Assembly (NCBI RefSeq): GCF_900176485.1
Contig: NZ_FWYD01000003.1
Coordinates: 434,001-498,000, forward strand
Origin: Primorskyibacter flagellatus
GTDB lineage: Bacteria; Pseudomonadota; Alphaproteobacteria; Rhodobacterales; Rhodobacteraceae
Direction of reading: 5' to 3'
Length of the DNA: 64,000 nt
The notes beneath the pieces are model-generated. The model made no database searches. It had not been told where the DNA came from and worked only from the letters and a program-made list of their open reading frames with translations. Shown here in pieces: positions 1-64,000 of this stretch (positions within the stretch are counted from its first letter, which is position 1; every line of letters starts with the position of its first letter). Made by a program: the position numbers and the translations under genes.

Positions 1-449
1 TCAACGGCGTTCTCGTTCAGACCTTGCAGCAAAGCCTCGGAAACAACGGTCAGCCGTGCTTCGGTGTAGCGGCTGGCGGCCGGGTTGTCGCCGTCGATAT
101 TGCCGAAATTGCCCTGACCATCGACCAGCGGGTAACGAACGTTGAAATCCTGCGCCAATCGCGCCATCGCGTCATAGATCGCGGCGTCGCCATGCGGGTG
201 ATAGTTGCCCATCACGTCGCCGGAGATTTTCGCGGATTTCCGATACCCCCCGGTGGAGGTCAGCCGCAATTCGCGCATTGCAAACAGGATACGTCGGTGG
301 ACCGGCTTCAGACCGTCACGGGCATCGGGCAAGGCGCGATGCATGATCGTGCTCAGCGCATAGGTCAGATACCGATCACCGATCGCTCTGCGCAGCGGTT
401 CTGCGAGATCGCGGGGGGTTATCTTGTTGTCGTTATCACCGTCATCCAT
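1..449 (-). CDS. parC: DNA topoisomerase IV subunit A (N-terminal part)
   Basis: This is the first 149 codons of a type IIA topoisomerase A subunit; the gene continues past the left edge. The enzyme cuts and reseals duplex DNA to unlink daughter chromosomes, working with ParE. Visible motifs are [14 protein letters not shown] (residues about 45-58), [15 protein letters not shown] (81-95) and [12 protein letters not shown], where Y128 should be the DNA-linking tyrosine. The stretch [20 protein letters not shown] fits alphaproteobacterial ParC better than GyrA. The start is the ATG at 449-447, giving MDDGDNDNK; no nearer upstream ATG is in frame. The position equivalent to E. coli ParC Ser80 is alanine here. 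Partial, so the C-terminal beta-pinwheel that would settle ParC versus GyrA is not seen. Confidence 0.9.
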
Positions 450-540
450 AGATGATGTGATAGCCGTGCGAAATGACAGGGTAAAGCTGTGCCGGGGAAT
501 TTTAGGTAGATTTACACATCTGAATACAGGGCGAATCGTC

Positions 541-546
541 TATAAT
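541..546 (+). promoter_or_regulatory. candidate -10 element upstream of the SH3-domain gene
   Basis: A perfect TATAAT lies 62 bases before the SH3-domain gene, in the divergent spacer with parC. No convincing -35 is found 16-18 bases upstream, so this is a weak call based on one hexamer. Confidence 0.3.
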
Positions 547-608
547 CGGATCCACGGCGTAATGTGTCGCTGTTTTTAATTGGTTTATGCAGTCCGAAGG
601 GCGGTTCG

Positions 609-1190
609 ATGGTACGATTTATGATGCTGACATTTGCGGTGCTTGGTTGGGCCTTTTACGAGCTGAGTGGCGGGGCGGACTTCGTGCCCGAAACTGTGAA
701 AACCGACCCGCGGGTTGAGATGAACACCGTCGCGCGCGCTGATATATCCGCGGCAGAGCTGTTATCCGTCGCCCCGGCAAACGGAAATGCCTCGTCGATC
801 ATTGCACCGCGCCAGGCTGCCCAGTCCGAGGGCGCGCGGCTGGCGTCCTTTTCGCCCGTGATGCCTGCCGAACTGACACGTCAGGTCAAGGCGAATCACA
901 CCCGGCGCGCGACGACGCTTGTGCGTCTTGATGTGCGCAGGCCCGCCGTAGATGCAGAAATTGCAACGCCTGCGGTCTCGGATGCCGCCATGGAAATCCG
1001 CGCTGTGAACGGTGATCGCGTCAATATGCGCGATGGTCCCGGCACCAACTTTAGCGTGCTTGGCTCGCTGGGGCGTGGCGTGGCGGTCGAGGTGCTGCAA
1101 GAAACGGGTGATGGCTGGGTCAAACTGCGCGTTGCCGACACAGGCCGCGTCGGCTGGATGGCGGATTTCCTCCTGTCGTCGGCTGATTAA
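609..1190 (+). CDS. SH3-domain protein, probably membrane-anchored or exported
   Basis: This 193-residue protein starts with a short hydrophobic segment (MVRFMMLTFAVLGWAFYEL), which suggests a signal anchor or signal peptide, followed by a low-complexity linker. It ends in a bacterial SH3 (SH3_3) domain of about 60 residues. The domain shows VNMRDGPGTNFSVLGSLGRG and closes with GRVGWMADFLLSS, the pattern of cell-wall or periplasmic SH3b modules. The ATG at 609 is preferred over the ATG at 564 because a GAAGGG lies about 8 bases upstream and the signal segment then sits at the N-terminus. The exact role is unknown; such proteins usually bind peptidoglycan or other envelope partners. It is divergent from parC. 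Confidence 0.75.
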   Translation: MVRFMMLTFAVLGWAFYELSGGADFVPETVKTDPRVEMNTVARADISAAELLSVAPANGNASSIIAPRQAAQSEGARLASFSPVMPAELTRQVKANHTRRATTLVRLDVRRPAVDAEIATPAVSDAAMEIRAVNGDRVNMRDGPGTNFSVLGSLGRGVAVEVLQETGDGWVKLRVADTGRVGWMADFLLSSAD

Positions 1191-1277
1191 CGCCAGCGCC
1201 GAAGCTGTCCGGACCCCGTCCGATTGCGTCTGCATGACGAATGCACTAGCTCCACCGCAACGTCGCGCGAGTAGGCT

Positions 1278-2108
1278 ATGCCCAGAAAATCCATCCTCAT
1301 TACCGGCTGCTCTTCGGGGATCGGCTATGACGCCGCGCATGCCTTGCGCGATGCCGGCTGGCAGGTTTTTGCCTCGTGCCGGCAAGAAGCCGATTGCGCG
1401 CTGCTGATTTCGGAAGGGTTCGCGTCGCCCCGCATCGACTATGCCGACCCGGAAAGCATCGTTCTGGGCCTGTCAGAGGTGCTGGAGGCGACAGACGGAA
1501 CGCTTGACGCGCTGTTCAACAACGGTGCCTTCGCCACGCCCGGCGCTGTCGAGGATCTGCCTCGCGGCGCGTTGCAGGAGATATTCGAAACCAACGTGTT
1601 TGGTGTCCACGAACTGACCACACTGGTTCTGCCGATTATGCGGGCGCAAGGGCAGGGGCGTATCATCAACTGTTCATCCGTGCTGGGGCTGGTGACGGCA
1701 CCGTGGCGGGGGGCCTATGTCGCGTCGAAATTCGCGCTTGAAGGGTTGACCGATTCGCTACGGATCGAAATGCGCGACACTGATATCAAGGTGATCCTGA
1801 TAGAGCCGGGTCCGATCGCCACGCCCTTTCGGAAGAACTCGATTCCACATTTCGAACGCTGGGTGGACTGGGAAAACTCTGCCCGCGCTGCGCAATATCG
1901 CGACACGCTTCTGAAACGGCTGTACGAAGATGATGGGCCGACGCCGTTCGAACTGCCCGCGGCTGCGGTTTCCAAAGTGCTGATGCGTGCCTTGAATGCG
2001 CGCAGGCCCCGCGCACGCTATGCCGTCACCGTGCCGACCCGTGTGATGGCGTTTCTGCGTCGCATTCTGCCCGTTCGGATGCTGGATGCGCTGCTTTCAC
2101 GCGGGTAA
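1278..2108 (+). CDS. short-chain dehydrogenase/reductase (SDR)
   Basis: This 276-residue classical SDR would be an NAD(P)-dependent oxidoreductase of unknown substrate. The Rossmann glycine motif TGCSSGIG is at residues 9-16, the NNG motif at 81-83, the catalytic Ser in INCSSVLG near 133 and the YVASK pair (Y147, K151) follows. PGPIATPF after the active site is also typical. No Asp of the NAD type is clear after beta-strand 2 (FASCRQEAD), where the Arg suggests NADP preference. The gene stands alone on the plus strand, 87 bases after the SH3-domain gene. Length and all catalytic motifs are normal, so the family is secure and the substrate is not. Confidence 0.9.
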   Translation: MPRKSILITGCSSGIGYDAAHALRDAGWQVFASCRQEADCALLISEGFASPRIDYADPESIVLGLSEVLEATDGTLDALFNNGAFATPGAVEDLPRGALQEIFETNVFGVHELTTLVLPIMRAQGQGRIINCSSVLGLVTAPWRGAYVASKFALEGLTDSLRIEMRDTDIKVILIEPGPIATPFRKNSIPHFERWVDWENSARAAQYRDTLLKRLYEDDGPTPFELPAAAVSKVLMRALNARRPRARYAVTVPTRVMAFLRRILPVRMLDALLSRG

Positions 2109-2181
2109 TGCGTCCGATTAGGCATTCGCTTTTGCACAGATTTGGCCTACATCGGCGAGAATATCCTGATGCGAGGACAAT

Positions 2182-2379
2182 ATGACCAAGGATCCATTCT
2201 TCATAGTGATCGTCGTGGTGATGGCTGCGGTCGTCTTGATCCTGATGACCGGGATCGGAGGCTTCGCAAAAGGCGGAGAGTTCAACAAGAAACATGCCAA
2301 CCGGATCATGCGCTACCGGATCGTCGCCCAGTTTGTGACGGTTGTACTGATCCTGATCTTCGTGTGGCTGAGACGATAG
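2182..2379 (+). CDS. twin-transmembrane HIG1-type protein
   Basis: This 65-residue protein has two hydrophobic helices (about 5-24 and 45-63) joined by a basic loop, GGFAKGGEFNKKHANRIMRY. The layout and the loop wording match the HIG1 (hypoxia-induced) small membrane proteins common in Rhodobacterales, where some members associate with cytochrome oxidase complexes. A function in respiration is known only for relatives and is inferred here. It is followed after 10 bases by the cobalamin adenosyltransferase gene, so the two are probably cotranscribed. A GAGGACAAT sequence before the ATG provides the ribosome binding site. Confidence 0.75.
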   Translation: MTKDPFFIVIVVVMAAVVLILMTGIGGFAKGGEFNKKHANRIMRYRIVAQFVTVVLILIFVWLRR

Positions 2380-2389
2380 GGGCAGACCG

Positions 2390-2962
2390 ATGGTGGTATT
2401 GAACAAGATTTACACCAAGACTGGCGACAAGGGCGAAACCGCACTGGGCAACGGCGCGCGGGTGGTCAAACATTCCATGCGCGTAACGGCCTATGGCACG
2501 GTGGACGAGTTGAACTCGGTTCTGGGCGTGGCGCGGCTGCATGCTGACGACGATCTGGACACGCTGCTGCGACGTATCCAGAACGACCTTTTCGATCTTG
2601 GTGCGGATCTGTGCCGCCCCGACATGGAAAAAGACGCGGAGTCCGAATACCCGCCATTGCGGATGGTCGATGCACAGGTATCTCGACTGGAGGCCGAGAT
2701 TGACGAGATGAACGCCGATCTTGCGCCGCTGCGCAGCTTTATCCTGCCCGGTGGAAGCGCGCTTTCGGCGCATTTGCACATGTGTCGCACCGTGTCGCGC
2801 CGGGCCGAACGGCTGGCCGTTGAACTTGCCGCAGCAGAGCAGGTCAATCCGGCGGCCGTGAAGTATCTCAACCGCCTGTCTGATTGGTTTTTCGTTGCCG
2901 CCCGCCGTGCCAACGACAACGGCGCGCATGATGTGTTGTGGATTCCAGGGGCAAATCGCTAA
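2390..2962 (+). CDS. ATP:cob(I)alamin adenosyltransferase, PduO type
   Basis: This 190-residue enzyme transfers the adenosyl group of ATP to cob(I)alamin to make adenosylcobalamin. The PduO/MMAB signature TKTGDKGET lies at residues 9-17 and is followed by the conserved VTAYGTVDELNSVLG. A helical C-terminal part carries FILPGG, CRTVSRRAER and LNRLSDWFFVAARRAN, all typical of the family. It lies just behind the HIG1-type gene and is convergent with the cytochrome P450 gene, with a 13-base gap. Family and activity are confidently recognised; which cobalamin-dependent enzyme it serves is not visible here. Confidence 0.93.
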   Translation: MVVLNKIYTKTGDKGETALGNGARVVKHSMRVTAYGTVDELNSVLGVARLHADDDLDTLLRRIQNDLFDLGADLCRPDMEKDAESEYPPLRMVDAQVSRLEAEIDEMNADLAPLRSFILPGGSALSAHLHMCRTVSRRAERLAVELAAAEQVNPAAVKYLNRLSDWFFVAARRANDNGAHDVLWIPGANR

Positions 2963-2975
2963 AAGCGACGACGCC

Positions 2976-4361
2976 TCAGACCGGCTCGGCCTCCAGCCAC
3001 ACCCCGCCTTCGGGGCGCAGCGTCAGGATCATGACCGGATCGGGCGCACGCCCTTTGACAGACGTAAAGCGGAATCGCGCCAGTAGCGTGGCGAGGATCA
3101 GAACGGCCTCCTGCAAGGCGAAACTGGCACCGATGCAAATGCGGGGGCCGTCGCCGAACGGCAGGTAGGCATAACGGTCGATTTTGCCGCCATCGCCCCA
3201 TCGGTCAGGGCGAAACGCATCCGGATCCTCCCAGAGTTGATGGTGCCGGTGCAAAGCATAGATCGGGACCATCACAGTATCGCCGGGGCGGATCTCCCGT
3301 CCGCACAATTCATCGGCCTGCCGAGCGGTGCGCGACACCAGCGCTGCGGGCGGATACAGACGCAAGGCCTCGTCCACGATGCGCCGGATCAGTCCAAGCT
3401 TGGGGATGTGGTCGGCCTCAAAGCCCGTCCGCCCCCCAAGAACGCGCTGTGCCTCTGCCCGCGCCTCGTCCTGAACGGCCGGATCGAACGCACAAAGGTA
3501 AAGCGACCAGGACAGCGCCAGTGCGGTGGTTTCGTGCCCCGCGACAATGAATGTCAGTAGGTTGTCGCGCATCTCGGCGGTGTTCATTCGCCGACCCGTA
3601 TCCGGATCCTCGCCCGCAAGCAGCAGGTCCAGAAGGTCCGGGACGCCGGTGCTCTGGCGCGCCGCGCGCGCCTCGATTGCACGATCCGCCAGCGATTTTG
3701 TATCCTTCATCGCCTTCCCTGAAATCAGCCGCCCAGGCCGCGGGACCCAGTCCGGCAATCCGAAGAGGTCAAAAAGCGAGACTTTGCCGGCCTCGGCGAT
3801 GTATTGCTCGATCGCGTCATGCACCGCGCCGCGGTCGATCCCCTGATCGTCGGAAAACGTCACCTCGGAGATGACATCGAAGGTGGTCGCAACCATCTCG
3901 TCATACATATTCACGGCGCGGCCCTGCTGGGCCTGCAAACGGTCCAGCGTGCGCCCGGCTGCCTCGGTCATCACGGGTGCCAGATTGGACACGTTGCGGT
4001 GCGAGAAGGCAGGCGCGGTGGCGCGCCTCTGCCAGCGCCAATGCGCACCTTCCGCGATGAAAAGCGATTCGCCGATCGCCGGGCGCAGCAGGTTCTTTGT
4101 CACATCAGATTTCGGATAGTCGTCCAGTTTTTCAAGAAGGATCCGTCGCAACGCGGCCGGATCCATCACCATATGCCAACGCTTTCCCGTGCGCCCGGAT
4201 ACCATGGGTTGCCTTGTGGCAATGTCGGGGATGATCGACAACAGGTTGGTGCGCGCCGCGCGCAGACTGGCCAGCACGCCCATCGGCTGGGTCACGAGCG
4301 GCACACGCACAGGAAGCGCGGCCTGTGTCTTGACGCCCAAAGGGGGCTGTATGGCTGGCAT
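2976..4361 (-). CDS. cytochrome P450
   Basis: This 461-residue heme monooxygenase has the I-helix oxygen-activation motif AGHETTALALSW, the K-helix ExxR in EALRLYPP and the heme loop FGDGPRICIG with Cys about 409 as the thiolate ligand. The length is typical of a soluble bacterial P450 and there is no N-terminal membrane anchor. ALPVRVPLVTQPMGVLASLR near the start resembles fatty-acid or terpene-type bacterial P450s, but the substrate cannot be read from sequence. The gene is convergent with the adenosyltransferase gene and divergent from the lipoprotein gene. No ferredoxin or reductase gene lies beside it. Confidence 0.95.
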   Translation of the reverse strand: MPAIQPPLGVKTQAALPVRVPLVTQPMGVLASLRAARTNLLSIIPDIATRQPMVSGRTGKRWHMVMDPAALRRILLEKLDDYPKSDVTKNLLRPAIGESLFIAEGAHWRWQRRATAPAFSHRNVSNLAPVMTEAAGRTLDRLQAQQGRAVNMYDEMVATTFDVISEVTFSDDQGIDRGAVHDAIEQYIAEAGKVSLFDLFGLPDWVPRPGRLISGKAMKDTKSLADRAIEARAARQSTGVPDLLDLLLAGEDPDTGRRMNTAEMRDNLLTFIVAGHETTALALSWSLYLCAFDPAVQDEARAEAQRVLGGRTGFEADHIPKLGLIRRIVDEALRLYPPAALVSRTARQADELCGREIRPGDTVMVPIYALHRHHQLWEDPDAFRPDRWGDGGKIDRYAYLPFGDGPRICIGASFALQEAVLILATLLARFRFTSVKGRAPDPVMILTLRPEGGVWLEAEPV

Positions 4362-4486
4362 CCGTCACCTCATGTCTGCAACAGATATAGGTGTCCGGCG
4401 CGGTTCTGCAAACTGCGGCGCATTGCGTGGAGGCCATGTGTCAGGTAACCCGGTCGGACAAGATTTTCTAAGTCGAGGTAGCCTTC

Positions 4487-5119
4487 ATGTTCCGACCCTT
4501 CATCCTGTCGCTTATCGCCTGTGTGGGGTTGGCGGCCTGTGGCGATGCCACACGCGATCTGAAAGACCGGCCCGATCCGTTGGGTGATTTCAGCCTTGGT
4601 TTCGTCGCTGCGGCCGCCCCGTCGCCGCAAAAGCTGTTGGTGTCGCGGGCGGCAACGTCCGAGGAATGGGTCAAGGTGGTCGAGGAGGCGTATCTGCAAC
4701 GCTTTGGCCGGTTTGACGGTGAAAAGCGCTACAATATGGGGCTGAGAGTCGAGGCCTATTCATTGCCGCCGCCCTTGGTGCCGGGCAAATCGGCTGTGCA
4801 GATTGCCGTGACGGTCTGGGATGACGCCGCCGCCAGCAAGCTGAATGACAAGCCAGAGCCCATTGCCGTCATCAAGGTTTTCGAGACCCGGCTTGCATCC
4901 TCTCGCGAAGAGTCGATGAAAGCGCTTGCCGAAGAGGCCGCGTTGGAAACCGAAAAGTGGTTGCGCGCGCAACAGGCAGAGCAGGGTTGGTTCGGCGGGC
5001 CGGTATCCGAGAGCGAAGACACCATGGCCAGCGCCGCTGTTGCAGGAAACACCGTGACTGACGAGACCGTCGCTGCGGGCGGCTCTGAGATGGGGCAGGC
5101 AGCGGCCACCGGTAACTGA
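4487..5119 (+). CDS. putative lipoprotein of unknown function
   Basis: This 210-residue protein starts with a lipoprotein signal peptide ending in a lipobox, VGLAAC, with the cysteine at residue 18, so it should be lipid-anchored in the envelope. The middle has mixed alpha/beta character, including KSAVQIAVTVWDD and IAVIKVFETRL. The C-terminal 45 residues are Ala, Gly, Ser and Thr rich and look disordered. I do not recognise a named family. It lies 88 bases ahead of the first EF-Tu gene, on the same strand, but a separate tuf promoter candidate sits between them. Confidence 0.75.
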   Translation: MFRPFILSLIACVGLAACGDATRDLKDRPDPLGDFSLGFVAAAAPSPQKLLVSRAATSEEWVKVVEEAYLQRFGRFDGEKRYNMGLRVEAYSLPPPLVPGKSAVQIAVTVWDDAAASKLNDKPEPIAVIKVFETRLASSREESMKALAEEAALETEKWLRAQQAEQGWFGGPVSESEDTMASAAVAGNTVTDETVAAGGSEMGQAAATGN

Positions 5120-5122
5120 CGC

Positions 5123-5151
5123 TTGATTTCCCTGTCTTGATTCACTACATC
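5123..5151 (+). promoter_or_regulatory. candidate sigma-70 promoter of the first tuf gene
   Basis: TTGATT at 5123-5128 and TACATC at 5146-5151 are separated by 17 bases, and the tuf start codon follows about 57 bases later. The -35 matches four of six consensus bases. The call rests on pattern alone. Confidence 0.4.
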
Positions 5152-5207
5152 GCCCGCGATGCAACTCGGGTTGATATGACCCCCCAATAGACGAGGCGCC
5201 TGAAGGT

Positions 5208-6383
5208 ATGGCAAAGGAAAAGTTTGAGCGTTCCAAGCCGCATTGCAACATTGGCACGATTGGCCATGTGGACCACGGCAAGACGACGCTGACGGCTGCG
5301 ATCACGAAATATTTCGGTGACTTCCAGGCGTATGACCAGATTGACGGCGCGCCGGAAGAAAAGGCGCGCGGGATCACGATCTCGACCGCGCATGTCGAGT
5401 ATGAGACCGAGAACCGCCACTACGCGCATGTCGACTGCCCCGGCCACGCTGACTATGTCAAGAACATGATCACCGGTGCGGCGCAGATGGATGGCGCGAT
5501 CCTGGTTGTGAACGCCGCTGACGGCCCGATGCCGCAGACGCGCGAGCACATCCTGCTGGGCCGCCAGGTTGGCATCCCTGCGATGGTCGTGTTCCTGAAC
5601 AAGGTTGACCAGGTCGACGACGAAGAGCTGCTTGAGCTGGTCGAGATGGAAGTGCGCGAGCTTCTGTCGGCCTATGACTATCCGGGCGACGATATCCCGA
5701 TCATCGCCGGTTCGGCGCTGGCCGCTCTGGAAGGTCGCGACAACGCGATCGGCGAAGACAAGATCAAGGAACTGATGGCGGCTGTCGACGAGTACATCCC
5801 CCAGCCCGCGCGCGCCGTGGACCAGCCCTTCCTGATGCCGATCGAGGACGTGTTCTCGATTTCCGGCCGCGGGACGGTTGTGACCGGCCGTGTCGAGCGT
5901 GGCGTTGTGAACGTCGGCGACGAGCTTGAAATCGTTGGCATTCGTGACACGCGCAAGACGACCTGCACCGGTGTGGAAATGTTCCGCAAGCTGCTGGATC
6001 GTGGTGAAGCCGGCGACAATATCGGCGCCCTGCTGCGCGGTATCGACCGCGAAGGCGTTGAGCGTGGACAGGTTCTGTGCAAGCCGGGTTCGGTCAAGCC
6101 ACACACCAAGTTCGAGGCAGAAGCCTATATCCTGACCAAGGACGAGGGTGGCCGTCACACGCCGTTCTTCGCGAACTACCGTCCGCAGTTCTACTTCCGC
6201 ACGACGGATGTGACCGGCACGGTTGTTCTTCCCGAAGGCACCGAAATGGTGATGCCGGGCGACAACCTGAAATTCGAAGTTGAGCTGATCGCACCGATCG
6301 CGATGGAAGAAAAGCTGCGCTTCGCGATCCGCGAAGGCGGCCGCACAGTCGGCTCCGGCGTCGTCTCGAAAATCATCGAGTAA
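5208..6383 (+). CDS. tuf: elongation factor Tu, copy 1
   Basis: EF-Tu carries aminoacyl-tRNA to the ribosomal A site as a GTP complex. The 391-residue product has all GTPase motifs: GHVDHGKTT (P-loop), [24 protein letters not shown] and GSAL, followed by the two beta-barrel domains ending in [10 protein letters not shown]. The protein appears identical to the second copy at 29252-30427. The DNA differs at only about nine positions, all apparently silent. Unlike copy 2, this gene is not inside the str operon: it is single, with a candidate promoter upstream and a strong terminator downstream. A biotin transport cluster separates it from secE-nusG. Confidence 0.99.
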
Positions 6384-6392
6384 TCAAACTGA

Positions 6393-6421
6393 CTGCGCGG
6401 GGGGCAAACAACCCTCCGCAG
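6393..6421 (+). repeat. hairpin after tuf copy 1, duplicated after tuf copy 2
   Basis: A CTGC...GGGGGG arm and a CCCTCCGCAG arm around CAAACAA form a GC-rich hairpin immediately after the stop codon. Nearly the same sequence follows tuf copy 2 at 30437-30465, so the duplicated DNA extends past the coding region. Confidence 0.6.
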
Positions 6422-6437
6422 GGTTCGACGTGACAAA

Positions 6438-6467
6438 AAGGGCCACCCTGATTGGGTGGCCCTTCTT
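6438..6467 (+). terminator. intrinsic terminator after tuf copy 1
   Basis: An 11-bp perfect stem, AAGGGCCACCC with GGGTGGCCCTT, encloses a TGATT loop and is followed by CTT. It lies 55 bases after the EF-Tu stop and could also serve the convergent small secreted-protein gene, since the stem has A and T runs on both sides. Confidence 0.85.
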
Positions 6468-6504
6468 GCATTTATACTGACGACTAATTTCGCCGATAGG
6501 TGTC

Positions 6505-6948
6505 TTAGGAATCCAGCAGGATCGATTTCACCAAGCTGGCTTTGTCGCTGTGGCTGCCACTGCCATACATTGCAGCCATCAGGCGCAAGCGTGTGTCATT
6601 CGACAAGTTGGCTGGGTCAGCCGATGGCTCAAAACCTTTTAGATCATTTGCGAAAGTCGTGTATTGCTCATCCGACATGTAGAAGACGTAGGGGTTGTCC
6701 TCCATCATGGAACCTTCCTCCATTGCGTTTTCTTGAAGCGCAAGGGCTGTAACGGTGGATTGCTTTTCGCTAAAGCTGCCGCTGCCGTTGATGACATTGG
6801 CGATTTGCAGGCGGGCATCTTCGCTCAGCGCTTCGTAATTTATGTTCGGAGCAAAGGTTTCAATCTGGTTTTCAAGCGCTTCCTGAGCAAAGGCTGCACC
6901 CGAAATAGTGGCTGCGGTCAGGGCGGTTGCAAGCATAAGATGTTTCAT
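6505..6948 (-). CDS. small secreted protein with two GSG-SEK repeats
   Basis: This 147-residue protein has a clear Sec signal peptide (MKHLMLATALTAATISGAAFA, cleaved before QE), so the mature part is periplasmic or secreted. It holds two copies of one motif: first LSEDARLQIANVINGSGSF followed by SEKQSTVTAL, then LSNDTRLRLMAAMYGSGSH followed by SDKASLVKSILL. A Met/Glu-rich linker separates them. The neighbouring gene at 7141-7377 encodes a third copy. AGGAGAG lies 6 bases before the ATG. I know no function for the family. It converges on the first tuf gene. Confidence 0.75.
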   Translation of the reverse strand: MKHLMLATALTAATISGAAFAQEALENQIETFAPNINYEALSEDARLQIANVINGSGSFSEKQSTVTALALQENAMEEGSMMEDNPYVFYMSDEQYTTFANDLKGFEPSADPANLSNDTRLRLMAAMYGSGSHSDKASLVKSILLDS

Positions 6949-7140
6949 AAGTCTCTCCTGTTCAAAAGTTAAAGCCGATCGTCAGCGCGACAACGCAACT
7001 GATCGGCGTCGCTGGAGAGAAAATGCGTGACCCCGCCAAAGCGTTCCGCTGATTTCGTCACGATTCGGTCACGACGCTGTGAGATGGACGCCGCTGGCGT
7101 GATGCCGCGGCGTCCGATCAGGGGTGGCAACCAACTGGGC

Positions 7141-7377
7141 TTAGTTGGCGTTCAGCAGGATTGCACGAACGGTAGAGGATTTTTCGCTCTCGGTGCCGGA
7201 GCCGTGGATGGCCTGAAGGGCGGCGAGGATGGTCGAGTCGTCGAGCGTCGAAACGTCTACGGAGGGCGCATAGGAATTGATTGCGCGGACAGCGGCCGCG
7301 TTGTCCTGGGTCATTGCGTTTGCTGCACCTGCAACGGTTGCGATTGCGACGGCTGCGATTGCGATAATGCGGTTCAT
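7141..7377 (-). CDS. small secreted protein with one GSG-SEK repeat
   Basis: This 78-residue protein has a signal peptide (MNRIIAIAAVAIATVAGAANA) and a mature part of about 57 residues that is essentially one repeat: LDDSTILAALQAIHGSGTE followed by SEKSSTVRAILL. It is a clear paralogue of each half of the protein at 6505-6948, which lies 192 bases downstream on the same strand. The ATG at 7377 is chosen over longer upstream frames because AAAGGA precedes it at good spacing and it puts the signal peptide at the N-terminus. Function unknown. Confidence 0.75.
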   Translation of the reverse strand: MNRIIAIAAVAIATVAGAANAMTQDNAAAVRAINSYAPSVDVSTLDDSTILAALQAIHGSGTESEKSSTVRAILLNAN

Positions 7378-7971
7378 ATTGTGTCCTTTCAGATGGGTGG
7401 GCTGATTGGCCCTGGATTTGTCTGCGCCAGCATTCGTTGGCGATGACTGATAATTGGGACCAACGAGGCCAAATTTGAAATCACAAAACACTCGCACCAG
7501 ATCACGCCGAATTGCCATTGAAAATCGAGGCTTACGACCTGTGCCGCGTGCAAAATCGCACAGCAATTGTGCGCGTCAAACAGGCTTGGCTTTTGCGCGC
7601 CTCACCAGTGCTTTTGTGACGCGCGCGGATGTAACAATTGCCGTTGGTGGGAGGTGCAGCACAAAAACGTGTACGTCAAAAAACATGCCGGCTGGTTCAT
7701 CACAGCACCTGCATGGGCGTTGCAAGGCGACTCTCGCTGGGTGCCTGAGTGCCGCTTAGCCCGTTGACGTGATGCCATGCGGACGATTGGCTTGCTCACG
7801 CTGCGCGTCTAAGAGAGTGGCGGCGCGAGATGAGTCCGCTGTCGCCAGGCTCGTGCGACAACGCTCGCTTTGGACTTTCTTGACGGCAGGCAGCGGTGGG
7901 GCATGCGCGTTGCAGTCGCGGGCACATCGGACTAGGTAGGCGCGGTCCGTTTCAATCTCAGGCGCCGCGCG
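7378..7971. other. 594-base gap without a supported gene
   Basis: This spacer separates the divergent secreted-protein and bioM genes. Short open frames exist, for instance one of 66 codons at 7567-7767, but they are rich in Cys, Trp and Arg, lack a ribosome binding site and resemble no family. I also looked for a BioR operator of the TTATMKATAA type upstream of bioM and saw none. Confidence 0.5.
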
Positions 7972-8721
7972 ATGCATGTTGCCCCGATCCCAACCAAAAT
8001 GACGCCAAGGGCGCGCATCACACTAGAGGGCGTGTCTTATTCGCGAGACGGGCGCGAGGTGATCGCCAAGACCTTCCTGGACATATCTGATGCCCGGATC
8101 GGACTGGTGGGGCGAAACGGGTCTGGCAAAACCACGCTGGCGCGGATCCTTGCGGGACTTATTCGCCCGGATAGTGGCCGTGTTTTGATCAACGGGGTCG
8201 ATGTTGCGCGGGATCGCCGCGCCGCGATCCGGACTGTCGGCATATTGTTCCAGAACCCCGATCATCAGATTATTTTTCCGACGGTCGAAGAAGAGCTGGC
8301 TTTCGGTTTGCGGCAGCTTGGACGCAGCAAGGACGCAGCGCGGGACGGTGCAGTTGCGATGCTGGCGCGTTTTGGCAAGACGCATTGGCAGGGGCGTGCC
8401 GTCGCCACGCTGTCGCAGGGGCAGCGCCATCTGGTCTGCCTCATGGCGGTGCTGGCGATGGAGCCTGCGCTGATCATCCTTGATGAGCCCTTTACCGGGC
8501 TCGACATTCCGACCACGCGACAGATGCACCGCTACCTGACGCAGGTGGGGCCCTCCGTCCTTCACATCACCCATGATCCGGCGGCATTGGCGGGTTACGA
8601 TCGGGTGATCTGGATGGATAATGGGGCAATCCGCGAAAGCGGACCGGCAGTGCAGACCTTGACACTTTATGAGGCCGCAATGACGGAGGCGGACGATGCT
8701 GGCGCTGACCTCCTCGACTAG
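7972..8721 (+). CDS. bioM: biotin ECF transporter ATPase, BioM
   Basis: This 249-residue ABC ATPase powers biotin uptake as the A component of an energy-coupling-factor transporter. Walker A is GRNGSGKTT at about 48-56, the Q-loop FQNPDHQIIFPTVEEELAFG is of the EcfA type, the signature is LSQGQ and Walker B is LIILDEP, with the switch His in LHITHDP. The identity as BioM follows from its partners bioN and bioY directly downstream; it overlaps bioN by 26 bases. The ATG at 7972 is used, but the ATG at 7999 (MTPRARITLEG) is equally possible because neither has a strong ribosome binding site. Confidence 0.9.
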   Translation: MHVAPIPTKMTPRARITLEGVSYSRDGREVIAKTFLDISDARIGLVGRNGSGKTTLARILAGLIRPDSGRVLINGVDVARDRRAAIRTVGILFQNPDHQIIFPTVEEELAFGLRQLGRSKDAARDGAVAMLARFGKTHWQGRAVATLSQGQRHLVCLMAVLAMEPALIILDEPFTGLDIPTTRQMHRYLTQVGPSVLHITHDPAALAGYDRVIWMDNGAIRESGPAVQTLTLYEAAMTEADDAGADLLD

Positions 8722-9304
8722 GACCGCGTATCACCGCTGGCCCGCGTCGCTGAAGTTGGCGCTTGTTTCCGGTGGCGTTTTTCTTCTCTACCTGATCGAA
8801 AGCCCTGTACTGTTGCTGGCGGCGGTTGTGGGCGTCGCGCTGGCCTATCTTGTGGTTGGCTGGCGATTTCTGGTGGAGGGCGTCAGGTTCCTGCGTCCGC
8901 TTTGGGTATTTGTCGCGATTGTTCTTGTCTGGCATCTGATCGCGGGCGATCCGGTGACGGGGGTTGCAGTGGCGCTGCGCCTTGTTGCGGCGGTCGGACT
9001 GGCCAATCTGGTGACGATGACGACGCGGCTCGACGATCTGACGGATCTGGTGTTGTGGTTGTTGTCTCCGCTGGAACGGCTTGGCATTCGCACCGCCCCG
9101 ATCGGCTATGCAATGGCGCTTGTGGTGCGGTTCACGCCGGTTCTGCTGGGCAAGGCCGGAACGCTGATCGAATCCTGGCGCGCCCGAAGCGCCCGCCGTC
9201 CGGGTTGGCAACTGGTCATGCCAATTACCGTCACCGCGATTGACGATGCCGAACAGGTGGCCGAAGCCTTGCGCGCGCGCGGCGGCTTCGATACCCAGCC
9301 ATAA
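8696..9304 (+). CDS. bioN: biotin ECF transporter transmembrane component, BioN
   Basis: This 202-residue membrane protein is the T component that couples ATP hydrolysis by BioM to biotin movement. Several hydrophobic helices span residues 20-115. The cytoplasmic coupling region carries the two EcfT motifs: Ala-Arg-Ser in RARSARR and Ala-Arg-Gly in ALRARGGF. GGAGG lies 8 bases before the ATG, inside the bioM coding region, so translation is probably coupled. The gene is somewhat shorter than general EcfT proteins, as is usual for BioN. Confidence 0.9.
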   Translation: MLALTSSTRTAYHRWPASLKLALVSGGVFLLYLIESPVLLLAAVVGVALAYLVVGWRFLVEGVRFLRPLWVFVAIVLVWHLIAGDPVTGVAVALRLVAAVGLANLVTMTTRLDDLTDLVLWLLSPLERLGIRTAPIGYAMALVVRFTPVLLGKAGTLIESWRARSARRPGWQLVMPITVTAIDDAEQVAEALRARGGFDTQP

Positions 9305-9335
9305 CTCTGGTTCAACCCTCCGAAGGAATAGCCTC

Positions 9336-9881
9336 TTGGAACGCAACACCGTCCTGATCGCCCTGTTCGCTGCATTGATCGCCGTATTGGGGCTGATCCC
9401 GAAGATCACCCTGGGCTTTGGGGTGCCGATCACGGCGCAAAGCCTTGGCGTCATGCTGTGCGGGACGGTTCTGGGCGCGCGGCGCGGGTCGCTGGCGGTG
9501 CTGCTGTTCCTGTTGCTGGTGGCATTGGGGCTGCCGCTTCTGGCCGGTGGTCGCGGCGGGCTTGGGCTGTTTGCCTCGCCAACTGTCGGCTTTTTGGTTG
9601 GATTTCCGGTTGCCGCCTTCGTGGCGGGTCTGATCGTCGAGAAAACCCCGCGGCTGGCACTTTTGCCGGCGTCGATTCTGGGAGCATTTGTCGGCGGCAT
9701 CGGGGTGCTGTATTTGTTCGGGATCGCCGGCATGGCGATAACGCTGGACAAGTCATTCCCCGAGGCTGCGCTGCTGGTGTCGCCCTTCATTCCCGGTGAT
9801 CTGATCAAGGCCGCTCTGGCAGGGTTTGTCACCGCCGCGCTCGCCAAGGCGCGGCCCGCCAGCGTTCTGTCCCGAGCGTGA
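9336..9881 (+). CDS. bioY: biotin transporter substrate-binding subunit, BioY
   Basis: BioY is the S component that binds biotin in the membrane. The 181-residue product has six hydrophobic segments and the family wording PITAQSLGVMLCGTVLGARR, GGRGGLGLFASPTVGFLVGF and SPFIPGDLIKAALA. The start is taken as TTG at 9336, with GAAGGA about 9 bases upstream, giving MERNTVLIALFAAL; an ATG at 9240 would add 32 residues that overlap bioN and do not fit the family. It is the last gene of bioMNY and converges on the thiolase gene with a 16-base gap. Confidence 0.93.
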   Translation: MERNTVLIALFAALIAVLGLIPKITLGFGVPITAQSLGVMLCGTVLGARRGSLAVLLFLLLVALGLPLLAGGRGGLGLFASPTVGFLVGFPVAAFVAGLIVEKTPRLALLPASILGAFVGGIGVLYLFGIAGMAITLDKSFPEAALLVSPFIPGDLIKAALAGFVTAALAKARPASVLSRA

Positions 9882-9897
9882 TGTTCCGGCGCGGGGG

Positions 9898-11001
9898 CTA
9901 ACCCTCGCCACCTAACACAAGCGCGGTTCCGATCCCGCCCGCAGCGGCAATCGCGGCCAGCCCGCGCCCGCCTGTCCCGCGCAGGTCGTGAAACAGCCGA
10001 ACTGCAAGGATTGCCCCCGACGCGCCGATGGGATGGCCGCGTGCAAGCGCGCCGCCGTTGCGGTTGACGATCGCCGGGTCAAGGCCGGTCTGCTCGACAC
10101 AGGCGATGGCCTGCACGGCGAAGGCTTCCATGATCTCGGCAGTGGAAAGATCGGCGGGCGACAGGCTCAGCCCGGCCAAGGTCGCGTTGATCGCGGCGAC
10201 AGGGGCAAGGCCGGGGAGCATCGGATCGCCGCCCAATGCCATGCCACCCAAAATCGTGACGTAGGGCAGGCCGCGCCTGCGCGCATATTTTTCCGAGACC
10301 AGAACGCAGAACGCAGCCGCATCGGCCGCCACGGCGGTGTTGGCGCGGGTGACGCTGCCGCAGATTGCGCGCGCGCGGGCGCAAAGCGCAGGCGTCATCG
10401 CGCGCGTATAGCTGTCAGGCGCATCTCCGACGATCTCAGCGGACAGGTCGGCACGGGCGGCGATGGCACGCGCGTGACTGTCCACCGTCCATGCGTCCTG
10501 CGCCGCGCGTGAGATCCCGAGGTGTCGCGCCAGCGCATCCGCCGCTTCGGCCATATCCGGGTCCCGGTCGGGCCAGGGGGTAAAGGGCGGCTGGTCGTAT
10601 TCCTGCGCGGGTGCGCCCCCTTGCGCGGCGGTCATGCGGACCGGTCGGCGGGAATAGCTTTCCGCACCGCCCGCAATCACCACCTCGGTCTGACCGGCCT
10701 CGATCAACGCCTGAGCGAGGCGCAGCGCATCCAGCCCGGAACAGCACTGGCGATCAAGGCTCAGCCCCGGCACGCGCAACGGCAAGCCTGCCGCCAGCGC
10801 CGCAACGCGCGCCGGATTGCCGCCTGCGCCAAGCGCATTGCCCATGATCAGTTCGTCAACGCTGTCCGGCACCAGCCCGGCATCCGTCAGGCAGGCTTGG
10901 GTCACCGGGGCGGCGATTTCGTGAAGGTGCAGATGTGCGAGCGCCCCGCCACGCGGTGCGACAAGGCTGCGCCGTGCGGCGATGATGACGGCGCGGCTCA
11001 T
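9898..11001 (-). CDS. thiolase-family protein with altered active site, BioY-linked (YhfS-like)
   Basis: This 367-residue protein has the thiolase fold. The nucleophile region is LDRQCCSGLDALRLAQALIE with Cys86, there is AGGAESYSRRP, and the histidine loop is NRNGGALARGHPIGASGA. The C-terminal catalytic cysteine, normally within CxGGG, is replaced: the sequence reads GLAAIAAAGGIGTALV, with alanine at the Cys position. Ordinary condensation or thiolysis chemistry is therefore doubtful. It overlaps the upstream acyl-CoA ligase gene by 4 bases (ATGA), so the pair is translated together. In Bacillus subtilis the yhfU(bioY)-yhfT-yhfS operon joins the same three families, which suggests a link to biotin or pimeloyl precursor supply. 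Confidence 0.85.
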   Translation of the reverse strand: MSRAVIIAARRSLVAPRGGALAHLHLHEIAAPVTQACLTDAGLVPDSVDELIMGNALGAGGNPARVAALAAGLPLRVPGLSLDRQCCSGLDALRLAQALIEAGQTEVVIAGGAESYSRRPVRMTAAQGGAPAQEYDQPPFTPWPDRDPDMAEAADALARHLGISRAAQDAWTVDSHARAIAARADLSAEIVGDAPDSYTRAMTPALCARARAICGSVTRANTAVAADAAAFCVLVSEKYARRRGLPYVTILGGMALGGDPMLPGLAPVAAINATLAGLSLSPADLSTAEIMEAFAVQAIACVEQTGLDPAIVNRNGGALARGHPIGASGAILAVRLFHDLRGTGGRGLAAIAAAGGIGTALVLGGEG

Positions 11002-12263
11002 GTCTGCGCCTTGAGCAGTTGGGACAGCGCGGTGATGTCGGTCTTGCCCGAAGGCAGGGTGGGCCAGTCCGTCAGTACGAAGGCGCGCCGTGGTGCGGCC
11101 TGCGGGGTAAGCTGGCGGCGACAGGCAGCCAGCACCGCGTCGGTATCAACACCCTGCGGCCCGGCGGACAGAAAGCAGACCGGCACCGCGCCGCGCTTGG
11201 CATCGGGGCGCGGCAGAACGGCCGCATGTGTTACGCCGGGCTGATCCAGCAGCACCCTCTCGATCAGTTCGGGAAAGACGTTTTGATCAGAAACGGTGAA
11301 CATCCGGTCGCGCCGCCCCGCCAGAAACAGATGCCCCTCGGGATCAAGCCATCCCAATTCGCCCACCGTCAGAAAACCGTCCTGCCAGCGGGTCTGTGCG
11401 CTGGTGCCCTGCGCATAACCCTCAAACAGATAGGGGCTCTGGACCCAAACCTCGCCGGGGTGATCCGGGGGCAGGTCGCGTGCCTGCTCATCACGGATGC
11501 GGATTTCGACGCCGGGATAGGCGCGACCGACCGAAAGGGGGGGCGTCGTGGCATCAGAGATTGCGATGAAGCTGGTTTCGCTTGCGCCGTAAAATGCGTG
11601 CAAGACCGCGCCGGGAAACAGTTGCGCTGAGGCATTGCGAGTGGCCTTGTCCAGAAAGCCGCCGCCGATCATGACGTGCCGGGTGCCGGGGATGCCGGTG
11701 CCGGCGTCGCAACACGCCGCAAGCTGACGCAATTGCGCGGGTGTGGCATATAATAGTGACGGCATTGCCGCGCGCAGCATTTGCAACCGCGTGTCAGGGC
11801 GGGGGGCTGTAAAGACGTCCACCTGCGCGCCCAGATGCACCGCCGAGACCGCACCATAGAGTGCCAGCGAGTGATTGAGTGGGCCAAAGACGGCGATGCG
11901 ATCCTGCGGCGTGATGTTCCAGAGCGCGCGATCCACCATGAAAGACCGGATCCAGGAGGCGTGGCTGCGACGGACCCGCTTGGGTTGCCCTGTAGAGCCG
12001 GAGGTTTCGCATTGCAGGAACGCACCTCCATCGGGCGTGGCAAGGGGGGCGGTGCCGGAATGGATGCAGAATTCCCGTCCGGTTTCTATTGCGGCCAGCA
12101 GTTGTGCCACGCAGGCCTCAACAGAATGTGCGGGAATCGTGGCCATCATTTCATCTGCGGGCAGAACCGCTGGTGTGATCGAGACACGGTTGACCCTGAT
12201 CTGACCGTCATAAGGGCGTCGGAAGGCTGCGGGATCCGCGCTGGCTGGGATGACTTGGCTCAA
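10998..12263 (-). CDS. AMP-binding acyl-CoA synthetase, BioY-linked (YhfT-like)
   Basis: This 421-residue adenylate-forming enzyme would activate a carboxylic acid to an acyl-AMP and then a CoA thioester. Visible motifs are the P-loop TSGSTGQPKRVRRSH, HAFYGASETSFIA, TVGELGWLDPEGHLFLAGRR and the C-terminal catalytic lysine region LPSGKTDI. It is shorter than usual (about 500-560 residues) because much of the N-terminal domain is missing, as in some specialised ligases. It is the first gene of the pair with the thiolase-family protein, convergent with bioMNY. The substrate is unknown; a medium-chain or pimelate-like acid is an inference from the biotin context. Confidence 0.88.
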   Translation of the reverse strand: MSQVIPASADPAAFRRPYDGQIRVNRVSITPAVLPADEMMATIPAHSVEACVAQLLAAIETGREFCIHSGTAPLATPDGGAFLQCETSGSTGQPKRVRRSHASWIRSFMVDRALWNITPQDRIAVFGPLNHSLALYGAVSAVHLGAQVDVFTAPRPDTRLQMLRAAMPSLLYATPAQLRQLAACCDAGTGIPGTRHVMIGGGFLDKATRNASAQLFPGAVLHAFYGASETSFIAISDATTPPLSVGRAYPGVEIRIRDEQARDLPPDHPGEVWVQSPYLFEGYAQGTSAQTRWQDGFLTVGELGWLDPEGHLFLAGRRDRMFTVSDQNVFPELIERVLLDQPGVTHAAVLPRPDAKRGAVPVCFLSAGPQGVDTDAVLAACRRQLTPQAAPRRAFVLTDWPTLPSGKTDITALSQLLKAQT

Positions 12264-12515
12264 ACTGTACCTTCACCTTCGTAAACTGGTGGGCTACCGG
12301 GCACGAATCTCTGTATTATCGCGCGTTTGTGGGAAATCCATCGCGCCCACCTGTCTGGCCCGCAAATGCCGTACTGGCTCCGGCCGTTTTACGAAGCACA
12401 AGGTCGCGGCACAAGCGCAGGTTTGGCCACGAGGCAACGTGCCGTGATGGCGGGCCTTGAAATCACCGCCCGCGCCGAGTATGTGCGTCGCGTCCGCAAT
12501 GAAAGTAGAACAGAC

Positions 12516-12713
12516 ATGGCCATGACCAACCCGCTTCAGTTTATCCAGCAGGTCCGCTCCGAAGTGGCCAAGGTGGTGTGGCCCACGCGCCGTGAGGTGA
12601 TGTTGACAACGGTGATGGTTTTCATCTTGGCTGCATTGACCGCTATTTTCTTTGCAATTGTGGATATTCTGATCCGCGGCGGGCTTCAGCAAGTGTTGGA
12701 AATGTTCGGCTAA
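12516..12713 (+). CDS. secE: preprotein translocase subunit SecE
   Basis: This 65-residue protein is the clamp subunit of the SecYEG channel. The amphipathic region NPLQFIQQVRSEVAKVVWPT and the invariant WPTRREV are present, followed by one transmembrane helix (about 29-52). The ATG at 12516 is chosen; another at 12522 is two codons on, and the long upstream frame has no family support. It heads the secE-nusG-rplK segment. The tRNA-Trp gene often found before secE in this order is not seen in the 252 bases upstream. Confidence 0.95.
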   Translation: MAMTNPLQFIQQVRSEVAKVVWPTRREVMLTTVMVFILAALTAIFFAIVDILIRGGLQQVLEMFG

Positions 12714-12932
12714 GCCTGTCGGGACCGCATAGGACATGCGCGCGCCCTGAGGCTTGAACTCGGTCTCTTTCGCGGGTATTGCGCAGACCAATCATCCGAA
12801 AGGCGTGCGGCGATTCGAGTTGCGCGCCGATTTTGTTTCGGAACGCGGCGGCTGCCGGTTTGAATATGGGCCGCCAGAAAATGGAACGACACACGGTCCC
12901 CGGATCGGTGCAGAACGAAGGTTTGTGACCAG

Positions 12933-13466
12933 ATGGCGAAACGGTGGTACTCGGTGAGCGTGCTCTCGAACTTCGAGAAGAAGATCGCCGAACAGATCCG
13001 GACTGCGGTTGATGAGCAAGGGCTTGAGGACCAGATCGAAGAAGTGCTGGTGCCGACCGAAGAGGTGATCGAGGTTCGTCGCGGCAAGAAAGTCACGACA
13101 GAACGGCGCTTCATGCCCGGCTATGTGCTTGTGCGGATGGAAATGTCGGATCAGGGCTATCACCTGATCAACTCCATCAACCGCGTGACCGGATTTCTGG
13201 GCCCGCAAGGACGCCCGATGCCGATGCGCGACGCCGAAGTGCAGGCGATTTTGGGTCGGGTGCAGGAAGGCGAGGATGCGCCGCGCACATTGATCCATTT
13301 CGAGATCGGCGAGAAGGTCAAGGTCAACGACGGCCCGTTCGAAGATTTCGACGGCATGATCGAGGAAGTCGACGAGGACAATCAGCGCCTCAAGGTTTCC
13401 GTCTCAATTTTTGGCCGGGAAACCCCGGTCGAACTGGAATTCACACAGGTGTCAAAGCAGGTGTGA
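12933..13466 (+). CDS. nusG: transcription antitermination factor NusG
   Basis: NusG binds RNA polymerase, limits pausing and couples transcription to ribosomes or Rho. The 177-residue product has the NGN domain ([20 protein letters not shown] through [11 protein letters not shown]) and the C-terminal KOW domain with [16 protein letters not shown] and [13 protein letters not shown]. The length is normal. It lies 219 bases after secE and 119 bases before rplK, an arrangement conserved in most bacteria. A short hairpin, GGAACC-CAT-GGTTCC, sits in the spacer to rplK at 13526-13540. Confidence 0.98.
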
Positions 13467-13585
13467 TGTTCGAGACGTGGGAGGTGAGGCGGCCCAAGGC
13501 CGACCAACCCCAACCACGGCAAAACGGAACCCATGGTTCCATTGCAGGGTGGGCAAGCCCCGCCGCTTGATAAAGGAGAGGCCAC

Positions 13586-14011
13586 ATGGCCAAGAAACTG
13601 GTTGGCAGTCTGAAGCTGCAAGTCCCCGCCGGGCAGGCAAACCCGTCGCCGCCCGTTGGCCCAGCATTGGGTCAGCGCGGGATCAACATCATGGAATTCT
13701 GCAAGGCGTTCAACGCCAAGACGCAGGAAATGGAGGCTGGTGCCCCCTGTCCGACGATCATCACGTATTATCAGGACAAATCCTTCACGATGGACATCAA
13801 GACGCCGCCCGCGTCTTATTACCTCAAGAAGGCCGCCAAGCTGAAATCCGGTGGCAGTACGCCCGGTCGCGCCACCGCAGGTTCGGTGACCGTCGCTCAG
13901 GTGAAAGAAATTGCCGAAGCGAAGATGAAAGATCTCAACGCCACGACGATTGAAAACGCGATGCAGATCATCCTGGGCTCTGCCCGGTCCATGGGCATCG
14001 AGGTGAAATAA
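13586..14011 (+). CDS. rplK: 50S ribosomal protein L11
   Basis: L11 forms the GTPase-associated stalk base with 23S rRNA and is needed for factor-dependent GTP hydrolysis and the stringent response. The 141-residue protein has the full family pattern: [32 protein letters not shown] and a C-terminal RNA-binding domain ending in [24 protein letters not shown] precedes the ATG. It is followed by rplA after one base, so the two are almost certainly translated together; L1 is the likely autoregulator of the pair, as in E. coli. Confidence 0.99.
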
Positions 14012-14012
14012 G

Positions 14013-14711
14013 ATGGCAAAACTTGGAAAACGTACCCGTACCGCGCGTGAAGCGCTTGTCGGCAAAGAGAACGTCACCGTCGAGGAAGCCGTTTCTCTGA
14101 TCAAGGCGAATGCCAACGCGAAATTCGACGAAACCGTCGAGATCGCGATGAATCTGGGCGTTGACACACGTCACGCTGACCAGATGGTTCGTGGTGTTAT
14201 CGGCCTGCCCAACGGCACCGGGAAAACCATGCGCGTTGCAGTCTTCGCACGCGGTGCCAAGGCTGAAGAAGCTGAAGCCGCCGGTGCTGACATCGTCGGT
14301 GCCGAAGACCTGATGGAAACCGTTCAGGGCGGCACGATCGAATTTGATCGCTGCATCGCCACACCGGACATGATGCCGATCGTCGGCCGTCTGGGCAAGG
14401 TGCTTGGCCCGCGTAACCTGATGCCGAACCCCAAGGTGGGCACGGTGACGATGGATGTCACGCAAGCCGTCAAGGACGCCAAGGGCGGTCAGGTTCAGTT
14501 CCGCGCTGAAAAGGGCGGCGTTGTGCATGCCGGCGTTGGCAAGGCATCGTTCGACGAAGCCAAGCTGGTCGAGAACATCCGGGCCTTCGTCAATGCAGTC
14601 TCCAAGGCTCGTCCTACGGGAGCCAAGGGCACCTATATGAAAAAGGTCTCGCTGAGCAGCACGATGGGACCGGGCGTTTCGGTCGCAATCGACTCTGCCA
14701 ACGCTGAATAA
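14013..14711 (+). CDS. rplA: 50S ribosomal protein L1
   Basis: L1 is the mobile L1-stalk protein that helps deacylated tRNA leave the E site and usually represses its own L11-L1 mRNA. The 232-residue product carries the expected [28 protein letters not shown]-like first domain, [20 protein letters not shown] and the terminal [15 protein letters not shown]. Length is normal for the family. A strong hairpin terminator follows 20 bases after the stop, separating this pair from rplJL-rpoBC. Confidence 0.99.
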
Positions 14712-14731
14712 AGCTGCTTTAGGTAGATTTC

Positions 14732-14762
14732 AAAAGGCGGGCCTGCGGGTCCGCCTTTTGTC
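14732..14762 (+). terminator. intrinsic terminator after rplA
   Basis: AAAAGGCGG pairs with CCGCCTTTT (14751-14759), and the stem is extended inward by GCC/GGT around a four-base loop. A T-run closes it. It would end or attenuate transcription between rplKA and rplJL. Confidence 0.85.
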
Positions 14763-15134
14763 GTTAGGGCGTGTTCTCGGATGGCCAGGAAGCGCTTTGA
14801 TGGAACAGCCGATGGGGGTGCTCGCGCGTATGTGACCCAGCTCTGGCCCGAATGCGGAAGTTTTTTCGTATAGGCCCTTCCCTTCCGCTCGGGCTTTGGC
14901 TATGACGCCGTCCGTCGGGCCACCTGCTTTAGATCGGGTGGCCTGATGATTCGTCCAAGACGGTGGGTGGTGCAAACCATAAGTCCTGCCTGAGACGGGA
15001 AATGAACAATTCTCTCTCCGGGGTTCGCCTCGGGCGTGATTGGGAACGACCCGTACGGACCCGATGCCGGACCTCTCAAAGGTCCGGTTTAACGAGCCGG
15101 AGGGTCACTGCCTTCCGAAAATTGGAGTGAAACT
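14763..15134 (+). promoter_or_regulatory. rplJL leader region, probable L10 autoregulatory leader
   Basis: This 372-base gap holds no supported gene. Its last 150 bases look like a structured leader: a perfect 7-bp stem CCGGACC/GGTCCGG at 15067-15087 with a 7-base loop, followed by TTTAACGAGCCGGAGGGTC and then the GTG start of rplJ. An L10(L12)4-binding leader is known upstream of rplJ in many bacteria, and this position and the AACGAGCCGGAGG wording suggest the same here. A promoter should lie in the first half, but no good -35/-10 pair was found. Confidence 0.5.
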
Positions 15135-15653
15135 GTGGATAGAGCCCAGAAAGAGAAATTGGTCGAGGAACTCGGCCAGATCTTCGAAAGCTCTGGCGTC
15201 GTTGTGGTCTCCCACTACGAAGGCCTCACGGTTGCCGAGATGCAGGATCTGCGCGCGCGTGCACGCGAAGCGGGTGGATCTGTACGTGTCGCCAAGAACA
15301 GGCTCGCCAAGATCGCCCTTGAAGGTAAGCCCTGCGCAAGTATCGCAGAATACCTGACGGGCATGACCGTTCTTACCTATTCCGAAGACCCCGTGGCAGC
15401 AGCCAAGGTGGCCGAGGAATTCGCCAAAGGGAACTCGAAACTCGAGATCCTCGGCGGCGCAATGGGTGAGAACGCTCTGGACCGGGCTGGTGTTGAAGCC
15501 GTGTCGAAAATGCCGTCGCGCGATGAGCTTATTGCTACCATCGCTGGCATGATTGGCGCGCCTGCTTCGAACATCGCCGGTGCAATTGGCGCCCCTGCTT
15601 CGAATATCGCAAGCATTCTCTCGACCATCGAAGAAAAGGCCGAGGCTGCTTGA
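15135..15653 (+). CDS. rplJ: 50S ribosomal protein L10
   Basis: L10 anchors the L7/L12 dimers of the ribosomal stalk and usually represses its own operon. The 172-residue protein opens [20 protein letters not shown] and contains the rRNA-binding part [15 protein letters not shown]. The C-terminal helix ends in [13 protein letters not shown], preceded by the in-tandem repeat [19 protein letters not shown], which is a local duplication of the linker. The start is GTG at 15135 with GGAG seven bases upstream. It lies 73 bases before rplL. Confidence 0.98.
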
Positions 15654-15726
15654 GGCAACCAATGAGACCTGCGTGGGGTTGAACATCCTGACGTTGGAAC
15701 ACATCTAGATACGGAAAGAGTCTAAA

Positions 15727-16104
15727 ATGGCTGATCTGAAAAAACTGGCGGAAGACATTGTTGGTCTGACGCTTCTCGAAGCACAAGAACTGAAAACCAT
15801 CCTTAAGGACGAATACGGCATCGAGCCCGCAGCTGGCGGCGCAGTGATGATGGCCGGTCCTGCGGGCGACGCCGGTGCGGCTGCTGAAGAGCAGACCGAA
15901 TTCGACGTGATCCTGAAAGGTGCAGGCGCATCCAAGATCAACGTGATCAAGGAAGTCCGTGCCATCACGGGTCTGGGTCTGAAAGAAGCCAAGGAACTGG
16001 TCGAAGCTGGCGGCAAAGCTGTCAAAGAGCAGGTTTCCAAGGACGAAGCTGAAGAGATCAAAGGCAAACTGGAAGCAGTTGGCGCCGAGGTCGAACTCAA
16101 GTAA
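15727..16104 (+). CDS. rplL: 50S ribosomal protein L7/L12
   Basis: L7/L12 is the multi-copy stalk protein that recruits translation GTPases. The 125-residue protein has the N-terminal dimerisation helix ([20 protein letters not shown]), an Ala/Gly-rich hinge and the globular domain with [32 protein letters not shown] and the closing [12 protein letters not shown]. Length is typical. Two large hairpins separate it from rpoB, suggesting that the rpoBC level is set below that of the ribosomal genes. Confidence 0.99.
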
Positions 16105-16194
16105 TCCGGCTGGGGCGCGCCGCATCCCGCGAGGGACGGCCGATCCGGGGTTTCACCGAAGCCTTGCGATCAACGCTCCGCTCGAACCGAAAAT

Positions 16195-16225
16195 GGCTGG
16201 GTCCGGGACACTTCCGGGCCCAGCC
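16195..16225 (+). promoter_or_regulatory. first hairpin in the rplL-rpoB spacer
   Basis: A 12-bp stem with one G-T pair (GGCTGGGTCCGG with CCGGGCCCAGCC) encloses a 7-base loop. There is no T-run after it, so it is more likely an attenuator or processing structure than a complete terminator. Confidence 0.6.
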
Positions 16226-16228
16226 GAA

Positions 16229-16293
16229 CTTGTCTTGGAAAGGCCCCGCAAGGCCCCGGATCAAGTCCGGGGCAGGGGGTTTTCCAAGACAAG
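16229..16293 (+). promoter_or_regulatory. long nested hairpin in the rplL-rpoB spacer
   Basis: A perfect 13-bp inverted repeat (CTTGTCTTGGAAA at 16229-16241 and its complement at 16281-16293) encloses a REP-like core palindrome, CCCCGGATCAAGTCCGGGG, at 16254-16272. In E. coli the same spacer holds an attenuator and an RNase III processing site, so a similar role is inferred. The 321-base spacer from rplL to rpoB contains no gene. Confidence 0.6.
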
Positions 16294-16425
16294 GTTCCAA
16301 AGATCGGGAGGCTTTCGGTGGGACGAAAGCCGGGAATTGATCGGAATTCTTGTCGTCTCGTAGGGGCGTGTCGCTGTGCCCGACAGCGCGCACACCCGGT
16401 GAGAAACTGAAAGGTGACACCTGTC

Positions 16426-19400
16426 ATGGCGCAAAGCTTTCTTGGCCAGAAACGTCTTCGCAAATATTACGGCAAAATCCGTGAAGTTCTGGAGATGCCG
16501 AACCTGATCGAGGTTCAGAAATCCTCGTACGATCTTTTCCTGAAATCCGGAGATCAGCTGCAACCGATGGATGGTGAGGGGCTGAAAGGCGTCTTCCAGT
16601 CGGTCTTTCCGATCAAGGATTTCAATGAGACCGCCGTTCTGGAATTCGTCAACTACGAACTGGAACGTCCGAAATACGACGTCGAGGAATGTCAGCAGCG
16701 CGACATGACCTATGCGGCACCGCTGAAGGTGACGTTGCGTCTGATCGTGTTTGATGTGGACGAGGATACCGGCGCGAAATCGGTCAAGGACATCAAAGAA
16801 CAGGACGTTTTCATGGGCGACATGCCCTTGATGACGCCAAATGGGACGTTCGTTGTGAACGGCACCGAGCGCGTGATCGTGTCCCAGATGCACCGCTCGC
16901 CGGGCGTTTTCTTTGACCACGACAAGGGCAAGACGCATTCCTCGGGCAAGTTGCTGTTCGCCTGCCGCATCATCCCCTATCGCGGTTCCTGGCTCGATTT
17001 CGAATTCGACGCCAAGGATATTGTCTTTGCGCGTATTGACCGTCGCCGCAAGTTGCCGGTGACGACGCTGCTTTATGCCCTGGGTCTGGGGCAGGAAGAC
17101 ATCATGACGGCCTATTACGAGACCGTCGATTACAAGCTGGAGAAGGGGCGTGGCTGGGTCACGAAGTTCTTCCCCGAGCGTGTTCGCGGCACCCGTCCCA
17201 CCTTTGATCTGGTCGATGCGGCCACGGGCGATGTGATCGCCGAAGCCGGCAAGAAGGTCACGCCACGCGCCGTCAAGAAGCTGATCGACGAAGGCGCTGT
17301 CAGCGATCTGCTGGTGCCGTTCGAACAGATCGTCGGCAAGTTTGTCGCACGCGACATGATCAACGAAGAAAACGGCGCGATCTATGTCGAGGCCGGTGAC
17401 GAGTTGACATGGGAATTCGACAAGGCCGGTGAAGTTATCGGCGGGACGCTGAAAGAACTGGTGGACGCAGGCATCACCGAGATCCCCGTTCTGGACATCG
17501 ACAATATCAATGTCGGCCCCTACATGCGCAACACCATGGCGGCGGACAAGAACATGAACCGCGAAACCGCGCTCATGGATATTTACCGCGTGATGCGTCC
17601 GGGTGAGCCGCCGACCGTCGAGGCCGCCTCGGCCCTGTTCGAGACGTTGTTCTTTGACAGCGAACGCTACGACCTGTCTGCGGTCGGCCGCGTTAAAATG
17701 AACATGCGTCTGGCGCTTGAAAAGCCCGACACACAGCGCACGTTGGACCGCGAAGACATCGTGGCCTGTGTCAAGGCGCTCGTGGAACTGCGTGACGGCA
17801 AGGGTGACATCGACGACATCGACCACCTTGGCAACCGCCGGGTCCGGTCGGTTGGCGAATTGATGGAAAACCAGTATCGGGTTGGCCTTCTGCGGATGGA
17901 GCGCGCGATCAAGGAGCGCATGTCTTCCGTCGAGATCGACACGGTCATGCCGCAGGATCTGATCAACGCCAAACCGGCGGCTGCGGCTGTCCGTGAATTC
18001 TTCGGCTCTTCGCAGCTTTCGCAGTTCATGGACCAGACCAATCCGCTGTCGGAAGTGACGCATAAACGCCGTCTTTCGGCGCTTGGACCGGGCGGTTTGA
18101 CCCGTGAACGTGCTGGCTTTGAGGTGCGCGACGTTCACCCGACCCACTATGGCCGGATGTGCCCGATTGAAACGCCGGAAGGTCCGAACATCGGTCTGAT
18201 CAACTCGCTGGCGACCTTCGCGCGCGTGAACAAGTACGGCTTCATCGAAACGCCTTACCGGGTGGTCAAGGACTCTGTCGTCACCGACGAAGTGCACTAT
18301 ATGTCCGCGACCGAGGAAATGCGTCACACCGTGGCGCAGGCCAACGCCAATCTCGACGAGAACATGCGCTTCGTGAACGATCTGGTGTCGACCCGGAAAT
18401 CCGGTGACTACACCCTGTCGCCCAACGAAAACGTGGATCTGATCGACGTCAGCCCGAAACAGCTTGTGTCCGTTGCGGCCTCGTTGATCCCGTTCCTGGA
18501 AAACGACGACGCCAACCGCGCCCTGATGGGGTCGAACATGCAACGTCAGGCTGTGCCGACCCTGCGGTCCGAGGCACCCCTTGTGGGCACCGGCATCGAA
18601 GGTGTTGTGGCGCGCGATTCAGGTGCCGCCATCATGGCCAAGCGCGCAGGCATCATCGACCAGGTCGATGCGATGCGGATCGTTGTGCGAGCCACCGGCG
18701 ATCTTGAGCTTGGCGATGCCGGGGTCGATATCTACCGGATGCGCAAGTTCCAGCGCTCCAACCAGAACACCTGTATCAACCAGCGTCCGCTGGTGAAGGT
18801 GGGCGATCTGGTCGAGAAGGGCGAAGTCGTCGCTGACGGCCCGTCCACCGATATGGGGGAACTGGCGCTTGGCAAGAACGTCGTCGTCGCCTTCATGCCG
18901 TGGAACGGCTACAACTACGAAGACTCGATCTTGATCTCGGAACGCATCGCCCGTGATGACGTGTTCACGAGTGTCCATATCGAGGAATTCGAAGTTGCCG
19001 CCCGCGATACAAAGCTTGGACCGGAAGAGATCACCCGCGATATTCCCAACGTCGGCGAGGAAGCCCTGCGCAACCTCGACGAAGCGGGTATCGTCTATAT
19101 CGGTGCCGATGTGGAACCGGGCGATATTCTGGTGGGCAAGATCACACCCAAGGGCGAAAGCCCGATGACGCCGGAAGAAAAGCTTCTGCGCGCCATCTTC
19201 GGTGAAAAAGCCTCGGACGTGCGCGACACGTCGCTGCGCGTCAAGCCGGGCGATTTCGGGACGGTCGTCGAGGTCCGCGTGTTCAACCGCCACGGTGTGG
19301 AAAAGGACGAACGCGCGCTTCAGATCGAACGTGAAGAGATCGAACGCCTGAGCCGCGACCGGGATGACGAGCTGGCGATCTTGGACCGCAACATCTACGC

Positions 19401-20562
19401 GCGTCTGAAGGATATGATCCTCGGCAAGATCGCCGTGAAAGGCCCGAAAGGTGTTCGTCCGAACACGCAGATCGACGAAGATCTGCTGGGCACGCTGAGC
19501 CGTGGCCAGTGGTGGCAACTGGCGCTGGAAGACGAGGATGACGCCAAGATCGTCGAGGCCCTGAACGAGCAGTATGAAGTGCAGAAGCGCGCTTTGGATG
19601 CCCGGTTCGAAGACAAGGTCGAGAAGGTGCGCCGTGGCGACGATCTGCCGCCGGGCGTGATGAAGATGGTCAAGGTGTTCGTGGCGGTGAAGCGCAAGCT
19701 GCAACCGGGCGACAAGATGGCCGGCCGTCACGGCAACAAGGGTGTGATCTCGAAGGTGGTTCCGATGGAGGACATGCCGTTCCTCGCAGATGGTACTCCG
19801 GTCGATTTCTGCCTCAACCCGCTGGGCGTTCCGTCGCGTATGAACGTCGGTCAGATCCTTGAAACCCATATGGGCTGGGCTGCGCGCAGCCTTGGCATCA
19901 AGATCGACGACGCACTTGGCGAATACCGCCGGTCGGGCGATCTGACCCCGGTGCGCGAAGCGATGCGGATCGCCTATGGCGACGATGTCTACGAGGAAGG
20001 CATCGGCAGCATGGAAGATGGCCAGCTTCTCGAAGCGGCGGGCAACGTGACGAACGGTGTTCCGATCGCAACGCCGGTCTTTGACGGTGCGAAAGAGGCC
20101 GATGTCAACGACTCGCTGAAACGCGCGGGCTTTGACACCTCCGGCCAGTCGATCCTGTTCGACGGCCGCACGGGTGAGCAGTTCAGCCGCCCCGTGACCG
20201 TTGGCGTCAAGTACCTGCTGAAGCTGCATCACCTTGTGGATGACAAGATCCACGCGCGCTCGACCGGGCCTTACAGCCTCGTCACCCAGCAGCCGCTTGG
20301 TGGTAAGGCACAGTTCGGTGGCCAGCGCTTCGGTGAGATGGAAGTCTGGGCTCTGGAAGCTTACGGTGCCGCCTACACCTTGCAGGAAATGCTGACGGTG
20401 AAATCGGATGACGTGGCAGGCCGGACCAAGGTCTATGAGAGCATCGTCAAGGGCGAAGACAATTTCGAGGCCGGCGTTCCGGAATCGTTCAACGTTCTCG
20501 TCAAAGAGGTCCGCGGCTTGGGCCTTAACATGGAACTCCTGGATACGGAGGAGGATGAGTAG
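16426..20562 (+). CDS. rpoB: DNA-directed RNA polymerase subunit beta
   Basis: The beta subunit forms much of the catalytic cleft and the rifampicin pocket. The 1378-residue product begins [20 protein letters not shown] and shows the rifampicin-region wording [18 protein letters not shown] and [13 protein letters not shown], then [13 protein letters not shown] and the C-terminal [18 protein letters not shown]. The ATG at 16426 matches relatives; a GTG at 16414 would add four residues. No substitution is obvious in the rifampicin cluster (D-Q-H-R-S order is conventional). It is followed after 90 bases by rpoC. Confidence 0.99.
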
Positions 20563-20652
20563 CGGTCGCAGAAGTCTGCAAAAGGACTTTCCCAAGGCTT
20601 TTCCGAAAGCCTTGGTCGCACCTTTCCTTTCCGACAGCTTTAGGATGATAAG

Positions 20653-23600
20653 ATGAACCAGGAACTGACAAACAACCCGTTCAACCCCGTCGCACCGGTG
20701 AAAACCTTCGACGAGATCAAGGTGTCTCTGGCATCGCCCGAGCGGATCCTCTCGTGGTCCTTCGGTGAGATCAAGAAGCCCGAGACCATCAACTATCGCA
20801 CGTTCAAACCAGAACGTGACGGCCTGTTCTGTGCGCGTATCTTTGGCCCGATCAAGGATTACGAATGCCTGTGCGGCAAGTACAAGCGCATGAAATATCG
20901 CGGCGTCGTCTGCGAGAAATGCGGCGTGGAAGTCACGCTGCAAAAGGTCCGTCGCGAGCGCATGGGCCATATCGAATTGGCCGCGCCTTGCGCGCATATC
21001 TGGTTCCTGAAATCGCTGCCCTCGCGCATCGGTCTCATGCTGGACATGACGCTGCGTGATCTGGAACGTGTGCTTTATTTCGAAAACTATGTGGTGATCG
21101 AGCCCGGCCTGACCGATCTGACCTATGGCCAGATGCTGTCCGAAGAAGAATTCATGGACGCGCAAGACGTCTATGGCATGGACGCGTTCACGGCCAATAT
21201 CGGCGCCGAAGCCATCCGTGAAATGCTCGCGGCAATTGATCTGGACTCCGAAGCAGAGCAACTGCGCGCGGATCTGAAAGAAGCCACTGGTGAGCTGAAG
21301 CCCAAGAAGATCATCAAGCGTCTGAAAGTCGTGGAATCCTTCCTCGAGTCGGGCAACCGGCCCGAGTGGATGGTGATGACGGTCATTCCCGTGATCCCGC
21401 CAGAGCTGCGCCCGCTGGTGCCCCTGGATGGTGGTCGTTTCGCCACGTCTGACCTCAACGATCTGTATCGTCGGGTGATCAACCGGAACAACCGTCTGAA
21501 GCGCTTGATCGAACTGCGTGCGCCAGACATCATCGTGCGCAACGAAAAGCGGATGTTGCAAGAATCCGTTGACGCGCTGTTCGACAACGGCCGCCGTGGC
21601 CGTGTCATCACCGGTGCCAACAAGCGCCCGCTGAAATCGCTGTCCGACATGCTGAAAGGCAAACAGGGCCGTTTCCGTCAGAACCTTTTGGGTAAACGCG
21701 TCGACTTTTCGGGCCGGTCCGTCATCGTGACGGGGCCGGAGCTGAAACTGCATCAGTGCGGTCTTCCCAAGAAGATGGCGCTGGAGCTGTTCAAGCCCTT
21801 TATCTACTCGCGTCTGGAGGCCAAGGGTCTTTCCAGCACGGTGAAACAGGCGAAGAAGCTGGTCGAGAAAGAACGTCCCGAAGTTTGGGATATTCTGGAC
21901 GAGGTGATCCGCGAACACCCTGTCATGCTGAACCGGGCGCCGACGCTGCACCGTCTTGGCATTCAGGCGTTCGAACCGATGCTGATCGAAGGCAAGGCCA
22001 TCCAGCTTCACCCGCTGGTTTGTTCGGCTTTCAACGCCGACTTTGATGGCGACCAGATGGCCGTGCACGTTCCGCTTTCGCTGGAGGCCCAGCTTGAAGC
22101 GCGCGTTCTGATGATGTCGACGAACAACGTTCTGTCGCCTGCCAACGGCGCGCCGATCATCGTTCCGTCGCAGGATATGATCCTTGGCCTTTACTATGTG
22201 ACCATCGCCCGCGATGGCATGAAGGGCGAGGGCATGTCGTTCTCTTCCATCGAAGAGGTAGAACACGCTCTGAACTCTGGCGAAGTGCATATGCACGCCA
22301 AGATCACCGCGCGCGTCACCCAGATCGACGAAGAAGGCAACGAAATCGTCAAGCGCTACGAGACGACACCCGGTCGGGTCCGTCTTGGCGCGCTGCTGCC
22401 GATGAATGCCAAGGCACCGTTTGATCTGGTCAACAACCTGCTGCGCAAGAAAGACGTGCAGAAGGTCATCGACACCGTTTACCGTTATTGCGGTCAGAAA
22501 GAGTCTGTCATTTTCTGTGACCAGATCATGTCCATGGGCTTCAAGGAAGCGTTCAAGGCCGGTATCTCGTTCGGCAAGGACGACATGGTGATCCCTGAAT
22601 CCAAATGGCCGATCGTCGAGGAAACCCGGGGTCAGGTGAAGGATTTCGAACAACAGTACATGGACGGCCTGATCACTCAGGGCGAAAAGTACAACAAGGT
22701 TGTCGATGCCTGGTCGAAATGTAACGACAAGGTCACCGAGGCGATGATGTCGACCATTTCGGCCGCCAAGACGGACGCTGACGGGTCTGAATCCGAGCCG
22801 AACTCGGTCTACATGATGGCCCACTCCGGTGCGCGTGGTTCTGTTACGCAGATGAAGCAGCTGGGCGGGATGCGCGGCCTGATGGCGAAGCCGAATGGCG
22901 ACATCATCGAGACGCCGATCATCTCGAACTTCAAGGAAGGCCTGACCGTTCTTGAATACTTCAACTCGACCCACGGTGCCCGTAAGGGTCTGTCGGACAC
23001 GGCGTTGAAGACGGCGAACTCTGGTTACCTGACGCGTCGTCTTGTGGACGTGGCGCAGGATTGCATTGTGCGGGATCGTGATTGCGGAACCGAACGGGCG
23101 ATCACTGCCGAAGCGGCTGTCAACGATGGTGAGGTCGTGTCGTCGCTGGCCGAACGTATCCTGGGCCGTGTCGCGGCAGAGGATCTGGTCCGGCCCGGCA
23201 CCGAGGAAGTGATGGTGCGTCAAGGCGAGCTGATCGACGAGCGCATGTCCGACATTGTCGACCAGTCCGGTCTGGCAAGTGCGCGCATCCGTTCGCCGCT
23301 GACCTGCGAGTCGGAAGAAGGCGTCTGTGCGATGTGCTACGGTCGTGATCTGGCGCGCGGTACGATGGTGAACACTGGCGAAGCCGTGGGTATCATTGCG
23401 GCGCAGTCCATCGGTGAACCCGGTACGCAGCTGACGATGCGGACGTTCCACATCGGCGGTGTTGCACAGGGTGGCCAGCAGTCCTTCCAGGAAGCCAGCC
23501 AGGCCGGCACGATCACCTTCGAGCAGTCCAGCACGCTGGAAAACTCGATCGGTGAGACCTTGGTCATGGGCCGTAACATGAAGTTGCGGATCATGGACGA

Positions 23601-24900
23601 GCACGGTGAAGAACGCGCCAGCCACAAGCTGGGCTACGGCACCAAGCTGTTTGTGACCGAGGGTCAGAAGATCGAGCGTGGCGACAAGCTGTTCGAATGG
23701 GATCCCTACACGCTGCCGATCATCGCCGAGAAAGACGGCATGGCGCGGCATGTGGATCTTGTGAACGGTGTGGCCGTCCGCGAGGATACCGATGATGCAA
23801 CGGGTATGACGCAGAAGATCGTGGCCGACTGGCGTGCAGCGCCAAAAGGCAACGAGCTGAAGCCCGAGATCATTCTGGTTGATGGCGATGGTGAACCTGT
23901 ACGCAATGATGCGGGCAACCCCATCACCTATCCGATGTCGGTTGATGCCATCCTGTCGGTCGAAGACGGGCAGGACATCAAGGCCGGTGACGTTGTCGCG
24001 CGTATTCCGCGTGAAGGTGCCAAGACCAAGGACATCACCGGGGGTCTTCCCCGCGTGGCTGAACTGTTCGAGGCGCGTCGTCCGAAAGACAACGCGATCA
24101 TCGCTGAAATCGACGGCTTTGTACGCTTTGGCAAGGACTACAAGAACAAGCGCCGGATCGCGATCGAACCGTCTGATGACAGCCTGTCCCCTGTCGAATA
24201 CATGGTGCCCAAGGGCAAGCACATCCCGGTAGGCGAAGGCGACTTCGTTCAGAAGGGTGACTACATCATGGACGGCAATCCCGCGCCGCATGACATCCTC
24301 GCAATCATGGGTGTCGAAGCGCTGGCCAACTACATGATCGACGAAGTGCAGGACGTTTACCGGCTCCAGGGTGTGAAGATCAACGACAAGCATGTCGAAG
24401 TGATCGTGCGCCAGATGCTCAAGAAGTGGGAGATCAGCGACAGCGGTGATACCACGCTTCTCAAGGGCGAGCATGTCGAGAAGATCGAGTTGGACGAGGC
24501 CAATGAAAAGGCAATGGCCCGTGGCGGTCGCCCCGCATCTGGTCAGCCGGTTCTGTTGGGGATCACCAAAGCCTCGCTTCAGACACGCTCGTTCATGTCT
24601 GCCGCCTCCTTCCAGGAGACAACGCGCGTGCTGACCGAAGCGTCTGTACAAGGCAAGCGTGACCGTCTGATCGGCCTGAAGGAGAATATCCTTGTGGGTC
24701 GTCTGATCCCGGCAGGGACCGGCGGGGCAACCCAGAAGATGCGCAAGGTCGCAAAATCGCGCGATAATGTCGTCATCGAGGCCCGTCGCGAGGAAGCAGA
24801 GGCCGCAGCAGCGCTTGCTGCTCCGACAATGCAGGACGATGTTGCCGGTGCTGGCGACTTCGATAGCGGCATTGTTGAGACTCCGGAAAGCCGCGATTAA
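20653..24900 (+). CDS. rpoC: DNA-directed RNA polymerase subunit beta prime
   Basis: The beta prime subunit carries the catalytic magnesium site and clamp. The 1415-residue protein has the N-terminal zinc ribbon ([19 protein letters not shown]), the active-site [12 protein letters not shown], the rudder/bridge-helix wording [20 protein letters not shown] and the second zinc site [19 protein letters not shown]. Length is normal for alphaproteobacteria. A strong intrinsic terminator follows 27 bases after the stop, closing the beta operon. Confidence 0.99.
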
Positions 24901-24927
24901 GTATCGCGACATCTAACCTGAAACCAG

Positions 24928-24960
24928 AAACCCCCGCGCAGCAATGCGCGGGGGTTTTTC
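24928..24960 (+). terminator. intrinsic terminator after rpoC
   Basis: A perfect 13-bp stem, AAACCCCCGCGCA with TGCGCGGGGGTTT, encloses a GCAA loop and is followed by TTC. It closes the rpoBC transcript. Confidence 0.92.
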
Positions 24961-24986
24961 CATTCACCACATGGCAGTGTCCGCAC

Positions 24987-25793
24987 TCAGGTGTTGGAAT
25001 AGACCTGCCTGACGTGATCGGCGTCGATGGCAAATATCCGTCGGAATTTGGCTTCGCCTGCCGCGTTCAACCGGGGCAGCTCAATCGGCTTCACATGCTT
25101 CTTCTGACGCGAGTCGTTGTGGTCGTTATGTCCGCGCACATACATGGGTGAGTCGGTCTGGCTGATGGTCGGCATGAACTGGTTCAGTCGGTTATGGCCA
25201 AAATTCATGATCGTCTGGCGTACACCAGCTTGGGCTGCGACCGCCAATGCAACCCCGTAGAACGGCGTCAGGTTTGGCTCTGCCGCAAGGCCCTGCGCGT
25301 CGGGCCGGGCGATATAGCCGCGGTTGAAGTCAATCGCGACCAGCCCGTTATTCTCAAGTAGCCCTTTGCAGCTTTGCGCGGCACCCCGAAGGCGTTCGAC
25401 AAAGGTGACTGCCACGGCGTCATCATCGTCATGACGAAATTGAAGGCATGGCTGGTCCAGGTCCCTTGCGCGGTTGATCACGTCCTGACAGACCTTGCGA
25501 TGCGGTCCGGGCGGGCGGGCCACGATGCGCGCTTGCGCAAAGCCTTCCAGCAGGCGCGTCAGCCGCTCTGCATAGGGGGCGGGCAGGCTTTCACCCACGA
25601 GCACAAGAAAGAGGAAATCCGGGTCTGTCTGTGCCTTCAGACCCGGCAGGCAGATGGTCTCGAACTGGCGGAAACGTTCCTCGATGCGGGCAGGGGAGTA
25701 GAGGTAATCCTGCCGCTCTTTCAGCCCGCCATGTTCAACCTGAAATCCGCCCTCGGCGGGGTAGGAAAAACGGCACAGACCGATCACTTGCAT
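24987..25793 (-). CDS. putative glycosyltransferase of the rhamnosyltransferase-like type
   Basis: This 268-residue protein begins MQVIGLCRFSYPAEGGFQVEH and has ERFRQFETICLPGLKAQTDPDFLFLV, an acidic cluster HDDDDAVA likely to bind metal-nucleotide sugar, and a polar C-terminus. The pattern resembles the putative rhamnosyltransferase family (PF11316). An AGGGGA lies about 10 bases before the ATG at 25793; the ATG at 25835 would add 14 unsupported residues. It lies on the minus strand between the beta and str operons, convergent with rpoC and divergent from rpsL. The acceptor is unknown. Confidence 0.7.
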   Translation of the reverse strand: MQVIGLCRFSYPAEGGFQVEHGGLKERQDYLYSPARIEERFRQFETICLPGLKAQTDPDFLFLVLVGESLPAPYAERLTRLLEGFAQARIVARPPGPHRKVCQDVINRARDLDQPCLQFRHDDDDAVAVTFVERLRGAAQSCKGLLENNGLVAIDFNRGYIARPDAQGLAAEPNLTPFYGVALAVAAQAGVRQTIMNFGHNRLNQFMPTISQTDSPMYVRGHNDHNDSRQKKHVKPIELPRLNAAGEAKFRRIFAIDADHVRQVYSNT

Positions 25794-26161
25794 GCCAATC
25801 GTTCCCCTGTAATATTGTCCCGATCGTTGCTGCAAAGATTGTCATTGCCCAAGCGCCTGCACAAGGGTCAGGTGCTGTTGACAAGGTCTGCGACTCCCCC
25901 TATACGCCCGCTATCTCGACGAAGGGACATCTGTCTTTTGCGTCGATACTCAAAACTAGAAGCGGTCAAGATCCGGGCCTTTCGCCCCGATCCTCTGGAA
26001 ACCCCCGCGTCGTTCCCGTTATCGGGGACGAATGCGGTTTTTTGCGTCGCACCCTCAGGTGGTGCACCCGGTGCTTTGCGGACGCGTAGGGCGCTTTTGT
26101 TGTCAACCCGCACGCAACGCGCGTGCACCACATATGTGAGCTACACGGGGAAAGAACCGGA
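25794..26161. other. str operon upstream region
   Basis: This 368-base gap between the divergent glycosyltransferase and rpsL genes holds no supported gene. It contains the str promoter candidate described separately and a long GC-rich leader of about 255 bases before rpsL. ATP-like or tRNA-like structures were not found. Confidence 0.5.
25878..25906 (+). promoter_or_regulatory. probable sigma-70 promoter of the str operon
   Basis: A perfect TTGACA at 25878-25883 and TATACG at 25901-25906 are separated by exactly 17 bases. The rpsL start codon follows about 255 bases later. The same -10 and spacing recur before rplO at 42211-42239. Confidence 0.7.
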
Positions 26162-26533
26162 ATGCCAACGATCCAACAGCTGATCCGCAAGCCGCGGCAG
26201 CCGAAAGTCAAACGCTCGAAATCCATGCATCTCGAGCAATGCCCGCAAAAGCGCGGCGTCTGCACGCGTGTCTACACGACCACACCGAAGAAGCCGAACT
26301 CGGCGATGCGGAAAGTTGCAAAGGTGCGCCTGACCAACGGTTTCGAAGTCATCAGCTACATTCCCGGTGAAAGCCATAACCTTCAGGAGCACTCTGTGGT
26401 TCTGATCCGTGGCGGCCGTGTAAAAGACCTTCCTGGTGTGCGTTACCACATCCTGCGCGGTGTTCTGGATACCCAGGGCGTCAAGGATCGTAAGCAGCGC
26501 CGTTCGAAATACGGCGCCAAGCGTCCGAAATAA
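26162..26533 (+). CDS. rpsL: 30S ribosomal protein S12
   Basis: S12 lies at the decoding centre and affects accuracy. The 123-residue product starts [20 protein letters not shown] and contains the loops [17 protein letters not shown] and [18 protein letters not shown], where lysines equivalent to E. coli Lys42 and Lys87 are intact, consistent with normal streptomycin sensitivity. The ATG at 26162 is chosen because it gives the exact family start; 13 extra codons upstream are not conserved. It starts the str operon. Confidence 0.99.
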
Positions 26534-26545
26534 GAGGATTAACAG

Positions 26546-27016
26546 ATGTCCCGTCGTCACGCCGCTGAAAAACGCGAAGTCCTGCCCGACGCCAAATATG
26601 GCGACCGGGTTCTGACGAAATTCATGAACAACCTGATGGTCGATGGCAAGAAATCGACCGCAGAGCGCATTGTCTACAACGCCCTTGAGCGTGTTGAGGA
26701 CAAGGTGAAGCGCGCGCCGGTGGAAATTTTCCACGAAGCGCTCGACAATATCAAGCCCTCGGTCGAGGTTCGTTCGCGCCGTGTGGGTGGTGCCACCTAT
26801 CAGGTGCCCGTTGAAGTGCGCCCCGAGCGTCGCGAAGCGCTGGCCATCCGCTGGTTGATCACTGCGTGCCGCAACCGCAACGAGCACACCATGGAAGAGC
26901 GCCTTGCAGGTGAGCTTCTGGATGCGGTCAACAGCCGTGGTACCGCCGTGAAGAAGCGCGAAGACACCCACAAGATGGCCGATGCCAACAAGGCATTCAG
27001 CCACTACCGCTGGTAA
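26546..27016 (+). CDS. rpsG: 30S ribosomal protein S7
   Basis: S7 nucleates assembly of the 30S head and contacts the E-site tRNA; in E. coli it represses the str operon. The 156-residue protein begins [19 protein letters not shown] and carries [15 protein letters not shown] and the [22 protein letters not shown] beta-hairpin region. It ends with a helix rich in basic residues. It lies 12 bases after rpsL and 25 bases before fusA. Confidence 0.99.
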
Positions 27017-27041
27017 ACTAAATCCGAAGGACGTAAGCCCA

Positions 27042-29165
27042 ATGGCACGCGAATATCCCCTCGAACGGTACCGCAACTTCGGTATCATGGCGCATATCGA
27101 CGCAGGCAAGACGACCTGCTCGGAACGCATTCTGTTCTATACCGGCAAGAATCACGTGATGGGCGAAACCCATGACGGGGCCGGCACCATGGATTGGATG
27201 GAGCAGGAGCAGGAGCGTGGCATCACGATCACGTCCGCCGCCACCACGACGTTCTGGCAGTGGCAGGAAGATCCTTCCGCCGAAGGTACCGACGGCACCA
27301 AATTCCGGATGAATATCATCGACACGCCCGGCCACGTTGACTTCACCATCGAAGTCGAGCGTTCGCTGGCCGTGCTTGACGGTGCCGTTGCGGTGCTGGA
27401 TGCCAACGCGGGTGTCGAGCCGCAGACCGAAACCGTTTGGCGCCAGGCCGATCGGTACCGGGTTCCGCGGGTTGTCTTCGTCAACAAGATGGACAAGATC
27501 GGTGCCGACTTCTTCAACTGCGTCGCGATGATCAAGGACCGCACCGGTGCTGTCCCGGCCCCGATCCAGATTCCGATCGGGTCCGAGAACGAGCTGGAAG
27601 GCATCGTTGATCTTGTCACCATGGAAGAGTGGGTCTGGAAAGGCGAGGATCTGGGCGCGTCCTGGGTTCGTCAGCCGATCCGTGAAAGCCTGAAGGCATC
27701 CGCCGACGAATGGCGTGCCAATCTCATCGAGATCGCTGTCGAGATGGATGACGACGTGATGGAGGCTTATCTCGAAGGTGAAGAGCCTGACATTCCGACG
27801 CTGCGTCGTCTGATCCGTGCCGGTACGCTTGGTCTGAAGTTCGTGCCGATCCTGTGTGGCTCGGCGTTCAAGAACAAGGGTGTCCAGCCGTTGCTGAACG
27901 CGGTTGTGGATTATCTGCCCAGCCCGATGGACGTTGTCGATTACATGGGCTTCAAGCCCGGTGACGAGACGGAAACCCGCAATATTCCGCGCCGCGCGGA
28001 TGACACGATGCCGTTTGCCGGTCTGGCATTCAAGATCATGAACGACCCGTTCGTCGGGACCCTGACCTTCACCCGCATCTATTCGGGCGTTCTGTCCAAG
28101 GGCACTTCGATCCTGAATTCGACCAAAGGCAAGAAAGAGCGTGTCGGTCGAATGATGATGATGCACTCGAACGACCGCGAGGAAATCGAGGAAGCATTTG
28201 CGGGCGACATCATCGCGCTGGCGGGTCTCAAGGACACCACCACCGGGGATACGCTGTGCGACGTCAAGGAACCGGTGGTTCTGGAAACGATGACATTCCC
28301 CGATCCGGTGATCGAGATTGCCGTCGAACCCAAGACAAAGGCCGACCAGGAGAAGATGTCTGCCGGTCTGGCACGTCTTGCCGCCGAGGACCCGTCTTTC
28401 CGCGTCGAAACCGATCAGGAATCGGGCCAGACGATCATGAAGGGCATGGGCGAACTTCACCTCGATATTCTGGTGGACCGTCTTAAGCGCGAGTTCAAGG
28501 TCGAAGCCAATATCGGTGCGCCGCAGGTGGCTTATCGTGAAACCATCGGCCACGAGATCGAGCATACCTACACCCACAAGAAACAATCGGGTGGGTCTGG
28601 TCAGTTCGCCGAGGTCAAGATGATCATCTCGCCGACAGAGCCGGGCGAAGGCTATTCGTTCGAAAGCCGCATCGTTGGTGGCGCGGTTCCGAAGGAATAC
28701 GTCCCCGGCGTCGAAAAGGGCATCAAGTCGGTCATGGACTCCGGTCCTTTGGCAGGTTTCCCGGTCATCGACTTCAAGGTCGCGCTGATCGACGGTAAGT
28801 TCCACGACGTGGATTCCAGCGTTCTGGCGTTCGAGATCGCGGGCCGGATGTGCATGCGCGAAGGTCTTCGTCGTGCCGGTGCCAAGCTGTTGGAACCGAT
28901 CATGAAGGTCGAGGTGATCTCGCCTGAGGACTATACCGGCAACGTAATCGGTGACCTGACCTCGCGTCGGGGGCAGGTGACCGGGCAGGAACCACGCGGC
29001 AACGCCATTGCGATCGCTGCCATGGTGCCGCTGGCCAACATGTTCGGCTACATCAACAACCTGCGCTCCATGTCTTCGGGCCGCGCGCAGTTCACGATGC
29101 AGTTCGATCATTACGATCCGGTGCCGCAGAACATCTCGGAAGAGATCCAGTCGAAATACGCATAA
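27042..29165 (+). CDS. fusA: elongation factor G
   Basis: EF-G drives translocation of tRNA and mRNA. The 707-residue protein begins [20 protein letters not shown] with the P-loop AHIDAGKTT, effector loop with [19 protein letters not shown] and [10 protein letters not shown], followed by domains II-V ending in [20 protein letters not shown]. The ATG at 27042 gives the family start; an upstream ATG at 26982 overlaps rpsG. It is the third gene of the str operon, with the second tuf 86 bases further on. Confidence 0.99.
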
Positions 29166-29172
29166 TCCGGGT

Positions 29173-29224
29173 GGCGGGGTGAACCCCGCCCTACCCACCA
29201 CCGTAGGGTGGGGTTTCATCCCAC
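29173..29224. repeat. palindromic spacer between fusA and tuf copy 2
   Basis: GGCGGGGT-GA-ACCCCGCC (29173-29190) is a perfect 8-bp hairpin, followed by overlapping inverted repeats based on CCCACC and GGGTGGG up to 29224. It looks like a REP-type or RNA-processing structure. No T-run follows, so it is not a clear terminator. Confidence 0.55.
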
Positions 29225-29251
29225 CATCCGATACAGAAGGGAGCCAGGAAA

Positions 29252-30427
29252 ATGGCAAAGGAAAAGTTTGAGCGTTCTAAGCCGCATTGCAACATTGGCA
29301 CGATTGGCCATGTGGACCACGGCAAGACGACGCTGACGGCTGCGATCACGAAATATTTCGGTGACTTCCAGGCGTATGACCAGATTGACGGCGCGCCGGA
29401 AGAAAAGGCGCGCGGGATCACGATCTCGACCGCGCATGTCGAGTACGAGACCGAGAACCGCCACTACGCGCATGTCGACTGCCCCGGCCACGCTGACTAT
29501 GTCAAGAACATGATCACCGGTGCGGCGCAGATGGATGGCGCGATCCTGGTTGTGAACGCTGCTGACGGCCCGATGCCGCAGACGCGCGAGCACATCCTGC
29601 TGGGCCGCCAGGTTGGCATCCCTGCGATGGTCGTGTTCCTGAACAAGGTTGACCAGGTCGACGACGAAGAGCTGCTCGAGCTGGTCGAGATGGAAGTGCG
29701 CGAGCTTCTGTCGGCCTATGACTATCCGGGCGACGATATCCCGATCATCGCCGGTTCGGCGCTGGCCGCTCTGGAAGGTCGCGACAACGCGATCGGCGAA
29801 GACAAGATCAAGGAACTGATGGCGGCTGTCGACGAGTACATCCCCCAGCCCGCGCGCGCCGTGGACCAGCCCTTCCTGATGCCGATCGAGGACGTGTTCT
29901 CGATTTCCGGCCGCGGGACGGTTGTGACCGGCCGTGTCGAGCGTGGCGTTGTGAACGTCGGCGACGAGCTTGAAATCGTTGGCATTCGTGACACGCGCAA
30001 GACGACCTGCACCGGTGTGGAAATGTTCCGCAAGCTGCTGGATCGTGGTGAAGCCGGCGACAATATCGGTGCCCTGCTGCGCGGTATCGACCGCGAAGGC
30101 GTTGAGCGTGGACAGGTCCTGTGCAAGCCGGGTTCGGTCAAGCCACACACCAAGTTCGAGGCAGAAGCCTATATCCTGACCAAGGACGAGGGTGGCCGTC
30201 ACACGCCGTTCTTCGCGAACTACCGCCCGCAGTTCTACTTCCGCACGACGGATGTGACCGGCACGGTTGTTCTTCCCGAAGGCACCGAAATGGTGATGCC
30301 GGGCGACAACCTGAAGTTCGAGGTTGAGCTGATCGCACCGATCGCGATGGAAGAAAAGCTGCGCTTCGCGATCCGCGAAGGCGGCCGCACAGTCGGCTCC
30401 GGCGTCGTCTCGAAAATCATCGAGTAA
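29252..30427 (+). CDS. tuf: elongation factor Tu, copy 2
   Basis: This is the str-operon EF-Tu. The 391-residue protein appears identical to copy 1 at 5208-6383, with the same GTPase motifs ([18 protein letters not shown]). I counted about nine silent base differences in the 1176 bases, and near-identity continues about 45 bases past the stop. Recent gene conversion between the copies, 24 kb apart in the same orientation, is the simplest reading. A candidate GGGAGCCAGG ribosome binding site precedes the ATG. Confidence 0.99.
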
Positions 30428-30436
30428 TCAAACTGA

Positions 30437-30500
30437 CTGCGCGGGGGGCAAACAACCCCCCGCAGGGTTCGAAGAGGGGGCGGGATGATCCCGCCTCCTC
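30437..30500 (+). promoter_or_regulatory. two hairpins between tuf copy 2 and rpsJ
   Basis: The first (30437-30465) is the tuf-linked hairpin, also present after copy 1. The second (30474-30500) is a 12-bp stem with one G-T pair, GAGGGGGCGGGA with TCCCGCCTCCTC, around a TGA loop. Neither ends in a T-run; they may attenuate or process the str-S10 transcript. Confidence 0.55.
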
Positions 30501-30535
30501 CTATCAACTCCAATGCCGCGAAAGGCTAGATTGAA

Positions 30536-30844
30536 ATGCAAGGCCAAAATATTCGCATCCGGCTAAAGGCGTTTGACTACCGCGTCCTGGATGCCTCGAC
30601 GCAGGAAATCGTCAACACCGCCAAACGCACCGGTGCAGACGTCCGCGGGCCGATCCCGCTGCCGAACAAGATCGAGAAATTCACTGTTCTGCGTGGTCCC
30701 CATGTGAACAAGAAATCCCGTGATCAGTTCGAGATCCGGACGCATAAGCGTCTGCTCGACATTGTCGACCCGACACCCCAGACCGTGGACGCGCTGATGA
30801 AGCTCGACCTGGCTGCCGGCGTCGACGTCGAGATCAAGGTATAA
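30536..30844 (+). CDS. rpsJ: 30S ribosomal protein S10
   Basis: S10 is a 30S head protein and, as NusE, a partner of NusB and NusG in antitermination. The 102-residue product shows [20 protein letters not shown], the tip loop [24 protein letters not shown] and the C-terminal [20 protein letters not shown]. Length is normal. It is the first gene of the S10 operon here, 16 bases upstream of rplC. Confidence 0.99.
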
Positions 30845-30859
30845 GGAGGGCACCCGGAC

Positions 30860-31702
30860 ATGTTGCGCTCTGGTATCATCGCTAAGAAAGTCGGCATGAC
30901 CCGGCTTTTCATGGAAGACGGAAAGCAGATTCCTGTGACCGTTCTTCAACTCGACAAGCTTCAGGTTGTTGCAACCCGCACCGCCGATCTGCACGGCTAT
31001 ACCGCTGTTCAGCTGGGTGCTGGCACGGCCAAGGCAAAGCGGACATCCAAGGCCATGCGCGGCCACTTCGCGGTTGCGAATGTGGAACCCAAGCGCAAGG
31101 TCGCGGAATTCCGCGTGGCTGCTGAAAACCTGATCGAAATCGGTGAGGAAATCACGGCTGACCATTACTTTGAAGGTCAGTATGTGGATGTTTCCGGCAC
31201 CTCGATCGGTAAAGGGTTCGCCGGTGCCATGAAGCGGCACAACTTCGGTGGTCTTCGCGCCTCGCACGGTGTTTCGATCAGCCACCGTTCGCACGGCTCC
31301 ACGGGTCAATGTCAGGATCCCGGCAAGGTCTTCAAAGGTAAGAAGATGGCTGGACACATGGGCGCTGCACGCGTCACCACGCAAAACTTGCAGGTCGTCA
31401 AGACCGACGCAGAGCGTGGCCTGATCATGATCAAGGGTGCCGTTCCAGGTTCCAAAGGTGGTTGGGTGACCGTCAAGGATGCGGTCAAGAAGCCGACACC
31501 CGAGAACGTGATCTATCCTGCCGCGCTGAAGTCGGCGGGTGAAGAAGCCAAGCGCCTTGCCGAGGAAGCCGCCGCACAGGCCGCAGCCGAGGAAGAAGCC
31601 GCAGCAAAGGCCGCAGCTGAAGAGCAGGCCGCCGCCGAGGCAGATGCGCTGAAGAAGGCTGAGGCCGATATCGAGGCCGAGAAGAAGGAAGGCGACGAAT
31701 GA
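30860..31702 (+). CDS. rplC: 50S ribosomal protein L3 with long C-terminal tail
   Basis: L3 is an early-assembly protein near the peptidyl transferase centre. The core shows [58 protein letters not shown] and [20 protein letters not shown], all family motifs. The protein is 280 residues; E. coli L3 has about 209. The extra C-terminal 50-60 residues are mostly Ala, Glu and Lys and should be helical or coiled. The last four bases overlap the rplD start (ATGA), so L4 translation is coupled. Confidence 0.98.
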
Positions 31703-32316
31703 AACTCGACGTGATCAAACTGGACGGCGGCACGGCCGGCTCGGTCGATCTGGGCGACGACGTCTTCGGCCTGGAACCGCGTGCGGACATTCTGCACCGT
31801 GTCGTTCGTTGGCAGCGCAACAAGGCGCAGGCCGGTACGCACAAGGTCAAGACCCGCTCGGAAGTCAGCTACTCGACGAAGAAGATCTATCGCCAGAAGG
31901 GCACCGGCGGCGCACGCCACGGCTCCCGCAAGGCACCTATCTTCCGCAAGGGTGGTATCTACAAGGGTCCGACCCCGCGCAGCCACGGCCACGATCTTCC
32001 CAAGAAGGTCCGTGCACTGGGTCTGAAGCTGGCACTGTCTGCCAAGTTGAAGGACGGTTCGCTGGTCATCATCGACACTGCAAACTCGAACGGCAAAACG
32101 TCCGAGCTGGCGCGTCAGGTGAAGGATCTGGGCTGGAAGCGCGCACTGGTTATCGACGGGGCAGAGGTGAACCAGGATTTCGCCCGCGCCGCAGCCAACA
32201 TCGACGGTCTCGATGTTCTGCCGTCGATGGGTGCCAACGTTTATGACATCCTCAAGAAGGACACGCTTGTCCTGACGAAGGCGGGTGTCGAAGCACTGGA
32301 GGCTCGACTGAAATGA
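31699..32316 (+). CDS. rplD: 50S ribosomal protein L4
   Basis: L4 lines the exit tunnel and in E. coli autoregulates the S10 operon. The 205-residue protein contains the tunnel loop [20 protein letters not shown] followed by [16 protein letters not shown], and the C-terminal globular part with [20 protein letters not shown]. It overlaps rplC by 4 bases at its start and rplW by 4 bases at its end, so three genes are translationally linked. Confidence 0.99.
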
Positions 32317-32609
32317 GCGCGAAAGCAGAACATTACGACGTGATCCGCAAGCCGATCGTCACCGAAAAATCGACCATGGCGTCGGAAAGCGGTGCGGTTG
32401 TCTTTGAAGTGGATATCGAGGCCAACAAGCCACAGATCAAAGAGGCCGTCGAAAGCCTGTTTGGTGTGAAGGTCAAGGCCGTCAACACCACGATCACCAA
32501 AGGCAAGGTCAAGCGTTTCCGCGGGCAACCCGGCAAGCGCAAGGACGTCAAGAAGGCCTATGTCACCCTCGAAGAGGGTAACACCATTGACGTGACCACC
32601 GGGCTGTAA
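32313..32609 (+). CDS. rplW: 50S ribosomal protein L23
   Basis: L23 sits at the tunnel exit and docks trigger factor and SRP. The 98-residue protein carries [20 protein letters not shown], the long loop ending in [20 protein letters not shown] and the terminal [15 protein letters not shown]. It starts within the last codons of rplD (ATGA overlap). It is followed by 263 bases with two hairpins before rplB, an unusually long gap in this operon. Confidence 0.99.
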
Positions 32610-32630
32610 TAGCCACGGGCAACTTTCGCG

Positions 32631-32663
32631 GCCCCGGATTCGTTCCGGGGCTGCACGGTTTTT
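32631..32663 (+). terminator. terminator-like hairpin inside the S10 operon (rplW-rplB)
   Basis: GCCCCGGA pairs with TCCGGGGC around a TTCGT loop (32631-32651). After a 6-base spacer comes a run of eight T (within 32659-32666). The position inside the operon suggests attenuation or partial termination. Confidence 0.6.
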
Positions 32664-32696
32664 TTTCTGGAGGTCCTTGTGGACCCGCAGACACCC

Positions 32697-32717
32697 GTCC
32701 CGGACTTGATCCGGGAC
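32697..32717. repeat. REP-like palindrome in the rplW-rplB spacer
   Basis: An 8-bp stem of GTCCCGGA and TCCGGGAC encloses the loop CTTGA. It belongs to the same palindrome family as those at 16254, 35607, 35654, 47423 and 47458. Confidence 0.65.
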
Positions 32718-32872
32718 CTCTTCGCCTGATCTTGCGGCGTGCCGGCAACGGTTCTTTTGCATTTTTCGGCGGATCACCGGGGACCTTCGGGGCCCTTTTA
32801 CTTCGGTCACCTCGCACGAGGGGGCTTACATCAGGCGGGTTTCCCGCCAGTAGCTAACGGAAGACAGAAAGC

Positions 32873-33715
32873 ATGGCACTCAAGTCGTATAAGCCGACGA
32901 CGCCGGGCCAGCGCGGGCTGGTGCTGATCGACCGTTCGGAGCTTTGGAAAGGGCGTCCGGTCAAATCTCTCACCGAGGGTTTGTCCAAATCGGGCGGTCG
33001 GAACAACACCGGGCGGATCACATCGCGCAGGCGTGGTGGTGGGGCAAAGCGCCTCTACCGGATCGTAGATTTCAGACGTAACAAATTCGACGTGGCGGCA
33101 ACCGTCGAGCGGATCGAATATGACCCGAACCGGACCGCCTTTATCGCGCTCGTCAAATACGACGATGGCGAGCAGGCTTACGTTCTTGCCCCCCAGCGTC
33201 TCGCTGTCGGTGACAAGGTCGTGGCAGGCACCAAGGTCGACATCAAGCCGGGCAACGCGATGCCGTTCTCGGGCATGCCGATCGGGACGATCGTCCACAA
33301 TATCGAGCTGAAGCCGGGTAAAGGCGGTCAGATCGCGCGTGCGGCGGGCACCTATGCCCAGTTCGTCGGTCGCGATGGTGGCTATGCCCAGATCCGTCTC
33401 AGCTCGGGCGAACTGCGCCTGGTGCGTCAGGAATGCATGGCCACTGTTGGTGCCGTGTCGAACCCCGACAACTCGAACCAGAACTACGGCAAGGCCGGCC
33501 GGATGCGCCACTATGGCAAGCGTCCTTCCGTCCGCGGCGTTGTGATGAACCCGATCGATCACCCCCATGGCGGTGGTGAAGGTCGGACGAGCGGTGGTCG
33601 TCACCCGGTTACTCCTTGGGGTAAGCCGACCAAAGGTGCCAAGACCCGTAACAAGAACAAGGCCTCGCAGCAGCTGATTATCCGCTCGCGGCACGCCAAG
33701 AAGAAAGGGCGCTAA
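32873..33715 (+). CDS. rplB: 50S ribosomal protein L2
   Basis: L2 is essential for subunit association and peptidyl transfer. The 280-residue product has [20 protein letters not shown], the SH3-like core, the conserved [21 protein letters not shown] loop and a basic C-terminus ending in [10 protein letters not shown]. It is an exact length match to the bacterial family. It is followed by rpsS after 3 bases. Confidence 0.99.
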
Positions 33716-33718
33716 TAC

Positions 33719-33997
33719 ATGACACGCTCTGTCTGGAAAGGCCCCTTCGTTGACGCCTATGTGCTCAAGAAGGCCGAAGCTTCCCGTGAATCGGGTCGCA
33801 GTGAAGTTATCAAAATCTGGTCGCGCCGTTCGACGATCCTGCCCCAGTTCGTGGGCTTGACGTTTGGCGTCTATAATGGCCGCAAACATATCCCGGTGAA
33901 CGTCTCCGAAGATATGATCGGTCAGAAGTTCGGTGAGTATTCGCCGACCCGTACATATTACGGACATGCGGCTGACAAAAAAGCGAAGCGGAAATAA
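33719..33997 (+). CDS. rpsS: 30S ribosomal protein S19
   Basis: S19 binds S13 in the 30S head. The 92-residue protein has [19 protein letters not shown], the loop [19 protein letters not shown] and [20 protein letters not shown], ending in a basic tail DKKAKRK. It lies 3 bases from rplB and 3 bases from rplV. Confidence 0.99.
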
Positions 33998-34000
33998 GCC

Positions 34001-34381
34001 ATGAGCAAGGATAAGAATCCCCGCCGCGTGGCTGATAACGAAGCAATGGCAAAACTGCGCATGCTTCGCACAAGCCCGCAAAAGCTGAACCTGGTTGCTG
34101 CGATGATCCGTGGCAAGAAAGTGGAGAAGGCCCTGACCGATCTCACTTTCTCGAACAAGCGGATCGCGATCGACGTGAAGAAATGCCTTCAGTCGGCCAT
34201 CGCCAATGCCGAGAACAACCACAATCTGGATGTTGATGAACTGGTCGTCGCCGAGGCCTATGTCGGCAAGAACCTGACCATGAAGCGCGGTCGTCCCCGT
34301 GCCCGCGGCCGGTTTGGCAAGATCATCAAGCCGTTCAGTGAGCTGACCATCAAGGTCCGCCAGGTCGAGGAGCAAGCATAA
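34001..34381 (+). CDS. rplV: 50S ribosomal protein L22
   Basis: L22 contributes to the exit tunnel and macrolide contact region. The 126-residue protein has [19 protein letters not shown], the helix [17 protein letters not shown] and the tunnel hairpin [20 protein letters not shown]. It overlaps rpsC by a single base (TAATG), which couples the two reading frames. Confidence 0.99.
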
Positions 34382-35091
34382 TGGGTAACAAAACCAACCC
34401 GATCGGTATGCGCCTTCAGGTCAACCGCACCTGGGACAGCCGTTGGTATGCTGACACCAAGGACTATGGTGATCTGCTGCTGGAAGATATCGCCATCCGC
34501 GAATTCATCTTCAAGGAATGCAAGCAGGCCGGTGTGTCGCGCGTAATTATCGAGCGTCCGCACAAGAAGTGCCGTGTGACCGTTCATACTGCGCGCCCGG
34601 GCGTGATCATCGGCAAAAAAGGCGCCGATATCGAAACCCTGCGCAAGAAGATCGCGGCAATGACCGACTCTGAGCTGCACCTCAACATCGTTGAGGTTCG
34701 CAAGCCCGAGCTTGACGCGCGTCTGGTGGGAGAATCGATCTCTCAGCAGCTTGAGCGTCGGGTGTCGTTCCGTCGCGCCATGAAACGTGCCGTGCAAAAC
34801 GCGATGCGCATGGGTGCATTGGGGATCCGGGTGAACGTTGCTGGCCGCCTCGGCGGTGCAGAGATCGCCCGTACCGAATGGTATCGCGAGGGCCGCGTGC
34901 CCCTGCATACCCTTCGCGCTGACATTGATTACGCAAATGTCGAGGCCGAAACGGCCTATGGCATCATCGGGATCAAGGTCTGGATCTTCAAGGGTGAGAT
35001 CATGGAGCACGATCCGCAAGCGCGTGACCGTAAGGCACAAGAGCTGCAGGACGGCCCGGCCCCTCGTGGTGCCGGCGGCGGCCGCCGCTAA
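34381..35091 (+). CDS. rpsC: 30S ribosomal protein S3
   Basis: S3 forms the mRNA entry channel and has helicase-like activity with S4 and S5. The 236-residue protein shows [20 protein letters not shown], the KH domain around [20 protein letters not shown] and the C-terminal domain with [20 protein letters not shown]. The final 20 residues are Gly/Arg-rich. It starts at the last base of rplV and is followed by rplP after 12 bases with AAGGAG. Confidence 0.99.
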
Positions 35092-35103
35092 GGAGAATTT
35101 GAG

Positions 35104-35517
35104 ATGCTTCAACCGAAACGCACTAAATTCCGCAAGCAGTTCAAGGGTCGGATTGCAGGTCTTGCCAAAGGCGGCAGCGACTTGAACTTCGGAACCTATG
35201 GCCTCAAGGCAACCCAGCCCGAGCGTGTGACAGCGCGTCAGATCGAGGCGGCTCGCCGCGCGATGACACGTCACATGAAGCGCCAGGGCCGGGTCTGGAT
35301 CCGGATTTTCCCGGACGTGCCCGTGACCTCCAAGCCCACCGAAGTTCGGATGGGTAAGGGTAAAGGTTCGGTCGACTTCTGGGCCTGCAAGGTCAAGCCC
35401 GGCCGTGTCATGTTCGAGATCGACGGTGTCGACGAGGACGTGGCCCGCGAGGCGCTGCGTCTTGCTGCGATGAAATTGCCGATCAAGACCCGCGTCGTCG
35501 TTCGCGAGGACTGGTAA
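35104..35517 (+). CDS. rplP: 50S ribosomal protein L16
   Basis: L16 organises the aminoacyl-tRNA and EF-G contact site of the 50S subunit. The 137-residue product has [38 protein letters not shown] and the loop [20 protein letters not shown]. Arg82 in EVRMGKGKG corresponds to E. coli Arg81, the residue hydroxylated by the 2OG oxygenase YcfD/RoxA there. A terminator-like hairpin and a putative 2OG oxygenase gene follow, an arrangement discussed in the findings. Confidence 0.99.
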
Positions 35518-35550
35518 GCAAAGGGCGACAGCCCGATGCGAGTAGAATTG

Positions 35551-35580
35551 ACCCCCGGCGCGAAAGCGGCGGGGGTTTTC
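35551..35580 (+). terminator. terminator-like hairpin after rplP
   Basis: ACCCCCGGCGC and GCGGCGGGGGT form an 11-bp stem with one mismatch around GAAA, followed by TTTTCG. It probably ends or weakens the S10 transcript before the inserted genes. Confidence 0.75.
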
Positions 35581-35606
35581 GTTTCGCTGCGTTCGGTCAC
35601 TGCGCG

Positions 35607-35672
35607 CCCCGGACTTGATCCGGGGCCTTCTGCCGTCAGCGAAACCGCAGAGGCCCCGGATCAAGTCCGGGG
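35607..35672. repeat. inverted pair of REP-like palindromes
   Basis: CCCCGGACTTGATCCGGGG at 35607-35625 and its reverse complement at 35654-35672 are separated by 28 bases, so the two copies face each other as in BIME-type elements. They lie in the spacer between rplP and the putative oxygenase gene. Confidence 0.75.
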
Positions 35673-35733
35673 CAGGACGCGCTGATGCGAATGGCCTCTC
35701 GCACCCGGTGACGACTCGCGCTACACCACGGTC

Positions 35734-36354
35734 ATGTCACAGATACGCTCGCTTTTTGCCACCCGCCTTTACCGTGCTGCCTTGTCGGAGCATGCACCCG
35801 TTATCGACGCCGACGAGATGGCCCAGTCCTGCTATTCGATCGCAGAGGATGACGAGGCCGGGCAGGTGTGGTGCGAGCAGAATGGCTATCCCGGCTATAC
35901 GTCTTACGCGTCTTTGACGGACTTGCCTTGGCGGTTTCCCGTTTTTGGGGATCTGGTAACGTCCTTGGACAAGCATGTTGCGGCTTTCGTAAAGGATCTG
36001 GAATTTGATCTGGGCGACAGGGCGTTGGTGTTGGAAGATATCTGGATCAATATCCTGCCCGAAGGTGGTGCCCATTCCAGTCATATCCATCCGCATTCGG
36101 TCATTTCAGGCACCACATATGTTGCCATGCCTGGTGGAGCATCTGCTTTGAAGCTTGAAGATCCGCGTTTGCCGATGATGATGGCGGCCCCTACACGCCA
36201 AAAGGGTTGCCGCGAGGAATTGCGGGCCTTTATATACGAGGCACCAAACGTCGGTGACGTGTTGCTGTGGGAAAGCTGGTTGCGCCACGAAGTGCCGATG
36301 AACATGTCTGAAGAAGAGCGCATCAGCGTCAGTTTCAACTATAGGTGGGACTGA
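35734..36354 (+). CDS. putative 2OG-Fe(II) oxygenase (TIGR02466-like)
   Basis: This 206-residue protein has the wording of the TIGR02466 / PF13759 group: LVLEDIWINILPEGGAHSSH, then HIHPHSVISGTTYVAMPGGA, and later LLWESWLRHEVPMN and ISVSFNYRWD. The histidines in HIHPHS, His185 and Arg196 are plausible iron and 2-oxoglutarate ligands. The start is the ATG at 35734, which yields MSQIRSLFATRLYRAAL. It sits within the ribosomal super-operon between rplP and rpmC. The role is unknown; L16 or another ribosomal protein as substrate is only a location-based guess. Confidence 0.75.
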   Translation: MSQIRSLFATRLYRAALSEHAPVIDADEMAQSCYSIAEDDEAGQVWCEQNGYPGYTSYASLTDLPWRFPVFGDLVTSLDKHVAAFVKDLEFDLGDRALVLEDIWINILPEGGAHSSHIHPHSVISGTTYVAMPGGASALKLEDPRLPMMMAAPTRQKGCREELRAFIYEAPNVGDVLLWESWLRHEVPMNMSEEERISVSFNYRWD

Positions 36355-36629
36355 GCCGCGCGTGAGACATTCGCTAGATGTGGTGCCGGGCTGAACGGGT
36401 AGGGCGTTTCTGATACGATGCAGCCATCCTGTACCCGTCGCCAGGTCAGCACGTTTTGCGAGAACGAACAACGTGCCATGAAGCTTTTTCCACCAACGTT
36501 CAGGCAGGCTATCTCACCGAGTGGGACTTCTACGCCATTGCGGTTTATGCAGGCACAATCGGTTGGGGCCTGTTCCGCAAATGCGGGCATGGCGGCAAGT
36601 ATCAGCCCCAATGTCAGCAACTGGCGCAT
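36339..36629 (-). CDS. small secreted cysteine-containing protein
   Basis: This 96-residue protein has a Sec signal peptide (MRQLLTLGLILAAMPAFA, cleavage before EQ). The mature part has five cysteines in DCACINRNGVEVPLGEIACL and FMARCSFSQNVLTWRRVQDGC, a pattern seen in short exported Rhodobacterales proteins of unknown role. Disulfide bonding in the periplasm is likely for four of them. It runs opposite to the surrounding ribosomal genes and its end overlaps the end of the putative oxygenase gene by 16 bases. Confidence 0.7.
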   Translation of the reverse strand: MRQLLTLGLILAAMPAFAEQAPTDCACINRNGVEVPLGEIACLNVGGKSFMARCSFSQNVLTWRRVQDGCIVSETPYPFSPAPHLANVSRAAQSHL

Positions 36630-36877
36630 GACACATCATAGCCTGAAAGCCGAGGCTGGGTAAAGAAAAGCCGCATAGGCGTTTGAGGGGGTGTGGTAGA
36701 CCGAGGCGCAAACGCATCGCGAAGCCGGTCGGGTGGCTTTCGTTTATACAGAGTGTTGCGTTTTGAACGAATCGCGCGTAAAGGGGCTGCTCATCCACGG
36801 ACTCCACCGGAAAAAGGGTGACCCTATGTGTACGCAGATGGGGGCCTGCCGGTGATGTTGTAGTAAAGGAGAGGCGC

Positions 36878-37081
36878 ATGAACGCCCACGAACTCCGTGA
36901 CAAGACCCCGGACGAACTCCGGGACCAGCTTGTCCAGCTTAAAAAGGAGGCCTTCAACCTCCGCTTCCAGGCCGCCACCGGCCAAATGGAAAATACCGCA
37001 CGTATGCGCCAGGTGCGTCGTGACGCGGCACGGGTCAAGACCGTGCTGAACCAGAAAGCCGCGCAAGCGGCTGCAGAATAA
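36878..37081 (+). CDS. rpmC: 50S ribosomal protein L29
   Basis: L29 is a small helical protein at the tunnel exit beside L23. The 67-residue protein reads [20 protein letters not shown] and [20 protein letters not shown], with a basic and Ala-rich C-terminal helix. The ATG at 36878 has AAAGGAGAGG directly upstream; an earlier ATG at 36818 adds 20 non-conserved residues. A promoter must lie in the preceding 248-base spacer or the operon must be read through from S10, but I could not identify a clear one. Confidence 0.97.
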
Positions 37082-37092
37082 GGACGCCTGAT

Positions 37093-37323
37093 ATGCCCAA
37101 ACGAATTCTGCAAGGCACCGTCACAAGCACTGCCAACGCCCAGACCGTCACCGTGAAGGTCGAGCGTCGCTTCAAGCACCCTGTGCTGCAAAAGACAATC
37201 CGTAAGTCCAAGAAGTACCGGGCTCACGACGAAGCTGAAAAGTTTCAGGTTGGCGACTCGGTCCGCATCATCGAATGCGCGCCGAAGTCGAAGACGAAAC
37301 GCTGGGAGGTGGTGGCTGAATAA
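37093..37323 (+). CDS. rpsQ: 30S ribosomal protein S17
   Basis: S17 binds 16S rRNA early in assembly. The 76-residue protein shows [40 protein letters not shown] and [20 protein letters not shown]. Length is typical. It lies 11 bases after rpmC. Confidence 0.98.
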
Positions 37324-37351
37324 GCCCCCGCTCAACAGCTTTACGAAACCC

Positions 37352-37380
37352 TGGGGGATTGGCGTGAATGACGCCCCCCA
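37352..37380 (+). promoter_or_regulatory. hairpin between rpsQ and rplN
   Basis: TGGGG and GGCGT pair with ACGCC and CCCCA around GAATG, with a short bulge. It lies 19 bases before rplN, near the site where S8 repression of the spc operon would act in E. coli, but it is not a recognised S8 target. Confidence 0.4.
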
Positions 37381-37398
37381 AAGGTCGGGAGAAACCAA

Positions 37399-37767
37399 AT
37401 GATCCAGATGCAGACCAATCTGGATGTCGCTGACAACTCCGGCGCTCGCCGGGTGCAGTGCATCAAGGTTCTGGGTGGTTCCAAACGCAGATATGCGAGC
37501 GTGGGCGACATTATCGTCGTCTCCGTCAAGGAAGCCATCCCGCGCGGTCGCGTGAAAAAAGGGGACGTCCGCAAGGCCGTCGTCGTGCGCACCGCCAAGG
37601 AAGTCCGTCGTGAAGACGGCTCCTCCATCCGTTTTGACCGCAATGCCGCCGTGATCCTGAACAACGCAGGTGAGCCGGTCGGAACCCGTATCTTCGGGCC
37701 GGTCGTGCGCGAATTGCGTGCCAAAAACTTCATGAAGATCATCTCGCTTGCTCCGGAGGTGCTGTAA
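37399..37767 (+). CDS. rplN: 50S ribosomal protein L14
   Basis: L14 bridges the subunits near the GTPase-associated region. The 122-residue protein has [40 protein letters not shown] and [20 protein letters not shown], ending in the family wording [19 protein letters not shown]. Its stop codon overlaps the rplX start by one base (TAATG). Confidence 0.99.
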
Positions 37768-38078
37768 TGGCTGCTAAGCTCCGCAAGGGCGACAATGTCG
37801 TCATTTTGACCGGCAAGGACAAAGGCAAGCAGGGCACGATTACCCTGATTGACCCCAAGGCCGGCAAGGCTGTGGTGGATGGGCTGAACATGGCCGTCCG
37901 TCACACCCGTCAGACCCAGACCAGCCAAGGGGGCCGCGTGCCCAAGGCGATGCCGATTGCATTGTCGAACCTGTCGCTGGTTGACACTAACGGTAAGGCA
38001 ACCCGCGTCGGCTTCCGGATGGAAGGCGACAAGAAGGTTCGTTTTGCCAAGACCACGGGGGACGTGATCGATGCTTGA
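37767..38078 (+). CDS. rplX: 50S ribosomal protein L24
   Basis: L24 initiates 50S assembly. The 103-residue protein has the KOW-type core [40 protein letters not shown] and [20 protein letters not shown]. It overlaps the rplE start by 8 bases, so the frames are linked. Confidence 0.99.
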
Positions 38079-38634
38079 TACCGCAACCTATACCCCGCGT
38101 CTGAAAACGCAGTTCCGCGAGACCATCAAAGCGGCACTGAAAGAAGAGTTCGGTTATACGAGCGACATGCAGATCCCGGCTTTGGAAAAGATCGTGCTGA
38201 ACATCGGCTGTGGTGCCGAAGCGGTACGCGATTCCAAGAAGGCAAAATCGGCACAGGAAGATCTGTCCGCGATTGCCGGCCAAAAGGCTGTCATCACAAA
38301 GGCCAAGAAATCGATCGCCGGTTTCCGGGTCCGTGAAGAGATGCCGCTGGGTGCCAAGGTGACCCTGCGCGGTGACCGGATGTACGACTTTCTCGACCGT
38401 CTCATCACCATCGCAATGCCCCGTGTCCGCGACTTCCGCGGTGTGTCGGGCAAATCGTTCGATGGCCGCGGCAACTATGCCACGGGCCTCAAGGAACATA
38501 TCGTCTTTCCCGAAATCGATTTCGACAAGGTAGACGAGACCTGGGGCATGGACATCGTGATCGTCACGACCGCGAAGACCGACGCGGAAGCCAAAGCGCT
38601 GTTGAAGCATTTCAACATGCCGTTCAACAGCTGA
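38071..38634 (+). CDS. rplE: 50S ribosomal protein L5
   Basis: L5 contacts 5S rRNA and S13 in the intersubunit bridge. The 187-residue protein has [60 protein letters not shown] and the C-terminal [20 protein letters not shown]. The start overlaps rplX; the length is normal. Confidence 0.99.
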
Positions 38635-38647
38635 GGGGACCTGTATC

Positions 38648-38953
38648 ATGGCGAAGAAAGCAATGATCGAACGCGAGAAGAAGCGCGAACGCCTGGTGGC
38701 CAAATATGCCGCAAAGCGTGCCGAGCTCAAGGAAATCGCAAAAGACGAGTCGAAGCCGATGGAAGAGCGCTTCAAGGCCCGTCTCGAACTGGCGAAACTG
38801 CCGCGCAACAGCGCGCCGTCGCGTCTTCACAACCGCTGCCAGCTGACGGGGCGTCCGCACGCCTATTACCGTAAGCTGAAAGTCAGCCGTATCATGCTGC
38901 GTGAATTGGCCTCGAATGGCCAAGCTCCCGGCATGGTCAAGTCCAGCTGGTAA
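38648..38953 (+). CDS. rpsN: 30S ribosomal protein S14
   Basis: S14 is a 30S head protein. The 101-residue form belongs to the zinc-independent long type, because the CxxC pairs of the short type are absent. Motifs are [40 protein letters not shown] and the terminal [17 protein letters not shown]. It follows rplE after 13 bases. Confidence 0.98.
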
Positions 38954-38967
38954 GGGAGGGTTAGCAA

Positions 38968-39360
38968 ATGAACGATCCTATCGGCGATATGCTGACCCGT
39001 ATCCGCAACGCCCAGATGCGTGGCAAGTCCACGGTCATCACGCCAGCGTCCAAGCTGCGTGCATGGGTTCTGGATGTGCTGGCGGACGAAGGCTACATCC
39101 GTGGCTACGAGAAAACCACGGGCGCGGATGGCCACCCGGCCATCGAAATCAGCCTCAAATACTACGAGGGCATCCCGGTTATTCGCGAACTCAAGCGCGT
39201 TTCGACTCCGGGCCGTCGTGTGTATCTTGGTGTTAAAGAGATCCCGCAGGTCCGTCAGGGTCTGGGTGTCTCGATTGTCTCCACCCCCAAGGGTGTGATG
39301 TCGGATGCAACAGCACGCAGCCAGAATGTTGGCGGCGAAGTGCTTTGCACGGTCTTCTGA
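38968..39360 (+). CDS. rpsH: 30S ribosomal protein S8
   Basis: S8 binds the central domain of 16S rRNA and in E. coli represses the spc operon. The 130-residue protein starts [20 protein letters not shown] and has [20 protein letters not shown] and the C-terminal [20 protein letters not shown]. Length and motifs are normal. Confidence 0.99.
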
Positions 39361-39370
39361 GGAGTAGGTA

Positions 39371-39904
39371 ATGTCTCGTATTGGCAAGAAACCGGTCGAG
39401 CTGCCCTCGGGGGTCAGCGTATCCGTGTCCGGCCAGACCGTCGAAGTGAAAGGCCCCAAAGGGACCCACAGCTTCAACGCAACCGACGATGTCACCATCG
39501 AGGTGCAGGACAATGTCGTGGCGGTCACGCCGCGCGGCAAGTCCAAGCGCGCGCGCCAGCAGTGGGGCATGAGCCGCACTATGGTTGCCAACCTCGTGCA
39601 GGGTGTGTCTGAAGGCTTCAAGAAAGAGCTCGAGATCCAGGGCGTGGGTTATCGTGCCCAGCTTCAGGGGAACGTGCTTAAACTGAACCTTGGTCTGTCT
39701 CACGACGTCGATTTCACTGTGCCGGAGGGCGTCACCGTGACAGCCCCGAAGCCAACGCAGATCGTTGTTGAAGGCACTGACGCACAGTTGGTCGGTCAGG
39801 TCGCAGCGAACATCCGCGAATGGCGCAAGCCCGAGCCTTATAAGGGCAAGGGCATCCGCTATAAGGATGAATTCATCTTCCGTAAGGAAGGCAAGAAGAA
39901 GTAA
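39371..39904 (+). CDS. rplF: 50S ribosomal protein L6
   Basis: L6 lies near the sarcin-ricin loop. The 177-residue protein has two copies of the same fold, with [35 protein letters not shown]-like wording around [20 protein letters not shown] and the second-half motif [20 protein letters not shown]. Length is normal. It follows rpsH after 10 bases. Confidence 0.99.
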
Positions 39905-39915
39905 GGACGCACAAG

Positions 39916-40275
39916 ATGGCAAACAGCAAAAGAACCCTGTTTCTGAAGCGCCGCCTGCGCGTTCGGAACAAACTTCGCAAGGTCAATGCCGGTCGGCTGC
40001 GGCTGAGCGTACATCGCTCGAACAAGAACATCAGCGCTCAGCTGATCGACGATGTGAACGGCGTTACCCTGGCTTCCGCCTCCTCGCTGGAGAAGGATCT
40101 GGGCGTGACCGGCAAGAACAATCTGGAGGCTGCCGCAAAGGTGGGCACCGCGATTGCCGAGCGCGCCAAGAAGGCCGGTGTGGAAGAAGCCTATTTCGAC
40201 CGTGGTGGTTTTCTGTTCCACGGCAAGGTGAAGGCCCTGGCCGACGCCGCGCGTGAAGGTGGCTTGAAGATCTAA
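39916..40275 (+). CDS. rplR: 50S ribosomal protein L18
   Basis: L18 brings 5S rRNA to the 50S subunit. The 119-residue protein shows [40 protein letters not shown] and [20 protein letters not shown]. It ends in EGGLKI, as is usual. Two REP-like hairpins follow before rpsE. Confidence 0.99.
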
Positions 40276-40284
40276 GTGCAGGAC

Positions 40285-40342
40285 GCCCCGGACAATCGTT
40301 CGGGGCACCTCGATGATCCGGGCCCCGGACCAGTGCCGGGGC
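40285..40342. repeat. two GC hairpins in the rplR-rpsE spacer
   Basis: GCCCCG/CGGGGC at 40285-40306 and GCCCCGG/CCGGGGC at 40322-40342 form two short stems. The palindrome cores resemble the CCCCGGA-CTTGA family but with altered loops. They lie in the 122-base spacer between rplR and rpsE. Confidence 0.55.
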
Positions 40343-40397
40343 ACCAGGATTGAACTATTTTGGTGCGCATCGCCGCGCCTGAACGAAAGGACGCCGA

Positions 40398-40982
40398 ATG
40401 GCAAGAGATACCAATAACCGTGGTGGCAACCGCCGCAACCAGCGTGATGAAACGCCGGAATTTGCGGATCGCCTCGTCGCGATCAACCGCGTGTCCAAAA
40501 CCGTGAAGGGCGGCAAGCGTTTTGGCTTTGCAGCACTCGTGGTTGTGGGCGACCAAAAAGGCCGTGTCGGCTTTGGCAAAGGGAAGGCCAAAGAGGTCCC
40601 CGAGGCCATCCGCAAGGCGACAGAGCAGGCGAAGCGCAAGATGATCCGCGTGCCGCTGCGCGAAGGCCGCACATTGCACCACGACATGGAAGGCCGTCAT
40701 GGCGCTGGCAAAGTCGTCATGCGTACCGCGCCACAGGGTACCGGTATCATCGCCGGTGGTCCGATGCGTGCCGTGTTCGAGATGCTGGGCGTGCAGGACG
40801 TTGTCGCCAAGTCGATCGGGTCGCAGAACCCCTACAACATGATCCGCGCAACGCTTGAAGGTCTTGGCAAAGAGACCAGCCCGCGTTCGGTGGCTCAGCG
40901 TCGCGGCAAGAAAGTAGCCGATATTCTGCCAAAGCGTGAAGACGCGCCGCAGGAAAGCGCCCAAGTGGCCGAAGAAGCGTAA
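40398..40982 (+). CDS. rpsE: 30S ribosomal protein S5
   Basis: S5 affects decoding accuracy and lines the mRNA entry. The 194-residue protein has [60 protein letters not shown] and the C-terminal domain [20 protein letters not shown]. The acidic last 20 residues are an extension. It is followed by rpmD after 12 bases. Confidence 0.99.
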
Positions 40983-40994
40983 GGAACCGGGAAC

Positions 40995-41183
40995 ATGGCA
41001 AAAACCATCGTTGTAAAGCAGATCGGATCGCCGATCCGCCGCCCTCAAGTTCAGCGTCAGACGCTGATCGGTCTGGGTCTGAACAAGATGCACAAGACCC
41101 GCGAACTGGAAGATACCCCGTCCGTGCGTGGCATGATCGCAAAGATTTCCCACATGGTTGAGATCGTCGAAGAGCGCGACTGA
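40995..41183 (+). CDS. rpmD: 50S ribosomal protein L30
   Basis: This 62-residue protein has [40 protein letters not shown] and a C-terminal basic helix, matching bacterial L30. It is the last gene before a terminator, where the spc operon is interrupted by an unrelated gene. Confidence 0.98.
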
Positions 41184-41222
41184 CGCGCGCACAAGATCTT
41201 TACTGCATCAAATAAAAGTGAT

Positions 41223-41250
41223 CGCCCCTCGGCCCTGCCGGGGGGCGTTT
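41223..41250 (+). terminator. terminator after rpmD
   Basis: CGCCCCTCGG and CCGGGGGGCG form a 10-bp stem with one G-T pair around CCCTG, followed by TTT. It lies 39 bases after the rpmD stop and would end the first half of the spc operon. Confidence 0.8.
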
Positions 41251-41324
41251 CGCGTTCTTCGCCCCAGTTTTGTCGTTTGCGTGACGCGGTCTATCTTGAA
41301 GGCATCCAACAGGAGAAATCTGAC

Positions 41325-42110
41325 ATGACACAATCACGCAGAGCCTTTCTGGTCACCGCCGCCGCCGGAGCAGGGGTCGTCACCGTGCTGCCCTATGCCG
41401 CGCGCGCCGCAACCCACACTGGCGACATGTTCGAAACCGCTGAAGGTGCGATCTCGGTGCATCCGGTCAGTCACGCATCTGTTGTGCTGGAGACACCTGC
41501 AGGCACAATCTATGTCGATCCCGTCGGCGATCCCGCGCAATATGCCAATCTGCCCGGTGCCGACCTTATCCTGATCACCCACGAGCATGGCGACCACTAT
41601 AATGCCGAAACGCTGGCCGCTTTGATGGGCGACGACACAGCAGTGATCACAAACCCTGCGGTCCACGGCATGCTTCCTGAGGGGATAGCCGCGACAGCGC
41701 AGGCCATCGGCAATGGAGAGTCCACAGAGTTCAACGGCGTCGCGGTCGACGCGATCCCGGCCTATAACACCACCGAAGAGCGCATGAACTTCCATCCCGA
41801 AGGCCGGGACAACGGATATGTCCTGAGCTTTGATGATTTCCGGGTCTATCTGTCCGGCGATACCGAAGACATCCCCGAGATGCGCGCACTGGAGAATATC
41901 GACCTTGCCTTCGTCTGCATGAACCTGCCCTTTACCATGGATGCGGCGGCGGCCGCTGATGCGGTCCAGGAATTCGGGCCAACATACGTCTACCCCTACC
42001 ACTATCGCGGCCGCGACGGCGGCACGCAGGATCCCGAAGAATTCGCGGAACTCGTCGGCAATGCGTCAGAGGTGAAAATGGGTGGATGGTACGAAGAGAG
42101 CGAGGCCTGA
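41325..42110 (+). CDS. Tat-exported metallo-beta-lactamase-fold hydrolase
   Basis: This 261-residue protein has a twin-arginine signal (SRRAFLVTAAAGAGVVTVLP), so it is folded before export. The catalytic zinc motif is THEHGDHYN, preceded by GAISVHPVSHASVVLETPAG and followed by YLSGDTEDI, as in UlaG-like metallo-hydrolases. AGGAG lies about 9 bases before the ATG at 41325, which also gives the Tat signal at the N-terminus; the upstream ATG at 41277 adds unsupported residues. It interrupts the spc operon between rpmD and rplO with a terminator before it and a promoter candidate after it. The substrate is unknown. Confidence 0.85.
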   Translation: MTQSRRAFLVTAAAGAGVVTVLPYAARAATHTGDMFETAEGAISVHPVSHASVVLETPAGTIYVDPVGDPAQYANLPGADLILITHEHGDHYNAETLAALMGDDTAVITNPAVHGMLPEGIAATAQAIGNGESTEFNGVAVDAIPAYNTTEERMNFHPEGRDNGYVLSFDDFRVYLSGDTEDIPEMRALENIDLAFVCMNLPFTMDAAAAADAVQEFGPTYVYPYHYRGRDGGTQDPEEFAELVGNASEVKMGGWYEESEA

Positions 42111-42152
42111 ACTTCGTCTATCTCGGCGCTCACCCGCGACTCGCACGGTCCC

Positions 42153-42173
42153 GCCCCCGCCCTGAGCGGGGGC
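42153..42173 (+). terminator. hairpin after the MBL-fold gene
   Basis: GCCCCCGC and GCGGGGGC form a perfect 8-bp stem around CCTGA. It lies 43 bases after the stop; the T-run is weak (CTGTTGG). Confidence 0.5.
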
Positions 42174-42210
42174 CTGTTGGCGGATCTTTCCGCGATGTGG
42201 AACTCCGCCC

Positions 42211-42239
42211 TTGAACGTGCGCGCGCGCCTCGGTATACG
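42211..42239 (+). promoter_or_regulatory. probable promoter for rplO-secY-adk
   Basis: TTGAAC at 42211-42216 and TATACG at 42234-42239 are 17 bases apart, the same -10 and spacing as the str promoter candidate. The rplO ATG follows about 100 bases later. It would restart transcription after the inserted hydrolase gene. Confidence 0.65.
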
Positions 42240-42338
42240 CGCCGGGTGGCCCGGTATGGGCCGCGACTCGTTCACAAACACACGCCGTGTTCGGCCGCTC
42301 CCGTCGCTGGGGGCCGCATCCGGCAAAGGAGAAGCGAC

Positions 42339-42812
42339 ATGAAACTGCATGAATTGCACGATAATGACGGCGCAACCAAGCGCAAGAAGCGCGTTGGCCG
42401 TGGCCCCGGCTCCGGCATGGGTAAAATGGGTGGCCGTGGTATCAAGGGTCAAAAGTCCCGTTCGGGCGTGGCGATCAAGGGCTTCGAAGGCGGCCAGATG
42501 CCGCTCTACCAACGTCTGCCGAAGCGCGGTTTCAACAAGCCCAACCGGAAGTCTTACGCGGTCATCAACCTGGGCCTGATCCAGAAATTCGTCGAAGCGG
42601 GCAAGCTGGATGCCGGCAATGCCATCACCGAAGACGTGCTGATCGCGTCCGGTCTGGTGCGCCGCAAGCTGGACGGTATCCGCGTTCTGGCAAAGGGCGA
42701 CGTCACCTCCAAGCTGACCCTCGAAGTCACCGGTGCCTCCAAGTCTGCCATCGAGGCGGTAGAGAAGGCTGGCGGCTCGCTCAAGGTCACGACCGCGCAA
42801 GCTGCTGAATAA
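42339..42812 (+). CDS. rplO: 50S ribosomal protein L15
   Basis: L15 is a late-assembly protein with a long basic N-terminus. The 157-residue protein starts [20 protein letters not shown] and contains [40 protein letters not shown] and the C-terminal [17 protein letters not shown]. The ATG at 42339 with AAAGGAGAAG upstream gives the family start; a longer frame from 42177 is not conserved. Confidence 0.98.
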
Positions 42813-42860
42813 GAGGTTGTGAGCGGGCGTCAGTCCGCTTACATACCTTTGAGTTTTCCA

Positions 42861-42903
42861 AACGCCGCCCACGAGCCGGAAAACGGCCCGGGCGGCGTTT
42901 TCA
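42861..42903 (+). terminator. attenuator-like hairpin between rplO and secY
   Basis: AACGCCGCCC (42861-42870) pairs perfectly with GGGCGGCGTT (42890-42899), with an inner GCCG/CGGC stem, and is followed by TTTTC. It ends 17 bases before the secY start, so it could limit secY expression. Confidence 0.75.
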
Positions 42904-42919
42904 CTATAGAGAGACCCGC

Positions 42920-44280
<1,361 letters not shown>

Positions 44281-44284
<4 letters not shown>

Positions 44285-44925
44285 ATATTATTCTACTTGG
44301 ACCGCCTGGAGCAGGCAAAGGAACCCAGGCGCGTATTCTCGTGGATGAGCGTAATATGATACAGCTGTCGACCGGTGACATGCTGCGCGAAGCCAAGGAC
44401 AGCGGAACCGAGATGGGCAAGATCGTGGCCGACGTCATGGCGCGCGGCGATCTGGTCACCGATGAGATCGTCATCGGACTGATCCGCGAGAAGCTGGAAG
44501 GCGACAAGGCGGGCGGCTTCATTTTCGACGGCTTCCCCCGGACGCTGGCGCAGGCTGATGCCCTGGGCGAGTTGCTTGAAAACTCAGGCGAGGCGCTGGA
44601 TGCCGTGATCGAGATGGAAGTGGACGACGCGGCGCTGGTGGCCCGGATCACGGCCCGATCGACCTGCGGCAATTGTGGCGAAGTCTACAACGATCAGACC
44701 AAACCGATTCCCGCCGATGGCAAGTGCACCAATTGCGGCGGAACAGAGTTCAAGCGACGGGCGGATGACAATGAGGACAGCCTCAAGACCCGCCTGATGG
44801 AATACTACAAGAAAACCTCGCCGCTGCTTGGCTATTATTATGCCAAGGGGGATCTGGTGTCCGTCGATGGGCTGGGTGAGATTGACGAGGTCAAGGCAGC
44901 GATTGACGCCGCGTTGGCAGGCTGA
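44281..44925 (+). CDS. adk: adenylate kinase
   Basis: Adenylate kinase interconverts ATP plus AMP and two ADP. The 214-residue enzyme has the P-loop [11 protein letters not shown] near residue 7-17, AMP-site [13 protein letters not shown] and the [20 protein letters not shown] region. Two CxxC pairs (CGNC and CTNC) form a zinc site, which marks the zinc-bearing LID subtype. It starts within the secY stop (ATGA). The pairing of secY and adk is common in alphaproteobacteria. Confidence 0.99.
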
Positions 44926-44978
44926 AACCGGTTTCGGCCAGCGGGTCGCATAACCTCGCGAAGCACTAGGATTTTGTG

Positions 44979-45311
44979 ATGCTCGGCAATCGCTTTTCAT
45001 GCGAATTTACGGTTGGCGAAGCAATCGGACAGCTTCTCATCTGGATTGTGTTATCCATCGTGACGCTGGGATTGGCTTTGTTTGTGCTGCCTTACTACTT
45101 CATCAAGGCACCGATGAATCGTACATATGTTCTGGATGGTGAAGGGGCCAGGATCGCCCGCGTGTCAGTTGAGGTGGCTTTCTTCGACATTCTGGGACAT
45201 GCTCTTGTGTGGCTTTTGCTGACCATTGTGACCTTCGGACTTGCGTATCTGGTCTATTGGCCAGCGGTGATAAAGCGCCTGTTGAACGCTGTAGAGCTAA
45301 AGCCATTATAG
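44979..45311 (+). CDS. small two-helix membrane protein (DUF6693-like)
   Basis: This 110-residue protein has two hydrophobic stretches, LLIWIVLSIVTLGLALFVLP and ALVWLLLTIVTFGLAYLVYW, each ending in a similar YY/YW motif, which suggests an internal duplication. It also resembles DUF898/DUF6693 proteins. The ATG at 44979 is chosen; a GTG three bases earlier is also possible. It lies between adk and rpsM, where similar genes occur in relatives. Function unknown. Confidence 0.6.
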   Translation: MLGNRFSCEFTVGEAIGQLLIWIVLSIVTLGLALFVLPYYFIKAPMNRTYVLDGEGARIARVSVEVAFFDILGHALVWLLLTIVTFGLAYLVYWPAVIKRLLNAVELKPL

Positions 45312-45338
45312 GCCGGCCAAGAAAGCGCTTGACAGGGG

Positions 45339-45367
45339 TTGACGATGCTTTGACTGGCCAATAGACA
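45339..45367 (+). promoter_or_regulatory. candidate promoter for rpsM-rpsK-rpoA-rplQ
   Basis: TTGACG at 45339-45344 and TAGACA at 45362-45367 are 17 bases apart. Two further TTGAC boxes flank it (45329 and 45350), so initiation may be at more than one place. The rpsM start lies about 145 bases downstream. Confidence 0.5.
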
Positions 45368-45510
45368 GCCGTATCTCGCGCTTTGCGCGCGATTCCCAAT
45401 TGGGGCTAAATCATCTCGAATTCAGCTGCGGCCCGGGCAATAGTCGTCCGGGCTTGCGTTGTGAAAAAAGGTTCTGGAGCTACGGAACCGCAACAAAAGG
45501 AAAGTGACAC

Positions 45511-45879
45511 GTGGCACGTATCGCCGGCGTAAACATCCCGACCCATAAACGGGTCCCGATCGCCCTTACCTACATCACCGGAATTGGTCATTCTTCGGCC
45601 AAAGCCATCTGTGAAGCCGTCAACATCGACGCGACTCGCCGTGTGAACGAGCTGTCCGACGCCGAAGTTCTGGCTGTTCGGGAACATATCGACGCCAACT
45701 ACGACGTTGAAGGTGACCTGCGCCGTGAGACGCAGATGAACATCAAGCGTCTGATGGACCTTGGTTGCTATCGCGGCCTGCGTCATCGCCGCAACCTCCC
45801 TGTCCGCGGTCAGCGGACCCATACCAACGCACGCACGCGCAAAGGCCCCGCTAAGGCCATTGCCGGCAAGAAGAAGTAA
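45511..45879 (+). CDS. rpsM: 30S ribosomal protein S13
   Basis: S13 contacts the P-site tRNA and L5. The 122-residue product starts from GTG at 45511, with AAAAGGAAAG upstream, and reads [20 protein letters not shown]. The C-terminus carries [20 protein letters not shown] and the basic [12 protein letters not shown]. It heads the alpha operon. Confidence 0.98.
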
Positions 45880-45894
45880 GGGAGATCAGAAGAT

Positions 45895-46284
45895 ATGGCA
45901 CGCGATACCCGTCGTACGAAGAAGAAGGTTTCCAAGAACATCGCCACTGGCGTTGCGCATGTAAACTCTTCCTTCAACAACACCAAGATCCTGATTTCTG
46001 ACGTTCAGGGCAACGCAATTTCCTGGTCCTCGGCCGGCACATGCGGCTTCAAAGGCTCGCGGAAATCGACGCCCTATGCCGCTCAGATGGCCGCTGAAGA
46101 TGCGGGCAAGAAGGCTCAGGAGCATGGCGTGAAAACGCTGGAAGTCGAGGTCCAGGGCCCCGGTGGCGGTCGCGAATCCGCACTGCGCGCTCTGGCCGCG
46201 GTTGGCTTCAACATCACCTCTATCCGTGATGTGACCCCGATGGCGCATAACGGCTGCCGCCCGCCAAAGCGCCGCCGCGTTTGA
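45895..46284 (+). CDS. rpsK: 30S ribosomal protein S11
   Basis: S11 lies on the platform near the E-site mRNA. The 129-residue protein has [60 protein letters not shown] and the terminal [12 protein letters not shown]. It lies 15 bases after rpsM; a hairpin separates it from rpoA. Confidence 0.99.
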
Positions 46285-46301
46285 TCTAGATTACTCATTA
46301 C

Positions 46302-46328
46302 CGGGGCCTTGCCAGGTGCAGGGCCCCG
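46302..46328 (+). promoter_or_regulatory. hairpin between rpsK and rpoA
   Basis: CGGGGCCTTG and CAGGGCCCCG form a 10-bp stem with one G-T pair around CCAGGTG. No T-run follows, so it looks more like a processing or attenuation structure than a terminator. Confidence 0.55.
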
Positions 46329-46396
46329 TGTCGTCGTTAGAAACCTCGGGCGTTTGCCTTTTAGGACATGGAAGGCAGACAAGAATGGAGGGACGC

Positions 46397-47413
46397 ATGA
46401 TCCACAAGAACTGGGCTGAGCTGATCAAGCCCACACAACTGGACGTAAAACCGGGCAATGACCCGATGCGCCAGGCAACTGTTGTGGCCGAACCGCTGGA
46501 ACGCGGCTTTGGCCTGACGCTGGGCAATGCTCTGCGCCGTGTGTTGATGTCGTCGCTTCAGGGCGCCGCGATCACCTCCGTGCAGATCGACAACGTATTG
46601 CATGAATTCTCGTCCGTCGCCGGTGTGCGCGAAGACGTGACCGACATCGTGCTGAACCTCAAGGGCGTGTCCCTGCGGATGGAAGTCGAAGGGCCCAAGC
46701 GGCTTTCGATCAATGCCAAAGGGCCGGGCGTTGTCACCGCTGCTGATATTTCGGACAGCGCAGGCATCGAGGTTCTGAACAAGGAGCATGTGATCTGTCA
46801 TCTCGATGACGGTGCGGACCTGTTCATGGAACTGACCGTGAACACGGGCAAAGGCTATGTCGCTGCCGACAAGAACAAGCCCGAAGATGCTCCCATTGGC
46901 CTGATCCCGATCGACGCGATCTATTCGCCAGTCAAGAAGGTCAGCTATGACGTTCAGCCGACCCGTGAAGGCCAGGTGCTGGACTATGACAAACTGACGA
47001 TGAAGATCGAAACCGATGGATCAATTCCGCCGGATGACGCCGTGGCCTTTGCTGCGCGCATCGTTCAGGATCAGCTGTCGATATTCGTGAACTTCGACGA
47101 GCCGGAATCGGCAAATCGTCAGGACGAAGACGACGGGTTGGAATTCAACCCGCTGCTCCTCAAGAAGGTGGACGAGCTGGAGCTTTCCGTCCGTTCGGCC
47201 AACTGCCTGAAGAACGACAATATCGTGTATATTGGCGATCTGATCCAGAAGACCGAGGCAGAGATGCTGCGTACCCCGAACTTCGGTCGCAAGTCCTTGA
47301 ACGAGATCAAGGAAGTGCTGTCGGGCATGGGGCTGCACCTTGGCATGGATGTTGAGGATTGGCCGCCGGACAATATCGAAGACCTGGCGAAAAAGCTGGA
47401 AGATTCGTTCTGA
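46397..47413 (+). CDS. rpoA: DNA-directed RNA polymerase subunit alpha
   Basis: Alpha nucleates polymerase assembly and contacts activators and UP elements. The 338-residue protein starts [20 protein letters not shown] with the ATG at 46397 and GGAGGGACG upstream. The N-terminal domain shows [20 protein letters not shown] and the C-terminal domain contains [20 protein letters not shown], the region that contacts DNA. Length is normal. REP-like palindromes separate it from rplQ. Confidence 0.99.
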
Positions 47414-47422
47414 GAAATACCT

Positions 47423-47476
47423 GTCCCGGGCTTGACCCGGGACCTGTTGCCCAGAGGCCCCGGATCAAGTCCGGGG
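47423..47476. repeat. two REP-like palindromes between rpoA and rplQ
   Basis: GTCCCGGG-CTTGA-CCCGGGAC at 47423-47443 is a perfect 8-bp stem, and CCCCGGATCAAGTCCGGGG lies at 47458-47476 in the opposite loop orientation. The pair sits 10 bases after the rpoA stop. Confidence 0.7.
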
Positions 47477-47582
47477 CGGGTAGGGTAAACATCCGGGCAG
47501 GTGCCCCAAGGAGAGTTCCTGACACGCATCAGGAGCCGGACAAAGCAAAACCGCTCGTAGAGAGCAATTAGGAGAAAAGAAC

Positions 47583-47993
47583 ATGCGTCACGCAAGAGGT
47601 TACCGCCGCCTGAACCGCACCCATGAGCACCGCAAGGCGCTGTGGGCAAACATGGCCGGCTCGCTCATTGAGCATGAGCAGATCAAGACGACCCTTCCGA
47701 AAGCCAAGGAACTGCGTCCGATCGTCGAAAAGCTGATCACGCTCGGCAAGCGCGGCGATCTGCATGCACGTCGTCTGGCAGCATCGCAGCTCAAGCAGGA
47801 CATCCACGTTGCAAAGCTGTTCGACGTGCTCGGCCCGCGCTTTGCGGACCGGAAGGGTGGCTACATCCGGATCATGAAGGCGGGATTCCGCTATGGTGAC
47901 ATGGCCCCGATGGCGATCATCGAATTTGTCGACCGTGACGTCGACGCCAAAGGCGCGGCTGACAAGGCCCGTCTGGAAGCTGCTGAAGAGTAA
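47583..47993 (+). CDS. rplQ: 50S ribosomal protein L17
   Basis: This 136-residue protein has [60 protein letters not shown] and [20 protein letters not shown], the standard L17 series. AGGAGAAAAG precedes the ATG. It is the last gene of the ribosomal super-operon. Confidence 0.98.
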
Positions 47994-48017
47994 GCAGTTC
48001 TTCGAAAGAACGATTTC

Positions 48018-48040
48018 AAAGCCCGCTTCGGCGGGCTTTT
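48018..48040 (+). terminator. terminator closing the ribosomal super-operon
   Basis: AAAGCCCGC and GCGGGCTTT form a perfect 9-bp stem around a TTCG tetraloop, followed by T. It lies 24 bases after the rplQ stop. Confidence 0.9.
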
Positions 48041-48365
48041 ATTTTGCGCGGACCAGACTGCGTGTTTTGCGATGCAGGACGCGCGGGTAAGGCACTCTGG
48101 GAACCACCTGCTCGTATTCCCAATCAAGGATTTGATGTAGCCCCTGAAATCGGGCAATCCGGGTGATGTTCCGCGAGCACGGCATCTGCAATCAGAGCAC
48201 CAGAAAAGCGTCAAACCCTTTGTAAAGCTGCCCGTCCTTGGTCTCATGCAGCCACCGCGTCGCGGCTGCCTTGTCCCAAGGCTTGCATCGCGGGGCGCGC
48301 GCAGACATATGCTGTGTCAGCCCGTAATGTGCGGTGCGCCCACTACGCCAGCAGGATAGGGACGG
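48041..48365. other. spacer between rplQ and rarA with a possible decayed frame
   Basis: No intact gene is supported in these 325 bases. On the minus strand the frame from 48308 to 48039 reads MSARAPRCKPWDKAAATRWL and later KGFDAFLVL, then one TGA at 48194-48192, then a further 50 sense codons to a TAA. WLHETKDGQLYKGFDAF resembles the end of DCC/DUF393 thiol-disulfide proteins, but the match is too short to be sure. Confidence 0.3.
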
Positions 48366-49679
48366 ATGGCCGACCTTTTCGACAGCTCCCCGAGTGTAGC
48401 CGCCGATAGCGGCCCGCGCCCATTGGCCGACAGGCTGCGGCCACAGTCGCTGGGTGATGTCATCGGCCAAGAGCAGGTGCTTGGACCGGAGGCGCCTTTG
48501 GGTGTCATGCTGGCGTCTGGTACACTGTCGTCGTTGATCTTCTGGGGGCCGCCGGGTGTTGGGAAAACCACGATAGCGCGTCTTCTGGCGGGCGAGACGG
48601 ACCTGCACTTTGTCCAGATCAGCGCGATTTTCTCTGGCGTTGCGGATCTGAAGAAGGTTTTCGAAGCCGCCAAACATCGCCGGGCGAATGGGCAGGGCAC
48701 CTTGTTGTTCGTTGACGAGATCCACCGTTTCAACAAGGCGCAGCAGGACGGGTTCCTGCCGCATATGGAGGACGGCACGATACTGCTTGTCGGCGCGACG
48801 ACGGAGAACCCCTCATTCGAACTGAATGCAGCCTTGATGTCCCGCAGCCAAGTGCTTGTTCTGCAACGCCTATCGCTTGCCGATCTGGAGCGTTTGGCGC
48901 AGCGCGCGGAGCAAGAGGTAAGCCGGGCACTGCCGTTGAGCGGCGAAGCGCGAGAACAACTGTTGGAGATGGCCGATGGCGACGGGCGAGCGCTGCTGAA
49001 TCTTGTTGAACAGATCATGGCGTGGAAGGTCGAAAAACCGCTTGATACCAAGAGCTTGAGCGAGCGTTTGATGCGCCGTGCGGCGCAATATGACAAGTCC
49101 GGCGATGCGCATTACAACCTGATTTCGGCGCTTCACAAATCTGTCAGGGGATCAGACCCCGATGCTGCACTGTATTGGTTCGCACGGATGCTGGAAGGGG
49201 GCGAGGATCCACGCTATCTGGCGCGGCGGATCACCCGGATGGCGGTTGAGGATATTGGGTTGGCGGACCCGCAGGCGCAGTCCATCTGTCTGGAATCGTG
49301 GGAGATTTTTGAACGTCTTGGCAGTCCCGAAGGCGAGTTGGCGATCGCGCAGGCGCTGGTCTATCTGGCGCTTGCCCCGAAATCCAACGCTGTCTACACC
49401 GCCTACAAGGCCGCGCGGAAGGCAGCCGCCAAGACGGGCAGCGAACCGCCCCCCAAACATATCCTGAACGCGCCGACAAAGTTTATGAAGTCAGAGGGTT
49501 ACGGCGACGGCTATGCCTATGATCACGATCAGGAAGACGGGTTTTCCGGGCAGGATTACTTTCCCGAGACCATGGGCCGGACAGAGTTCTATGCCCCTGT
49601 CGAGCGCGGTTTTGAACGCGATCTGAAAAAACGGGTCGAGTATTTTGCCAAGCTGCGCGCGCGGCGCAATCCGGGGTGA
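48366..49679 (+). CDS. rarA: replication-associated recombination protein RarA (MgsA)
   Basis: RarA is an AAA+ ATPase that acts at stalled replication forks. The 437-residue protein has PRPLADRLRPQSLGDVIGQE, Walker A GPPGVGKTT, Walker B LLFVDEIHRF, sensor 1 GATTENPSFE, and the C-terminal family part with EDIGLADPQAQ and YKAARKAAAK. Length is typical. It is followed by crcB after 109 bases. Confidence 0.97.
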   Translation: MADLFDSSPSVAADSGPRPLADRLRPQSLGDVIGQEQVLGPEAPLGVMLASGTLSSLIFWGPPGVGKTTIARLLAGETDLHFVQISAIFSGVADLKKVFEAAKHRRANGQGTLLFVDEIHRFNKAQQDGFLPHMEDGTILLVGATTENPSFELNAALMSRSQVLVLQRLSLADLERLAQRAEQEVSRALPLSGEAREQLLEMADGDGRALLNLVEQIMAWKVEKPLDTKSLSERLMRRAAQYDKSGDAHYNLISALHKSVRGSDPDAALYWFARMLEGGEDPRYLARRITRMAVEDIGLADPQAQSICLESWEIFERLGSPEGELAIAQALVYLALAPKSNAVYTAYKAARKAAAKTGSEPPPKHILNAPTKFMKSEGYGDGYAYDHDQEDGFSGQDYFPETMGRTEFYAPVERGFERDLKKRVEYFAKLRARRNPG

Positions 49680-49788
49680 GGTTTGGGGCTTTTTGTGCCT
49701 TTTGCACGCTGAATAGGTACAAATCCCCTCGCGGCGTCAAAGCCGCTGTGCGCTTGACAATAGGGACGCCAGACGCGACAGGTCCGGC

Positions 49789-50169
49789 ATGATTTTCACC
49801 GTGCTTCAAGTTGCCCTTGGCGGGGCCATCGGCGCCAGCGCGCGCTTTCTGACCGGGGTCGGCGTGACGCGGGCCTTTGGGCAAACCAGCTTTCCTCTGG
49901 GCGTGCTCACCGTCAATATTCTGGGCTCTTTCATCATGGGCATCTTTGTCGTCATGGCGGCCAACAAGGGGCTGACCCATTGGGGGCCGTTCGTGATGAC
50001 CGGAATCCTTGGCGGCTTTACCACTTTTTCATCCTTTTCGTTGGAAACTGTCACCCTGATCGAACGGGGCGCATTCGGGCTGGCGGGGCTTTATGTGCTT
50101 TTGTCGGTCGGGTTGTCGGTTGGCGGTCTGACGCTGGGGATGCTTGCAACGCGCGGGGTCTTCGCATGA
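49789..50169 (+). CDS. crcB: fluoride exporter CrcB/FluC
   Basis: CrcB is a small dimeric fluoride channel that lowers cytoplasmic fluoride. The 126-residue protein has four hydrophobic helices and the family motifs GGAIGASARFL, FPLGVLTVNILGSFIMGIF and the phenylalanine-bearing GFTTFSSFSLETVTL. Its stop overlaps the next gene by 4 bases (ATGA). No fluoride riboswitch was identified in the short upstream region. Confidence 0.95.
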   Translation: MIFTVLQVALGGAIGASARFLTGVGVTRAFGQTSFPLGVLTVNILGSFIMGIFVVMAANKGLTHWGPFVMTGILGGFTTFSSFSLETVTLIERGAFGLAGLYVLLSVGLSVGGLTLGMLATRGVFA

Positions 50170-51212
50170 GCCAGGTACAGAACGTCACCATCGGGCCGGA
50201 CGACGCCGATCAGCGGCTGGACCGTTGGTTGCGGCGGATGTTCCCGCATGTGCAGCAAGGGCGCATCGAAAAGATGTGCCGCAAGGGGGAACTGCGCGTC
50301 GATGGCGGGCGGGTCAAGGCCAACACCCGCCTGAACGAAGGGCAGGTGGTGCGCATTCCGCCCATCCCGGCCGAGGATCACAAGCCCGCGCCGGTGCGGA
50401 TGGATCTGCATCCCGCCGATGAAGAGATGATCCAGGGCACGGTCCTGTACCGCGATGACCATATCATCGCGATCAACAAGCCGCCGGGTCTGCCGACGCA
50501 GGGGGGCAGCGGGCAGGGGGTGCGCCATGTCGATGCGCTGTCTGCGGCGCTGACATTCGGGTATGACGAAAAGCCCCGGCTGGTGCACCGGCTGGACAAG
50601 GACACATCCGGCGTCCTGCTGCTGGCGCGGACGCGGCCAATGGCCAAAGCGCTGACAGAGGCGATGCGCCACCGCCTGACGCACAAGATCTACTGGGCGC
50701 TGGTGGCCGGTGTGCCCACGCCCTATCTGGGCGAGATCCGCTACGGTCTGGTCAAGGCGCGCGGCCATGGCGCCAAGGGCGAAGGCGAAAAGATGCATTG
50801 TGTGCATCCGCACGAGATGAACGGAACCCCCGGCGCACAGCGGGCGCATACGCTGTATGCCACGCTCTACCGGGTGGCAGGGCGCGCGTCCTGGGTGGCG
50901 ATGGAGCCGATCACCGGCCGGACGCATCAGCTTCGCGCGCATATGGCCGAGATCGGGCATCCGATCATCGGTGATGGAAAATATGGCGGGTCCGGGCAGG
51001 ACAATCCCGGCGATGGCTGGGGTGCGCAACTGGGGGGTGTGATTTCGAAGAAGCTGCACCTGCATGCGCGTTCGCTGAGTTTCGAGCATCCGGTGACGGG
51101 CAAGGACATCATGGTGACCGCGCCGCTGCCGCCGCATATGGCGCAAAGCTGGGATACATTTGGCTGGACCGAAGACCTGGCCGACAAAGACCCGTTCGAG
51201 AGCCTGCGATGA
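50166..51212 (+). CDS. rluC: 23S rRNA pseudouridine synthase, RluC type
   Basis: RluC-type enzymes convert uridines to pseudouridine in 23S rRNA. The 348-residue protein has an N-terminal S4 RNA-binding domain (DADQRLDRWLRRMFPHVQQG, KMCRKGELRVDGGRVKANTR) and the catalytic domain with LVHRLDKDTSGVLLLARTRP, in which the Asp is the nucleophile. GRTHQLRAHMAEIGHPIIGD is also conserved. It starts within crcB and overlaps the HAD gene by 4 bases. RluC versus RluD-type target choice is an inference. Confidence 0.9.
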   Translation: MSQVQNVTIGPDDADQRLDRWLRRMFPHVQQGRIEKMCRKGELRVDGGRVKANTRLNEGQVVRIPPIPAEDHKPAPVRMDLHPADEEMIQGTVLYRDDHIIAINKPPGLPTQGGSGQGVRHVDALSAALTFGYDEKPRLVHRLDKDTSGVLLLARTRPMAKALTEAMRHRLTHKIYWALVAGVPTPYLGEIRYGLVKARGHGAKGEGEKMHCVHPHEMNGTPGAQRAHTLYATLYRVAGRASWVAMEPITGRTHQLRAHMAEIGHPIIGDGKYGGSGQDNPGDGWGAQLGGVISKKLHLHARSLSFEHPVTGKDIMVTAPLPPHMAQSWDTFGWTEDLADKDPFESLR

Positions 51213-51889
51213 GTGACGCACCAAAACTGATCGTCTTTGATGTCGATGGCACGCTTGTAGACAGTCAGGCGGATATTGTCGCCTCGATGGGCGCGGCCTT
51301 TGCCGATGCGGGGCAGCCTGCGCCTGCGCGCACGGATGTGCTGGGCATTATCGGCCTGTCGTTGGACCAGGCGATCGGCAAGCTGGCACCGCAGGTGGAT
51401 GCCGAAGTGCTTTCGCGCATGGTCGCCGCCTACAAGGATGCCTATGTGGCGCTGCGCGCGCGCGACGGGGCAGAGTCGACCTCGCCGCTTTATCCCGGTG
51501 TGCGCGCCATGCTGGAGAGGCTGAAGGCGCGTGATGACGTGTTGCTGGGCGTGGCAACGGGCAAGTCGCGGCGCGGGCTGGATGCGCTGCTGGAAGGCCA
51601 CGGGCTGACCGGCTTTTTCGTGACCGAACAAGTGTCGGATTTTCACCCGTCCAAGCCGCATCCGTCGATGCTGGAGACCTGTCTGGACGAGACCGGCGCG
51701 TTGGCCAGCGAGGCGGCGATGATCGGGGACACGTCCTACGACATGGATATGGCGCGGGCCGCGAAGTTTGGCGCTGTGGGTGTCAGCTGGGGCTATCACC
51801 CGGTGTCGCGGTTGCAGGCGGATGTGGTGATCGACACGATTGAAGACCTGCCCGGCGCGCTGGGGCGGATCTGGAAGGGCTGGGCATGA
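51209..51889 (+). CDS. HAD-family phosphatase
   Basis: This 226-residue haloacid-dehalogenase-like phosphatase has motif I DVDGTLVDS with the nucleophilic Asp, motif II near GVATGKSRRG, and motif IV GDTSYDMDMARAA. The cap between motif I and II is helical, as in phosphoglycolate phosphatase (Gph) and PGP-like enzymes. Substrate is not determined. It is joined to both neighbours by ATGA overlaps, so four genes from crcB to the ATP12 protein form one operon. Confidence 0.9.
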   Translation: MSDAPKLIVFDVDGTLVDSQADIVASMGAAFADAGQPAPARTDVLGIIGLSLDQAIGKLAPQVDAEVLSRMVAAYKDAYVALRARDGAESTSPLYPGVRAMLERLKARDDVLLGVATGKSRRGLDALLEGHGLTGFFVTEQVSDFHPSKPHPSMLETCLDETGALASEAAMIGDTSYDMDMARAAKFGAVGVSWGYHPVSRLQADVVIDTIEDLPGALGRIWKGWA

Positions 51890-52602
51890 GTTTCGGGGCG
51901 GCAAAGCGGTTCTGGAAAGAGGCGCAGGTGGTCGAGGCCGATGGCGGATATTCCGTGGCGCTGGACGGGCGTGCGGTGAAGACGCCCGCCAAGAAAGCAC
52001 TGGTGGTGCCAACGCGGGCGCTGGCCCAGGCCGTTGCGGCGGAATGGGACGCGCAGGAAGACCGGGTCAACCCGCTGACAATGCCCGTCACGCGCGGCGC
52101 GAATGCGGCAATCGACAAGGTTGCGGTGCAGTTCGACGAGGTTGCAACGATGCTGCTGGCCTACGGGGACGCCGATTTGCTGTGCTACCGCGCCGACAGC
52201 CCCGACGGATTGGTTGCCCGGCAGGCGCAGGGCTGGGATCCGTTGCTGGACTGGGCCGATGCGCGCTTTGGTGCCCGGTTGGCACCGCGGACCGGCGTGA
52301 TGCATGCGGCGCAGGACCCAAAGGCGCTGGCCGCGCTGGAGGATCCGGTGCGCCGCATGACGCCTTTCGAGCTCGCAGCGTTTCACGATCTTGTGTCGAT
52401 TTCGGGGTCCTTGGTGCTTGCATTGGCGGTGTCAGAAGCGCACCTGAAGGCCGAAACCGCATGGGATCTGTCGCGGATCGACGAGACCTGGCAAGAAGAA
52501 CAATGGGGCGTGGATGACGAAGCTGCGCGTTTGGCTGCGCGAAAGCGCGGCGATTTCCTTCAGGCCAAGGTATTTCTGGACTTGTGTCGGCGCGGGCCAT
52601 GA
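51886..52602 (+). CDS. ATP12-family F1-ATPase assembly chaperone
   Basis: This 238-residue protein matches the ATP12 family that helps assemble the F1-ATPase alpha subunit. Visible wording includes GAAKRFWKEAQVVEADGGYS, VALDGRAVKTPAKKALVVPT and AEWDAQEDRVNPLTMPVTRG, and DPLLDWADARFGARL. The family is almost confined to alphaproteobacteria and mitochondria, which supports the assignment of the window. It overlaps the HAD gene by 4 bases. Confidence 0.92.
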   Translation: MSFGAAKRFWKEAQVVEADGGYSVALDGRAVKTPAKKALVVPTRALAQAVAAEWDAQEDRVNPLTMPVTRGANAAIDKVAVQFDEVATMLLAYGDADLLCYRADSPDGLVARQAQGWDPLLDWADARFGARLAPRTGVMHAAQDPKALAALEDPVRRMTPFELAAFHDLVSISGSLVLALAVSEAHLKAETAWDLSRIDETWQEEQWGVDDEAARLAARKRGDFLQAKVFLDLCRRGP

Positions 52603-52805
52603 CAGCGGTCTTGAGGCAGAGAGCTTGACGCAAGGCAAACCGCAAGGCGCGGGAATTCGAAGAGAGTTGTCTTGACGTTACATGCAGATTTCGCCCAAAC
52701 TCCTGCGCATTGGGCGTGAAATTTCGACGTTCTTGACAAGTGGTCGGCGGTGGGGGAACGCAGGCCATGCGCCGCGATAGGATTTGAGTACTGGAAGGGG
52801 TGACG

Positions 52806-53822
52806 ATGAAGGGGACCGCATTGCTTGGTGCGCTTGGCGTGGCCGGCCTGACGGTTGGCGGCGCGGCGGCTGGCACGCTTGACGATGTCAAGGCGCGCGG
52901 CATGCTGAACTGTGGCGTGTCCGAGGGCATGGTCGGCTTTGCGGCCGCCGATGTGAATGACCACTGGGACGGTTTCGATGTCGGCATGTGCCGCGCACTT
53001 GCCGCTGCGGTTCTTGGCGATCCGTCGGCGGTGAACTTCGTGCCCACCACGAACAAGATCCGCTTTACCGCCTTGGCATCGGGGCAGATCGACGTCCTGG
53101 CCCGCAACACCACCTGGACGTTTTCGCGCGACGTCAACCAGCAGTTCGATTTCGTCGGGATCAACTATTATGACGGCCAGGGCTTTCTGGTCCCCAAGGA
53201 ACTTGGCGTCTCTTCGGCAAAAGAGTTGAACGGCAAGGCCATCTGCGTGCAGGTCGGCTCTACGGCCGAGCTTAATCTTGCGGATTATTTCCGCAAGAAC
53301 AACATGGAATATACGACCGTTCCGATTGACACGGTGGCCGATGCACAGGATCGCTATCTGGCGGGTGAATGCAATGTCTACACCACCGATGCGTCCGGAT
53401 TGGCCGCAACCCGTGCGACATTCCAGAACCCCAAGGACCATGTGGTCCTGCCCGAGATCATCTCGAAGGAACCGCTGGGCCCGTTGGTGCGCCATGGCGA
53501 TAACGAGTGGGGCGACATCGTGCGCTGGACGCTGAATGCGCTGATCGCGGCGGAAGAATACGGCGTCACCTCGGCGAATGTCGACGAGTTGTCCGGCGTG
53601 ACCGACAACCCTGAAATCAAGCGTCTTCTTGGCACATCCGGATCGCTGGGCGAGATGCTGGGCCTCAGCCCCGACTGGGCGAAACGCGCCATCATGGCCG
53701 GCGGGAATTATGGCGAATTGTTCGAAAAGAATATCGGTCAGAACACGCCGGTCGGCCTGTCGCGCGGGCTGAACGCGCAATGGATCGACGGCGGATTGCT
53801 CTACGCGCCGCCGTTTCGTTAA
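52806..53822 (+). CDS. aapJ: general L-amino-acid ABC transporter binding protein, AapJ
   Basis: AapJ is the periplasmic receptor for broad amino-acid uptake in alphaproteobacteria. The 338-residue protein has an N-terminal signal peptide (MKGTALLGALGVAGLTVGGA, cleaved near AAAG), GTLDDVKARGMLNCGVSEGM, FDVGMCRALAAAVLGDPSAV and CRALAAA-type motifs, then the long C-terminal GGNYGELFEKNIGQNTPVGL. The ATG at 52806 is preferred over GTG at 52800 because GGAAGGGG lies just upstream. The membrane and ATPase genes aapQMP, usually next, are absent; the downstream DNA is accessory. Confidence 0.93.
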   Translation: MKGTALLGALGVAGLTVGGAAAGTLDDVKARGMLNCGVSEGMVGFAAADVNDHWDGFDVGMCRALAAAVLGDPSAVNFVPTTNKIRFTALASGQIDVLARNTTWTFSRDVNQQFDFVGINYYDGQGFLVPKELGVSSAKELNGKAICVQVGSTAELNLADYFRKNNMEYTTVPIDTVADAQDRYLAGECNVYTTDASGLAATRATFQNPKDHVVLPEIISKEPLGPLVRHGDNEWGDIVRWTLNALIAAEEYGVTSANVDELSGVTDNPEIKRLLGTSGSLGEMLGLSPDWAKRAIMAGGNYGELFEKNIGQNTPVGLSRGLNAQWIDGGLLYAPPFR

Positions 53823-53982
53823 GCGGCGGTTCAGCGGGGCCGTCGAGGCGTCGTGACGGTGCCGCTGTGAGCACTTCCTGCCGATCAACCGTCGTGGACT
53901 TGTGCGAACACCCCTGACGAACTCAAACGACGAAGTGCCAATTAGCCCCGGTTCGCGTGCACCGACCCAGCCGGGATTCTTT

Positions 53983-54597
53983 TTACGACGGCTTGTCGTG
54001 TTCGATTGGCAAGGCTTCGTAGGCTTCGATTTGCCAACCGCCCTGATAGTTCTTCACCAAGCCGTCTTGCGGAAGGTCCATGCTGCCAATCGCAGCAACT
54101 TGACCCAAGCACCGGCTAAGGTGCGCACGCAAAACTTCCAGCGCGTCAAAGTAGGCTTCCCGAATGTCGGGCGGGCGGTAGAATTCCCCGAAACGGGGGT
54201 GCGGCGGCGCATCGTCAGACCTGTTAAGTAGTTCTTCGTAGGTAAGGAATTGCCGAATGCCTAGCGCCATGACGTCTACAAGCAGGTAAAGCGAACCGTC
54301 TTGTAGGTCGGCAAGTTCAACCTGCTTATCTACCAGAATGCCGCGTATCTCACGAAGCGAAATCAGCGCATTATCAATGCAGCCGTCGCAGCATTCCCAA
54401 GCAGAAAGCACGCGTCTGTCAGCGAGTCGAATGACAAGTTCCCGCGCAACCTGCCGTTCCTTGTCCTTCGGGTTCACCGCAATGCTGACGAAGGGAAGGT
54501 TCAAGGTTACGCCGCCAACATGCTTGGTGTAGCGTTGGCGGGCGCGGCCCAAAACTTCCGTCATGTCGAAGCGAAATGGTATCTTGCCGGTTCTCAT
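53983..54597 (-). CDS. uncharacterised 204-residue protein
   Basis: I do not recognise this protein. It reads MRTGKIPFRFDMTEVLGRAR, has a mostly helical middle (WECCDGCIDNALISLREIRG) and several charged regions. No signal peptide or transmembrane helix is seen. It lies between aapJ and the left att site of the element, on the minus strand, flanked by lower-GC spacers, so it is accessory and may derive from an earlier insertion. No ribosome binding site is obvious. Confidence 0.5.
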   Translation of the reverse strand: MRTGKIPFRFDMTEVLGRARQRYTKHVGGVTLNLPFVSIAVNPKDKERQVARELVIRLADRRVLSAWECCDGCIDNALISLREIRGILVDKQVELADLQDGSLYLLVDVMALGIRQFLTYEELLNRSDDAPPHPRFGEFYRPPDIREAYFDALEVLRAHLSRCLGQVAAIGSMDLPQDGLVKNYQGGWQIEAYEALPIEHDKPS

Positions 54598-54791
54598 GTC
54601 GTAGGCTTACTGCATTCGGCGAACAAACGCAGCCCACATAAAGAACCAAGTGCGACATGCGGTCACGCCTTCGTGAGCGTTTAGCGATGCTTTCGGGGGC
54701 CGTTTGGTGCCTTCAAATCCTTAGACAATGCTTACCCAGAGCGGACAGCTGGGGATCTTATCCAGTAAATCCAGCAACTCACAAGGAAAAG

Positions 54792-54806
54792 TGGCAGCCC
54801 GTAGGG
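54792..54806. other. attL core
   Basis: TGGCAGCCCGTAGGG is identical to the last 15 bases of the tRNA-Glu gene on the minus strand (61995-62009). The preceding bases CAAGGAAAAG resemble CAAGAAAAA at the other end. Confidence 0.75.
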
Positions 54807-54894
54807 CCGCCATAGGTATTTCCGGCATTGTCCGCTACCTACCGCATAAGCCTATAAAATAAAGAATATTTTCTCTTTCATCGTCCAGCATAAT

Positions 54895-54949
54895 CCGGCA
54901 TATTCCTAGTTAATCCGCAGTAAGGTGGGGGATATGTTGGGGGATATGA
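54895..54949. repeat. left arm-type repeats of the integrase
   Basis: CCGGCATATTCC, AATCCGC and AAGGTGGGGGATAT followed by TTGGGGGATAT recur in the same order and direction at 61898-61949. Such tandem TGGGGG repeats often flank tyrosine-integrase att sites and probably bind the integrase arm domain. Confidence 0.6.
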
Positions 54950-54950
54950 T

Positions 54951-56267
54951 ATGGCAGGCGCTGGAATCCGAAAGCCGCAAAACTCTCTGACCGCACGTTT
55001 CGTGGAAACAGTGACGGAGCCGGGAAAGCACTTTGATGGGCATGGCCTTTTTCTTCGCGTGCGTCCGAACGGTGCGAAGCAATGGGTGCAGCGCATCACC
55101 ATCCGCGGCAAGCGTAGCGAAATCGGATTGGGCAGCCCCCCGGCTATATCGCTGGCGGTGGCGCGCAAGTTGGCACTCGAAAACCGGGGTAAGGCCATGC
55201 TGGGCGGCGATCCGCTGGCAGAAAGGCGGGCGGCGCGTGAAGCGTTGACCTTTGCGCAGACCGTCGAAGCTTATGCCGCCGTAAAGCTTAAAGAGTTTAA
55301 GAGTGAGAAGCATCGTAAGCAGTGGCTGTCATCAATCGAGCGTCTGGCGTTCCCTGCCTTAGCTGACATTCTGGTGCGCGATATAGATGTTGCGGACATT
55401 TTGCGGATGCTTGAACCGCATTGGCGCGAAAGAACGGTGACGGCGAAAAAGCTGCGCGGACGCGTGGAAGCTATCCTGAACTGGGCGACCGTCTCGGGGC
55501 ACCGCACTGGCGACAACCCCGCGCGCTGGGGTGGGAACCTTAAGGAACTGTTGCCCGCACCCGGCAAGGTGACGCAGGTGCAGAACCAACCCGCATTGGC
55601 GCTGGGCGACGTTGCGGACTGGTGGGCTGCGCTTGAAAGACGCGACGGCATGGCCGCGAAGGCATTGCAATTCTTGACGTTGACCGCTGCACGCTCGGGA
55701 GAAGTGCGCGGCATGACATGGGATGAAATCGACTTCGGCGCGAAAAGTGCAATCAGGACCACCCCCGTTGCGACACTTGCGACTTCTGCGACATGGACCA
55801 TTCCGGCCTCGCGGATGAAAGGGGGCCGGGAACATCGCGTGGCGCTGACGCCCGAGGCGGTGGCTATTCTGCAAGGTCTGCCCCGGATGGAAGATTCGCC
55901 TTTCGTGTTTTTTGCTCCGCGCGGCGGGATGCTGTCAGATATGTCCATTTCCGCAGTCATGCGGCGGATGCAGGAAAGCGAAGTGAAGGCGGGGCGCGCG
56001 GGCTACCTTGATCCGCGCAACAAGCGCCCGGCAGTGCCGCATGGGCTACGCTCAACCTTCCGACAATGGGCGGCGGAACAAGGCTATCCGCGTGATATGG
56101 CAGAAGTCGCACTAGCGCATTTCATCGGCTCGGATGTGGAGCGCGCCTATCAACGCAGCGACATGCTGGAACGGCGGCGGGCGATGATGTCTGCGTGGGC
56201 TGGATTTTTGCGAGGCGATAAGGTTGTGGCAACTGGCAATATTGTGAAGATGGGGTATGCGCCATGA
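54951..56267 (+). CDS. tyrosine-type site-specific integrase
   Basis: This 438-residue integrase belongs to the P4-like group with an N-terminal arm-binding domain. Catalytic residues are Arg248 (TAARSGE), His364 and Arg367 (HGLRSTF), His390 (ALAHFIG) and Tyr400 (ERAYQRSD), so the enzyme should be active. Between WDEIDFGAK and WTIPASRMKGGREHRV lies an extra stretch of about 16 residues (TTPVATLATSAT) encoded by three 9-bp GCGAC repeats, absent from most relatives. The ATG at 54951 is followed closely by the conserved region. Its stop overlaps the next gene by 4 bases. Confidence 0.95.
   Translation: MAGAGIRKPQNSLTARFVETVTEPGKHFDGHGLFLRVRPNGAKQWVQRITIRGKRSEIGLGSPPAISLAVARKLALENRGKAMLGGDPLAERRAAREALTFAQTVEAYAAVKLKEFKSEKHRKQWLSSIERLAFPALADILVRDIDVADILRMLEPHWRERTVTAKKLRGRVEAILNWATVSGHRTGDNPARWGGNLKELLPAPGKVTQVQNQPALALGDVADWWAALERRDGMAAKALQFLTLTAARSGEVRGMTWDEIDFGAKSAIRTTPVATLATSATWTIPASRMKGGREHRVALTPEAVAILQGLPRMEDSPFVFFAPRGGMLSDMSISAVMRRMQESEVKAGRAGYLDPRNKRPAVPHGLRSTFRQWAAEQGYPRDMAEVALAHFIGSDVERAYQRSDMLERRRAMMSAWAGFLRGDKVVATGNIVKMGYAP
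55770..55793. repeat. three GCGAC iterons inside the integrase gene
   Basis: GCGACACTT, GCGACTTCT and GCGACATGG are 9-base direct repeats in frame with the coding sequence, giving ATLATSAT. The same motif recurs at 60241-60264 and, inverted, at 60288-60311. Confidence 0.75.
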
Positions 56268-57013
56268 TGCTGAAAAACCACCGTCCAGCATGCCATGATG
56301 CCATCGCTTCCATTTTCCCTGAACTAGCAGAACAGCAAGTTGAGATGCTCGCAGAGCGGCTCTTTACGGCGTATAGCATGGGGCGAATTCAGCACTGGGA
56401 AGTCGTCAATGCAAAATCGCCAGAGGGAGAGGCGTCTGACCTACGAAAAGCAGCGAGCTATTTGCGGAAAGCAGCTGCATGCGTGCGAGGTGATAAGGAT
56501 GGTCCTCGCGGAGGTGGTTTTGGCGCTGGTGACGAATTGCGGATGTTTGCCTATGACCTGCTCGCGGCATGGGGCGATGCTCCAACCTTAGCAGCTCATC
56601 TTCCAGAAGGTAGCCAGTTGATGGCCCGTCACTCGCTTTTAGACAAACTTGAAACCATAGCCACGGTAGCCGGAACCTTGGAGTGGCAAGCAAACGCTTT
56701 GGATGCCGCAGGCATCGCTATCGGAAAGAACTCGGATGGTGTCCGCGAGAGAATCAAGTCGACCGGAAATATTGTGAATGGAAACAAAGGCAAAAATATC
56801 CTCGCGCATAGAGTGGCGACTGAATGCTGCGTTATTGTTGCTGCGGTAACTGGAGAGCCGGCAACATTGGGCCGCAATCCAGTGACAGGTGAAACAACCG
56901 GTCAGCTCTATAAACTTGTGCGCGCAGCCTACTGTGCACTGGAAATAGATGCATCGCCTGCGGATATGGCAAAAGCGGCTCAGAAAAGAATGAAATTTGC
57001 CCCCGTATCTTAA
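56264..57013 (+). CDS. unknown protein coupled to the integrase
   Basis: This 249-residue protein starts inside the integrase stop (ATGA) and should be made with it. It is mostly helical, including FPELAEQQVEMLAERLFTAY and the charged middle SEGEASDLRKAASYLRKAAA, with no signal peptide or transmembrane segment. I do not recognise a family and see no nuclease or phosphatase motif. Base composition looks lower in GC than in its neighbours. Candidate roles are integration control or defence against other phages, both speculative. Confidence 0.65.
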   Translation: MMLKNHRPACHDAIASIFPELAEQQVEMLAERLFTAYSMGRIQHWEVVNAKSPEGEASDLRKAASYLRKAAACVRGDKDGPRGGGFGAGDELRMFAYDLLAAWGDAPTLAAHLPEGSQLMARHSLLDKLETIATVAGTLEWQANALDAAGIAIGKNSDGVRERIKSTGNIVNGNKGKNILAHRVATECCVIVAAVTGEPATLGRNPVTGETTGQLYKLVRAAYCALEIDASPADMAKAAQKRMKFAPVS

Positions 57014-57115
57014 CGGGGAAATGTCTGTAATTTACCCCCATTCACCCCGTATGACTACTTAGGCGAAATGCCCGACCTTCCGGATTGCAACATCTGCAAC
57101 CGAAAGGAACCGACA

Positions 57116-57301
57116 ATGGCCGAAAAACTAATCCGACGCCCCGAGGTGGAAGCCCGCACTGGGCTTTCCCGCTCGACCATTTACGATTGGATGAAACGCG
57201 GCGAATTTCCGCAGCCCGTGAAGCTGGGCGCACGCCTTGTGGCGTGGCGCGAAAGCGACGTGACCGCGTGGCTTGAAGCCCGCGAAACGAAGGTCGCTTG
57301 A
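57116..57301 (+). CDS. alpA: AlpA-like excisionase/regulator
   Basis: This 61-residue helix-turn-helix protein has the AlpA wording IRRPEVEARTGLSRSTIYDW and MKRGEFPQPVKLGARLVAWR followed by SDVTAWLEARE. In P4 and related satellites AlpA activates or aids excision. GAAAGGAA lies 7 bases before the ATG at 57116; a 16-codon extension from 57068 is less likely. It is followed after one base by the winged-helix gene. Confidence 0.9.
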   Translation: MAEKLIRRPEVEARTGLSRSTIYDWMKRGEFPQPVKLGARLVAWRESDVTAWLEARETKVA

Positions 57302-57302
57302 T

Positions 57303-57710
57303 ATGAGCGGCGGAAACGAAGTGGCCCGGAACCTGTTGGCGCAGGAACCGGGCCGGGATTATCGCCATGCAAATGCGGCTGACATCCCGAACATAGCACC
57401 GCAAAAGCGCAAACGCCACAATTCCGGCACGTTCTATCGCGTCACGCCCAGCACAGGCGATCCGTTTCGCATCGTGGTGACGGGCCGCGACCGCTGGGCG
57501 CTCGAAGAACTGCGTCGCGTTGGGGCCAAAGGCTGCACGCCCATCGACAACCCTGCGCCGCGCTGGAGCGCCTATGTGTTCAACTTGCGCGCACTCGGGC
57601 TGGACATCGAAACCGTCACTGAACCGCATGGCGGCGATTACGCCGGACATCACGGGCGCTATGTGCTGCGCTCTGGCGTCACCCTCGACTGGAAAGGGGG
57701 TGCGGCATGA
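57303..57710 (+). CDS. winged-helix domain protein
   Basis: This 135-residue protein has a conserved central region GTFYRVTPSTGDPFRIVVTG, RDRWALEELRRVGAKGCTPI and NPAPRWSAYVFNLRALGLDI, a pattern that looks like the small winged-helix proteins carried by roseobacter integrative elements. DNA binding is therefore likely but unproven. The ATG at 57303 directly follows the alpA stop. Its last four bases overlap the next frame. Confidence 0.7.
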   Translation: MSGGNEVARNLLAQEPGRDYRHANAADIPNIAPQKRKRHNSGTFYRVTPSTGDPFRIVVTGRDRWALEELRRVGAKGCTPIDNPAPRWSAYVFNLRALGLDIETVTEPHGGDYAGHHGRYVLRSGVTLDWKGGAA

Positions 57711-57805
57711 ATCGTCTGCAAATTGCCTTTTTGATGCGGGCGCATGGTTTGACCGAAGCGCAGGCGCACGCGCTGGCCGTCCTGATCTGGGGGGCGATGC
57801 AATGA
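57707..57805 (+). CDS. 32-residue micro-protein
   Basis: The frame MNRLQIAFLMRAHGLTEAQA continues with HALAVLIWGAMQ. It starts in the stop of the winged-helix gene and its own stop overlaps the primase start, both as ATGA. Hydrophobic and helix-forming, it could be a coupling peptide or a short regulator. The two overlaps support translation, though the function is unknown. Confidence 0.55.
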   Translation: MNRLQIAFLMRAHGLTEAQAHALAVLIWGAMQ

Positions 57806-58689
57806 GGGATGCACGCGACCTGACACTTGCGCTGGGCGGCAAGTGGTATCGCAGCTACGGGGCGGCACCTTGCCCCGTATGCCAGCCCGAGCGCGAAAAG
57901 CGCCAGAACGCCCTGACCTTGGGTGATGGCCGCAATGGGCGGCTGCTGCTGGATTGCAAGAAATCGGCTTGTGCTTTCACGGATATTCTGGCGGCGACGG
58001 GGCTGCGCTCGGGGGATTACACGCCCCCGGACGCGGCAACGCTGGCCCAGCGCGACGCGGAACAGCGGGCCGAGGCGGTCAAACGTGCGGCGCAAGCCAA
58101 ACAGGTTTGGCAGGACGCCCAGCCCATCGGCGGCACGCTGGCCGAAACCTATCTACGCAAAGCACGGGGCATCACTTGCGACCTGCCCCGCACCCTGCGC
58201 TTTCACGGCTCCTGCTGGCACGGGCCGACCGCGAAGCGGCATCCCGCGTTGGTGGCGGCGGTGCAGGGCGCGGATGGGGCTTGCGTGCATCGCACCTACC
58301 TGCGCGCCGATGGCACGGGCAAGGCTGCGATTGACCCGGCAAAGATGATGCTGGGCGGGGCTGCTGGCGGCGCTGTCAGGCTCATGGATGGGGCGGGGCC
58401 GTTGGTGGTGACCGAAGGCATAGAAACCGCCTTGAGCCTTGCCTCTGGCCTGTTGCGTGGGCCTGCGACCGTCTGGGCGGCGCTGTCAACATCCGGCATC
58501 CGCGCCCTGCACCTGCCGGATACACCAAAGCGGCTGACCATCGCCCCCGATGGCGACACGGCAGGCCGTGAAGCTGCAAACGCATTGGCGGCACGCGCGC
58601 ACGCGCTGGGCTGGCAGGTATCGCTCTTGCCTGCCCCCGATGGCCGCGACTGGAACGACATTCTGACAAAGAAAGGGGAAACCGCATGA
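57802..58689 (+). CDS. Toprim-domain primase-like protein
   Basis: This 295-residue protein has a CHC2-like zinc module (Cys24, Cys27, Cys52, Cys57 in CPVCQPE and CKKSACAF), a linker, and a Toprim domain with Glu205 in VVTEGIETALSLASG and Asp250/Asp252 in APDGDTAGREA. These are the hallmarks of DnaG-like primases of phage and satellite replication modules. The start overlaps the micro-protein stop (ATGA) and the end overlaps the next gene (ATGA). It would prime replication of the excised element. Confidence 0.85.
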   Translation: MRDARDLTLALGGKWYRSYGAAPCPVCQPEREKRQNALTLGDGRNGRLLLDCKKSACAFTDILAATGLRSGDYTPPDAATLAQRDAEQRAEAVKRAAQAKQVWQDAQPIGGTLAETYLRKARGITCDLPRTLRFHGSCWHGPTAKRHPALVAAVQGADGACVHRTYLRADGTGKAAIDPAKMMLGGAAGGAVRLMDGAGPLVVTEGIETALSLASGLLRGPATVWAALSTSGIRALHLPDTPKRLTIAPDGDTAGREAANALAARAHALGWQVSLLPAPDGRDWNDILTKKGETA

Positions 58690-60182
58690 CCGCGCCCCAA
58701 GCTATCCGATACAACCCCGAAGGACCGCAACCGCTGGTGCGCGACATTGCGCCCGGTGCCGCCTATCCCGTTCACGCGCTCGGGCCGTTGCGCGGGGCTG
58801 TCGAAGCGGTGCAGGGCATCACGCAAGCCCCGGTGGCAATCCCGGCGCAATCGGCTTTGGCCGTGGCATCCTTAGCGGTGCAGGGCTTTGCAGATGTGGA
58901 CACGCTGGGCGGGCCGCGTCCCTTGGCGCTCTATGCTTTGACGATGGCGCTAAGCGGCGAACGCAAATCAGCCTGCGACGCGCCGCTGATGGCGGCGCTG
59001 CGTGACCATGAACGCGAACAGGCGAAAGCCCAGCGCGACAATATGCAAAGCTGGGCCAATGCACATGCGCTCTGGAAAGGGGAGCGCGACCGCATCCTTG
59101 CCGAAGCCAAAAAGGGCAAGGGCGAAAAGCGCACTGCTGCACAAGCCGACCTTGAAGCCCTGGGCGCAGAACCCGACGCGCCCCCATCGGCTGACCGCAC
59201 CGTGTCGGAACCGACCTTTGAAGGGCTGACCAAACTATTCGCAACCGGCCAACCCAGTCTTGGCCTTTTCTCGGATGAAGGCGGGCAATTTCTGGGCGGG
59301 CACGCCATGAATAGCGACAACAGGCAAAAGACGCTGGCGGCATTGAATGACCTTTGGCAAGGCAATCCGATAAGGCGCACGCGCGCAGGCGATGGGCACG
59401 CAACGCTTTATGGGCGGCGGCTGGCGGTGCATCTGATGGTGCAGCCGACCGTGGCGCGTAGCTTCATGGCCGACCCGCTGGCAGCCGATACCGGCTTTCT
59501 GCCCCGGTTCCTGATGTGCGAACCGCCCAGCGCCATTGGCACACGGATGCAGGCAACCGCGCGGCGCGATGATAGGGCATTGGCAGGCTTTGCGGGGCGG
59601 CTGCACGACATTCTCGACACGCCCCTGCCGATGGATGAAGAAACCCGCGAACTGCAACCGCGCAGCCTTGGCCTTGCCCCTGACGCCCGCACGCTACTGG
59701 CGGGATTTGCCGATGCAATCGAAGCGGCGCAAGCCCCCGGCGGCGACTTGGCGCATATCACCGGCACCGCATCCAAGGTGGCGGAACAGGCGGCGCGCAT
59801 CGCAGGCGTGCTGACCCTCTGGCCCGATCTGGACGCGCAGGCCGTGAAAGCCGAAACGATGGCCGACGCGATAACGCTGGCGCAATTCTATTTGTCCGAA
59901 GCGTCACGGCTTGCCAGCGCCGCGACCGTATCGGCGGAAATCGACAAGGCCGAGGCGCTGCGCAAATGGCTGCTGGAAAGCTGGCCGCATCCTGACGTGA
60001 TGGCGCGGGATGTGGTCAGGCTCGGACCGAACCCTTTGCGCGAAAGCCCGAAGGCACGGGCGGCGCTGGGCATCCTTGAGAAGCATGGATGGCTTGTGCG
60101 GCTGGATGCGGGCGCAGTGGTGCGGGGGGCCGCACGGGCCGAGGCGTGGCATATCGTGCTGGGTGACAGCGATGTGGTTTGA
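58686..60182 (+). CDS. DUF3987/YfjI-type replicative ATPase
   Basis: This 498-residue protein resembles the YfjI/DUF3987 group found beside Toprim primases in satellites and conjugative elements. It contains a degenerate nucleotide-binding loop (ALSGERKSACD), GLFSDEGGQFLGG and LYGRRLAVHLMVQPTVARSF, then a C-terminal basic part. It would act as the helicase or loader partner of the primase. It starts inside the primase stop and is followed by an overlapping gene. Confidence 0.8.
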   Translation: MTAPQAIRYNPEGPQPLVRDIAPGAAYPVHALGPLRGAVEAVQGITQAPVAIPAQSALAVASLAVQGFADVDTLGGPRPLALYALTMALSGERKSACDAPLMAALRDHEREQAKAQRDNMQSWANAHALWKGERDRILAEAKKGKGEKRTAAQADLEALGAEPDAPPSADRTVSEPTFEGLTKLFATGQPSLGLFSDEGGQFLGGHAMNSDNRQKTLAALNDLWQGNPIRRTRAGDGHATLYGRRLAVHLMVQPTVARSFMADPLAADTGFLPRFLMCEPPSAIGTRMQATARRDDRALAGFAGRLHDILDTPLPMDEETRELQPRSLGLAPDARTLLAGFADAIEAAQAPGGDLAHITGTASKVAEQAARIAGVLTLWPDLDAQAVKAETMADAITLAQFYLSEASRLASAATVSAEIDKAEALRKWLLESWPHPDVMARDVVRLGPNPLRESPKARAALGILEKHGWLVRLDAGAVVRGAARAEAWHIVLGDSDVV

Positions 60183-60519
60183 TGCAAGCGCCGCTTTATC
60201 GGAACTCGGGGAGGGGCGCGAAAGTGACGCCCCGCCCCCTGCGACAATCGCGACATCTGCGACACACGCCCAGCGCCCGGCTTTGATTGTCGCAAATGTC
60301 GCAAGTGTCGCAACGCCCCCGGCGCAGAACCGCGAATCTGATGCGTTCCGGCATGGCGCATCTGTCACCGGGGATCCACGCACTTGGACAGGCCGTGTCG
60401 TGTCTCTGGCAGATTGGCGCAGGCTGACCGAGTGGGAAAAGCACGGGCCGGATGGACGGCACTGGTGCGGTATCGCGCGGGCTTGGGTTCAACCGAAAGG
60501 ACAAGACAATGGCGAATGA
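60172..60519 (+). CDS. unknown protein carrying iteron-encoded repeats
   Basis: This 115-residue protein overlaps the DUF3987 gene by 11 bases and the following gene by 11 bases. Its N-terminal half is low complexity and is encoded largely by the iterons (residues TIATSATH and VANVASVATPP). The C-terminal half, VVSLADWRRLTEWEKHGPDG followed by HWCGIARAWVQ, looks more ordered. I recognise no family. The iterons may serve as DNA signals within the gene. Confidence 0.55.
   Translation: MWFDASAALSELGEGRESDAPPPATIATSATHAQRPALIVANVASVATPPAQNRESDAFRHGASVTGDPRTWTGRVVSLADWRRLTEWEKHGPDGRHWCGIARAWVQPKGQDNGE
60241..60311. repeat. inverted pair of iteron triplets
   Basis: Three direct GCGAC-type iterons (60241-60264) face three inverted ones (60288-60311), with a 23-base centre. 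The inverted set, read on the other strand, nearly matches the integrase-gene iterons. They lie within the 115-residue gene. Confidence 0.75.
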
Positions 60520-61057
60520 CCTCGACAAACCGAAGAAATCGGCTGCAAAGATGCAGGAACGCGAACCGCCCGCGATGGCCTTGGAATGGGGGGCCGACAA
60601 CGTGCTTCAAATCAACGCGCGTGGCGACTTCGACAGGGTTCTGACGTCAGCACCGAACGCAGCCATGCAAAGCGAATGGCTTGGCCAAATGGCGAAATTG
60701 GGGTCGCAAAGCAGGCGCACCGATGAAAGCGCATCCAACTTTGCACTGGGTTTCGTGGATGCAATGCAGCCCAAAGATGCAGCGGAATTGCTGCTGACAA
60801 CGCAGATGGCAGCCATTCACCAAGCGACAATGATGCTAGCGCGGCGGTTGAACCATGTTGACAACATCCCGCAACAGGATGCTGCCGAACGCGCGCTGAA
60901 CAAGCTGGCACGCACCTTTGCGGCACAGATGGACACGCTCAAAAGGTATCGTTCCAAAGGGCAACAGACTGTGCGGGTTGAGCGTGTCACGGTGGAAAGC
61001 GGCGCGCAGGCGGTGGTCGGCAACGTCAACCAAGGGGGACGGAGCGGAAATGACTAG
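60509..61057 (+). CDS. unknown 182-residue element protein
   Basis: It starts MANDLDKPKKSAAKMQEREP with GAAAGGACAAGACA upstream and is mostly helical: SNFALGFVDAMQPKDAAELL, TQMAAIHQATMMLARRLNHV and LNKLARTFAAQMDTLKRYRS. A Val/Gly-rich tail (VRVERVTVESGAQAVVGNVN) closes it. No signal peptide or transmembrane segment. Function unknown; it is the last gene of the plus-strand replication block. Confidence 0.65.
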   Translation: MANDLDKPKKSAAKMQEREPPAMALEWGADNVLQINARGDFDRVLTSAPNAAMQSEWLGQMAKLGSQSRRTDESASNFALGFVDAMQPKDAAELLLTTQMAAIHQATMMLARRLNHVDNIPQQDAAERALNKLARTFAAQMDTLKRYRSKGQQTVRVERVTVESGAQAVVGNVNQGGRSGND

Positions 61058-61075
61058 CGCAAGACGCTGAACCCG

Positions 61076-61510
61076 TCATTCGCAAGTTGCTTTGTATGCT
61101 GCTACCTTTGGCAAAATCGGGCCGAGTTTGTTTCTGCTCCACGCTAATATTTTGTCTTTAAAATCAAAGGTATAAATATCGACATAGGCCGCGCCGAATG
61201 CGCCAACGGTCAACATGCCAGGACTGTCTAACAACGGTATCACTCTCGCACCATCCTGTCGGTAGCCATAAGAACCAACGCTATCATCAAAGAGAATATC
61301 CCATTCATCGCCATAACGTACGAGAATGATTTTGCCTGTGGATATGCTGTCCTTTGTCCAGTTGGGCCCATTGGGATTCGTAGTTTCGTCCTTGAAATGG
61401 AAAGCGTGACCACTCGACGCCCCGCAGCGTAAAATGACGCCTTCCTGTTGCTGCGCCAAAGCAGATTGTGAGATTAATATGAAAGCAATAAAAATTCTAA
61501 GTAGGTGCAT
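61076..61510 (-). CDS. small secreted protein, element cargo
   Basis: This 144-residue protein has a signal peptide (MHLLRIFIAFILISQSALAQ) and a mature part opening ILRCGASSGHAFHFKDE, with YVDIYTFDFKDKILAWSRNK near the end. Two cysteines (first and last in CGASSG and KATCE) could form a disulfide. Similar proteins occur as cargo in alphaproteobacterial mobile elements, with no known function. It is on the minus strand, converging on the plus-strand block. Confidence 0.65.
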   Translation of the reverse strand: MHLLRIFIAFILISQSALAQQQEGVILRCGASSGHAFHFKDETTNPNGPNWTKDSISTGKIILVRYGDEWDILFDDSVGSYGYRQDGARVIPLLDSPGMLTVGAFGAAYVDIYTFDFKDKILAWSRNKLGPILPKVAAYKATCE

Positions 61511-61606
61511 AAAATCGGCCCCGTTAACATTCCGGCTAGACAATTATTATCACTTCACCAAGTTGCCAGTGTCTACCGATGAAAAAACCACGGGGGAGGG
61601 GCGGCA

Positions 61607-61870
61607 ATGAAACAGGACGCTTACCCCATGCACCGTGCGCCACGATGCTCTGCGAAGTCAAAACGCACCGGTTTACCGTGCAGAAGCCCGGCGGTACGCG
61701 GCTGGGCGGTATGCCGGATGCACGGTGCGGGCGGCGGTGCGAACCCCGGCAAGGCACATCCCAATTATCAGCATGGCGAGCGCAGCCGCGAATCCGCAGC
61801 CATTCGTGCTTTTGTGAACGCTCTTGCGCGGGAAGGTCGGGACACCAGTCAAAGACTGACGGATGATTAA
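61607..61870 (+). CDS. small cysteine-containing element protein
   Basis: This 87-residue protein has RCSAKSKRTGLPCRSPAVRG followed by WAVCRMHGAGGG and KAHPNYQHGERS, a Cys/His pattern seen in short prophage and satellite proteins that are thought to bind zinc. GGGGAGGGG precedes the ATG. Function unknown. A later ATG at 61628 is also possible. Confidence 0.6.
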   Translation: MKQDAYPMHRAPRCSAKSKRTGLPCRSPAVRGWAVCRMHGAGGGANPGKAHPNYQHGERSRESAAIRAFVNALAREGRDTSQRLTDD

Positions 61871-61897
61871 GACTGCCCGATGAGGCGTCGCCTTGTT

Positions 61898-61949
61898 CCG
61901 ACATATTCCGCGACAATCCGCTGCAAGGTGGGGGATATAGTGGGGGACG
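61898..61949. repeat. right arm-type repeats of the integrase
   Basis: CCGACATATTCC, AATCCGC and AAGGTGGGGGATATAGTGG follow in the same order as at 54895-54949, with direct TGGGGGA repeats. It lies 46 bases from the right att core. Confidence 0.6.
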
Positions 61950-61994
61950 CGCTTTCTGTTTAGGTAGAAAAATCAACTACTTAAGCAAGAAAAA

Positions 61995-62009
61995 TGGCAG
62001 CCCGTAGGG
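61995..62009. other. attR core within tRNA-Glu
   Basis: This is the last 15 bases (3' end) of the tRNA-Glu gene, which the element keeps intact. The displaced copy is at 54792-54806. Confidence 0.75.
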
Positions 62010-62069
62010 GAATCGAACCCCTCTTTCCAGGTTGAAAACCTGGCGTCCTAACCGATAGACGAACGGGCC
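61995..62069 (-). tRNA. tRNA-Glu (anticodon UUC)
   Basis: The 75-base gene folds into a full cloverleaf with CCA encoded. The acceptor stem starts GGCCCGT and pairs with ACGGGCT (one G-U), the anticodon stem is CCAGG/CCTGG and the loop TTTTCAA gives anticodon UUC at 62036-62034. The T-arm contains GGGGTTCGATTCCCC. It marks the right end of the integrated element. Confidence 0.95.
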
Positions 62070-62087
62070 ACGCTTGGCGTGAGGCGG

Positions 62088-62116
62088 TGTTTAGGCAAAG
62101 CCTGCGGTGCGTGCAA
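62088..62116 (-). promoter_or_regulatory. promoter of tRNA-Glu
   Basis: On the minus strand TTGCAC (62116-62111) and TAAACA (62093-62088) are 17 bases apart, and the tRNA 5' end follows 18 bases later. Spacing and hexamers fit a sigma-70 promoter. Confidence 0.65.
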
Positions 62117-62212
62117 GTGGAAATTACACTGTTTTTCAGGGAATTTTTATTCGACGTCGGGTCAGGCTGTAAACTTGCGGATTTTAAGGGAAATGCAGCG
62201 GAAGATCAGGCG

Positions 62213-63955
62213 TTATTGCGCCTTTGCGGCATCATCGAGGCGCAGTTGGGCTTTGCGCCTGCCACCCCATTCGTTGATTTCCAACCGTCCGGCGAGATGA
62301 AAGCGGGCGCCGCCGTGATTCTCCAGCGCGTCCCCAAGTGGGCCGTCATAGGCCCCAAAGCAGATTGCGTCGATTCTGGGGCCTGTTCCGTCAGAAAAAC
62401 TGAGCCGCAGATGCGCTGAGCCGACGCGCTTTGCATAGCGGATCTCGACCGAGGGGAAGGCGTGACGCGGGGCAGGGGCACCAGCGCCGAAAGGGCCGGC
62501 ATTGTCGAGCTGGTCGATGATCTCTGGCGTGGCGGCCCCCGGCATCAGCGTGCCGTCAAGCCGAAGGTCGGCAGGGCCCGCATCACCGGCCCCCTGTTTG
62601 GCCAGCAGATCCGACAGCCGCGCCATTGCCTCGTCCAGCTTGTCGCGGGCGACCGTGAGGCCTGCCGCCATCTTGTGGCCACCACCCTTGAGCAGTAACC
62701 CCTCGGCGGCGAGTCTTTGGATGGCGGCACCAAGGTCCACGCCCGCGACCGACCGGCCAGAGCCTTTGCCCTCGTCCCCGTCCAGCCCGATGACAATGGC
62801 GGGCCGGTTGCTGGCTTCCTTGAGGCGGCTGGCGACGATGCCGACGACGCCGGGATGCCAGGCTTCGCCCGCCGCCCAGACCAGCGGCGCGTCAAGCCCG
62901 CGCTCTTCGGCCTGCGCCATCGCGGCGGCGCGGACCTGATCCTCGACCTCGCGGCGTTCGGTGTTCAGCGCATCCAGCCGGTTGGCCATGGCTTGCGCCT
63001 CTTGCGGATTGCGGCAGGCCAGAAGGCGTGCGCCAAGATCGGCCTTGCCGATGCGCCCGCCCGCATTGACGCGCGGCCCAAGGACAAAGCCCAGATGGTG
63101 ACTGCTGGGCGCGCTGGTCAGCTTTGCCACATCCGACAGGGCCACAAGGCCGGGGCGGTCGCGCCGTGCCATGACCCGCAGCCCTTGGCGCACAAGCGCG
63201 CGGTTGACCCCGATCAGCGGTGCCACATCGGCCACGGTGGCCAGCGCCACCAGATCCAGCATCGCCATCAGGTCGGGGCCTTTCCGCCCGGATTCGCGCA
63301 GTTGGCGGTTGGTTTCGACCAGCATCAGGAACACCACGGCGGCCGCACAGAGATGCGCCAGATCGCCGGATTCGTCCTGTCGGTTGGGGTTCACGACGGC
63401 CAGCGCTGCGGGCAGCTCTTCGGCACCGAGATGGTGATCCAGCACGATCACATCCGTGCCCTTGGCGGCGGCGATCGGCTCGAAGCTGAGCGTGCCGCAA
63501 TCGACGCAGACAATCAGGTCGTGATCTTTGGCCAGCGCCTGCATGGCGGGCACGTTGGGGCCATAGCCCTCATCGATCCGGTCGGGGATATACAGCGTCG
63601 CCTGCCGGTCCATCGCGCCCAGCCAATCCAGCAGCAGCGCGGCGGAAGCCCCGCCATCCACATCATAATCGGCGAAGATGGCGATACGCTCTGCCCGGGT
63701 GACGGCGGCAAGAAAGCGTTTTGCGGCCGGTTTCATATCCCGCAAGGAGCGCGGGTCGGGCAACAGGCTGCGCAATTGCGGGGAAAGATAGGCCTGCGCC
63801 TCGGATGCGGGAACGCCTGCGCGTGCCAGCACGGCACAGATCGGACGCGGCAGGCCGGTCTGTTGCGCCAATGCCTCGGCCTGGCGTTCTGCCTCGCCCG
63901 AGGGGCCGACCCAGCGGCGGCCCGTCAGGGATGTTTCGACATTCAGATAGGCCAT
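62213..63955 (-). CDS. recJ: single-stranded-DNA-specific exonuclease RecJ
   Basis: RecJ is a 5'-3' single-strand exonuclease in recombination and repair. The 580-residue protein has the DHH-family motifs: FADYDVDGGASAALLLDW (I), VCVDCGTLSFEP, VLDHHLGAEELP (the DHH site), and LGPRVNAGGRIGKADLGARL, then GGGHKMAAGLTV in the DHHA1 domain. Length and catalytic residues are normal. The ATG at 63955 starts it; the right edge of the window is 45 bases further. Confidence 0.97.
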   Translation of the reverse strand: MAYLNVETSLTGRRWVGPSGEAERQAEALAQQTGLPRPICAVLARAGVPASEAQAYLSPQLRSLLPDPRSLRDMKPAAKRFLAAVTRAERIAIFADYDVDGGASAALLLDWLGAMDRQATLYIPDRIDEGYGPNVPAMQALAKDHDLIVCVDCGTLSFEPIAAAKGTDVIVLDHHLGAEELPAALAVVNPNRQDESGDLAHLCAAAVVFLMLVETNRQLRESGRKGPDLMAMLDLVALATVADVAPLIGVNRALVRQGLRVMARRDRPGLVALSDVAKLTSAPSSHHLGFVLGPRVNAGGRIGKADLGARLLACRNPQEAQAMANRLDALNTERREVEDQVRAAAMAQAEERGLDAPLVWAAGEAWHPGVVGIVASRLKEASNRPAIVIGLDGDEGKGSGRSVAGVDLGAAIQRLAAEGLLLKGGGHKMAAGLTVARDKLDEAMARLSDLLAKQGAGDAGPADLRLDGTLMPGAATPEIIDQLDNAGPFGAGAPAPRHAFPSVEIRYAKRVGSAHLRLSFSDGTGPRIDAICFGAYDGPLGDALENHGGARFHLAGRLEINEWGGRRKAQLRLDDAAKAQ

Positions 63956-64000
63956 GATCCTCCGTCAGGTCCGCCCCGGACCCGGTGTTGCAGGCGCGCC

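Follow-up and report, generated by a model that had tools for sequence, protein, structure and literature searches.

A compact element at a tRNA-Glu gene

What is the compact insertion that abuts a tRNA-Glu gene of Primorskyibacter flagellatus, and how would such an element replicate and spread? The window, that is, the whole 64-kb stretch of DNA that was analysed, contains a single tRNA gene according to ARAGORN, a tRNA-Glu(ttc) of the minus strand (61995..62069), which is kept intact. Its 3′-terminal 15 bp are present in two exact copies, the tRNA-side att core (61995..62009) and the distal att core (54792..54806), with no third copy in the 64 kb even when up to 2 mismatches are allowed, and in shuffled sequences the core gave a mean of 0.10 matches and two matches in 1 of 100 shuffles. 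The tRNA-Glu repeat around some 7.2 kb reported in the initial annotation is thus confirmed, the element measuring 7,203 bp from core start to core start. Just interior to both termini, a 51-bp repeat (left copy 54894..54944, right copy 61897..61947, both on the plus strand and 82% identical) would offer candidate arm sites for the integrase. Among the 53 elements of the family described below, a 10-mer common to both ends occurs in 33, as compared to 3 of 265 shuffles. The motif TGGGGGWA was discarded as a general arm motif, being found at both ends of only 5 of the 53.

Ten proteins are encoded by the element, all but one on the plus strand. A tyrosine integrase of 438 aa (int, 54951..56267; PF13356, PF22022, PF00589) is overlapped at its stop codon, through a 4-nt ATGA, by orf2 (56264..57013, 249 aa), a gene of unassigned family. 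There follow an AlpA regulator (57068..57301, with an alternative ATG at 57116; PF05930, E 3e-21), a winged-helix protein of the HTH_91 family (57303..57710, 135 aa; PF22324, E 5e-36), a DUF7146/Toprim protein corresponding to the DnaG-like part of a primase (57802..58689; PF23639, PF13362 or Toprim_3, and phrog_510 DNA primase) and a DUF3987 protein (58686..60182; PF13148, E 9e-92). All five assignments made earlier from the sequence (int, AlpA, winged helix, Toprim and DUF3987) score above the Pfam cut-offs. The remaining genes, namely orf2, orf7 (60172..60519, 115 aa, 36 relatives), orf8 (60509..61057, 182 aa), the cargo gene orf9 (61076..61543, minus strand, 155 aa, 2 relatives) and that of a small HGGxSTG-like protein (61607..61870, 87 aa, 30 tblastn relatives), gave no Pfam match above cut-off, and the HGGxSTG-like protein reaches 25.7 bits with NF041373, below the cut-off of 29. 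A good AF2 model of orf8 (pLDDT 80), which is often found beside the HGGxSTG-like gene, is mostly helical; it retrieved nothing from BFVD at E ≤0.001, its best match to PDB sequences (E 0.21) is uninformative, and the structural comparison with the PDB gave helical hairpins only, so that no function is claimed from structure.

When the 10 proteins were compared with Pfam, PHROGs, NCBIfam and PADLOC at E up to 0.1, the matches included no family of capsids, portals, large terminases or lysis proteins, in agreement with the absence of virion genes noted before, and neither psu, sid nor delta gave a family match, although a highly diverged version is possible. Weak matches to small terminases (TerS) were obtained for the HGGxSTG-like protein (phrog_10899, E 0.016) and for AlpA (phrog_24579, E 0.0026; phrog_57, E 0.016), the latter much weaker than its matches to AlpA and excisionase models. 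At E 0.016 at best, the HGGxSTG-like protein is not claimed as a small terminase, a packaging-redirecting gene of the kind looked for in PICIs.

A family of tRNA-inserted elements

On sequence grounds, the element is a member of a large alphaproteobacterial family of tRNA-inserted elements. Of the 95 bacterial loci examined, 53 have the same core enclosed by repeats of a tRNA 3′ end, with nine tRNA types represented; this gives good support to the mobile-element reading and answers the concern that relatives might occupy fixed positions, as their tRNA sites vary. These 53 elements range from 5.6 to 15.6 kb (median 9.0 kb), all 53 keep the core gene order of the window, and int is placed at the tRNA-distal end in 49 of the 50 with an int match; AlpA gives a tblastn match in 37 of the 53 and HTH_91 in 23. 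Judging by their record titles, the relatives come from many genera, mostly of Rhodobacterales, with some Sphingomonadales and others, and two of them (L125 and L170) lie, like the window element, at a tRNA-Glu in a locus that also shows recJ homology. Of 390 genomes sampled from the order, 57 gave a DUF3987 match, which indicates many possible hosts. The ATGA overlap at the int stop recurs in 16 of the 50 elements with an int match, and in 15 of these 16 it opens an ORF of at least 177 aa. A looser overlap (any NTGA) is seen in 31 of the 50, which is weak evidence because chance puts A, G or T before TGA three times in four, and the argument therefore rests on the ATGA cases.

In the comparison with empty sites, the exact 15-base core is present at 9 of 29 other recJ loci, but no empty site matching both flanks was found, and searches with the joined flanks, with the left-flank protein and in nearby stretches of six relatives did not yield a clean empty site. 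DUF3987 is missing from a genome of the same genus, but there the surroundings of tRNA-Glu are different, so that this genome provides no clean empty site either.

Likeness to phage satellites

P4-like and PICI-like satellites had been brought up for comparison in the initial annotation; the closest comparison, however, is with neither P4 nor the classical PICIs but with the phage-inducible chromosomal minimalist islands (PICMI), experimentally tested satellites of Vibrionaceae (PMC10803314). As far as the passages of that report describe them, PICMIs are elements of about 7 kb with int, an ATGA integrase-overlapping gene (iolg, the position of orf2), alpA, then an intervening gene before prim, which is itself a DUF3987 protein, as well as defence cargo, and without a capsid-remodelling gene. 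The window element likewise combines int, AlpA and a DUF3987-type prim in one place and has its integrase-overlapping ATGA at 56264-56267. PICMIs differ, according to the same passages, in being inserted at fis and, when complete, in being confined to Vibrio, whereas the present family occupies tRNA 3′ ends (that of tRNA-Glu in the window) in Alphaproteobacteria outside Vibrionaceae, encodes Toprim in a gene of its own, reaches a larger size in many cases and includes some members with a capsid or TerS gene.

Other satellites show partial likenesses. P4-like satellites share int, AlpA and a replication module of their own, in the part of the source that covers them (PMC8628076); their psu, sid and delta are the genes for which the window proteins gave no family match. 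The Rep of SaPI/PICI and the Cch2 of SCCmec are initiator helicases whose C-terminal domain binds repeats located directly downstream, an arrangement predicted here as well, but they belong to a non-DUF3987 helicase family and recognize another repeat sequence; the passages of PMC7581432 describe no residue-base rule of this kind for them. In the case of the cfPICIs, the likeness lies in the major capsid gene of two relatives, whereas no capsid or portal family was found among the window proteins. The YfjI elements of E. coli also have AlpA and YfjI (DUF3987) near one another, but in the one element analysed the helicase is about 29% identical and no inverted array was found. The Charybdis elements of marine archaea, of about 4.6 kb and without helicase or primase as far as their description goes, were rejected as a match.

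From this evidence, together with that on replication given below, the element is probably a PICMI-like, tRNA-targeting phage satellite that replicates from iterons recognized by the DUF3987 helicase it encodes. The satellite reading of the initial annotation, drawn from gene content, remains plausible through the PICMI-like layout, the packaging genes of relatives and their anti-phage cargo. A major capsid gene was found in 2 of the 53 elements (L040 and L113) and a small terminase in 3, including L113, which together make at least four elements; the few neighbours of both capsid genes that were scanned singly showed no other head family. Thoeris, Septu and restriction proteins are carried by some relatives. 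A search of the host genome for HK97-type capsids, as a sign of a candidate helper, gave one such capsid, which presumably sits in a gene-transfer-agent cluster.

An integrative mobilizable element or autonomous tRNA-inserted replicon, spreading by conjugation or natural transformation without phage particles and using origin and helicase merely to raise its copy number after excision, is an unlikely explanation, yet one to be taken seriously. It would fit the lack of a capsid or clear TerS gene in the window element, the identification of packaging genes in only 4 of the 53 elements and the presence of a T4SS coupling protein among the 134 cargo representatives (1 of 134). The Toprim protein also matches a TraI relaxase/helicase model, with 60.9 bits for a cut-off of 929.85 and over profile positions 1658-1865 of 1960, which we read as a Toprim/primase-like region. 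On the other side, no relaxase or mobilization family scored above cut-off among the 10 window proteins, the layout is that of an experimentally tested phage satellite, and relatives carry anti-phage cargo.

The family seems not to have been described so far. Among the open-access literature, only the Vibrio PICMI paper joins DUF3987 and satellites; no title describing the family appears among the matches listed for satellites in Rhodobacterales or Alphaproteobacteria, a provisional result since subscription papers and most preprints lie outside that literature; and a tRNA-inserted DUF3987 family is absent from the known phage-satellite families as a review passage names them. The TGCGACA arrays, the residue-base covariation and the 51-bp end repeats are new with respect to the initial annotation.

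Inverted iteron arrays and the helicase residues that covary with them

Directly behind the DUF3987 gene, and crossed by the frame of orf7, lies an inverted pair of arrays (60240..60312) with three TGCGACA heptamers each way at 9-bp spacing, which is likely, judging from its sequence, to be the replication origin. Inverted 9-bp arrays follow DUF3987 in 59 of 91 loci, one of which (L039) is a self-complementary artefact, as compared to 1 of 182 shuffles and to 0-1.3% at nine control offsets; they are absent in 32 of the 91 loci under this first criterion, and in 24 of 75 held-out loci under a weaker one. In PICIs an iteron origin lies directly downstream of a helicase; the window has an array in this position as a candidate origin, and its helicase is DUF3987. 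The heptamer sequence varies between elements. A second cluster of three heptamers with 9-bp spacing lies inside int (55769..55793, plus strand), and 11 of 38 elements have a cluster of their own class within int, its position being one of two that vary with the integrase; the pair I1 comprises one origin arm and the int copy. In P4, replication involves ori and crr, sites that lie apart from each other, and the array and the int cluster of the window element resemble this pair.

The DUF3987 protein is predicted to be an MCM-like helicase: its model matches the MCM fold with Z 17.0, its best match to PDB sequences (E 0.36) being uninformative, and shows a C-terminal winged helix whose helix 440-446 bears residues 441 and 445. 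These residues (codons 441-445 at 60006..60020) appear, from their covariation with the heptamers, to read the iteron sequence. In the 75 unique held-out loci, 51 of them with an array, Arg or Asn at residue 445 goes with G at base 4 and Gln with T in 44 of 45 scorable loci, and the pairing of Arg at residue 441 with a base-6 C was borne out in all 41 cases. With only the stronger arrays counted, the scores are 33 of 34 for residue 445 and 31 of 31 for residue 441. On the other side, the whole heptamer was correctly predicted in 33 of 41 held-out cases, and the exceptions are four training loci with Arg445 and T at base 4, one Gln445 with G, and a held-out Asn445 with T. A further point against the helicase as reader is that the helix bearing residues 441 and 445 precedes the one usually called the recognition helix. 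AlpA, HTH_91 and orf7 were rejected as iteron readers, as they carry no class signal.

The same covariation could arise from block exchange of the DUF3987 3′ end with its adjoining array, with no DNA recognition, an improbable explanation that nevertheless has some points in its favour. The codons and the array are just ~220-310 bp apart, and whole C-terminal windows also track the class, with an agreement between nearest neighbours of 0.91 for residues 434-483; some agreement in class between neighbours is also seen for Toprim (0.70, p 0.009) and, at 0.67 (p 0.06), for int, so that shared ancestry accounts for a portion of the signal. Against block exchange, residue 445 by itself gives base 4 in 49 of 51 loci, with 38 for the next-best residue, a median of 27 and 32 of 51 for a nearest-neighbour control, although the single-residue margin for base 6 is small (45 vs 42). 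Held-out loci that share less than 60% identity with any training locus still follow the rules (base 4 in 18 of 19, base 6 in 15 of 15), and on the tree of the N-terminal domain base 4 changed at least 21 times, with 27 joint changes as compared to a minimum of 43 in 200 shuffles. Finally, Arg-G and Gln-A are usual chemical pairings.

A transcription terminator or RNA hairpin in place of an origin is decidedly improbable. The complementary arms could fold into a long hairpin directly behind a gene, but each arm has a direct 9-bp periodicity, the array sequence covaries with helicase residues, and the single-orientation clusters of the own class within int are unable to pair mutually.

In a wider sense, it is quite probable that, in satellites and phages alike, DUF3987 helicases recognize their replication origins by a code of two residues, with 441 and 445 of one helix addressing heptamer bases 6 and 4, that specificity classes arose by repeated switching, and that the int cluster is a control or accessory origin site. 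If so, origin-specificity classes would let several related satellites share one cell. The rule also suggests a function for the DUF3987 C-terminal domain, and origin recognition could be tested with oligonucleotides.

A pathway for mobilization

Sequence provides the basis for the att repeats, the family, the architecture, the array and the residue-base covariation; DNA binding, origin function, helper dependence and packaging are what we infer. The most likely pathway for the putative satellite would start with an infecting phage turning on AlpA, which together with Int and the orf2 product would lead to excision, with the 15-bp cores and the repeats at both ends as the sites of Int action. 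The C-terminal winged helix of DUF3987 would then bind the inverted heptamer arrays behind its own gene, so that the helicase could load and unwind the DNA, with priming by the Toprim protein. Finally, the element DNA would be packaged in helper particles.

A decayed prophage that retained its early integration and replication genes is highly improbable, since the window core ORFs are open and all 53 elements, of median 9.0 kb and from many genera, share the core order and keep their att cores, even if phage-sized viral contigs do carry distant DUF3987 proteins. Such contigs, of 40-48 kb, are 11 of the 19 behind loci L082-L100. A check for terminal direct repeats of at least 15 bp, covering 10 stretches from the 23 viral loci, gave none in the five that are whole contigs (L081, L086, L089, L090 and L101). 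Several of the viral contigs behind L082-L100 contain relatives of int, AlpA and Toprim, and several obey the heptamer rule.

Boundaries and gene content of the element

The only tRNA gene in the window, a tRNA-Glu(ttc) on the minus strand (61995-62069), has its last 15 bp repeated exactly at 54792-54806, and no further copy is found elsewhere in the 64 kb with up to two mismatches allowed. Ten ORFs lie between the two copies: int, AlpA, HTH_91, DUF7146/Toprim and DUF3987 are above Pfam cut-offs, and the remaining five belong to unknown families in Pfam and other profile searches. The initial annotation, which described this tRNA-Glu repeat around int, AlpA, winged-helix, Toprim and DUF3987 genes plus five unknown or small ones, is borne out by the tRNA call, the exact repeat and the Pfam matches. 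It did not include a 51-bp repeat, 82% identical, just within either end of the element, nor the TGCGACA heptamers within int and 3′ of DUF3987.

A family of tRNA-targeting elements

At a threshold of E ≤0.001, DUF3987 matches were present in 20/194 relatives of the host, 57/390 sampled genomes of its order and 14/385 of its class; each count includes the own genome, and some of the matches are partial. The 121 loci examined were the window, 17 from relatives, 80 from the species-genome scan (the best of 187) and 23 viral ones, which leaves 95 bacterial loci after removal of the latter and of 3 duplicates (L118 and L179, both retained, share an identical DUF3987 end). In 53 of these 95 (genome part, best 80 of 187), DUF3987 lies between copies of a direct repeat of at least 12 bp including a tRNA 3′ end; no tRNA repeat was seen in the 23 viral loci. 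Among the viral contigs L082-L100, which carry a distant DUF3987, 11 of 19 are phage-sized (40-48 kb).

The 53 elements measure 5.6-15.6 kb (median 9.0) and occupy tRNA-Ser (26), Thr (6), Leu (6), Arg (5), Glu (3), Asn (3), Val (2), Phe (1) and Ala (1) genes. Matches by tblastn (E 1e-4) were obtained for int in 50, AlpA in 37, HTH_91 in 23, Toprim in 49 and DUF3987 in 53, as well as for orf7 (24), orf8 (14), HGGxSTG-like (21), orf9 (2) and orf2 (1, the window itself). The genes present keep the order of the window in 53/53, and int occupies the tRNA-distal end in 49/50 elements with an int match. Among the loci examined (best 80 of 187), the closest relative is an element of Sedimentitalea nanhaiensis inserted at tRNA-Arg, with identities of 91% (DUF3987) and 78% (int). 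A second, more distant element resides in the own genome at tRNA-Ser(tga) (G000:C57, locus L268, about 9-15.3 kb), with 37% (int), 64% (Toprim) and 24% (DUF3987) identity. Transposase-like ORFs lie close to it, and it has a 9-bp inverted array that differs in sequence.

In Vibrio, according to PMC10803314, phage-inducible chromosomal minimalist islands (PICMI) have the order int, overlapping gene, alpA, prim; excision requires the first three and replication requires prim, a role that the PICMI search model there assigns to DUF3987. The window element has this order in common with them, its int TGA stop sharing four bases with the orf2 ATG. Some start codon overlaps the int stop by four bases in 31/50 elements with an int match, an overlap common by chance alone, and opens an ORF of at least 50 aa in 22/31; the ATGA form occurs in 16/50 and opens an ORF of at least 177 aa in 15/16. 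Elements without the overlap include 13 with an ORF of at least 70 aa starting nearby and 6 with none. These tRNA-targeting, PICMI-like elements are a real family, apparently undescribed so far.

The cargo scan covered 134 representatives of the 479 ORFs in the 53 elements, one for each of the 31 non-core clusters that have two or more members plus 103/137 singletons; the six core clusters were outside it, as were 34 singletons that were short or weak. The matches listed, from the 25 most frequent families per library, include restriction enzymes (type IIG, type III, ISP), Thoeris, Septu and MADS defence proteins, transposases, one conjugation coupling protein, one phage cement protein and a second member of the small terminase family phrog_83. 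A 9-kb relative at tRNA-Asn (L113) encodes a major capsid protein and a small terminase (12254-14160), L040 a capsid protein, and L117 a small terminase, a close relative of which is present in L114. Capsid genes are thus present in at least 2/53 and small terminases in at least 3/53, at least four elements altogether. A phage-satellite biology is likely for this putative satellite family.

For the earlier proposed comparison of tRNA-Glu sites with and without the insert, 30 recJ loci were examined: 10/30, own included, contain the exact 15-base core (26/30 have a tRNA-Glu in the stretch examined). DUF3987 has no match in related genomes G001-G020. The DNA left of 54792 was found neither near the tRNA in six relatives read further nor in 29 other loci around the abc gene, so the search gave no empty site carrying both flanks. 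Two elements at tRNA-Glu, L125 (Rhodobacter aestuarii) and L170, also have recJ homology in the locus. The stretch 53823-54791, which separates the distal att from an amino-acid transporter gene, includes a 204-aa ORF; its DNA was not found beside the transporter gene in relatives' loci, and its neighbourhood is unlike that of a same-genus genome.

A candidate origin behind the DUF3987 gene

TGCGACA is concentrated immediately 3′ of the DUF3987 gene: the first 200 bp past the stop have 144 matches in 94 loci (7.8 per kb), more than ten times the density of every other 200-bp bin up to 6 kb away (at most 0.63 per kb). With any heptamer allowed, 59/91 loci (including L039, a self-complementary artefact) have two 9-bp-spaced arrays in inverted orientation, as compared to 1/182 shuffles; windows at nine control offsets have them in 1.3% of cases at most. 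Heptamer copies are alike within an element, and the consensus differs between elements (TGCGACA, TGCTACA, TGCTAAT, TGCTATT and others). In the window the arrays lie at 60240-60264 and 60288-60312, within the orf7 frame, and exact tandems are confined to this element in its genome. Judging from sequence, they are candidates for an iteron origin. The 1.7-Mb replicon pTAV4 of Paracoccus versutus (L227, after 8497) encodes an unannotated relative of DUF3987, again followed by a 9-bp inverted array.

Tandem heptamers of the element's own class occur away from the array 15 times, in 13 of the 38 elements with a class, as compared to 3 occurrences of other-class tandems. Eleven are within int and share its strand; they fall at two positions, roughly 600 or 970 bp from the end, and the one in the window is at 55769-55793. 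P4 likewise needs two separated sites.

DUF3987 residues that covary with the heptamer

Residues 33-408 of the AF2 model of DUF3987 (pLDDT 84, pTM 0.81) align with MCM helicases (best for 7plo_6, with 259 residues at rmsd 3.5 and Z 17.0; best Foldseek E 2.8e-3). The secondary structure of the model suggests a C-terminal winged helix, in which residues 441 and 445 are one turn apart on helix 440-446. Across 57 loci with a consensus, heptamer base 4 (G or T) follows residue 445 and base 6 follows residue 441.

The residue-445 prediction was fixed before its test on 75 unique loci unused for the rule, drawn from 170 loci of which 131 were unique. An array was present in 51/75 under a weaker criterion that asked for two phased heptamers, from a set of six patterns, in a single arm (background 0/1,500 shuffles and 6/351 control windows). 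Base 4 was predicted correctly in 44/45 scorable loci and base 6 in 41/41 (33/34 and 31/31 with at least three copies), and the entire heptamer in 33/41. Prediction from the most similar training locus (residues 12-405) gave 32/51 for either base. Scored singly, residue 445 reached 49/51 for base 4 (next 38, median 27) and residue 441 reached 45 for base 6 (next 42, median 32). Loci whose identity to all training loci was below 60%, a set that includes several viral contigs, gave 18/19 and 15/15; several of the L082-L100 contigs obey the rule. At residue 445 the exceptions were Arg445 with T in four training loci, Gln445 with G in one, and Asn445 with T in one held-out locus.

Shared ancestry bears on these counts: since related sequences are not independent, no overall probability is given for the covariation. 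Among pairs at least 80% identical over residues 12-405, residue 445 differs in 118/118 with unlike base 4 and in 31/154 with the same base. On the N-terminal-domain tree, parsimony requires 21 changes for base 4, 24 for residue 445 and 27 jointly, versus at least 43 in 200 shuffles of residue 445. Nearest-neighbour class agreement was 0.91 for DUF3987 residues 434-483, 0.81 for the whole protein, 0.70 for Toprim (p 0.009) and 0.67 for int (p 0.06); HTH_91, AlpA and orf7 stayed at chance level. A recognition rule of the DUF3987 helicase for its heptamer through residues 441 and 445 is predicted. In SaPI Rep and SCCmec Cch2, as PMC7581432 describes, the C-terminal domain recognises repeats directly downstream of its own gene, so a helicase with repeats downstream is a known kind of arrangement; compared with these, the window element uses another helicase family, with a readable, predicted rule.

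Minor observations on the small genes

The genes orf8 (60509-61057) and HGGxSTG-like (61607-61870) are often found together in relatives, and in L133 the orf8 frame extends into a tail resembling HGGxSTG proteins, which suggests that they are a functional pair. A 24-bp leader, 88% identical, precedes both the internal alpA start (57097-57120) and orf8 (60490-60513), possibly as a shared translation or regulatory signal.
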